DNA of 45,171 bases from assembly GCA_026394695.1 (NCBI GenBank), contig JAPKXT010000211.1, positions 1 to 45,171 of the forward strand. Reading direction: 5' to 3'. This DNA is from Methanoregula sp. GTDB taxonomy: Archaea > Halobacteriota > Methanomicrobia > Methanomicrobiales > Methanospirillaceae. The notes under the pieces were generated by a model that saw only the letters and a program-made list of their open reading frames with translations, was not told where the DNA came from and ran no database searches. Each line of letters begins with the position of its first letter. Positions within the stretch are counted from its first letter, which is position 1. Of this stretch, positions 1 through 45,171 are shown one piece after another. Both the position numbers and the translations under genes were made by a program.

Positions 1-3321
<3,321 letters not shown>

Positions 3322-3447
3322 AAACCGTATTACAAATCCCAATCTTTTTTTCTTTTTAATTCATTTTATACAAGAAATGAGGAATCCATCTCGGAACAGG
3401 AATGATTTTTTATCCGGGGGGAGAAAAGATCGGTGTATGGTGCACTG

Positions 3448-3864
3448 ATGTTCCGGACAATTATCAGGGTTACTTCAAAATGCGAAGGGGATATTATCAA
3501 CATTACCCCGGAAATTAAAAAAGCTGTCCGCGACAGCAACGTACAAGAGGGGATCGTCCACCTCTTTGTACAGCATTCAACTGCGGCACTTACGACCATC
3601 GAATTCGAACCGGGAGTATTGACAGATCTTAAACGAGCACTCTCGGTACTTGCCCCGGATGATGCAGATTACGCCCACCACATCCGATGGAATGATGGAA
3701 ACGGGCGATCGCACGTAAAGGCGGCACTGGTGGGTCCTTCGATTACCGTACCGCTGGCCAATGGAGACCTGCTGTGCGGAACGTGGCAGCAGATAGTACT
3801 ACTGGAACTTGATGTGAATGCAGGACGCGAACGGACGATCATCTGCACGGTGATAGGAAATTAA
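3448..3864 (+). CDS. YjbQ/UPF0047 family protein (secondary thiamine-phosphate synthase-like)
   Basis: Typical family sequence: GIVHLFVQHSTAALTTIEFEPGVLTDL, HHIRWNDGNGRSHVKAALVGPSITVPL, GTWQQIVLLELD. Start placed at the internal ATG of the 3433 ORF. Confidence 0.88.
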   Translation: MFRTIIRVTSKCEGDIINITPEIKKAVRDSNVQEGIVHLFVQHSTAALTTIEFEPGVLTDLKRALSVLAPDDADYAHHIRWNDGNGRSHVKAALVGPSITVPLANGDLLCGTWQQIVLLELDVNAGRERTIICTVIGN

Positions 3865-3918
3865 TACATATTCACTGCCTTGTTATCATCACATCCCCTT
3901 TTGATTCAGCAGTTCTGG

Positions 3919-4176
3919 TTATTCTGTAAGCAGGAGATAGAGTGCAGCAGCTACAAAGAGATATCCAAAGATCCTCATCAGGACAAAGGTAACTGCTGGA
4001 AACAAGGCAGGATCGAATATCGCGTTCAGGTGCGATAACCCGAACATGCCAAACGCAATTCCAATAAACAGGGCACTGATGATATCACGTTTCCGGTACA
4101 CCAGATATCCCAGCAGCAGGATAACTGCACACAGTAAAAGATTTACCAGCTCTATGGGGTCAGGCACAAAAGTCAT
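3919..4176 (-). CDS. small hypothetical membrane protein
   Basis: 85 aa with three hydrophobic segments. Confidence 0.5.
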   Translation of the reverse strand: MTFVPDPIELVNLLLCAVILLLGYLVYRKRDIISALFIGIAFGMFGLSHLNAIFDPALFPAVTFVLMRIFGYLFVAAALYLLLTE

Positions 4177-4337
4177 AGTTTTACCACACGCTTTCTCTCT
4201 TGACAGGAAGGTTATTTAAACCTATCACACCGTTTTGCCCAAAATTACCCATGATCAAAATTCCGGAGCTTCGCTAAATCCATTTTTTGCATCAAGCCTT
4301 TGCACCAAACAATATCCCGCGGAGAGGTGACCAGAAA

Positions 4338-4439
4338 TTGCACCGGAAAAAAGACCCCGCAATCTACAGTAAAGAGGATTATACATTCGATCTGTATCAC
4401 CATCCCAGGAATTACATCAGGTCCTATGAGGTGAGGTGA
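4338..4439 (+). CDS. candidate microprotein (33 codons, TTG start; possible longer form from TTG 4287)
   Basis: A strong SD-like ggagaggtga (4321-4330) lies 7 nt before TTG 4338. The frame encodes MHRKKDPAIYSKEDYTFDLYHHPRNYIRSYEVR and ends TGA 4437-4439. Confidence 0.3.
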   Translation: MHRKKDPAIYSKEDYTFDLYHHPRNYIRSYEVR

Positions 4440-4554
4440 AGAAACGTAAACAGGGTACCTACTCTTCTGTAAAAAAATAAGGAATAGGAAAAAAATTTAT
4501 ATTTCAGGTGCTTACCCCATTGACAATCAATTCAGAAAAACGAGGTGCCTTTTC

Positions 4555-5793
4555 ATGCTCTACCGGAAAGTTCCCAAAACCGGCGATCAACTCTCTATTC
4601 TCGGGTTTGGTTATATGCGACTGCCGACAAAAAAGGGCGGTGGGATAGATGAAGAACGTGCGATCCGGCAGCTGAGGCATGCTATCGATAATGGTGTCAA
4701 TTATGTAGATACAGCTCCTGCTTATCATCTCGGTAAAAGTGAAAAAGTGCTTGCCCGTGCACTTGCAGATGGCTACCGGGAAAAAGTCAGGATCGCAACA
4801 AAACTTCCCCCGTGGTCAGTCCATTCACGACAGGACATGAACCGTATTCTTGACTCACAACTCGCTACACTTCATACTGATCATATTGATTACTACCTGC
4901 TCCACAGCCTCTCGAAAGGTAACTGGGAGACGATGAAAACTCTTGGAGTCCTTGAATTCCTCACCACTGCAAAAAACGATGGCAGGATAAAAAGTGCGGG
5001 TTTCTCGTTCCATGGTGACACTGCAGGATTAAAAGAGATCGTTGACACGTACAACTGGGAATTCTGCCAGATCCAATATAATTATCTTGATGAGAACAAC
5101 CAGGTTGGTACTGAAGGCCTTGTCTATGCCGCAGGAAAAAATCTTGCGGTTATGATCATGGAACCGATCCGTGGCGGTAATCTTGCCGGGCCGGTTCCGG
5201 ACAAGATCCAAAAAATCTGGGATGAATCACCTGTCAGGAGATCACCTGCTGAATGGGCACTGCGCTGGGTATGGAACCATCCGGAAGTTACGGTAGTCCT
5301 TTCCGGGATGAACGACGAGACACATATTGATGAAAATCTTCGGATAGCAGATAAAGCGCTCCCCAATTCGATCTCCCCGGCAGAACTCGCGATTATTGCC
5401 CGGGTCCGTGATACCTACCAACAGCTGATGAAGGTCGGTTGCACAGGATGCGCGTATTGTATGCCATGCCCGGCGGGGGTTGATATTCCCGGTTGTTTTT
5501 CCCTTTACAACGCTCACCATCTTTTCCCCAATGACCGGAGTGCTAAATTCCATTACCTTGGGCGCCATGGCGGATTACTCTCCGGTGTTTCCTATGCCGG
5601 GCTGTGTAAAAACTGCGGCAAATGCGAAAAGATCTGCCCACAGCACCTGCCAATTCCTGTACGCCTCAGGGAAGTGTCAAAAGAGATGGAGGGATTGATG
5701 GGCATAACAGTCCCGCTCCTCAAAGGCGGACTCTGGTGTATGGATCAGCTCGGGTGCATCAGGCAGAAGTTATCCTCAGGGAAAAAACGTTAG
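4555..5793 (+). CDS. aldo/keto reductase with C-terminal 4Fe-4S ferredoxin-like domain
   Basis: AKR motifs DTAPAYHLGKSE and DYYLLHSL. C-terminal Cys motifs CTGCAYCMPCPAGVDIPGC and CKNCGKCEKICPQHLPIP. Confidence 0.93.
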   Translation: MLYRKVPKTGDQLSILGFGYMRLPTKKGGGIDEERAIRQLRHAIDNGVNYVDTAPAYHLGKSEKVLARALADGYREKVRIATKLPPWSVHSRQDMNRILDSQLATLHTDHIDYYLLHSLSKGNWETMKTLGVLEFLTTAKNDGRIKSAGFSFHGDTAGLKEIVDTYNWEFCQIQYNYLDENNQVGTEGLVYAAGKNLAVMIMEPIRGGNLAGPVPDKIQKIWDESPVRRSPAEWALRWVWNHPEVTVVLSGMNDETHIDENLRIADKALPNSISPAELAIIARVRDTYQQLMKVGCTGCAYCMPCPAGVDIPGCFSLYNAHHLFPNDRSAKFHYLGRHGGLLSGVSYAGLCKNCGKCEKICPQHLPIPVRLREVSKEMEGLMGITVPLLKGGLWCMDQLGCIRQKLSSGKKR

Positions 5794-5896
5794 AGGATCT
5801 CTTTGCGATAACTTATTAAAAAAAATTCAAAATTATTATTCAAACCTGTAATAGTGAAACTCAGGAAAAAAACACACAGGGGGAATTGGGAATTTA

Positions 5897-6838
5897 TTAT
5901 GCCTTGTTCCTTTTCGCTCCCGGAACCTTCGGGATCTCACGCATCGATTTATAGAGAAAGAGACCGACACAACCAAACGTGATCAAGGGCGAGACCCAGA
6001 ATGGGATGTGAATCCCGAAACTGTCCATGATCATAATAACACCGAGGAAAAAGATGGAGTACATTGCCCCATTTTTCAGATACCGGTATTTCCTGATAGT
6101 ATCAACATTACGCAAAGTCAGTTCCCTGACGACAAACGCCCCGATGCCATTACCGATAAGGATCAGGGGAACGGCCATAGTGAATGCAAATGCACCAATA
6201 ACCCCGTCGATAGAGAATGTTGCATCAATAACCTCGAGATAAAAGATCTTGCTGATATCTGACATACCGGACGAATGGAGCATCTTCTCTTCAGCTTGTT
6301 CTGCGTTCTGCCGGAACCCATGGACAATAAAAAATGCCGTGGAACCGACAACTGCACCAAATGCGATGAGTGGATTTTTATCCAGTGCAAACCAGACAAG
6401 CCCGGTAAGCAAAAGAGAAACTATGGCAAAAAACCAGACGCCTTTTGAAGCGATATAGCGTTCTCCTTTCAGGCCGAAATTTTTCCCCTCCAAAAACAGC
6501 CAGTGGAGGAAGAGGAAAAGAAGGAATGTACCCCCTCCCATCAGAAGTATGGGAGCAGAATGTTCAATTGCTGCAATTACAATCGGGTCGCTTGAGAATG
6601 TAGCGGTGAATGCCCCGAGAGGACTCAGCGAGGGTGTGGATAACCAGACAATCAGCCAGGGTAACAGCCCCCGGATTGCAAAGACTGCAAATAACAATCC
6701 CCAGATTAAAAACCATCGCTTTGCCCGTTCACTCATGGTTGAGAGCACTTCGGCATTAATGATGGCATTATCAATGCTGGTTATGGTTTCAAATAAAATA
6801 AGTCCTGCAATGATGAGGATAATGGAAAGGAGATCCAT
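5897..6838 (-). CDS. DUF475/TerC-like integral membrane protein
   Basis: 313 aa polytopic protein; FETITSIDNAIINAEVLSTMSERAKRWFL and EVIDATFSIDGVIGAFAFT are characteristic of the family. Confidence 0.8.
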   Translation of the reverse strand: MDLLSIILIIAGLILFETITSIDNAIINAEVLSTMSERAKRWFLIWGLLFAVFAIRGLLPWLIVWLSTPSLSPLGAFTATFSSDPIVIAAIEHSAPILLMGGGTFLLFLFLHWLFLEGKNFGLKGERYIASKGVWFFAIVSLLLTGLVWFALDKNPLIAFGAVVGSTAFFIVHGFRQNAEQAEEKMLHSSGMSDISKIFYLEVIDATFSIDGVIGAFAFTMAVPLILIGNGIGAFVVRELTLRNVDTIRKYRYLKNGAMYSIFFLGVIMIMDSFGIHIPFWVSPLITFGCVGLFLYKSMREIPKVPGAKRNKA

Positions 6839-7128
6839 AATTCAGGAGCATATTGGATCCTTTTGCGTAAAAAACAGATGGATGGCGGGAGATGAAATAT
6901 GAAACGATTTGCGAGACGTAATGAACCAAAAAAATCCATTGACAAACATTGATATCATCCCATAAATTTTTTCTAAACCCTCTTTTTGCCTGCAGCACTT
7001 TTATGTAACCCAAAAACTTCATAACGGGATGATCCTGTTTATCAGCAATTATGACCGGTATATTTATTACTTAACTGGCGAAAGTAAACCCGTTAATGTG
7101 TGATCTTCCGAAGTGTGTTACTGTGATA

Positions 7129-8163
7129 ATGGTCCTTTATGTTGACAATAATCCGGCTCTCCTTGAATCGGGTAAGCGTTTTTTAGAGCGTGAAAAGGAG
7201 ATCCATGTTGATACCGCCTCCTCCGCAGGAGAAGCACTGGAACGGATGAAGATTGACTCGTTTGATGTGATTGTTGCTGACTATGACCTGCCGGAATCCG
7301 GTGGAGCACAGTTTCTCAGATTTGTCCGTGAAAAATACCCCGAACTCCCGTTTATAATTTTTACCAGTGCAAGCACAGAAACTATCGTCATTGAATCCCT
7401 TAATAACAGGGCCAATTATTATATTAAGAAGGGAACAAATCCTGAATCCCGGTTTGCCGAGCTTTTTGACAGCATAAAACTCTTATACAAGGCAGAAAGT
7501 GCACGTATTCTTGCCAGAAAGACCCTTACTATGTTTTCCGGTATGACACGGCATGATATCCTGAATCAGCTGATGATTGTCAGCGGCTCTCTGGAACTTG
7601 CAAGTGACGGGGTGCAGGAACCAGGATTGCTGCAGAATCTGACTCGTGCCCAGACAGCAACAAAAACTATTCAACAGCAGATTATCTTTTCACGCGAATA
7701 TGAAAATCTTGGTTCAGATGCTCCCTCATGGCAATCTGTATCAACCATCATTCGCCGGGCATTTTTAGAATTGCAGACCGATACAATCACCGTTGATATC
7801 CCAAAGGATAACATTGAGATCTTTGCAGACCCGGTCTTTGAAAAGGTTTTTTTCCACCTTTTTAATTATGCGAACAAATACAGGGAAACAGTAACCCGCA
7901 TCACCGTATCTTACCACCCGTCCGGAACAGGACTTATTATTACCCTATCTGATAACGGGACTGGAATATCCCCGCAGGAAAGATCTCATCTCTTTGAACG
8001 GAGACCGGGGAACGAAAAAACACCCGGGCTGTTTCTGGCAAAGAAGATCCTCGAAGTGACGGGTATGACCATACGGGAGACCGGTGAGGAAAAACAAGGG
8101 TCACGCTTTGAAATTATCGTTCCTAAAGAAGGGTTCCGGACCGGATCAACACTTCCCGCATGA
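7129..8163 (+). CDS. REC-histidine kinase fusion with degenerate N-box
   Basis: N-terminal receiver MVLYVDNNPALL...VIVADYDLPESGG...FTSAS...IKKG; dimerisation box SGMTRHDILNQL; C-terminal HATPase-like fold. ORF extends upstream to 7096; ATG 7129 chosen by comparison with the 8251 paralogue. Confidence 0.85.
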   Translation: MVLYVDNNPALLESGKRFLEREKEIHVDTASSAGEALERMKIDSFDVIVADYDLPESGGAQFLRFVREKYPELPFIIFTSASTETIVIESLNNRANYYIKKGTNPESRFAELFDSIKLLYKAESARILARKTLTMFSGMTRHDILNQLMIVSGSLELASDGVQEPGLLQNLTRAQTATKTIQQQIIFSREYENLGSDAPSWQSVSTIIRRAFLELQTDTITVDIPKDNIEIFADPVFEKVFFHLFNYANKYRETVTRITVSYHPSGTGLIITLSDNGTGISPQERSHLFERRPGNEKTPGLFLAKKILEVTGMTIRETGEEKQGSRFEIIVPKEGFRTGSTLPA

Positions 8164-8167
8164 GAAA

Positions 8168-8184
8168 CTCTTACCCGATAAGAG
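8168..8184 (+). terminator. short hairpin between the two kinase genes, possible terminator
   Basis: CTCTTA-cccga-TAAGAG perfect 6-bp inverted repeat, followed 7 nt later by a T-run. The T-run (ctttttaaat) could instead be the TATA region of the next gene. Confidence 0.25.
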
Positions 8185-8250
8185 ACTGCGCTTTTTAAAT
8201 GAGATCTCTGAACAAAAATCTAAATCCTTACTGAAACAATAATAAAATTA

Positions 8251-10032
8251 ATGATTTCCCTCCTTTATGTGGATGACGAGCCCGACCTGCTCGATCTCTG
8301 CAAACTTTTTCTTGAGCGGGAAGGGGAATTCTCTGTTGCCACGGTGACTTCTGCAAAGAACGCACTGGGACTCATGACAGAGCGAACATTTGATGCCATC
8401 ATCTCCGATTACCAGATGCCGGTTATGGATGGCATCGAATTCCTCAAACAGGTAAGGAGGGATTTCAAAGATATCCCTTTCATCCTCTTCACGGGAAGGG
8501 GACGGGAAGAAGTTGTTATTGAAGCCATCAATAATGGTGCAGACTTTTACCTCCAGAAAGGTGGAGCTCCCCGTGCCCAGTTCAGCGAACTGAGTCACAA
8601 AATACGGCAGGCAATCCGAAGAAAACAGGCAGAGGAGGAACTTCGGATGATGAAAGCCACCGTCAGCAATGCTGCCGAGGGTATTCTCTGGATCAATCTT
8701 TCCGGTGGCATCACTTTTTTCAACGATACGATTTGTACAATGCTTGGCTATACACGGGAGGAATTTGTCTGTCTCACTATCAGTGATATCAACCCCCACT
8801 TTATTGAGAACCATTTAGGCCCTCTCTGGTCACGGATACGGGAGAGAAAATATCTTACTGTGCAGGATTCCACCCGGAAAAAAGACGGGTCGGTAATTCC
8901 TGTTGAAATCCTCCTTAATTTTATCGAATTTGGCCCTCATGCATACGTTTTTGCATTTGTACGGGACATTACCGATCGCAAACGGGCTGATGATGAGCTG
9001 AAATCGGCATATGAAAAAAACAAAGGTCTTATGAATTATGCAAATGATGCAATTTTTATCGCTGACGCTAAAACCGGGATGCTGCTGGATGCAAATAAAA
9101 AAGCTCAGGAATTAATTGGCAGGACGCTTGCAGAAATACAGAATATGCATGAATGTGAACTTCACCCAAAAGAGGAGGAAGAGAAATACCGGGCGTTTTT
9201 CAAAAAGCATGCCCTTGAAAAGAGGGGATTACAGGAAGAGACGATTATTGACCAGAAAGGGGACCATATCCCGGTAATTGTAAGCGCGACAATACTCGAC
9301 CTAGGTGGACGACAGTGCATGATGGGGATCTTCCACGATATATCAGATATCAAAAAAGCACATGATGCCCTGCAACTCGCCAATAAAAAGCTCAACCTAC
9401 TTGCCGAGATCACCCGTCACGATATCCGGAATAAACTTACGGTATTAGGCGGGTACCTTGAACTGTTCACGGATCACCCTCCCGAACCCCTGCACTCAAT
9501 GTACCTTACCAAGCTGAAATCTGCCGTACAGATGATTGCGGAAAATATTGATTTCACAAAACTCTACCAGGATCTCGGTGTTATTGCACCCGACTGGCAG
9601 AATGTGAGTGACACGTTCTTTAAGGCCTGCACCCACATTGACATTAAAAAAATACGGTTCGAATCCGATGCAGATGGAGTGGAGATATTTGCAGATCCCC
9701 TGCTGGAACGGGTATTTTACAACATTGTGGCGAATGCTGTAGAGCATGGTAACCGGGTATCGGTTGTCAGGCTCTCATCGTTTGAATCACCGGACGGTCT
9801 TTTTATCAGGATTGATGATGATGGCATCGGCATCCCGTCACACGACAAGGAAACAATTTTCCAGAGAGGATTTGGAAAGAATACCGGTCTTGGATTGTTT
9901 CTTTCCCGGGAGATCCTTTCGATTACAAATATTACCATAAAAGAATCGGGAGAATTCCAGCATGGTGCACGTTTTGAGATGTTTGTACCAAAAGGGGTAT
10001 ACCGGTTCTCCAGAACTGACAAGCATAAATAA
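8251..10032 (+). CDS. REC-PAS-PAS histidine kinase
   Basis: Receiver LLYVDDEPDLL...ISDYQMPVMDG...FTGRGRE...YLQKGG; two PAS/PAC units; ITRHDIRNKLTVLGGYLEL; N-box YNIVANAVEHG; DDDGIGI; GLGLFLSREIL. Confidence 0.93.
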   Translation: MISLLYVDDEPDLLDLCKLFLEREGEFSVATVTSAKNALGLMTERTFDAIISDYQMPVMDGIEFLKQVRRDFKDIPFILFTGRGREEVVIEAINNGADFYLQKGGAPRAQFSELSHKIRQAIRRKQAEEELRMMKATVSNAAEGILWINLSGGITFFNDTICTMLGYTREEFVCLTISDINPHFIENHLGPLWSRIRERKYLTVQDSTRKKDGSVIPVEILLNFIEFGPHAYVFAFVRDITDRKRADDELKSAYEKNKGLMNYANDAIFIADAKTGMLLDANKKAQELIGRTLAEIQNMHECELHPKEEEEKYRAFFKKHALEKRGLQEETIIDQKGDHIPVIVSATILDLGGRQCMMGIFHDISDIKKAHDALQLANKKLNLLAEITRHDIRNKLTVLGGYLELFTDHPPEPLHSMYLTKLKSAVQMIAENIDFTKLYQDLGVIAPDWQNVSDTFFKACTHIDIKKIRFESDADGVEIFADPLLERVFYNIVANAVEHGNRVSVVRLSSFESPDGLFIRIDDDGIGIPSHDKETIFQRGFGKNTGLGLFLSREILSITNITIKESGEFQHGARFEMFVPKGVYRFSRTDKHK

Positions 10033-10432
10033 GATAATTTCTCACGGCCGGATAATTTTTTTGCCCTCAATCATTGTGTCAGTGATAGTATCATGACCCT
10101 GTGAATGCTGTAATACCCTGAATTTTTTTAACTAGCGCTTTCATATCATTCCTATGCCGGAAACCCGGAAAATATTCGCTTATTCCCCTATAATATGAGA
10201 CAATTAAAATTGTATCTCCATAATTTTCGGAATGCAAAAGGATTTTTGTTAAAAGCAATGTAATTTTTTATGTTTTCCCTCCTTACGGAATCTCAGTTCT
10301 TAGAAATGCAGGTGTCGTACTCAATCGGTTTTTATGATACGGAATCAGAACAGCATTTTCACAGATTTTTTGAATTTTTCATTCACTTTTTTTGAGGTTA
10401 AAATTGAAAAAAGTAATACAAAATAATTGCGT

Positions 10433-10696
10433 TTAGTCGAGTGGGATTGTCTCCAGTTGCGATACAAGCTCCCAGATCCTGGTCCGGGCGTGAATCGGCA
10501 TGTTGGGATCATTGGAGATTTCATCTATCTTTGAAATTGCTTCCGCAGCGCGCAGTCCCATCGCTTTGGAATTGTTGATAAGCAGCGTCCGGGTCTCGTC
10601 TGCCACGCGCCGGATGTTTCGGGGTATCGAGCTGTCTTCCTGAATGCGCTGCAACATCAGGATACAGTTTTCTATAGTTTTTTCAGGGTTGGGCAT
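10433..10696 (-). CDS. UPF0147 family archaeal protein
   Basis: 87 aa [41 protein letters not shown]...[19 protein letters not shown]. The ORF-track start at 11080 is a spurious extension. Confidence 0.85.
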
Positions 10697-10774
10697 GGTA
10701 TCTTCTTCCTGGTACCTGTAGTTAATACGTAGAACCGACATATATAGGTTAAATATCAAGTCGACGGTGATTGG

Positions 10775-11167
10775 ATGCCGGTACGTAAAGAAGATGAAAT
10801 TATGGCAGAATACCTCCTTAAAGGAGGTAAAATGCTCGAAAAGTCCTGCAAAACCTGCGGATGCCCACTCTTTGAAGTTAAAGGCAAAACACTCTGTGTT
10901 GTCTGTGTAGAACATGACAGCGCGGAAAAACCCGGCATTGCACCGGTTGCACCAGCAGCAGCACATCAAGAACATGATCATGAATGCAGCTGCAGTGAAC
11001 ACAACGACGAGACCAGTGAAGACGGAATGCTTGCCGATGAACTTGCATTGACCATTCTGTCCCTTTGCGAGCGTATACAAAATGAAAACGATCCGGACAA
11101 AGTGCTTACTCTTATGAATGCGGTGAAAGCAGGAATTGAATCTCTCCAGATCCTGTGTCAGTTATAA
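10775..11167 (+). CDS. Sjogren's syndrome/scleroderma autoantigen 1 (p27) family zinc-ribbon protein
   Basis: [31 protein letters not shown], Cys4 zinc ribbon. Start could also be ATG 10802 (MAEYLLKGG). Confidence 0.8.
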
Positions 11168-13395
11168 GAGCGACGACAGAGATCATAGATCTTTTGTGCA
11201 GTCTTTTCTCCGATTCCTTTTATTGAATGCAAATCCACCAGTTCAGCGTTTGTGATTGACTGCACAGAGCCAAAATGGGAGAGCAGCAGGCGAGCATTTT
11301 TCATACCAATTTCGGGGAATGCGGAGATAATGAACTCCTGCTCCTCTCGCAGGGAACGGTGTGATTTATGCGAGTGAACTTTGCGTTCACCCCGCTCGCT
11401 ATCCTCGCGTTTTGCGAGGATATAGAGCATCTGTGCGGTATCCTGTTCATCCCCGGTATACAGGAGCGAGACTCCCATATCAATGGTAAGTGCCGCAAGT
11501 ACGCCCTTGATCGCGTTCGGGTGGATATCCCGCTGTGCGTAGAGATCACCCCCTTCGATAATCATCACCGGGCGCGGGACCGCTTCAGCCATGGCTTTCA
11601 CCTGACCGAGTAAATCACGGTTGATAAGAGTATCAACAAAATCCCGTGCTGTTTTGCGTTCAATGAGGATCCGGTCACCAATTGCATAGTCCCCTTGTGC
11701 AAGTCGTTCGATCCGGATGGACGCTCCCATGCCGGAGAGTACCTCTACCACTTTTGATGAAGTCTCGCGGTCGTCAATGATAATCCGTGGTCCCTGCACC
11801 GTGAAATCTTCGATACTTGCCTGGTCTCCCAAAACAGGTCTTTGCACAAGGGAGTTTGTACTGCCCATTGCTCTCATGCTCTTGTGCATCCTTGCCTCTT
11901 TTGACTGGCTGACATGCCGGAACACTTCATCGGATGTCCCCTTTGTGACCAGGACCACGACCCGGCCAGCCCCGGACCTGCCTGTTCGACCCTTCCGCTG
12001 GATGGAACGGATTTCTGAAGGGACTGTTTCATAAAAGATCACCATATCAGTGGAAGGAACATCAAGGCCTTCCTCACCAACGGATGTTGCTATCAAGACC
12101 TTGAATTCACCAGCACGGAACCGTGTCAGTGCCGCGATCTGCTTTTTCTGGGACAGTCCCTTTTCGGCATCCTTTGTTGCCTGTCCAACAAACCGTTCGC
12201 AGGTAATACCGTTTTTCGTGAGATAGTCCGTCAGAAGTTGCACGGTATCACGGTACGTGGCAAAAATAATTATTCGGCTGTTTGGATGTGCTGCCAGCTG
12301 GTCGCGTACCAGTCCCAGCGTTATATCAGGTTTTGGATGAAGTTCTTTGGTCCATCCGAGCGAATGTACGTAGAGTTCGTAAAAGGATTGATCTTTTACT
12401 ATGCCCTTGCTTGCCTTGCTGCCGCCCGGACCCGAACCCTCAAAAACCAGTTTTGCAAGATATCCTTTCAAAACTTCGCTCCCCTGGGACTCGGCAAGAG
12501 TTATCGCGTGCCTGAGCTTCATGCACGCGGCATAAACAGATGCTGCCGAATAGGCAATAGGATCACGGTTAACGATACGCTGCTGGATCTGGGCATTGAT
12601 CTCATTCAACGCTTTCATTGTAAGTTTCTCACGCTTTGGTACGGTAAAATTAAGGGAGGCAAGCAGTGCCAGGCGCTCTTCGATAAGGGAATTAATCACC
12701 GTTATAGCCATTTTGAGATCGGGGGGGAGATCGATACTGATATACTCAAGATCCCTGTCAAACACATAAGGTCGTACATCGGGATCATTCTCCGTCCGGT
12801 TCTCGAGTTGGGTGATTCCCAGGTTCGCACAGACCTCCTGAACTTTTTCCTGCACACCACCCGGTGATGCGGTCATTGCAAGAAGCAGGGGCTTGTCAGC
12901 CGTAGCAAGGTAGCGCTGGGCGAGAAATACGTAGGCATAATTACCTGTTGCACGGTGACATTCGTCCACGATAAGGAGTGTGACGTCTTTTAACGTGTAG
13001 CGACCGGCAATAAGATCGTTTTTTACTACTTGGGGTGTCGCCAGAATTACGGATGCACGATCCCAGTCCTCCGTGCGCTCATCCGGTGGCGCTTCTCCGG
13101 TAAACATGACAAAGGGTGATAATTCCGAACCCTGATGGCTCTTTACAAGCAGATAGCGTTCAAAAAAACGGAGGTGCTGTTCCACGAGTGGCTTTGTCGG
13201 GGCAAGCATAAGCACCCGGCCTCCCTCATTGTAGATCCGGGATGCAGCAACGAGAAGCGCCACCGCAGTCTTGCCAAGGCCGGTAGGCAGTATCACCATC
13301 GTGTTTGCGTCAAGTGCCCGCATCGCAATCGAAAGCTGGTACTCTCTCGACTCGATGCTTTCAGGTTTGAGCAGGGGATGGCTGATGAAACTCAT
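11158..13395 (-). CDS. hef: Hef helicase/nuclease (FANCM/XPF-like)
   Basis: SF2 motifs [28 protein letters not shown]4 nuclease IIIDDRE...[15 protein letters not shown]-terminal Hh[19 protein letters not shown]. Confidence 0.95.
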
Positions 13396-13405
13396 AAAGG
13401 TTTAA

Positions 13406-15142
13406 TTATGGATTCAGGGATGTGAACGTAATGCTTCCATCCACAAGAGCCCCGATAGTTTCCGGCAAATTCGCGATGGCGACTCGTACCTGTTTCATGG
13501 AATCCCGGTCCCGCAGGGTAACAGTATTGTTCTCTTTGGTATCGTAATCGACCGTGATCGCAAACGGTGTTCCAATCTCGTCCTGGCGTCTGTACCTGCG
13601 ACCAATGGCGCCGCTGTCATCGTATTCGGCAAGTATTCCTTTTTTATGGAAGGTACGGGTGATAGTGCGGGCTATTGTATCAAGACCATCACGAGTCATG
13701 AGTGGAAAAACGGCTACCTGGACTGGCGCAACATTTGGTGAGAGGTGCATCACGGTCCGGGCTTCGCCATCCGCGATATCCTCATCATATGCCTGTTCCA
13801 GCACCGCATAACACATGCGGTCAATCCCGTACGATGGTTCGATCACGTGGGGGACAATATCTTCTCCGCGAATATCTATCACTTCATCACGGACTTCAAA
13901 CAGGTTGGCAGGGATATGGATTTTTTCACCATCCACCTCAATATCGGCACCTTCTGAATTGGGTGTTGCGGTTGTCAGTGCATCAAAGATCGCTTTTGCC
14001 TTTGTGCGGTATTGTTTACCAAGAACGCTCATATTCGGGATAATACGACGGCGTTTGGTTTTCTTCGGAACTTCATACTGTATGAAAACCGTCATTGGAG
14101 TGCCGCTCTGCTTTGCATGAGCGTTTAAGTCATAATCTGTTCTGTCCGCTATACCCACGGTTTCCACCCAGCCAAAACGCTGGGAAAATACTTCTGCATC
14201 CCAGCAGTCAGTGGCATAATGCGCCCGTTCATCGGGAAGGTGCTGGCGGAACCGTAGTCTTTCGGGTTTGATCCCGATCGTGACCAGGAGTTCGTGCGTC
14301 AGGGCAACATAGTAGGCAACGTATTCGTTGGCAATTATTCCTTTGTCAACAGCTTCCTGCATGGAGAATTCAACAGCGTTTTCACATTTCTGTTGCTGGA
14401 TGTACGTGAGCAGCGGCATCCGATACCCCGCATAGCGTTTGAATGACGGGTGATGGTTCTTCTCATTCGGGTGAACAAAGATTTCGGCCTCTGCCTGGGT
14501 AAACTCCCGTAGCCGTATCATACCCTGCCGGGGGGAGATCTCATTCCGGTAGGATTTACCGATCTGCACTGCACCGAAGGGGAGCTTGTCCCGGTAGAAC
14601 CTGAGAAGGCGAGAAAAATCAACAAACATTCCCTGTGCGGTTTCAGGACGCAGGTAACCCGTCCGCTGTGAACCCGGGCCGATTGTTGTTGAAAACATAA
14701 GGTTGAAATTGAAGACCTCAACATTGCCAAGCACTTCATCGCAGGCGGGGCATTTGCAGGAAGTGATGGCAACAGCCAGATCTTCATTTTTCATAACCGA
14801 AGGGTTTGGTATGTTTCCCCCCTCGGCAACGTGGTCAGCACGCAGGTACTCCTTACAGTGCGGGCACTGGCACATCTTATCAGAAAAACCTTTTACGTGC
14901 CCTGATGCAATAAAAACTGCTTCCTGTGCAATCGTCGGGCATTCAATCTCATAGTAACCTTCCCGGATAACGTAAAAATCACGCCAGACATTTTCAACCC
15001 TTCGTTTCATCATCGCGCCGAGCGGACCGTAATCGATGAATCCCGCCACTGCTCCATAACATTCGGATGTGGGCCAGATAAAACCCCTGCGTTTGGCAAG
15101 TTCCATCACGTTTTCAAAAACATCACGACAACTTTGTACCAA
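13406..15142 (-). CDS. glyS: glycyl-tRNA synthetase (archaeal/eukaryotic alpha2 type)
   Basis: 578 aa; AKRRGFIWPTSECYGAVAGFIDYGPLGAMMKRRVENVWRDFYV, RTGYLRPETAQGMFVDF, RNEISPRQGMIRLREFTQAE. Confidence 0.96.
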   Translation of the reverse strand: MVQSCRDVFENVMELAKRRGFIWPTSECYGAVAGFIDYGPLGAMMKRRVENVWRDFYVIREGYYEIECPTIAQEAVFIASGHVKGFSDKMCQCPHCKEYLRADHVAEGGNIPNPSVMKNEDLAVAITSCKCPACDEVLGNVEVFNFNLMFSTTIGPGSQRTGYLRPETAQGMFVDFSRLLRFYRDKLPFGAVQIGKSYRNEISPRQGMIRLREFTQAEAEIFVHPNEKNHHPSFKRYAGYRMPLLTYIQQQKCENAVEFSMQEAVDKGIIANEYVAYYVALTHELLVTIGIKPERLRFRQHLPDERAHYATDCWDAEVFSQRFGWVETVGIADRTDYDLNAHAKQSGTPMTVFIQYEVPKKTKRRRIIPNMSVLGKQYRTKAKAIFDALTTATPNSEGADIEVDGEKIHIPANLFEVRDEVIDIRGEDIVPHVIEPSYGIDRMCYAVLEQAYDEDIADGEARTVMHLSPNVAPVQVAVFPLMTRDGLDTIARTITRTFHKKGILAEYDDSGAIGRRYRRQDEIGTPFAITVDYDTKENNTVTLRDRDSMKQVRVAIANLPETIGALVDGSITFTSLNP

Positions 15143-15543
15143 TATTCATCACTTCTTGTAGAGTTTGTCCTAAGTTCGTCTTTATTGGTTTTTGAGCTAT
15201 TATAATTCACGCGGTACTGCATGTTCAATCATGCACATGACAAGAGAAAGAATTGACAGTCGTTATCAAAATATTTTCATGTGTATGAAAGTTCTCTTCA
15301 GAAAATAATTCTCCGTATTTTCACATTCTGCGTTATTGCCATCGTTATTACAAGTCGGAGGGAACCCGTTGAAATTCTTTGTCGCTCAATTTTCTGACCA
15401 AAGAAAAAATGAAAAATAACAATTTCCTCTAAAAAATTCCATGGGGAATATATACAATCCCGCACCAATTTATAGGTTTTTTGGTTAAAGGATGCGTAAA
15501 GATAGGATTAAATAGGAGGCGAAGTATTGTATATCCTAATCCC

Positions 15544-16167
15544 ATGACGGGGTATGCAATGACCGAAGACAAACGCAAGACACAGCTTCTAAAACTCTTC
15601 AGTACCATGTCGGGCAAGACAAAGATTGTCGAGCCGATGAAGAATATTCATGGTACTTTGAGAGACAGTGACGCAATCGAACGCGAGGTCGCTCTCGTGA
15701 TGAGAGAGATCACAGAACAGGGAATCTTCAAAACATCATTAAAACCCATCCAGCTTGCAAAACTTGTCACCCTGTTTTATGCAGGAAAGAATGATACAGA
15801 AATTGCCCGCCAACTCGGGGATGAGAAGCTTAGTAAGACCGTTGCACGTGCACGGGTCAGACTCAAGCTCTTCCGTGACCTTGACTTTAAGATGCCGTTT
15901 GACAAAGTCAAGATGGAAAAACTGATCGAGTCAGGTAAGACCATGAAAGAAGTTTCCGAAGAACTGGGCGTGAGTCCATCGACACTTCGTGAATACCGGC
16001 ACGTGATTGAGGAACAAGAAGATCCCACCATTGAGGTATATATTGACAGGGTCCGTGATGTTATGGAAGACCGGGATCTGTCCGAGCAGATGACACGGAG
16101 TGCAACTGCTGACAGTCTCGGAGATTCCATCGATATCACAGAAGCTGAACTGATAGATGTGACATAA
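15544..16167 (+). CDS. HTH protein resembling haloarchaeal 'conditioned medium-induced protein 4'
   Basis: Two HTH-like segments (FYAGKNDTEIARQLGDEKLSKTVARARVRL and TMKEVSEELGVSPSTLREYRHVIE). Resemblance to the haloarchaeal family is from memory. Start ATG 15544 or 15559. Confidence 0.65.
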   Translation: MTGYAMTEDKRKTQLLKLFSTMSGKTKIVEPMKNIHGTLRDSDAIEREVALVMREITEQGIFKTSLKPIQLAKLVTLFYAGKNDTEIARQLGDEKLSKTVARARVRLKLFRDLDFKMPFDKVKMEKLIESGKTMKEVSEELGVSPSTLREYRHVIEEQEDPTIEVYIDRVRDVMEDRDLSEQMTRSATADSLGDSIDITEAELIDVT

Positions 16168-16272
16168 CGGTTCGCCCCGGACCGGATACAGATCCCTTTT
16201 TTAGTGCTGGTGCTCTCTCGACCTGCTCCAGGAACGCGAAACCTTCATCCCAATAAAATCTGATCTGGATAT

Positions 16273-16941
16273 ATGCAACTTACGTGGCTCGGGCATTCCT
16301 GTGTTCTTCTCACGGGGTCAAAAAAAATCCTTATCGATCCCTTTGTTGAAGGCAGAAGTGTTCTTGATACGAATCCTGATCTTGTCGCAGTCACTCACGG
16401 GCACGATGACCACATAGGAGAAACCATCGCACTGGGAAAAAAGACCATTGCGATAACCGAGATCGCGAAATACGTAAAATCAAAAGGCCTGCCGGCCGAA
16501 GGTATGAATATCGGGGGCACGATTTTCATTGATGGTATATCCTTCACGATGACTGCAGCTGCACACTCGTCATGGATTGAAGAGGCAGGTATCGGGTGCT
16601 ATGGTGGTACTGCGGCAGGTTTTATTATTGGCATGGACGGTGTAAAGGTATATCATGCAGGCGATACCGGGCTCTTCTCAGATATGAAATTGATCGGCGA
16701 ACTCTATCGCCCGGATGTCGCGCTGCTCCCGATTGGCGGCCGATACACAATGGGGCCTGCTGAAGCGATGATGGCCGCAAATTTCATTGGTGCCAAAATG
16801 GTAATACCCATCCATTATAATACATGGAAAAAGATTACCGTAGATCCGTTACCATTCAAGAGAGCCATTGAAAGAACCACGGATATCAGGGTAAACGTAC
16901 TCCAACCGGGTGAGAGTATAGAGATCAATCTGAATGCATAA
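16273..16941 (+). CDS. metal-dependent hydrolase, UPF0173 (metallo-beta-lactamase fold)
   Basis: MQLTWLGHSCVLL, VTHGHDDHIGE, YHAGDTGLFSDMKLIGELYRPDVALLPIGGRYTMGP, VIPIHYNTW. Confidence 0.94.
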   Translation: MQLTWLGHSCVLLTGSKKILIDPFVEGRSVLDTNPDLVAVTHGHDDHIGETIALGKKTIAITEIAKYVKSKGLPAEGMNIGGTIFIDGISFTMTAAAHSSWIEEAGIGCYGGTAAGFIIGMDGVKVYHAGDTGLFSDMKLIGELYRPDVALLPIGGRYTMGPAEAMMAANFIGAKMVIPIHYNTWKKITVDPLPFKRAIERTTDIRVNVLQPGESIEINLNA

Positions 16942-17075
16942 AAAAAGGAAGTATAAAAATCCTTCTCGCTGTTTCATAGGAGATGGATATTTTACCGGGC
17001 ACAAAATTTCGTTCAAGCTATGTTCCACCCGGGATGGGATCGATCTGCTGCCCCGTTTTTTCGCCACAGCAGGTA

Positions 17076-17110
17076 ATGCAGTTTTTATAAGTTACCATCA
17101 AAAACTGCAT
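17076..17110. repeat. perfect 11-bp inverted repeat around a TATA-like sequence
   Basis: ATGCAGTTTTT (17076-17086) / AAAAACTGCAT (17100-17110), 13-nt spacer. A second overlapping arm pair is GGTAA (17072-17076) / TTACC (17092-17096). Confidence 0.6.
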
Positions 17111-17302
17111 CCGGATCGCTGTGGAACCATCTTTTGTGAGTGGCGATACTCCTTATATTCCGGCTTATGGGGGATAAACCCCAGGTTCCGTAATCCTCCC
17201 GATACCTGCTCTACTAAAAAACAGGTGTTCGGAAAGTTAGGGAAATAATCGAGCCACGCAAAAATCCATGAAGTCAGGGCACCATACTCATAGTTACGGT
17301 CC

Positions 17303-18265
17303 ATGAAATTTTTTTGCCACTGCCTGATATGCATAATCCTTATGACCGGATGCCTCTGCCTCACCAGCCCGGCATCTGCATCCGTTGGAATTGTGGCATA
17401 CCAGGGAGACATCATCTCGCTCCAAGGCTATTCGTACGGGAACCCGACGGTGTATCTGTTTTTGACCGGGCCCAATCTGCCGGTAAATGGCGTTACCCTC
17501 AATGACATTACCGCCCGGGCTGATGAGGGGCATTTCACGGAAGTGAGTGTCGATGACAATGATCACTGGGTATACAAATGGGGCACCAATACGATGAACG
17601 GCCGGCTTGATGCAGGTACCTATACGGTGTGGGTCGTAAACGGACCAAATGATCGTTCCCGGTTGAATGGTGCGGAGTACAGTACTATTTCCATTACTCT
17701 CGGGAATCCGGTAATAACGGCTTCAACTCATGTAATTCCCGGAAGCCTGACGCTTAACACTACCCCTGAAGGGGCTTCAGTTGTAATTGATGAAAATTAC
17801 CGTGGGAGCACTCCTCTGATCATTGGTGGGATCGAACCAGGCACGTATACGGTGACATTCTCGCGGTTTGGATATACCAGAACATCCATACCAGTACGCG
17901 TTGTGGCAGGAGGAATAACAGAAGTAACAGCTACGCTCCTCCCGTTAACCGGCTCTCTTGAAATTATCACGAGTCCTCCGGGGGCCCAGGTCCTGCTCGA
18001 TTCTGTCGATCAGGGGATTGGTCCGGTCACACTGACAAATTTTACGGGTGGAAATCATACGCTCACGGTGGTAAAAGAGGGGTATGTTACCACGGAACAA
18101 AGAGTGCGGATTATCCCGGACCAGACCACGCGGGTTACCATCCTGCTGGAACCGGTTCCTCCGGCAATTCAGAAAATATTACGTGCTTCAGGACCTGGAC
18201 CTGCCGTTTTTGTTGCAGGTTTTATCGTAATTCTGCTGGTATTCAGGCATTTACGTACAGAATAA
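17303..18265 (+). CDS. secreted/membrane-anchored PEGA-domain protein
   Basis: N-terminal signal-like segment; two PEGA-type repeats (SLTLNTTPEGASVVIDENYRGSTPLIIGGIEPGTYTVTFSRFGY; SLEIITSPPGAQVLLDSVDQGIGPVTLTNFTGGNHTLTVVKEGY); C-terminal TM FVAGFIVILLVF. Confidence 0.82.
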   Translation: MKFFCHCLICIILMTGCLCLTSPASASVGIVAYQGDIISLQGYSYGNPTVYLFLTGPNLPVNGVTLNDITARADEGHFTEVSVDDNDHWVYKWGTNTMNGRLDAGTYTVWVVNGPNDRSRLNGAEYSTISITLGNPVITASTHVIPGSLTLNTTPEGASVVIDENYRGSTPLIIGGIEPGTYTVTFSRFGYTRTSIPVRVVAGGITEVTATLLPLTGSLEIITSPPGAQVLLDSVDQGIGPVTLTNFTGGNHTLTVVKEGYVTTEQRVRIIPDQTTRVTILLEPVPPAIQKILRASGPGPAVFVAGFIVILLVFRHLRTE

Positions 18266-18380
18266 TTCACCGTTTGAGAGGGGTCAGAATTACCTTGTTA
18301 TTTAAAAGTGAAACCATTAATTCTGCAGGTTGCGTGATGTTATATATCATTAAATGGGCAACAGAAATGGGAGAGTATGC

Positions 18381-18590
18381 ATGAGTGCGAACCTGTTTGA
18401 TGTCCTGATGGTGATTGCGCTCGGTACATTAACCGGGACAGTGATTGGCCTGCTTATCGGATTTTTTGCAAAGAAACAGAAAAATGAGTGGTCTGCAATG
18501 ACCCGGAAAGAACAAACCATAACTATCGCTCTGGTGATCGTCTTTTGTGTGATATGCATTGCAGGATTTGGATATTATTTCCTCTTATAA
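18381..18590 (+). CDS. small hypothetical membrane protein
   Basis: MSANLFDVLMVIALGTLTGTVIGLLIGFF... with a second C-terminal TM. ATG 18381 preferred over 18354. Confidence 0.5.
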   Translation: MSANLFDVLMVIALGTLTGTVIGLLIGFFAKKQKNEWSAMTRKEQTITIALVIVFCVICIAGFGYYFLL

Positions 18591-18865
18591 TCAGAAATCT
18601 TACCCGGTAACCATCATCATCAGTCAATAATAATACTCCCCGGAAAGGAATGTTTTCTTTCCCTGAACCAGAATCCCTGTCAGAACAAAAAGATCAGCGT
18701 TAAATTATTATGGACTAATATATAACGTAACGTAGAACGGTTAAGCCGTAAGTAATGCGACCTTAAACAATTGATTTCCGGTATAAAACAACAAAAAGAA
18801 CTATCGACACAACAGGTAGTTTTTTTACTAAAAACGCGGTCAGACAAGGAGAAGTGAGACAAGCA

Positions 18866-19609
18866 ATGTTAAAAGCAACGATTGATGCAGACGTGTTCAG
18901 GGAATTTATTGATGCAATTTCGGCTCTCGTCCCGGAGTGCCGTCTGCATACTGATGAGAATGGCATCTCTACAAGGGCTGTTGACACGGCCAATGTAGCG
19001 ATGATCGGAATTGAGCTCAAAAAAGAGGCATTCGATTCGTATAAGGCCACGAAAAGCCAGCTGGGTATTGATATCTCCAAGATGAAAAATATTTTCGGCA
19101 TGGCAGGCAAAGGCGATCTTATCAGTCTTGAACTTGCTGATAATGCCCAGAAGATGTCAGTTTCAGCCCACGGGTACCATTATTCCATCACCCTCCTTGA
19201 TACGAATACCATCCGCAAGGATCCAAACCCGCCCACCATCAATCTTCCGGGAAAAATTGTAATTACCGGTGATGATTTTAACAATGCGATGAAAGCGGCA
19301 GCGGTAATCTCTGATAAGATTGCTCTTGGAATCAACCCGAAGGACCAGACGTTTTATCTCATTGCCGAAGGGGACACTGATACCATCCGGCGCGAATTTG
19401 GCAAGGACGAACTCAAATCACTCACGCCGGTTGAGGCAAGGTCGCTCTTCTCTTTAGATTACTTAAAAGATATGGGAAAAGTTATGAGCAGGGCAGCAGA
19501 GATCGAGATCTTTTTAGGTATCGATCATCCGGCCAGGTTTTCCTTTATTATTGCCGGCGGCAACGGGCATGTCGAGTACCTGCTCGCCCCCCGGATAGAG
19601 GCTGACTGA
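18866..19609 (+). CDS. pcn: DNA polymerase sliding clamp (PCNA)
   Basis: MLKATIDADVFREFIDAISALVPECRLHTDENGISTRAVDTANVAMIGIEL...; archaeal PCNA. Confidence 0.96.
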   Translation: MLKATIDADVFREFIDAISALVPECRLHTDENGISTRAVDTANVAMIGIELKKEAFDSYKATKSQLGIDISKMKNIFGMAGKGDLISLELADNAQKMSVSAHGYHYSITLLDTNTIRKDPNPPTINLPGKIVITGDDFNNAMKAAAVISDKIALGINPKDQTFYLIAEGDTDTIRREFGKDELKSLTPVEARSLFSLDYLKDMGKVMSRAAEIEIFLGIDHPARFSFIIAGGNGHVEYLLAPRIEAD

Positions 19610-20673
19610 TGGATTTTGTGCCATCAGCAAAGGAACTTTCCCATTTTCCCTTTTTAAAAAAAGCCCAGGATCATATCAAAGATATTTTTCCTCCTCTTGA
19701 GGTATTACTCAAAGAAAAAAGAGGGAGAATTATCACCGATCTCGCTTTAAAGCGCATCAACCAGGCATTATCTTCAAAAAGAACAGTAATCGCCCATTTC
19801 CAGCATCGTGATGACGATGAGATCGCAAGTTATGTTCTGGCCAGGATTATTGCATCCTGCATCCCGGATAAACAACTTTTTGATCGTCTTACACGGTATG
19901 AAGCGGAACGAGCCTACTATTTCCTTGTCTCAGAAACCGGGACGGAAGATGGCGAAAAAGGGTGGAATGAAAATACGGTCCTTGATGATGATGGCTACAG
20001 CCGGATATCAAAATATCTGGCCACAGAATTTGGAATAACTATCACGGATGAGCGCATGTCACTTCCTGATTACGTGGAGATCGTTTCACCTCTCCACGAT
20101 GCACGGTTTAAACTGGTAAACAGGAATGTGCACCATGGATTTGTTGAGATAAAAAAAGAAGAACGGTATGAACTCCTTCGAGAGCGCATCCGTGTTATCA
20201 TCCGTCACGATCTGCCGTATAAAGTTCCAAAATCACTTTGTGAACAACTGGCGCCGGTGGCTGAACCCATAAAAAAAGTATACCAGGAGCAGATGCTCCA
20301 GCAGTTTGGCACCATAGAAGAGAGTGCATTTCCCCCCTGCATGCAGGCGCTGATTCAGGCACTGACTGCCGGGACAAACCTCACCCACGCCGGCCGATTT
20401 GCTCTTACTACTTTTATTCATACTATCGGGATGGATGTAACGGTAATTGCCCAGCTCTACGCCAGGTCGCCGGATTTTGATCCGGAAAAGACCATGTACC
20501 AGGTAGAGCATATCACGGGGCGCGGAGGATCGGGAACGGAATACACTGCCCCTGCTTGCGCTGCAATGAAGACAACCGGGCTTTGCACCCACCCGGATGC
20601 AGTATGTGCGAAAGTCAATCACCCGCTCAGTTATTACAAGCTTAAAAAGAAAGAAAAAATTATTCGAAAATAA
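19609..20673 (+). CDS. priL: DNA primase large subunit PriL
   Basis: 354 aa; Fe-S cysteine pattern FPPCMQALIQAL...TAPACAAMKTTGLCTHPDAVCAKVNHPLSYY. Start overlaps the pcn stop. Confidence 0.93.
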   Translation: MDFVPSAKELSHFPFLKKAQDHIKDIFPPLEVLLKEKRGRIITDLALKRINQALSSKRTVIAHFQHRDDDEIASYVLARIIASCIPDKQLFDRLTRYEAERAYYFLVSETGTEDGEKGWNENTVLDDDGYSRISKYLATEFGITITDERMSLPDYVEIVSPLHDARFKLVNRNVHHGFVEIKKEERYELLRERIRVIIRHDLPYKVPKSLCEQLAPVAEPIKKVYQEQMLQQFGTIEESAFPPCMQALIQALTAGTNLTHAGRFALTTFIHTIGMDVTVIAQLYARSPDFDPEKTMYQVEHITGRGGSGTEYTAPACAAMKTTGLCTHPDAVCAKVNHPLSYYKLKKKEKIIRK

Positions 20674-20705
20674 AAAAGAAGACCAGAAAAGCAATTTTTT
20701 GAAAT

Positions 20706-20882
20706 CTACGTGATTTTTTCATTTACCAGATATCCTGCACCGGAAAGGAACAGGATAAAGATCACAATGGCGGCAAGGTAGGCCACTCCTGCAACCATCA
20801 CCATGGGTAGTACAGCGAGCATTACAATCAGGATAAGAAAGCCTGACAAGCCTATGATCACATCAAGGAGTCGTGCATCCAT
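20706..20882 (-). CDS. small hypothetical membrane protein
   Basis: MDARLLDVIIGLSGFLILIVMLAVLPMVMVAGVAYLAAIVIFILFLSGAGYLVNEKIT; ATG at 20882, divergent from the 20939 gene. Confidence 0.5.
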   Translation of the reverse strand: MDARLLDVIIGLSGFLILIVMLAVLPMVMVAGVAYLAAIVIFILFLSGAGYLVNEKIT

Positions 20883-20938
20883 TACATGAATCTTCTCCGT
20901 AAAAGGATATATGTATATCCGAACGGGCATGTGGTTTA

Positions 20939-21547
20939 TTGTCAAAAAAGACACCCTTAATATCAGCCCTCTCCTTCATTGGTACGATTATGACAGATCC
21001 GGGCCGGGAACGCAGTGACGTACTTGAAAGACTTGCTCAGGCAACTACACTTCTCGAACAATCTCTGGATGTCCGGCTTATCCCGGATAGTGGGGCAAAC
21101 CTCGCGTATGCTCTACGGGGCGCACGGGAAATTTATGATGTTGCGGCAATACAGGGCGGAATTATCAATAAAAACGGAAAGCCGCAAGCCGTCGGCCCGT
21201 GTATCTTTGGTGGTGATGAAGATACCGCGCGAATGGTGCTTACCACGATGAAATTTGATCCCCTTATGCGATGTGCGGCTATCCTGCGATATTCAAAAAA
21301 TGCCATGAGGGTAATAGAGAGCCTGCTTCTTGAATGCGCTTCATTTGATCGCTCACAGGAACCGCCAGGGATACGGACAATGGACTGGGGAGTGGCTTCC
21401 TGTTGCAAAGATGGTGTCCCCGACGTGTGTTATGATTACGGGGGGACAGGAAAAGAAGCAGTCATCCGCATTTTTGGCGAAAAACCAATCGACGTGACGA
21501 ACAATATTATTATGATATCGAACCGCATTATAAGTATAGAACTTTGA
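20939..21547 (+). CDS. archaeal conserved protein, DUF2111-like
   Basis: 202 aa, TTG start; LDVRLIPDSGANLAYALRGAREIYDVAAIQGGIINKNGKP. Family assignment from memory; TTG start versus internal ATG 20990 not settled. Confidence 0.6.
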   Translation: MSKKTPLISALSFIGTIMTDPGRERSDVLERLAQATTLLEQSLDVRLIPDSGANLAYALRGAREIYDVAAIQGGIINKNGKPQAVGPCIFGGDEDTARMVLTTMKFDPLMRCAAILRYSKNAMRVIESLLLECASFDRSQEPPGIRTMDWGVASCCKDGVPDVCYDYGGTGKEAVIRIFGEKPIDVTNNIIMISNRIISIEL

Positions 21548-21557
21548 GGAATCACAC

Positions 21558-21749
21558 ATGGGAATCAAACCGTCATATATCAAGACTCTCGGTACAGATC
21601 TTTTAGCTAAGCAGCGGGACAATTTCTCCGGCAGCTTTGATGAAAACAAGCTGCAGCTTGGCAAATCTGCGGTTATAGAAAGCAAGCGTGTCCGGAACCG
21701 CGTTGCCGGATACATCACAAGAAAAATAAATACCAAGAAACACTCATAA
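21558..21749 (+). CDS. rps17e: 30S ribosomal protein S17e
   Basis: MGIKPSYIKTLGTDLLAKQRDNFSGSFDENKLQLGKSAVIESKRVRNRVAGYITRKI. Confidence 0.95.
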   Translation: MGIKPSYIKTLGTDLLAKQRDNFSGSFDENKLQLGKSAVIESKRVRNRVAGYITRKINTKKHS

Positions 21750-21757
21750 CCTTATTT

Positions 21758-22726
21758 ATGTTCGAAGGTGTCCTTCCGGCAATCATAACCCCTTTTAAAA
21801 GGAATTCTGCGATGGGCCTTGATGTCCAGGGCCTGGAACGCAACATCGGTTTTCTCGTGTCCTGTGGTATTCATGGCATTGTACCCTGCGGATCTACCGG
21901 AGAATCGGCAACGCTCACATTTGAAGAGCATGAAAAAGTCATAGAGATTACCGTTGATAAGGTGAATGGCAGGATACCTGTGCTTGCCGGTACGGGCTCC
22001 AACAATACGGCAGAAGCGGTAAAACTAACGAAGGCTGCAAAGGACATTGGCGCTGATGGTGTTCTTATCATTAGTCCCTACTATAACAAGCCAAACCGTT
22101 CAGGACTTATTAAGCATTATACAAAACTTGCTGACCTTGATATACCGGTTGTCATGTATAACGTGCCGGGACGGACAGGACAGAATCTCGAACCCGATCT
22201 TGTGGCAGAACTTGCACAACACCCGAATATTGTGGCCATCAAGGAAGCGAGTGGTAATATTGGGCAGATCTCGCGGATCATTGAAGAGACACAGGATGAT
22301 GATTTTGTCGTAATCTCCGGCGATGATAACATCACGCTCCCGATCCTGGCACTTGGTGGTGCCGGGGTCATATCGGTTGCAGCCAATGTTGACCCGAAAC
22401 GCATGGTTGCCCTGTACGAGGCAATGAAAGGAGGAGACTACCAGAAAGCACTTGTCCTCCACTTTGCTCTGTCCCCACTGTTCCGGTCGATGTTTATTGA
22501 CACGAACCCGATCCCGGTTAAAAAGGCAGTTGAACTTCTTGGCATGGCGGGAGGTCCAGTCAGGCTTCCGCTCGATGATCTTGATGAAAAGAAGACCGAA
22601 CAACTGAAAAAAATTCTTGCTACGATACCAAAAAAAGGCGTGCCAAAGACTGTTGCACCAATAAAAAAACTTGGTAAACCTGCAGCAGGGAAGATTATAA
22701 CGTTACAAAAACCAAGGGCCCGGTGA
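21758..22726 (+). CDS. dapA: 4-hydroxy-tetrahydrodipicolinate synthase
   Basis: MFEGVLPAIITPFKRNS, GSTGESATLTFEEHEKVIE, PYYNKPNRSGLIKHY, YNVPGRTGQNL, AIKEASGNIGQI. Confidence 0.96.
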   Translation: MFEGVLPAIITPFKRNSAMGLDVQGLERNIGFLVSCGIHGIVPCGSTGESATLTFEEHEKVIEITVDKVNGRIPVLAGTGSNNTAEAVKLTKAAKDIGADGVLIISPYYNKPNRSGLIKHYTKLADLDIPVVMYNVPGRTGQNLEPDLVAELAQHPNIVAIKEASGNIGQISRIIEETQDDDFVVISGDDNITLPILALGGAGVISVAANVDPKRMVALYEAMKGGDYQKALVLHFALSPLFRSMFIDTNPIPVKKAVELLGMAGGPVRLPLDDLDEKKTEQLKKILATIPKKGVPKTVAPIKKLGKPAAGKIITLQKPRAR

Positions 22727-22734
22727 CCGGGATT

Positions 22735-23499
22735 ATGATAAAAGTTGTCGTATGTGGCGCTTCCGGTCGCATGGGTCAGACTATTGGCCGGATGATTAAA
22801 GAATCTCCGGATCTTGAGCTTGTTGGCGGTATCAACTTAAAACCCGGCTCATTTTTCAACATCGATATTGTTGAATCAAAAGATACAGAATCACTATTAG
22901 TAAACACCAGACCTGATGTGCTTATAGATTTTACCGTTGCACATGCTGCAGTTGAAAACGTAAAAATTGCTGCGCGCAACAAAGTTGCACTGGTAGTAGG
23001 GACAACAGGATTTACCACTGACCAGCGGGCAGAACTGGAAAAAGCGATTACGGGGAATGTCCCGGCGGTCATCTCCAGTAACTTCTCGGTAGGAGTAAAT
23101 ATCTTCTGGAAGCTGGTGCGGGATGCCGGGAAGCTCTTAAAAGAGTATGATATTGAAGTAATCGAAGCCCATCACCGGAATAAAAAAGATGCACCAAGCG
23201 GAACCGCAAAAACCATCCTGCAGATCCTTGAAGAAGAAGTAGGACCCCGTAAAAAGATGTACGGTCGCGAGGGGATGATGGAACGCCAGAACGAGATTGG
23301 CGTTCATGTAATCCGTGGCGGTGATATTGTGGGGGATCACAAAGTGATGTTCTCTAAAAATTTTGAGACAATCGAACTCTCACACCGTGCTTACGACAGG
23401 TCCGTCTTTGCAACCGGTGCACTTCATGCAGCACGCTGGGTTGTCGGTAAAAAGCCGGGCATTTATGGAATGAGTGATGTACTCAATCTTAAAAAATAA
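22735..23499 (+). CDS. dapB: 4-hydroxy-tetrahydrodipicolinate reductase
   Basis: MIKVVVCGASGRMGQTIGRMIKESPDLELVGGI, EAHHRNKKDAPSGTAK. GTG 22723, overlapping the dapA stop, is an alternative start. Confidence 0.96.
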   Translation: MIKVVVCGASGRMGQTIGRMIKESPDLELVGGINLKPGSFFNIDIVESKDTESLLVNTRPDVLIDFTVAHAAVENVKIAARNKVALVVGTTGFTTDQRAELEKAITGNVPAVISSNFSVGVNIFWKLVRDAGKLLKEYDIEVIEAHHRNKKDAPSGTAKTILQILEEEVGPRKKMYGREGMMERQNEIGVHVIRGGDIVGDHKVMFSKNFETIELSHRAYDRSVFATGALHAARWVVGKKPGIYGMSDVLNLKK

Positions 23500-23747
23500 T
23501 TTTTGCATGAATTAATTCTGGTTCAGATTTGATATCTCCTCACGATCCGTTCTTTTGGTGATTTTGGTTCCAAGGTTTAATTGCCAGGATAATAAACCAA
23601 AAATAATGCAGCCCGCTTTTCTTACTTCTGCCGGTAAAAAATCCATGCAAAACAAAATTTTTTGCAGATATCCTGATAGTGCTTTAGACGAAAACATCGA
23701 AACCTATTTTTTACCTTTTGTTCAACATATACAGTGGAGTGAATCTG

Positions 23748-23921
23748 TTGGTTGCAATCGTTGACACCAGTAAATGTACCGGATGCGAAACATGCGTAAG
23801 TGAGTGCCCTGCATCGGCAATTGCCATAGAGAACGAGAAAGCAAAAGTCGATAAGGATATGTGCGTGGACTGCGAGACATGTGTTGATGTCTGTCCGTCT
23901 GAAGCTATTCACATGGGATAG
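23748..23921 (+). CDS. 2[4Fe-4S] ferredoxin
   Basis: Two CxxCxxCxxxCP motifs: CTGCETCVSECP and CVDCETCVDVCP. TTG start at 23748 preceded by ggag. Confidence 0.9.
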   Translation: MVAIVDTSKCTGCETCVSECPASAIAIENEKAKVDKDMCVDCETCVDVCPSEAIHMG

Positions 23922-24182
23922 GACTGAAAGGTCAACCTGGTTCAGGTTACCAATTTTTTAATTTTTATTAAGTACGGGGGGATCTCCACCATTTTTGTTC
24001 TGTTCAGTTATAGGATTTGACTTTAGGTAATGGATGGAAATTTCAGCCCGATTTTTCCCTAATAACAGGATTAAAAGTGGTTTTCATAAAACAAAAATTA
24101 AAAAACAACGTTTTTATTATCACAGGAGAAATGGAATTTTACAACCCGCCAGATTTTATTGGGAAAACATAACACACAGGAC

Positions 24183-25211
24183 ATGACACACATGATCAAT
24201 GTTGGAGTGCTCGGAGCAACGGGTGCGGTTGGCCAGCGATTTGTTGAACTGTTAGCGGATCATCCGTGGTTCAATCTTTCGATGCTCGCCGCTTCTGAAC
24301 GCAGTGCTGGACAGCCCTATGGGAAGATCGTGAACTGGCGTCTCGACACGCCATTTCCCGAAAAAATTGCAAAACTCAAAGTGACACCTATCTCACCAAA
24401 AGCGATGAAGGACATCGATCTTGTCTTCTCGGCGCTCCCTGCAGATATTGCATCTGATGTGGAAAATGAATTTGCCGATGCCGGGATAGCAGTCTGCAGC
24501 AACGCGAGTTCCCACCGGATGGACCCCTCAGTGCCGCTCGTTATTCCGGAGGTTAACCCTGATCATCTTGGCCTTATCGATGTCCAGCGTGATTCCGGCA
24601 GGGACGGATTTATCGTCACGAACCCGAACTGCTCTACCATTATGATGGTCACCGCTCTTGCCCCCCTGAGTAAATTCAAATTTACCGATGTCCGGGTAGC
24701 GACCATGCAGGCAATCTCCGGCGCCGGATTTGCCGGAGTAGCCGCGATGGCGATTTACGACAACGTCATTCCTTATATAGGCCAGGAAGAAGAAAAAATG
24801 GAAACCGAGACTCTTAAGATCATGGGTACTCTGAAGGGCAATACGGTGGCAAATGCCAAATTTAACGTGAGTGCCAGTTGTCACCGGGTCGCGGTTATCG
24901 ACGGTCATACCATGGCAGTCTGGGTAGACATAAAAGAACCGGTGGAAAAACTCAGAAATGCATTCCGGGATTACAAACCCCCGATTAAAGGTCTCCCGAC
25001 TCAGCCTGAAGAATCCGTACATTTCTTTGACGAGGAGAAGGATCGCCCGCAACCCCGGCTTGACCGGATGCGGGGGAAAGGAATGACGGTATCGGTAGGC
25101 AGGCTCAGGCCGGGGGTCCGCTTTGTAGCGATGGGACATAACACTATTCGCGGCGCAGCTGGTGCAAGTGTACTGAATGCAGAACTCATTACAAAGAAGA
25201 AATATCTCTGA
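24183..25211 (+). CDS. asd: aspartate-semialdehyde dehydrogenase
   Basis: [57 protein letters not shown]. Start 24183 or 24192; ORF extends to 24159. Confidence 0.95.
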
Positions 25212-25222
25212 ACAGGAGACCT

Positions 25223-25504
25223 ATGATGCAGCCCAAAGAAAACATAGTATTCGTCGGCAACAAGCCCGTCATGAACTACGTACTTGCAGTCATCACGCAG
25301 TTTAACAATGGAGCAGAAGAGGTAGCGATCAAAGCACGGGGTAAAGCAATTTCCCGAGCTGTGGATACCGCTGAGATCGCCCTTAACCGATTCCTTGAAG
25401 GAGTGACAAAAAAAGAGATTATTACCTCAACCGAGATTATTGATACCGATTCTGGCAAGACCAATGTTTCTTCGATCGAGATTGTCCTCGCCAATAACAA
25501 ATAA
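25223..25504 (+). CDS. albA: archaeal chromatin protein Alba
   Basis: [53 protein letters not shown]. Confidence 0.95.
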
Positions 25505-25630
25505 CCATTCTTTTATCTTTAATTCGGAGAAATTTCGAGTATAGATCGTTCTGGAACATGCAAAATTTCCGGCATATCAAACCGCCCTTTCCCAAAACAA
25601 TTTAAACGGTATTCACGAAGGTACTATGCT

Positions 25631-26131
25631 ATGCGAGCCTATGCTGTCATGCTACTGATCATCCTTTCTGCCAGCATGGTGGTTCCTGTAATGGCTGCTA
25701 ATGAGGACCGCTACAGTTATATCACTGTACAGGATATCCAGGTCCAACTCGATAACGGCAGTGCTGTCATCCATGTGAATTATAAGGTTGAGGAAAACAC
25801 GCGTTTTATCTTTTTTTTACTGGGCAAACAGGATCTCAAGAACAAACTTATGAGAATTCTTAATTATCAGGATGCCAAAATAAATCGGATCGATCTTTCC
25901 AGTGCAGATTTTACCGTTGAAGATGCATCGTTATCATACGGTAACGGGATCTACTGGTACCCGTCACATACCTTCAATATTGCAATTCCCCTGCTTTCCG
26001 TCAAGTCCCCCCAGGCAGTAAAAAACTTTACGATGACAAAAGAGTTCCCCGGGGGAATGGGTTATTTTGCCACAGATACCCGTATCGTGCAATCGGATGT
26101 AAATAATATTACGATACCCAAGGAAAAATAA
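25631..26131 (+). CDS. hypothetical secreted protein
   Basis: 166 aa with an N-terminal signal-peptide-like segment (MRAYAVMLLIILSASMVVPVMAA). Confidence 0.6.
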   Translation: MRAYAVMLLIILSASMVVPVMAANEDRYSYITVQDIQVQLDNGSAVIHVNYKVEENTRFIFFLLGKQDLKNKLMRILNYQDAKINRIDLSSADFTVEDASLSYGNGIYWYPSHTFNIAIPLLSVKSPQAVKNFTMTKEFPGGMGYFATDTRIVQSDVNNITIPKEK

Positions 26132-26588
26132 CCGTATTAGTTTTTTAGTTTTTCCGAAGGAAGTAATATCAAAGGACTTTTTTAACCGTTTGATAGTTTC
26201 CCTGAAGGAAAGACAGCATGAAGCAGATATGGTGTTCTCCACACTTTTTCCCCGATTATTATTAATTCAATGACATTTTGTAAGGATTCTGTCAGGAAAC
26301 AAATCTCGTTCGTTCTGGTGTCACATGGCACCTCCCCCGGAACATCCCAAGGCAAAGTTGTTTTTTTATCACACTCATAAGCACTACACCCGCCACCATC
26401 TCTCAAAAGAAGTTTCGAACTTCGTGTATCGGGTGGCAACCGCCATCGTATCCGTGAGTCAGAACACATTTCGACGTAGCCCGGCACCACTACTCCGACT
26501 TTTAAAAAAATCCTGCAGGAACAAAATATGTCACGCTTTTACACCGACCAATAAAAAATAAAAAAATCACACACCATGTCAGGAACTC

Positions 26589-27722
26589 TTACATGACCTC
26601 AATAATTTCCTGCTTTCTGAGTTCTGACAACTTTTTTGTAACAAAATACTGGACAATAACCCCGGCAATTGCAGAAAAAATGCCAAGGATCGTGAAGGTC
26701 AGGATATTCATTGCCGAAACATCTGTGGAGAGTGGAAATTCCGGAAGGCCACTCACCGAAATGATATACACGCTTGCACTATAGAGGATGAGACCGAGGG
26801 CAATAACAAAGAAGGGAAAAACGATCACTTTTCCAAGTCCGTCGCGTTCATTTGCGTACACATCGATGATGATACCAACTGAAGTTACAAGACCTGCGAT
26901 GATAAGCCATTCAATTGAACCAAAGATAAAAGTCATCAGGTAAAGTAGAATACCCAGACTATTGTCAGTTGAATAAAATTTAAGGACGTTAATAAAGCCA
27001 TTGGTAAATCCAATGATAATTAGGAGGATTGTTGTTGTATAGGTGACAAACGAGAACCGTCCACGTGAAAGTGATGCCCGGAGTGCATCAATGATGCTAT
27101 GGACTATCTCATCGAACCCAAATCCCTTATAAAGCAGAAAACATCCAATGACGCCTACCACAATGATGGTTGCCACACCCGGATAATCGAGCAGGTAGGC
27201 GGTTGCATAGAGCATCATTGCAAGGCCAAGGGGTATGAAGACCATGCGGGAGACCTTCGGGTCATCAAGGAATTTCTTTAAGATATAATACGTGCCTTCA
27301 AGATTAGGCATCTGGTTTACAATCACCCTGCGGATGCTGGATACCGGGATCCTGGACTGGATAATCGGTATGACATACTCATCTTCTGCACCATCGGTCA
27401 CAAGGATACAATTGGTTGCCTGGGTTTCATGTATTACCTGTTCAAGTGAGGCAGCAATCCTGCGGTCTCCATCGATCATGTGGAGATGATTTCCGGCAAC
27501 CACCGCTATTGCCACCTCTTCTCCTTTTGCCGTCAGTTCATCGTAAATTTTGACTGCTGAAAATATTGCGTTGATATCGGAATCTTCTGGGTCAGCAAGC
27601 GCTAACGTATTTGCAGCCATCAGACATGCTGCACGACCGATGGCCGGGCTTTCAACGTTTGCCTTCCAGCCGATATCATCGTCTCGATCAACACTCAGGA
27701 CTAATGTTCGTCCAACAGTCAT
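26589..27722 (-). CDS. DUF373 family membrane protein
   Basis: RTLVLSVDRDDDIGWKANVESPAIGRAACLMAANTLALADPEDSDINAIFSAVKIYDEL; multiple TM segments. Confidence 0.9.
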   Translation of the reverse strand: MTVGRTLVLSVDRDDDIGWKANVESPAIGRAACLMAANTLALADPEDSDINAIFSAVKIYDELTAKGEEVAIAVVAGNHLHMIDGDRRIAASLEQVIHETQATNCILVTDGAEDEYVIPIIQSRIPVSSIRRVIVNQMPNLEGTYYILKKFLDDPKVSRMVFIPLGLAMMLYATAYLLDYPGVATIIVVGVIGCFLLYKGFGFDEIVHSIIDALRASLSRGRFSFVTYTTTILLIIIGFTNGFINVLKFYSTDNSLGILLYLMTFIFGSIEWLIIAGLVTSVGIIIDVYANERDGLGKVIVFPFFVIALGLILYSASVYIISVSGLPEFPLSTDVSAMNILTFTILGIFSAIAGVIVQYFVTKKLSELRKQEIIEVM

Positions 27723-27977
27723 TACTACTATAAACCCCCAACTGACAGCAACTTTATTGTTAAATTCCTCTTATACGGGCTCCGTTTGGTAATCTCCAAA
27801 TGACCGCGCACATGAGGGAATAACATTGCGTAAATAATTAGCAGATTATCCTTATAATTGTAATGACGAATGAGAGGGGGGTGTATGTGGGGGTATAATC
27901 ACCCATCGACCATTGAGATCCACCAACAGAAGCGCATGGTGTGGCTCTCTATTGACTGTAAGTTACTCCTACACCCC

Positions 27978-28193
27978 TTAAAGCCAACAAGCCGGGAATA
28001 AACTCTTATAAATTTTGTACACGGAATAGACCACCATCAAAATGAATACCAGGGCAATAACGATCACAATTGGCTCAACCTGGAATGCAGGCAACGATGA
28101 GAGAAATAAAATATACAACAGCATTCCAGAAGAAATTATGAGAACGAACAAATAACCCCCAACTTCCAGAAACGACGGACAATCATCAGACAT
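27978..28193 (-). CDS. small hypothetical membrane protein
   Basis: 71 aa, two hydrophobic segments. Confidence 0.4.
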   Translation of the reverse strand: MSDDCPSFLEVGGYLFVLIISSGMLLYILFLSSLPAFQVEPIVIVIALVFILMVVYSVYKIYKSLFPACWL

Positions 28194-28514
28194 GATAAAG
28201 TGTATTTTTTTTGACGGTTTTATGTTCTTCTACTTCAACCCGTCAACAGAAACGCACGGTGAGTGGCAGCCGGTTACATCCTCCCGTATTTATCCACCTT
28301 TATGAGGTGAATGCAACCACCACGGCCTTCCCACTCCCCTCACTTTGGACATTCCGGTCCTTTGCAGGGCACCAGGGCAGAATTGAAGTCCGGCTTCAGG
28401 TAATTCTTGATTATTGAGTTTTTCTCCGAGCACCACAGAGTAACCATGATCCGGATCTTTGACCGTGCCCTGATAATGTAGTGGTCGGGGTGGAGTGAAA
28501 GTGAAAAAGAGGGA

Positions 28515-28847
28515 TTATGATTTGTCGCCAAGTGCCAGTTTAAGCGCAGATTCCGTGTCCTTATAACGCTGGTAGGCATGAGACCGTCCCATTACCCGGA
28601 GAAACGCCCATATAACCCCGATAATAAGGATCAGAAGACCGAATAAAAACAGGAATGATGCGAGAAATAGACCGACAATCCCAATAATTATGAGGATGCC
28701 CGGACCAAAAAGGCTTATTGAAATTTCATAATTTTCCTTTGCAGTATTGTACTCATTCCGTAACTCAATTTTATGATTATAGGCATCCTGTTCTTCCGAG
28801 TATAACTTCTTCCAGTCCGCATCCGGGATTTCTGGTACATCCAGCAT
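28515..28847 (-). CDS. hypothetical membrane protein
   Basis: 110 aa, charged N-terminus then two closely spaced TM segments. Confidence 0.5.
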   Translation of the reverse strand: MLDVPEIPDADWKKLYSEEQDAYNHKIELRNEYNTAKENYEISISLFGPGILIIIGIVGLFLASFLFLFGLLILIIGVIWAFLRVMGRSHAYQRYKDTESALKLALGDKS

Positions 28848-28911
28848 AGTTCCCTGATTATATTCTGATGAAGATAAAATGCTTGTTAATTAAATTAAAA
28901 TAAAAAAAAGA

Positions 28912-29772
28912 TCAGATAAGTTTTGAGCGCTGGAGGAGCAATATATCATCGGTGGTAAGTTTTTCTCCTGCCCGGAAGTTCTTGAAGAGACTCTCTGCTT
29001 CTTTTCTTACCGCCTTTTGTTCTTTTGTGACCTTGACCTTCTTTGTCTTCTTACGCAGGCCGGAAATTACCTTATCATAATCCCGGAGTTCCTTTTGACA
29101 GGCAATGAAGAACTTGTGTTCGGAATCTGCAGATTCCTGTGCTTCGACAAAACTCTTGTGTGAAGCATCTGCTGCCTCACGTGATTTGTCTGCCTTCCTA
29201 TAGGAGTCAACCATGAGGTCATGATGTTTCTGGGCAAGCTCAGCGAATTCGGTTACTTTTGCATGAAGATCGGAGGCCAGTTTCCGAAAATCACGGGCTT
29301 CCGTAATCTTGGTACGTATCTCCTTGTTCTGCTCGAGTTCGGCTTCCTGCTCCCGCACCTGAGCAACCATCTGCTTGATCTTTTCGATCAGTTCCCGCTC
29401 TTTGTCCGTTGTAAAGACTTCGGTCTGCTGGCGGTACTCCATAAATTCAATCTGTTTCTGGAGTTCCTTGACCCCCCGGTTCTTCAGGGTTCCGTGCTCT
29501 TTTTTGAACGATTCAATCTCTTCAAACAGGACGTTGGCCTTATCATTAAAGTCATTGCGTTGCCCTTTTAAGTCAAGGACATCCTGGTTGTATTTATCCC
29601 GGAGATCTTTGTTCTTTTGCGCATCTTCCACAAACTCCCGTGTCTGGTTGTTGAGTGCGTTACGTTCCCGGGCGGACTTGCTTGCGGCGGCATTGAGTTC
29701 GTTGCGGCGGTTTTTGTGCTCTTCAGACTCGGCGAGAATCTTCTTTCTTTTTTCCATCAGGTCATTCAACAT
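28912..29772 (-). CDS. archaeal coiled-coil protein (COG1340-like)
   Basis: 286 aa, Lys/Glu-rich long coiled coil: MLNDLMEKRKKILAESEEHKNRRNELNAAASKSARERNALNNQTREFVEDAQKNKDLRDKYNQDVLDLKGQRNDFN. Confidence 0.8.
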   Translation of the reverse strand: MLNDLMEKRKKILAESEEHKNRRNELNAAASKSARERNALNNQTREFVEDAQKNKDLRDKYNQDVLDLKGQRNDFNDKANVLFEEIESFKKEHGTLKNRGVKELQKQIEFMEYRQQTEVFTTDKERELIEKIKQMVAQVREQEAELEQNKEIRTKITEARDFRKLASDLHAKVTEFAELAQKHHDLMVDSYRKADKSREAADASHKSFVEAQESADSEHKFFIACQKELRDYDKVISGLRKKTKKVKVTKEQKAVRKEAESLFKNFRAGEKLTTDDILLLQRSKLI

Positions 29773-30349
29773 GCGTTACCACTCCTCATCGATTCCCAGG
29801 CTTGGGGGCAGATGTAGTATGCTGGAGGTAAAAACTTCCAAAAGAGTGAATAGATGACCCTTTTGATTCTCTCACATGACAACTCTGCATACAGGATGCA
29901 GGACGAAAAACACCAGAAATGAATATTAACGCAGAATTCAGATAAGACCCCGGAACGAAGTCTTTGTTCAACACTCTGTTCATGATGTTCAACTCCCGAT
30001 ACCGGGACGGACCAGATCACGTGGTGTCGTCCCCATCCTCCCAGCGAAGGACTGGTCGAATGTACTATATTTTAAAGGCGCGGGGAATTATTAAGTGTTT
30101 CGCCGTTTCTACGGAGAAAATGCACGGGGTACCACGATCTGGGAGAAGGTCAGATCCGAAAATGCCGTTTTCTTTAACAATTACAAAAAGGGGTTTATCT
30201 AAAGGAGTAACCCTTAACTCCCTTAAGTTATCCGATTTTTACCAACTTTTCTGCTGGCATTGGTCCGGATGAACCATCTGTTTCCCGAAATTTCCGGGAG
30301 AATGCTTGAGTGGAACTTTTTAATTTACAGTGCTTGTGCGTGGTTGTGA

Positions 30350-31519
30350 TTAACCGACCCATTCCAGGACGCCGCCGCCACTGGGCTGGTCCCTGCCGCT
30401 GCTTCTCCTGCTCTGGGGCATCTCAACCGCTTTTGGGTTTGAGCGCTTGTTCTCAATGTCTGCAATCATGGTTTTGTAGGACTGGCGTGTCCCGAGGATC
30501 TGCGCGCTCTTGACACCGGTCATGATAGCGAGCACACGGATCTTGCCCTCCATGTCGTTCCTGACCCGGGCTCCCCAGATAACATCTGCATGAGGATCAA
30601 GCTCATAGGTAAGCGAAGTTGCAACCTCTTCTGCATCCTGCAGCGTAAGGTCAGTTCCTCCTGTAATGTGGATGAGACTTCCGGTTGCGCCGCGGTAGTC
30701 AATATCAAGCATCGGATTGCTCAGGCATTCACGGACAACGCTTTCTGCCTTGTTCTGCTGTTTGCTTTCGCCAACAAGCATGACAGCAACGCCGCCCTTG
30801 GACATGATCGCCCGGACATCGGCATAGTCAATGTTAATGAGTGATGGTTCCGTGATTGTTTCCGAAATACCCTTAACGGTTTCACCAATGAGCTGGTCCA
30901 TTACAGAAAATGCCTGGCCCAAGGGCAGGTTCGGAACGAAGTTCTTCAACCGGTTGTTATCAAGGACAATAACTGAGTCTGATGCGGCTGCAAGTGCCTC
31001 GAGACCTTCTTCAGCACGGATCAGGCGTGCTTTTTCAACCTGGAACGGGTAGCTGACCATGCCGACTACGATTGCACCCTGCTCCTTTGCAATTGATGCA
31101 ACAACTGGAGCGGAACCGGTACCGGTACCTCCTCCCATACCTGCTGTGATGAAAACCAGATCGGCAGATTCAAGGACTGCTTCAAGTGTCGGGCGTGCCA
31201 TCTCGGCTGCGCGCTTGCCGACATCCGGATATCCACCGGCACCGAGGCCTTTGGTCAGGGATTTGCCAATGAGGATACGTTTATCGGCTTGGATCATGTC
31301 CAGATGCTGCTTGTCCGTGTTGATTGCAATCGTTTCTGCACCGGAAACACCCATGTGGTGGATGCGGTTCACGGTATTGTTACCTGCTCCACCACAACCC
31401 ACAATAACGATTCGTGGCTGGCCGACAAAGTCATCTTCCATTGCGTTCGCTGAATTTGGTTTATTCAGCTCTTTTTCAAGTTCGGCGTTTTTTAACGCAT
31501 CATTAATAATACTCTGCAT
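30350..31519 (-). CDS. ftsZ: cell division protein FtsZ (FtsZ2-like)
   Basis: [83 protein letters not shown]. Confidence 0.96.
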
Positions 31520-31529
31520 GTTTACCCTC

Positions 31530-31724
31530 TCAAACCTTGAATGAAACCTGGTCGCTATCCTTCAAGACACGACTTGCACGTTTTTCAACAAGTTCACGGA
31601 CCGCTGCCCGGACAGCTTCTGATACATTGGGATATTCCCCGGAGTTGACCATCTGCTGGAGCAGATAGATTTGCTGTTCTGGTAACCGGAGCGTGATTCT
31701 CTGCATCATCGTTGTATCTCTCAT
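31530..31724 (-). CDS. ribbon-helix-helix regulator, CdrS-like, upstream of ftsZ
   Basis: [55 protein letters not shown] beta strand plus two helices. Stop lies 10 nt before the ftsZ start. Start ATG 31724 or 31709; ORF extends to 31751. Confidence 0.85.
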
Positions 31725-31725
31725 T

Positions 31726-31786
31726 TCTGACACATGTCTGTCATCTGTCATTCATATGTCAGACAAAGAGAACACTTGTGTCTGAC
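31726..31786. promoter_or_regulatory. cluster of TCTGTCA/TGTCTGACA-type repeats, putative RHH operator
   Basis: TCTGACA 31726-31732; TCTGTCA 31737-31743 and 31744-31750 back to back; TGTCAGACA 31757-31765; TGTCTGAC 31779-31786. Confidence 0.5.
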
Positions 31787-31908
31787 TTAACCAGATGATC
31801 CAAACTATTACAGATAATGTATAAAAACTTTCTTCTTTGCTTTTTGTAAGTCTCTCAAAACACATTTAAGACAGCCAATCCAAGTAATTTGAAAAAGAGG
31901 GGATTTAA

Positions 31909-32910
31909 ATGATTATTGACTTTCCAGAACGGGAGGTTCATGGCGGTACCGGAAAGCGGCAGCGCGAGAAAACCCAAAAAACGGTGCTGGATTTCAGCGC
32001 GAGTACAAATCCCTTCGCTCCCTTGTTCGAGTGGCATTGTGATCCCGAACTCCTTGCATATTACCCTGATGACAGGTACACGCAGTTAAAAACCTGTATC
32101 GCATCTGCTTTCCACCGTCCTTCTGATGAAATATGTGTAGGGAATGGGTCAATTGAGATCATCAGGGTGTTCTGTTCAGTCGTGTTTAAGGGAGATAAAA
32201 AATATTTTTATACACAATCCCCCACTTTTGGGGAATATGCGTTGTCTGCCCGACTTGCCGGGGCAAACCGGGTAAGTAATTCCGGAAATGCCGACGTGTC
32301 GTTTATATGCAACCCAAACAACCCGACCGGTATTCTGCTGAAAAAACCTGAGATGAACTGCCATCTTGAAGACATGAAATCCCATGGAGGGCTACTTTTT
32401 AGTGACGAGGCATTTATTGAACTGGCGGATCCTGCACAGAGCATGGTGGATGTGCGTGACCCGGATCTCTTCGTGCTGCATTCTCTCACGAAAAGTTTTT
32501 CAATTCCCGGCATCCGCTTCGGGTACGGTTTTGGCGATCCGGACCTTATTGATAAAATTGAGATCGCCCGACCCCCATGGAGCGTGAATACATTTGCAGA
32601 GGCATATGCACTGGAAGCGTTCCGGCACTTGCATGAACTCACAGCATCGCGTGCCGCGATCACACAGGAACGTGAATGGCTCGCATCTGAGATTGACGCC
32701 ATGGGCCTGCACTGCAATCCCTCATCTGCCAATTACCTCCTCGTGGAATGTTGGCGGGATGTTACATCGTTCTGTGCCGCACTTGAACAACAGGATATTC
32801 TCGTCCGCGACTGCACATCATTTGGTTTACCCACCTGCATTCGTGTAGCAGTGCGGACACGAGAGGAAAACTGTATCCTTACCGAGGCACTATCAGCATG
32901 CATGCACTGA
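31909..32910 (+). CDS. cobD: PLP-dependent aminotransferase fold I, CobD-like L-threonine-O-3-phosphate decarboxylase
   Basis: LDFSASTNPFAP, YYPDDRYTQLKTCIAS, VGNGSIEIIRVF, CNPNNPTG, SLTKSFSIPGIRFGYG; overlaps a cobalamin-type nucleotidyltransferase. Confidence 0.75.
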   Translation: MIIDFPEREVHGGTGKRQREKTQKTVLDFSASTNPFAPLFEWHCDPELLAYYPDDRYTQLKTCIASAFHRPSDEICVGNGSIEIIRVFCSVVFKGDKKYFYTQSPTFGEYALSARLAGANRVSNSGNADVSFICNPNNPTGILLKKPEMNCHLEDMKSHGGLLFSDEAFIELADPAQSMVDVRDPDLFVLHSLTKSFSIPGIRFGYGFGDPDLIDKIEIARPPWSVNTFAEAYALEAFRHLHELTASRAAITQEREWLASEIDAMGLHCNPSSANYLLVECWRDVTSFCAALEQQDILVRDCTSFGLPTCIRVAVRTREENCILTEALSACMH

Positions 32911-33527
32911 TTATGGCCGGGGGCACCGGCAGCCGGCTGAACCGGGGAGAAAAACCCCTCATTTCAATCTGTGGACGACCGATGATTGCCTACGTGATTG
33001 AGGCGTTCTCAGCAGCCGGGTTTGAACCGGTTGTGGCCGCGTCACCAAAGACTCCCATGACCATGAACTGGTGCCGGGCACAGGGTATAGTATTCTGCAA
33101 GACCGATGGCGGGGGTTTCGTCGAAGATATGATTAGTGCAGTAAAAACCCTGGAGGAACATCACCCGCTTTTTGTCTGTGTATCTGATATCCCCTGCATC
33201 AGTACGGGAATTATCCAGCGAATTGCCGATTCATATCATCAATCGGGAAAAGATGCCTGTTCAGCATGGGTTCCGGCTGGACGTATTCATGCAGGCATCG
33301 GGGGTATGTCCTGCCGTCAACAGGTTAACGGGGTTGAGGCATGCCCGGCCGGCGTAAATATTCTCCGGGGTGATCTCATTGAACAGCCCCAGGATGAACT
33401 ACAGGTCCTTATCAGCGATCCAGGACTTGCCCTGAACGTCAATACACCTGCAGATCTTGCACGGGCTGAAGATTTTCTTAAAACTGCAATTTTAACAATA
33501 CATTCCCGGGTCCTGCACATTCCCTGA
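32898..33527 (+). CDS. cobY: NTP-transferase, adenosylcobinamide-phosphate guanylyltransferase CobY-like
   Basis: MHALIMAGGTGSRLNRGEKPLISICGRPMIAYVIEAF, FVCVSDIPCIS; 13-bp overlap with the CobD-like gene. Confidence 0.8.
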   Translation: MHALIMAGGTGSRLNRGEKPLISICGRPMIAYVIEAFSAAGFEPVVAASPKTPMTMNWCRAQGIVFCKTDGGGFVEDMISAVKTLEEHHPLFVCVSDIPCISTGIIQRIADSYHQSGKDACSAWVPAGRIHAGIGGMSCRQQVNGVEACPAGVNILRGDLIEQPQDELQVLISDPGLALNVNTPADLARAEDFLKTAILTIHSRVLHIP

Positions 33528-33647
33528 TCATTGAAGTCCGCGCAGGATCAAACATCCCAATCTGTGCCCCAGCACTCAAAATAAGCGCAATCCTGTCATA
33601 TTTGGCAGGAATGCATATTAAGGGGCATAACCCAAGATCTCTATATT

Positions 33648-34886
33648 ATGGTGGAATCGCAGGAAATTGAGCTCGCAGGTCATATCATCGATTCGGGCAT
33701 CATGACGCAGCTCTTTGACAGGGTAATGGATATGGGAGGCAATTTCGAGATCCTTGTTTTTGATATCGGGAAAAAAAAGACTGATCCCAGTTATGCCCGT
33801 CTGCGTATCGCAGCATCTAACAAAGAGAATCTGCGATCCATTCTTTCTGAGCTCCACCGGCTTGGCGCACGACCACGGGAAGTAAAAGATGTCCACCTTG
33901 TACCCGCAGAAGGCAATCGTATCGTGCCGAAAGGTTTCTACACCACGTCCAATCATCCGACCCAGGTCAAATATGGCGATGAATGGATCGCGGTAGAACC
34001 GACCAAGATGGACTTTTTAATTGTTGTCGATATGAAAACCAAAACCGCACGGTGCACTTCCCTTGGCAGCATCAAAAAAGGAGATCTTGTGGTTGTCGGT
34101 GAACAGGGAGTCAATGTAAGCTACCCGGAACGTCCACGGGAGAGCAGCACATTTGAGTTTATGCACGGTACGGTCTCTCCCGAGCGGCCAAGTGAAACCC
34201 TGATTGCAAAGATCGCAAGCGAGATCCTTGACATAAGGAAAAAAGGCGGAAAGATTGCATTTGTCGGCGGTCCTGCGATCATCCATACCGGTGCGGATAA
34301 AGCGTTGGCAGAGATGATCCACAAAGGCTACATCGATGTCCTCTTTGCCGGTAATGCCCTTGCCACTCATGATATCGAGTTCAATCTCTATGGCACATCA
34401 CTGGGGATGGATATCTCAACCGGAAAGCCGGTAATGGGCGGGCATAAGCACCACCTCTATGCGATCAGCGAGATTATGCGTGCCGGTTCAATAAAAAATG
34501 CTGTCGATAAAGGGGTAATTACCGGCGGGATCATGTACGAGTGCGTGAAAAATAAAATACCCTTCGTACTCGCCGGTTCCATCCGCGATGATGGTCCGTT
34601 ACCTGATGTGATCACGGATGTAATGAAAGCTCAGGACGCAACGCGGGAGCATATTGAAGGATGCAGCATGGTGCTGATGATTGCAACTCTCCTTCATTCG
34701 ATTGCCGTTGGCAACTGCCTGCCCTCAAACGTAAAAACGGTGTGTGTGGATATCAACCCGACAGCACTTACCAAGCTCATGGACCGTGGCTCCACGCAGG
34801 CCATCGGTATTGTTTCTGACGCAGGAACTTTCCTCCCGTTGCTGGTAAAACAACTCGACATACAGAGCAGTTGTGCGAAAAAATAA
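33648..34886 (+). CDS. LOR/SDH bifunctional-domain family protein (TIGR00300; archaeal ornithine cyclodeaminase-like)
   Basis: ESQEIELAGHIIDSGIMTQLFDRVMDMGGNFEILVFDIGKKKTDPSYARLRI...GGPAIIHTGADKALAEMIHKGYIDVLFAGNALATHDIE. Confidence 0.85.
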   Translation: MVESQEIELAGHIIDSGIMTQLFDRVMDMGGNFEILVFDIGKKKTDPSYARLRIAASNKENLRSILSELHRLGARPREVKDVHLVPAEGNRIVPKGFYTTSNHPTQVKYGDEWIAVEPTKMDFLIVVDMKTKTARCTSLGSIKKGDLVVVGEQGVNVSYPERPRESSTFEFMHGTVSPERPSETLIAKIASEILDIRKKGGKIAFVGGPAIIHTGADKALAEMIHKGYIDVLFAGNALATHDIEFNLYGTSLGMDISTGKPVMGGHKHHLYAISEIMRAGSIKNAVDKGVITGGIMYECVKNKIPFVLAGSIRDDGPLPDVITDVMKAQDATREHIEGCSMVLMIATLLHSIAVGNCLPSNVKTVCVDINPTALTKLMDRGSTQAIGIVSDAGTFLPLLVKQLDIQSSCAKK

Positions 34887-34900
34887 TTATTTCTCATTTT

Positions 34901-35899
34901 TTATTGAGTCAGGGGCATGCAGTACGATTTTTCTGAGGTTACGATATATTCCCATTCCTGCTTACAGTCGCAACTGATCTGGAGCAGGGCATCGATCAGA
35001 TCACGGTCCGCATTGAGCGAATAATCCTGGATGCCTTTCACGAGTTCGTAATCGCATTTTTTGCAGTTGTGTGGTCCCCGTTTCTGCCCGCCACCAAGCG
35101 GATCGCAGGTTATATGCACCGGAGAATCTGCAAGAATTGACAGGACGCTCCAGAGATAGGCCGGGCGGTACGCACCCCGTTTCCAGTAATACTCCAGTTC
35201 GGTATTGCGCTGGACGGTACAGGGGTTCATGGAGATCATATCTGCGTAAACTGCCGCATCCTGGATTGAAGTTTTCATATCGGCAACTGCCTCACCCTCT
35301 GTCAAAAAAAGCGGTTTTAAGAGAAGATAGGCTTTCACACCAGCTCCGGCAGAATGAGCTGTTCTGGCTGCGTTTGTAAAATCAGCGAACGTGAAACCTT
35401 TATTGATGCACTTTTCCCGGATATAGTCACTGCTCGTCTCAAGTCCCATCGCGCAATAGAGGGGTATCTTATAACTTCCGTCATCAAGGATATCCAGAAA
35501 CGACGAGATAACTTCTGCATCTACAAATTCAGGACGTGTTTCTGCAATCAGCAGTTTTCCTTTGAAGGTGGTGGCAATATCAGAGAGAAAACCGCGGGGT
35601 ATCTCACACGGGTCAAAAAAACTTCCGGAAGTGAAAATTTTCACCATGCTGTACGCTTCAGATGTATACTGATCTGTCACCCATGCCAGTTGCGCACGAA
35701 GGTGCTCAAGTATTGTTTCCTGGGATTGCTGACCAGAATACCGTTCATGACGGTAACTGCACATCCTGCATTTTGACCATGTGCATCCAGCACTTTTAAA
35801 AATGACCGTGAGGCACTCGAGCAATTCATTGCCATACCGTTCCTGCCCCCGCCAGCTCGCGAGAGGTTTTTCCCTGAGTTCAGAAATCATTAACATCAT
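34901..35899 (-). CDS. archaeosine biosynthesis radical SAM protein RaSEA-like (TIGR01210 family)
   Basis: CTWSKCRMCSYRHERYSG radical-SAM-like Cys cluster, KIFTSGSFFDPCEIP, AMGLETSSDYIREKCINKGFTFADF, C-terminal CKKCDYELVKGIQDYS. Confidence 0.87.
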   Translation of the reverse strand: MMLMISELREKPLASWRGQERYGNELLECLTVIFKSAGCTWSKCRMCSYRHERYSGQQSQETILEHLRAQLAWVTDQYTSEAYSMVKIFTSGSFFDPCEIPRGFLSDIATTFKGKLLIAETRPEFVDAEVISSFLDILDDGSYKIPLYCAMGLETSSDYIREKCINKGFTFADFTNAARTAHSAGAGVKAYLLLKPLFLTEGEAVADMKTSIQDAAVYADMISMNPCTVQRNTELEYYWKRGAYRPAYLWSVLSILADSPVHITCDPLGGGQKRGPHNCKKCDYELVKGIQDYSLNADRDLIDALLQISCDCKQEWEYIVTSEKSYCMPLTQ

Positions 35900-35918
35900 A
35901 CTAGTTGAACATATATAG

Positions 35919-36998
35919 ATGAAAAAGATCGTCCTGCTCGTGATGGGACTGCTCTTTCTGTCGGGATTTGCATCAGCATACCTGGTAAATATCGATGCTC
36001 CAGATTCACTTTCCGTTGGAAAACCTCTTATCGTTACCGGGACGACAACCTTTGGTATTGGTACGCCAATCGATGTCGTGCTCTATTATCAGCTGACAAC
36101 AACGACTGAAATTAAACGCAAGATCGTCTATGTTCAGTCTGACTATTCATTCCGTGCAGTCTTTGATACCACCGGTCTGAAAACCGGGATGTACAAGGTT
36201 GAAGTCCCGACAAATGATATGGGTGATTCCGTGAGCATGCGGGTTGTGAACCTGATTGATCGTTCCGATGATATTCAACTCACCTCTGCCACCACCCAGA
36301 ATTTTAACGGAAAGATCTCCATTGCAGGAGCGATCAAAGGGGATGAAAATTCCGGAGTCCAGGTTGAAGCTATCGGGCCGGATAATCTGATAATTTTCGG
36401 ACCCATTTATGTAAATACCAATTACCTGGGCAGTTTTGCAACGGAAATACCTGTTACTGAACCCGGCGATTACGAGGTGAGTTTCACCGATGCCCGGGGG
36501 TATGTTGGAAAACGGATTATCACCGTTACTGGACTGCAAAGCCTGACAAGTACACCGAGTCCGACTACCGTATCCATAGTATCCGCTCACACGAAAGCAT
36601 CCCGGGACAATCCTGCCTATTTTATCATAAAAACCGGTTTTGGACCTGTTACAATTCATACCTCGTCTTCTATTGACTGGATCATAGAATATGTCGATCA
36701 GAAAGGCACCATCCAGTTGGTGAATGAACAGGGTGAAAAATATCCGGAGCGGGTCACGTTACAGGGAAATGGCAAACTGATATACATCAAGGTTTACCCG
36801 ATAAAGTCCTCTCTGAACAACGAGGTTTTCGTATATGCAGAAAATGCCAACTCTATTGCAGTAAGCTCAACTATTCCGGCACCGTTTATCCCGTCTGCAC
36901 AACAAACACCGGTTGATACGCCAAAGTCTATGGTATTGCCATTACTCGGGATTGTTGCGGTAGGATTGGCGTTTTTGATAATGAGAAGAAACCGGTAA
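35919..36998 (+). CDS. secreted, C-terminally membrane-anchored hypothetical protein
   Basis: Signal peptide MKKIVLLVMGLLFLSGFASA; beta-rich repeats; C-terminal MVLPLLGIVAVGLAFLIMRRNR. Confidence 0.7.
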   Translation: MKKIVLLVMGLLFLSGFASAYLVNIDAPDSLSVGKPLIVTGTTTFGIGTPIDVVLYYQLTTTTEIKRKIVYVQSDYSFRAVFDTTGLKTGMYKVEVPTNDMGDSVSMRVVNLIDRSDDIQLTSATTQNFNGKISIAGAIKGDENSGVQVEAIGPDNLIIFGPIYVNTNYLGSFATEIPVTEPGDYEVSFTDARGYVGKRIITVTGLQSLTSTPSPTTVSIVSAHTKASRDNPAYFIIKTGFGPVTIHTSSSIDWIIEYVDQKGTIQLVNEQGEKYPERVTLQGNGKLIYIKVYPIKSSLNNEVFVYAENANSIAVSSTIPAPFIPSAQQTPVDTPKSMVLPLLGIVAVGLAFLIMRRNR

Positions 36999-37052
36999 AA
37001 ATTGACAGTTAAAAATTATTTCCTGCCGGCCCTCCTTTTAATTAAGAAGCCT

Positions 37053-37060
37053 TTTTTAAA
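37053..37060 (+). promoter_or_regulatory. candidate TATA box for tRNA-Ser
   Basis: tttttaaa about 26-33 nt upstream of the tRNA 5' end. Confidence 0.4.
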
Positions 37061-37085
37061 TCGGACACCCAACATATGGAGCACT

Positions 37086-37170
37086 GCCGGGGTAGTCTAG
37101 TCCGGGAAGGCGGTAGCCTTGAAAGCTACTGGTGCCCTGCACCTCAAGAGTTCAAATCTCTTCCCCGGCG
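37086..37170 (+). tRNA. tRNA-Ser(UGA), no intron, CCA not encoded
   Basis: Acceptor GCCGGGG/CCCCGGC; anticodon arm GTAGC-CTTGAAA-GCTAC (anticodon TGA); class II 16-nt variable arm; T arm AAGAG-TTCAAAT-CTCTT. Confidence 0.95.
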
Positions 37171-37234
37171 TAGTTCCTGTTCTGTATTTTCCATCGGGAA
37201 AAAGGGTATTAAACTCCTACGACCGTGGCTTGTT

Positions 37235-37657
37235 TTATGAGAGTTTCCAGATCTTTGTAAAGAGAATCCCCATCAAAGGAAGCGAGATGATCTCCCATCT
37301 TACGGTACTGATAGAGAAAGCGACGGGCCAGGTCATTGATGTGATCATCACATACAGGCTGGGGATGGTCATGACAACGAGAAGCAAAGCCCCGAACATC
37401 AGCCCCTTTTGCAACGGTGTTCCTTTCAGGAAGCCTTTTACAACATCAAAGATAATTGCTGCCGCAAACGCTACGACAAATGGGTAAAAGAAGAATAGCA
37501 TCATAACCGGATCCTCTTCAGACCTCATACCCCCGTATTTACTTAAGTCCGAAGGAATGACCATGTTCACCATCCCGTTGATGACAACTATGAGGATAAG
37601 GATGAGGATGACGATTTCTGCAATAATTACGGAAACGGCAATATTTTTTACCTTCAT
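37235..37657 (-). CDS. hypothetical membrane protein
   Basis: 140 aa with about four hydrophobic segments. Confidence 0.55.
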   Translation of the reverse strand: MKVKNIAVSVIIAEIVILILILIVVINGMVNMVIPSDLSKYGGMRSEEDPVMMLFFFYPFVVAFAAAIIFDVVKGFLKGTPLQKGLMFGALLLVVMTIPSLYVMITSMTWPVAFSISTVRWEIISLPLMGILFTKIWKLS

Positions 37658-37823
37658 AGATTTTTATCGAAACTGGTGTTTAATTACTATTCGGATCGCA
37701 GTATATGAAAATGAAATCAGATGATGCCAAAAATAATTACGTGAACCTGATTTTAGCGTATTATCATTGTTTTTATGTGGTTGAACCTCCAACGTATGAG
37801 TTGGATATTCCAGAGGATCATTG

Positions 37824-38048
37824 ATGTGCGTTGCAGTTCCCGCTGAAGTGCTTGAAATAAAAGAGGGAAATATCGGGCTTGTGGACTATGGCGACCTGAA
37901 ACAGGAAGTCCGGCTCGATCTGGTAGATGTTAAGGTCGGCGAGTTCGTGCTTGTGCATGTGGGTTTTGCAATCCAGAGGCTCTCCCGTGAGGAGGGACTT
38001 GAGACACGGGAGATCTTTAAACAGGTATACGCTGCATTGGAGGGGTGA
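37824..38048 (+). CDS. hypC: hydrogenase maturation chaperone HypC
   Basis: MCVAVPAEVLEIKEGNIGLVDYGDLKQEVRLDLVDVKVGEFVLVHVGFAIQRLS. Confidence 0.95.
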   Translation: MCVAVPAEVLEIKEGNIGLVDYGDLKQEVRLDLVDVKVGEFVLVHVGFAIQRLSREEGLETREIFKQVYAALEG

Positions 38049-38386
38049 TGCACGAGTACACCATTGCGTATGACCTGTACGTGACCACACGCAGGGCAGC
38101 AATTGAGAACAACGCGACAATGGTAAAAAAGGTTAGCGTTGATGTGGGGAAGATGGCGATGGTGAACCCGGAGCAGGTAGTGTTTCTTTTCGATACGATC
38201 AAGGAAGAAGATCCTCTTTTTAAAACAGCGGTACTCGAATGCCACGAACAAACCCCCCAGACACGGTGTTCGTGCGGGTACTCCGGAGATGAAATTTTTA
38301 TCTGCCCGAAATGCGGTGCACTTCCCGAGATGGTCAAAGGCAGGGAGATTGTGGTGACAAGCGTGGAGATTGAGGTGGCTGATTAA
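38048..38386 (+). CDS. hypA: hydrogenase maturation nickel protein HypA
   Basis: N-terminal MHE motif; Cys motifs CSCGYSGDEIFICPKCG. Confidence 0.93.
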   Translation: MHEYTIAYDLYVTTRRAAIENNATMVKKVSVDVGKMAMVNPEQVVFLFDTIKEEDPLFKTAVLECHEQTPQTRCSCGYSGDEIFICPKCGALPEMVKGREIVVTSVEIEVAD

Positions 38387-39382
38387 ATGAAGGTCAACAT
38401 GATGCATGGAGCCGGTGGGGAAGTGATGGGCGAACTCTTACAGACACTCACCAGGTTCAGGAACAACAACGCTGGCGGGATTGGGCTGGAAGCAATGGAT
38501 GACGGTGCAGTGATACCGTTCAGCGGCTCAAACCTCGTTTTTACTACTGACTCCCACGTTGTCCGCCCTATCTTTTTTCCCGGTGGTGATATCGGCAGGA
38601 TCTCGGTATGCGGGACTATTAACGATCTTGCGATGATGGGCGGGCGGCCGATAGCTCTCTCATGCGGGATGATCATTGAAGAAGGATTTGAAATCGATGA
38701 TCTCGCAAAGATTGTAGCATCAATGGACGACGCACTCGGTGAGGCGGGCGCAAACCTTGTGACGGGTGACACAAAAGTGATGGAGAAGGGAGCGCTTGAT
38801 GGAATTGTGATCAATACTTCCGGTATCGGCATCGCAAGGAATATAGTGCGGGACAATGGTCTGGTGCCCGGCGATGTGATCATAGTATCAGGAACCCTTG
38901 GCGACCATGGCATAGCGATCATGGCACACCGGGAGGGATTCGATCTCGGCGATCAGATCAAGTCAGATGTTGCACCTCTCTGGGGAATGATTGAAAAGGT
39001 GCTCGAAGCCGGCACGATTCATGCGATGAAGGACCCGACCCGGGGCGGGTTTGCAAGCGCTATCAACGAGATGGCAAAGAAGAGCGGGGTATGTGTCCGG
39101 ATAGAAGAGGAAAAAATGCCCATCCGGAAAAGCGTCAGGAGCGCCGCTGGTATGCTGGGTATCGATCCGCTTGAGGTTGCAAATGAAGGAAAAGCCGTTA
39201 TGGGAGTTCCTCTTTCCAGCGTGGATTCCATCCTCAAAGCCCTTCACTCGCACAAGTACGGTAAGGATGCTGCAGTGGTCGGCAGGGTTACACAAGGGGC
39301 TCATGTTATCATGGAGACCGCCATCGGTGGCGAACGATTCATCGAACCGCCCATGGGCGACCCGGTGCCCCGGGTATGTTGA
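38387..39382 (+). CDS. hypE: hydrogenase maturation protein HypE
   Basis: MMHGAGGEVMGELL, TTDSHVVRPIFFPGGDIGRISVCGTINDLAMMGG, C-terminal PRVC. Confidence 0.96.
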   Translation: MKVNMMHGAGGEVMGELLQTLTRFRNNNAGGIGLEAMDDGAVIPFSGSNLVFTTDSHVVRPIFFPGGDIGRISVCGTINDLAMMGGRPIALSCGMIIEEGFEIDDLAKIVASMDDALGEAGANLVTGDTKVMEKGALDGIVINTSGIGIARNIVRDNGLVPGDVIIVSGTLGDHGIAIMAHREGFDLGDQIKSDVAPLWGMIEKVLEAGTIHAMKDPTRGGFASAINEMAKKSGVCVRIEEEKMPIRKSVRSAAGMLGIDPLEVANEGKAVMGVPLSSVDSILKALHSHKYGKDAAVVGRVTQGAHVIMETAIGGERFIEPPMGDPVPRVC

Positions 39383-39411
39383 TCATGTCTCCCTGAAACG
39401 GGGATCTGATA

Positions 39412-39453
39412 TTTTTTGTGACTGATTTTTTGTGACTGAGCAAGTTCAGTCAC
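39412..39453. repeat. 14-bp tandem duplication leading into a perfect 8-bp hairpin
   Basis: ttttttgtgactga at 39412-39425 and 39426-39439; then GTGACTGA (39432-39439)-gcaagt-TCAGTCAC (39446-39453). Confidence 0.7.
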
Positions 39454-39523
39454 CACAGTATTTTTGTGGGGTTGGTAAAAAAAAGCGTTTGCTGCCAGTT
39501 TAACACCAAATCATATCGTTCCA

Positions 39524-39549
39524 GGGGGCTTCGCCTTTGGCTTGCCCCC
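39524..39549. repeat. nested GC-rich hairpin
   Basis: GGGGGC-ttc-GCC-ttt-GGC-tt-GCCCCC: two nested perfect stems in a gene-poor region. Confidence 0.6.
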
Positions 39550-39963
39550 CGCCACTATGGTGCCCCCAATTGCAATAACCCCAGAACAGGTAATACTACA
39601 CAATATCGCAAGGTGCAGGTTTGGGTAAAGGGAGGGGACAGGCACGGTCCCGTCATTTATTTGATGAAGAATTTTCATAATGATGTAAAAAAAATCTTGA
39701 TTATTGAACATCATTTAGTTCCACAATCACCCTCCTTTTTTACAACGCATTTTGGATATGCTTTTTTTGCCATTTTTAAGCCCGTAAATCCTTCTTAGAT
39801 CCGGGTGTTACAATAACATAGTACCCAAAAAAATACCTCTGCCGGTGAGAATCTATATGGATGCTGAAGGTCAGGGATGTTGTGCATTTCTCCTGAGATG
39901 ATCGGACAATTTCGCACAAGATTGTGGGGAAATTCCGTTTCCTGATACTTGTGCCGATAGATA

Positions 39964-41364
39964 TTATTTTTCCAGGAGAACAGGGTTTACCAAAACCGGA
40001 CGGTACATCCCTTTAGGTACATGGATTACAAACCGTGCCCCTTCACCGGGTGTTCCTGTCTCACTGATCGTAAGGTTGGTGATCGATAAGATCTCCCGGC
40101 TCAAAAAAAGACCAAAGCCGGTATTTTTGAAATACTCCCTCCTGAAGATCTTCTCTTTTGCAGTTTCTGGTATTCCCACGCCATCATCTTCTAAAATCAG
40201 GTTGATGCCATGAAGAGTTTCCTGGGAGTGCAGAGTGATTTTTGTCAGCCGTTCCCCATGACGGATTGAGTTTTCTATCAGGTTATAAAACACATGTTCA
40301 AACATGGGATCGGCATAGACCTCAATGGGGGGCAGATCAGCATATATCCGGACACCGTGAAGGTCAAGTGTTGCGAATGCACGGGATACGGTATCAGGTA
40401 TGTTATGCCAATTGGGGGTTTGATAACCGATATTCTGGTAATCACGGGTGAACAGGATCTGTTTCCTGATGGCATTTGCCGCCAGTTCTTCTTTTTCAAT
40501 ATACCTGAGGGTCTGAGGGTCTGTTATCTTCAGCCGGGTAAGGTCGAGATAACCAAGGAGCGCTGTCAGCTGGTTGAGTATATCGTGCCGGGTAACAGAG
40601 TTGAGCAGGTTGATTTTTTTATTTGCCTGAGACAGCGCCTCCGTTACCAGCTTATTGTCAGTAATATCGACAAGGGTACAGATAATGGAGGGTTCACTGG
40701 TCTCGACGGCAGAAACAAGTGCCCATCGTTCACTTCCATCCGCAGTCCGGAACCGGGCTTCAATATCCCCGGTTCTCTTTTGATTCTCAATACTCGCAAG
40801 AAAACGCCTCCGTTCATCAAAATCAGGGATGAGGTCAGGGAGAGTTTTTTCCCCGAGTTCTTTCTGTTCGTAGTGGAGAATTTCGGAAAATTTCTGGTTG
40901 GGATCCTTGATCCGTAAGGATTTTTTATCTAAAGTAAACGCACCAGCCTGGGAATTATGATACATCCCATAATTTTTATCTTCTTCCCTGCGGTAAACCT
41001 GGGAATAAATTGAGATGAGGACACCGATGGAGACGAAGACATAAAACCAGATAGTGGCCTGGGTATAGAGGCGGTTTGTTGGCATTCCTATGAGAAAGAC
41101 AAGAGCTAAATATAGCCAGCCTACAAGCACAGTCCCGTAGATGCTGACCTTCGGGCGCGCAAAGGCAATGAGGACAACAGGTATCAGGTAGAGATAAGGA
41201 AAAACATCAAAAATCCCATTGGTGAGACTCAGGTAGGTAATCCCCGCTGTGGCAAGGATGCTGACCACAATGCAAATATCATAGATTAATTGTTTTTTTG
41301 GGGAAATCGATTCCATAGAGTAACCTGAACTGCCGATGCATGCCGGACTTGATCCGGATATCAA
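39964..41364 (-). CDS. membrane PAS sensor histidine kinase
   Basis: N-terminal TM segments; PAS; SVTRHDILNQLTALLGYLDL; YNLIENSIRHGE; DDGVGIP; GFGLFLSREIL. Confidence 0.9.
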   Translation of the reverse strand: MISGSSPACIGSSGYSMESISPKKQLIYDICIVVSILATAGITYLSLTNGIFDVFPYLYLIPVVLIAFARPKVSIYGTVLVGWLYLALVFLIGMPTNRLYTQATIWFYVFVSIGVLISIYSQVYRREEDKNYGMYHNSQAGAFTLDKKSLRIKDPNQKFSEILHYEQKELGEKTLPDLIPDFDERRRFLASIENQKRTGDIEARFRTADGSERWALVSAVETSEPSIICTLVDITDNKLVTEALSQANKKINLLNSVTRHDILNQLTALLGYLDLTRLKITDPQTLRYIEKEELAANAIRKQILFTRDYQNIGYQTPNWHNIPDTVSRAFATLDLHGVRIYADLPPIEVYADPMFEHVFYNLIENSIRHGERLTKITLHSQETLHGINLILEDDGVGIPETAKEKIFRREYFKNTGFGLFLSREILSITNLTISETGTPGEGARFVIHVPKGMYRPVLVNPVLLEK

Positions 41365-41434
41365 TTCAACAGATGTGATATAATCAGATAAATGTTAAGA
41401 ACCTGTTGTTAAACAGGTAATTCACCAATTTTTT

Positions 41435-42556
41435 TTATCCGCAGCCTCCCGCAGAAGCTGCCTGCTGGCTGGAGGAAAGGGTTGTCCCGCATTCGGTCGG
41501 GGTAATATCGAAGCTGTTGCAGATTGCCTGCTTGTATGCTTCCGGTGTGCGGGCTCCGGGATATTTCACACCATTGATAAGCAGTGTTGGGGATGCGGTT
41601 GCTCCATTCTGGTTTGATCTCGTCTCATCTGCCCTGAGCAGGTCAAGCCCGGCGGAACCGGTCGCACAGGACTCGATTGCTGCCGTATCGATTCCCAGAC
41701 CCGAAGTAGTGTTTCTCCAGCATGCATTCAGGCTGGTGGAATTTTGTGAGAGCGGATAACACCGGGCGTCAAAACCACTTAGGTAATCCCAGAACTTTTG
41801 TGGATAATTCTTCTGGATGCATATCTGCCGAAGATCTTCCTGTGCTTCGGATAATCCATGCAGTGACTGGACCGAATCAACCGTTGAGCCACCGACTGTC
41901 GTAATGTACAGCAACCGGATATCTGCTTTTGATCCAAGCAGGTCAACGACAGGTTTCATGGCACTCTCAGCCTGTGTACCATAAGGACAAAATGCCATTA
42001 CATAGAGATCAACAGACGGGCGGGCCGTCTTTACCGGTGAAGGTGTGGGGGTTGGTTTTTGTGTCTGCGCTGTACTGCCTGTGCTCCCGGTACTGGCCAT
42101 ATCGATACCATTTGTAAAGAGCATCGTACAGTCTTTTGTTGCATAAATTGTGACGTTCTGTGACTGGTATTTTCCATGGACCTCATACATTCCCCGGTTT
42201 TCCGATAATGACTGAAGGGAGATCGATGTACCGGGCTGGACCAGGTTTTCATTGGCATACATGATCACTTTCTCCCCGCATGACTGGAGGGAGACAGGTG
42301 CAGAAATCCCTGATTGTGATCCTGCCTGAAAATAGACAAGAAAAATAATGAGGACTACAACAAACCCGATTATCGCAACCATGGTTCCTTTCCCAAACAG
42401 AGCGCTGTTTTTTTGTGAATTTGAAGAAGGGGAAACTTCTCCTGACATCTTGTTGTCCGAATTTTGTCCTGTCAAGCCAATTACTCCGGTAATTTTCGTT
42501 TCTGATAATCGATGATAATTATTATTTCTGGTCTGTTTAAATTTTTTTGTCTTCAC
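41435..42556 (-). CDS. membrane-anchored thioredoxin-fold/DsbA-like protein
   Basis: TM MVAIIGFVVVLIIFLVYF, then PSVDLYVMAFCPYGTQAESAMKPVVDLLG...GATASPTLLINGVKYPGARTPEAYKQAICNSF. Confidence 0.8.
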   Translation of the reverse strand: MKTKKFKQTRNNNYHRLSETKITGVIGLTGQNSDNKMSGEVSPSSNSQKNSALFGKGTMVAIIGFVVVLIIFLVYFQAGSQSGISAPVSLQSCGEKVIMYANENLVQPGTSISLQSLSENRGMYEVHGKYQSQNVTIYATKDCTMLFTNGIDMASTGSTGSTAQTQKPTPTPSPVKTARPSVDLYVMAFCPYGTQAESAMKPVVDLLGSKADIRLLYITTVGGSTVDSVQSLHGLSEAQEDLRQICIQKNYPQKFWDYLSGFDARCYPLSQNSTSLNACWRNTTSGLGIDTAAIESCATGSAGLDLLRADETRSNQNGATASPTLLINGVKYPGARTPEAYKQAICNSFDITPTECGTTLSSSQQAASAGGCG

Positions 42557-42708
42557 TACGTATTGTATTAACTGGATTTTGTGGTTTTTTAGCGGGTAGG
42601 GCAGATTTTAAAAAGAGTTGCAAAGAGGTATGCTGATCACCATATACCCGAGGATACATTGACCGCCACTGCCCCGACAAAGGGACTCCACTCGTATCTA
42701 CGCGGTTA

Positions 42709-43263
42709 TTAAACTATATACTTCAACAGGAGGTCCAGCGCTTCGAGGTCTTGTTTTCCCCCGCACTTCCGCACAATACCTGCATGATATCCGATCAGCC
42801 GTTTTAATTCCTGATCATGGTTCTCCTTATATCGCGTAGCATGCACCGTTGCATCGATAAGGTTGTTGAACCCCCGGTTCACCGGGTGGACCGACACCTC
42901 TTCAATAATCTCTTTTTCCAGCGTCAGCCTGACCATCATCGCGTCATGGGTCTTGTGCTCAACTGTTGCAGTGAAGGCTGCCCAGGCATCAGCACCGGAA
43001 AGCCTCTGCATGATCTTACCATTAACCGGTTCATCAATGAATGATTCATGGGGGAGATCTTCAAAAGCAGTCCTGACAAAGAGAACGGGATCATACACAT
43101 AGTTTGCAACAACCCAGCCATCCCGCTCAATATTCTCCGCCGTATGGCTTCCCGCAAACAAGACCATAGTCACACTACCGTTGCGGAGATGGATTCCCAT
43201 CGGTGCAGCGTTGAATGCCGTGGTGGCAATTATTTCGTTAATACCGTCTCTCAGGAGTCCCAT
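42709..43263 (-). CDS. DUF447 family protein (flavin-reductase-like fold)
   Basis: MGLLRDGINEIIATTAFNAAPMGIHLRNGSVTMVLFAGSHTAENIERDGWVVANYVYDPVLFVRTAFEDLP. Start trimmed to ATG 43263. Confidence 0.85.
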   Translation of the reverse strand: MGLLRDGINEIIATTAFNAAPMGIHLRNGSVTMVLFAGSHTAENIERDGWVVANYVYDPVLFVRTAFEDLPHESFIDEPVNGKIMQRLSGADAWAAFTATVEHKTHDAMMVRLTLEKEIIEEVSVHPVNRGFNNLIDATVHATRYKENHDQELKRLIGYHAGIVRKCGGKQDLEALDLLLKYIV

Positions 43264-44072
43264 GACCATCCTTCTTCCAGCGCGATAAACAGTGACGCAA
43301 TGAGGATATCTGCAATTGACCCCGGATTGATGTCGTGCGCAATACAATCGGCATCAAACTCTTCCAAAGAGTGTTTGCCGTCAATCACGTCCCGTGCATT
43401 GAGCATGACCTCATGAGCAACCGCCAGACCGTGTTTTTTGACGATGAACGTATCGGTTTCAGAAGCAAGGAGGGTGAGGAAGGTTTTGACAATTGCCTGA
43501 CGGCCCGGGCCATATTGTTTGAGAAGATCCGCTCCCCGCCGTGAAAGAGGGAATCCTGTTATCCATTCCCGGGCCACCATGTCATTTGCCGCTGAATGGC
43601 GCATCACGTCAAGCAGGGTCATCTCCCGGTCCCGGATTATCGTGAGGGTATGGAGGTCATGCACATCGAGATCATCCGTTGCATTCATCTTCACCGATGT
43701 CATGGCAAAAGCCTTGTAGAACGCAACTGCGTCCGATACATCTGTTTTTTCTACTGCAGACAAGGCACCCTCGATGCCTTTGCCATAAAGGAGGGGAATA
43801 AGGAGGATAAAGGCACCAAAATGGGTGTTTCCCCCTTCGTGGCAGTTGGTGTCACGGACGGCATGCTTGATTATCTCACCAATCCGCCCGACACCAGACT
43901 CTGCTTCTTCCAGTGCCGGACGGGCAAAGATAACAGACGCCAAAAAATGTTCAAGCCGGGTTTCAGGATAGTCATGACAACGGTCGACGTTCCCCGGTTT
44001 TGGGTAGGCGCAGACTTCCAGCATCATTGCAAGTTGTGCACGTTCAACAGCTCTCATCAGAAGGCACGTCAT
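43251..44072 (-). CDS. triphosphoribosyl-dephospho-CoA synthase-like protein (CitG family, COG1767)
   Basis: LAMMLEVCAYPKPGNVDRCHDYPETRLEHFLASV, DTNCHEGGNTHFGAFILLIPLL. Start may be 44057. Confidence 0.85.
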   Translation of the reverse strand: MTCLLMRAVERAQLAMMLEVCAYPKPGNVDRCHDYPETRLEHFLASVIFARPALEEAESGVGRIGEIIKHAVRDTNCHEGGNTHFGAFILLIPLLYGKGIEGALSAVEKTDVSDAVAFYKAFAMTSVKMNATDDLDVHDLHTLTIIRDREMTLLDVMRHSAANDMVAREWITGFPLSRRGADLLKQYGPGRQAIVKTFLTLLASETDTFIVKKHGLAVAHEVMLNARDVIDGKHSLEEFDADCIAHDINPGSIADILIASLFIALEEGWSWDS

Positions 44073-45171
44073 GGAATACTCGGCTCATTATCGTATCTGA
44101 GAGATCGCGTTTCAGGCGCATATACTCTTTCTTTGAAAGTCCTTCCTGCTTCAGCGTCATATCACGGAACATGCAGGGAGAAGATGTCTTGCAGCACCAG
44201 GCAAGGCTCCCAAAACAGGTCTGGCTCCCGTTTTTGAGAGGGGTGTCTTTTACCACATCCAGTTTCAGGCGGATGTAATCTTCTTTTGGCATATTGATCC
44301 GGGAAAGCGTGGGGATCAGGGGGCATTCTTTGACGGGCATGCAGCAAAAGGTGAGGGCACGGATATCTCCTCCCCGGCACAACTGCTTGGGAGAGTTATA
44401 CCACCCATCTTCCATAGCATACCGGGTAATTGCGGCGTCAAGCCCGGAGAGAGTGCGGATATCAGATTTGCGCGCAAGTGACACCATATCTGCCCCATGT
44501 GAGAGCATATCGCGCATCCTTTCAAAGGTATTTATTGAGTTATTGGCAACCAGCACAAGCGGGCAGCTGTTCCGTATCTGCCGGAGTTTTGCAGCACCGA
44601 AATCCATGAGATCAATATGCAGGATATCGGCCCCGGCCCCCCAGAGTTTCCGGACTAAAAGGCGGTCATCTGCAGCAACACCGGCACGGATCTTCACGGA
44701 AACGGTGACGCCTTCGGATTTAAGCGCCCTGACAACAGCAAAAAGATCTGCGGGTTTTTTTAAGTAATGTTCCCCACACCCGGCAGCAATAATTGCCGGC
44801 TGGTGGCAATGGGCATCAACTTCGTATACAACGCTTTCTCCCAGCGATTGTGCAATGGCGCGGAATGAGTCAGGATTACTGCCCCGGAGGTTGAGTCCCA
44901 CTACTACCGGGCTCTTTTCCAAAAGTGCCACCTGTTTTTTGAGTTCTTCTACCGGATCGTCGTATAAAAATTCTTTGCGATTCCCCTCATCAGTGATAAC
45001 CTTTGCCGCATCCATGGTGGGTTGATCGATGGAGTACCCCCCGATAAATGCAGCGCCGGTGTGTTCGGCACGTTCAAGGACGTAGGCTGCATCAACTATT
45101 CCCGCCATGGATGCTATAGCCACGGGCGTCCTGACTATACGGTCATTAATGAGCAGACCAAAACGCTCGAA
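44044..45171 (-). CDS. methanogenesis marker protein 9-like, Dus/DHOD-like TIM barrel with Cys-rich C-terminus (5' end outside window)
   Basis: Frame stays open to the window edge (FERFGLLINDRIVRTPVAIASMAGIVDAAYVLERAEHTGAAFIGGYSIDQPT...). C-terminus has CCMPVKEC, CFGSLAWCC and TSSPC. Confidence 0.85.
   Translation of the reverse strand, partial: FERFGLLINDRIVRTPVAIASMAGIVDAAYVLERAEHTGAAFIGGYSIDQPTMDAAKVITDEGNRKEFLYDDPVEELKKQVALLEKSPVVVGLNLRGSNPDSFRAIAQSLGESVVYEVDAHCHQPAIIAAGCGEHYLKKPADLFAVVRALKSEGVTVSVKIRAGVAADDRLLVRKLWGAGADILHIDLMDFGAAKLRQIRNSCPLVLVANNSINTFERMRDMLSHGADMVSLARKSDIRTLSGLDAAITRYAMEDGWYNSPKQLCRGGDIRALTFCCMPVKECPLIPTLSRINMPKEDYIRLKLDVVKDTPLKNGSQTCFGSLAWCCKTSSPCMFRDMTLKQEGLSKKEYMRLKRDLSDTIMSRVFHDVPSDESC

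Follow-up and report, generated by a model that had tools for sequence, protein, structure and literature searches.

The ribbon-helix-helix (RHH) proteins Arc, MetJ, ParG and CopG are bacterial autorepressors, small dimers that occupy tandem short sites, several of which lie in their own promoter. The locus described here, contained in a window of 45,171 nucleotides (the whole stretch of methanogen DNA that was analysed), also has an RHH gene whose promoter region carries a regular series of sites, namely five conserved sites at 11-bp steps, but the bacterial operators differ from this array in sequence, in spacing and with regard to its archaeal cell-division context. The RHH repressor NikR, with the operator GTATGA-N16-TCATAC (PMC7055735), comes nearer in that its half-sites lie 22 bp apart, centre to centre, and the variant GTATGAC/GTCATAC is used at a second target within the genus of the window. 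NikR is a nickel-sensing protein with two half-sites (PMC7055735), however, whereas up to six sites stand in a row here and the RHH protein bears no metal domain.

In Haloferax volcanii, the CdrS-FtsZ2 locus (Liao et al. 2021, PMC8406309) likewise has the gene of a small RHH protein immediately before ftsZ, and GTCwGAC half-sites 11 bp apart would be present at ftsZ1 and hisB, judging from the near relatives of this species. Unlike the array of the window, whose five sites all follow the predicted cdrS transcription start, the CdrS sites of H. volcanii are mostly located 41-110 nt upstream of starts, and no CdrS was detected at the cdrS promoter (PMC8406309). In Halobacterium, CdrL, another RHH protein of the same neighbourhood, binds upstream of cdrS-ftsZ2 (Darnell et al. 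2020, PMC7439475), and the cdrS-ftsZ promoter is its sole reproducible site in the genome. CdrL has been reported only from Halobacteria (PMC7439475), and the half-site there is GTAAGAC as opposed to the GTCwGAC of the window. New to the present account are the 11-bp phasing of the sites, their phylum-wide reach, a two-target regulon in the genus and the change of half-site in Halobacteria.

The cdrS-ftsZ operon and the array in its leader

The features of the locus, in order of window position, are:

30350-31519, minus strand: ftsZ (Pfam Tubulin and FtsZ_C; TIGR00065, 412 bits)
31530-31709, minus strand: cdrS, ribbon-helix-helix regulator (Pfam RHH_1), starting at ATG 31709 (or 31706)
31724-31732, minus strand: array site E, TGTCAGAAA, matching TGTCwGACA at 8/9 positions; adjoins the ribosome-binding region; near-invariant in the genus
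31735-31743, minus strand: array site D, TGACAGACA, 8/9
31746-31754, minus strand: array site C, the weaker middle site, TGAATGACA, 7/9
31757-31765, minus strand: array site B, TGTCTGACA, perfect consensus, 9/9
31768-31776, no strand: empty slot of the 11-bp register, filled by a site in some relatives
31779-31787, minus strand: array site A, AGTCAGACA, 8/9; near-invariant in the genus
31788-31797, minus strand: conserved CATCTGGTTA block lying between site A and the predicted start, with hardly any change within the genus
31819-31827, minus strand: cdrS-ftsZ TATA box, TTTTTATAC, with a purine-rich BRE-like GAAGAAAG just upstream; conserved in the genus
31909-32910, plus strand: cobD-like threonine-phosphate decarboxylase (TIGR01140 is the best match, below cut-off), sharing the intergenic region

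The RHH gene lies directly upstream of ftsZ with a gap of 10 nt and encodes 59 amino acids from ATG 31709. Its RHH domain (PF01402, E 7.9e-7) covers residues 18-57 of the long open reading frame, with no further domain. The best NCBIfam model for the protein is CdrS (NF058555), a Halobacteria model, at 68.1 bits against an equivalog cut-off of 100 bits, and the product is therefore regarded as a methanogen CdrS homologue that falls outside of the halobacterial equivalog. With the usual archaeal spacing from the TATA box, the cdrS-ftsZ transcript would start at about 31797-31801, placing the array roughly 10-75 nt downstream of this predicted start. The CATCTGGTTA block does not match the consensus of the array sites and may represent the start-site region. 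The preliminary description of this DNA had put a TATA-like element on the minus strand at 31819-31827 and the repeats in the 5' region of the transcript, and both positions hold across the genus.

A scan with the pseudo-palindromic 9-mer TGTCwGACA, accepting at least 7 of 9 positions, finds sites starting at 31724, 31735, 31746, 31757 and 31779, all five in phase at 11 bp, or one helical turn, with one unfilled slot at 31768. Together they occupy 31724-31787, slightly more than the 61 bp within which five related elements had been described at first. Those elements are all found (TCTGTCA TCTGTCA at 31737-31750, TGTCAGACA at 31757-31765 and TGTCTGAC at 31779-31786), and the repeats of 7-9 bp are real, but their unit is a 9-mer phased at 11 bp. 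Likewise, the back-to-back TCTGTCA pair is present in the window but is a species-specific coincidence that is not kept in relatives, which retain the 11-bp register instead. The array is the densest TGTCwGACA cluster in the 45 kb window, with 4 sites per 61 bp as compared to a maximum of 3 in 20 Markov shuffles. Taken singly, GTCWGAC 7-mers show no enrichment across the window (7 found vs 4.2 expected), so the signal resides in clustering and phasing.

This lack of enrichment among isolated 7-mers would suit repeats that arose by chance, and an open reading frame from ATG 31751, which exists in this genome, would suit repeats that belong to a longer coding sequence. The probability of either origin is negligible, and both are refuted by in-frame stops in relatives and by the 11-bp phasing, which together with conservation far exceeds that of shuffles. 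Indeed, the N-terminal extension over the repeats holds an in-frame stop in most same-genus sequences, ruling out an extended coding region beginning at ATG 31751 or 31724, and with it a true start at ATG 31751 with coding across the repeats, a possibility raised in the preliminary description. Since protein-level conservation of CdrS in the same-genus comparison begins at M(M)QRITLRLP, the start of cdrS is placed at ATG 31709 or 31706, which makes the repeats leader DNA.

Conservation and a second target

Upstream regions of cdrS were compared from the same genus (32), from other genera and families of the order (37) and from other non-halobacterial orders (12), along with 23 from Halobacteria or of halobacterial-like type. 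At least three sites share an 11-bp register in 32/32 of the first group, 34/37 of the second and 7/12 of the third, such that phased chains of this kind are present in 73 of the 81 regions outside Halobacteria and in at most 0.06% of shuffles. Among 33 representatives, 157 sites are found where 30 are expected, and 212 of 273 site-pair distances are 0 modulo 11. Variation of the sites is concentrated at the dyad centre, as expected for dimer binding; within the genus, site B is variable solely at its central dyad base. An alignment of the footprint with those of relatives had been proposed as a check on the locus, and it shows the array conserved and its register kept. On comparison of these sequences, the array is retained across the whole order and, in altered form, across most of the phylum.

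Sites B and E could also act at the level of RNA, forming an 11-bp hairpin next to the cdrS ribosome-binding region that controls translation. The minimum free energy structure of the window leader includes this B:E stem, which pairs in 97.8% of cells within the genus, with two pairs changed on both sides, and in one relative a long perfect inverted repeat, TCTGACAAGAAGCTGCT/AGCAGCTTCTTGTCAGA, replaces the middle sites upstream of cdrS at the B:E region. However, the z-score of the leader fold is only -1.46, Rfam returns just two weak matches (E 0.19-0.23, far below gathering scores), and the stem is broken at the site's own dyad base in 5/29 sequences. Outside the genus, spacer pairing is found in 63/116 while the 11-bp register persists, and elsewhere the same element stands upstream of TATA boxes and thus outside of that gene's mRNA. 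An RNA element is accordingly an unlikely explanation of the array.

A genome scan, also proposed in the preliminary description, finds a second target besides cdrS that is not autoregulatory. The 29-bp three-site pattern GTCWGACNNNTGTCATNNNNNTGTCWGAC, with at most 3 mismatches, has matches in 52/60 genomes as compared to 2 matches in total for the reversed control, and nearly every same-genus genome carries it at two places, cdrS and one other gene. The second site precedes the TATA box of the gene for a 106-aa protein (MGGEIYQAQVIRNFFDCITGTDRNLTRIYM...) by approximately 75-90 bp; there, the GTATGAC/GTCATAC variant is used and TGTCAT at the spacing of site C is also retained. No Pfam or NCBIfam family was found for this protein, whose gene occurs in each of the 13 genera sampled from the order. 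Despite the presence of the gene, the site was not seen in other families of the order and appears only in this genus; the second target went undetected in the assembly of the window, whose completeness is 75%. In some genomes of another family of the order, a GTCAGACAATTGTCGTCC-type site immediately precedes the TATA box of a DUF2551 gene.

The binding protein and the halobacterial element

The identity of the binder is approached through Haloferax, where the pattern GTCWGACNNNNGTCWGAC, with at most 1 mismatch, gives 8-12 matches per genome in four genomes as compared to 1-3 for the reversed control, although most of these matches are not paired one by one with ChIP targets. The only two exact matches in H. 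denitrificans lie upstream of hisB and ftsZ1, both of which are among the CdrS ChIP-seq sites of H. volcanii (PMC8406309), and a CdrS-type site is present upstream of ftsZ1 in 4/4 Haloferax. In H. elongans, a site is also found upstream of a PRC-domain gene and of a proteasome-activating-nucleotidase-like gene, two gene classes that appear on the CdrS ChIP list (PMC8406309). Because GTCwGAC-N4-GTCwGAC marks Haloferax gene classes on this list, CdrS is the likely binder. The ChIP motif would thus be GTCwGAC, as drawn from the target genes rather than from the published logo, and the Haloferax CdrS motif very probably consists of a pair of TGTCwGACA sites spaced by 11 bp, which is also the unit of the window array. 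A CdrS-type site is also located upstream of a PUA-domain gene in four Haloferax species, in one of which an RNase R-like gene adjoins.

The array might instead be a genuine DNA operator that is bound by a transcription factor other than CdrS, as is the case in Halobacteria, where the paralogue CdrL and not CdrS binds the cdrS promoter (PMC7439475). The confinement of reported CdrL to Halobacteria speaks against this, as does the coincidence of the element with Haloferax CdrS ChIP-seq targets, and in nearly all same-genus genomes no close RHH match other than CdrS is found. Binding by another factor is hence improbable, and CdrS is preferred.

The cdrS leaders of Halobacteria carry GTAAGAC/GTCTTAC, usually 11 bp apart, instead of GTCwGAC; GTAAGAC-N4-GTCTTAC is accompanied there by more copies. 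Exact GTAAGAC-N2-6-GTCTTAC occurs once per genome in 10/12 haloarchaeal genomes, always at cdrS, and a loose haloarchaeal pattern, GTAAGACNNNNGTCTTAC with 2 mismatches, is near the control level and uninformative beyond cdrS. The GTAAGAC-N4-GTCTTAC of the halobacterial leader is likely the operator of CdrL, and the element upstream of cdrS has plausibly been taken over by this paralogue. Elsewhere in these genomes, GTCTGAC/GTCAGAC is found upstream of dacZ, encoding a diadenylate cyclase, in 4/12 haloarchaea, and in tandem 11 bp apart in one of them; with some gene starts unresolved, these sites are suggestive only.

A candidate autoregulatory operator

The reading favoured here, with a probability of roughly 0.78, is that the array serves as an operator for CdrS, the putative binder encoded just downstream, whose dimers would sit at 11-bp steps and exert negative autoregulation. 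Each TGTCwGACA would be contacted by one CdrS dimer through its two-stranded sheet, and dimers at 11-bp steps would therefore line up next to each other along a single face of the helix, where cooperative binding is possible. Since all sites are just downstream of the TATA box and the predicted start, bound CdrS would most likely block the loading or escape of polymerase, and CdrS and FtsZ would thereby be held at a set level. Position downstream of the start thus favours repression, and the negative sign is itself deduced from this position. The preliminary description had also proposed an autoregulatory operator, and this proposal gains support from the conserved footprint, the exclusion of ATG 31751, the position of the sites between TATA box and gene, and the element shared with Haloferax CdrS ChIP targets. 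Against it stands the absence of the H. volcanii cdrS promoter from the 18 ChIP sites (PMC8406309), and against a simple repressor, the report that Halobacterium CdrS activates ftsZ2, which is the opposite sign. CdrS would act as an activator where the element sits upstream of a promoter, as at the 106-aa gene in the genus and at ftsZ1 in Haloferax; activation from upstream positions has been argued from site position by the authors of the H. volcanii study (PMC8406309).

The intergenic region is shared with a divergent pair of genes at 31909-33527, in which a cobY-like gene follows the cobD-like gene, and the array might mainly serve these cobalamin genes, upstream of whose promoter it would occupy an activator position. 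At 28/32 loci of the genus and 30/30 of the order, the cobD-like gene and cdrS are divergently arranged, and knock-down data from H. volcanii point to activation of cobalamin synthesis by CdrS (PMC8406309). The fixed place of the array in the cdrS leader, between its TATA box and start codon, nonetheless renders a main role at cobD-cobY very unlikely. With this divergent arrangement kept at every one of the 30 loci of the order, the array may influence the cobalamin genes as well and could serve both directions.

A broader account, in which CdrS feedback metering FtsZ is ancestral to the phylum, GTCwGAC gave way to GTAAGAC upon takeover by CdrL in Halobacteria, and cobD-cobY became coupled to it in methanogens, is possible but doubtful as a whole. 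If true, takeover by CdrL, a duplicated RHH protein, would have freed CdrS for other genes in Halobacteria, and the array would offer a traceable case of operator change with the arrival of a paralogue. Few transcription factors are known for cell division in archaea; CdrS is one of them and has been studied only in halophiles. The array provides a concrete candidate for its operator in methanogens, with a consensus and spacing that can be used to search for targets across the phylum, and the two-target regulon of the genus points to an order-wide 106-aa protein that may act in division.
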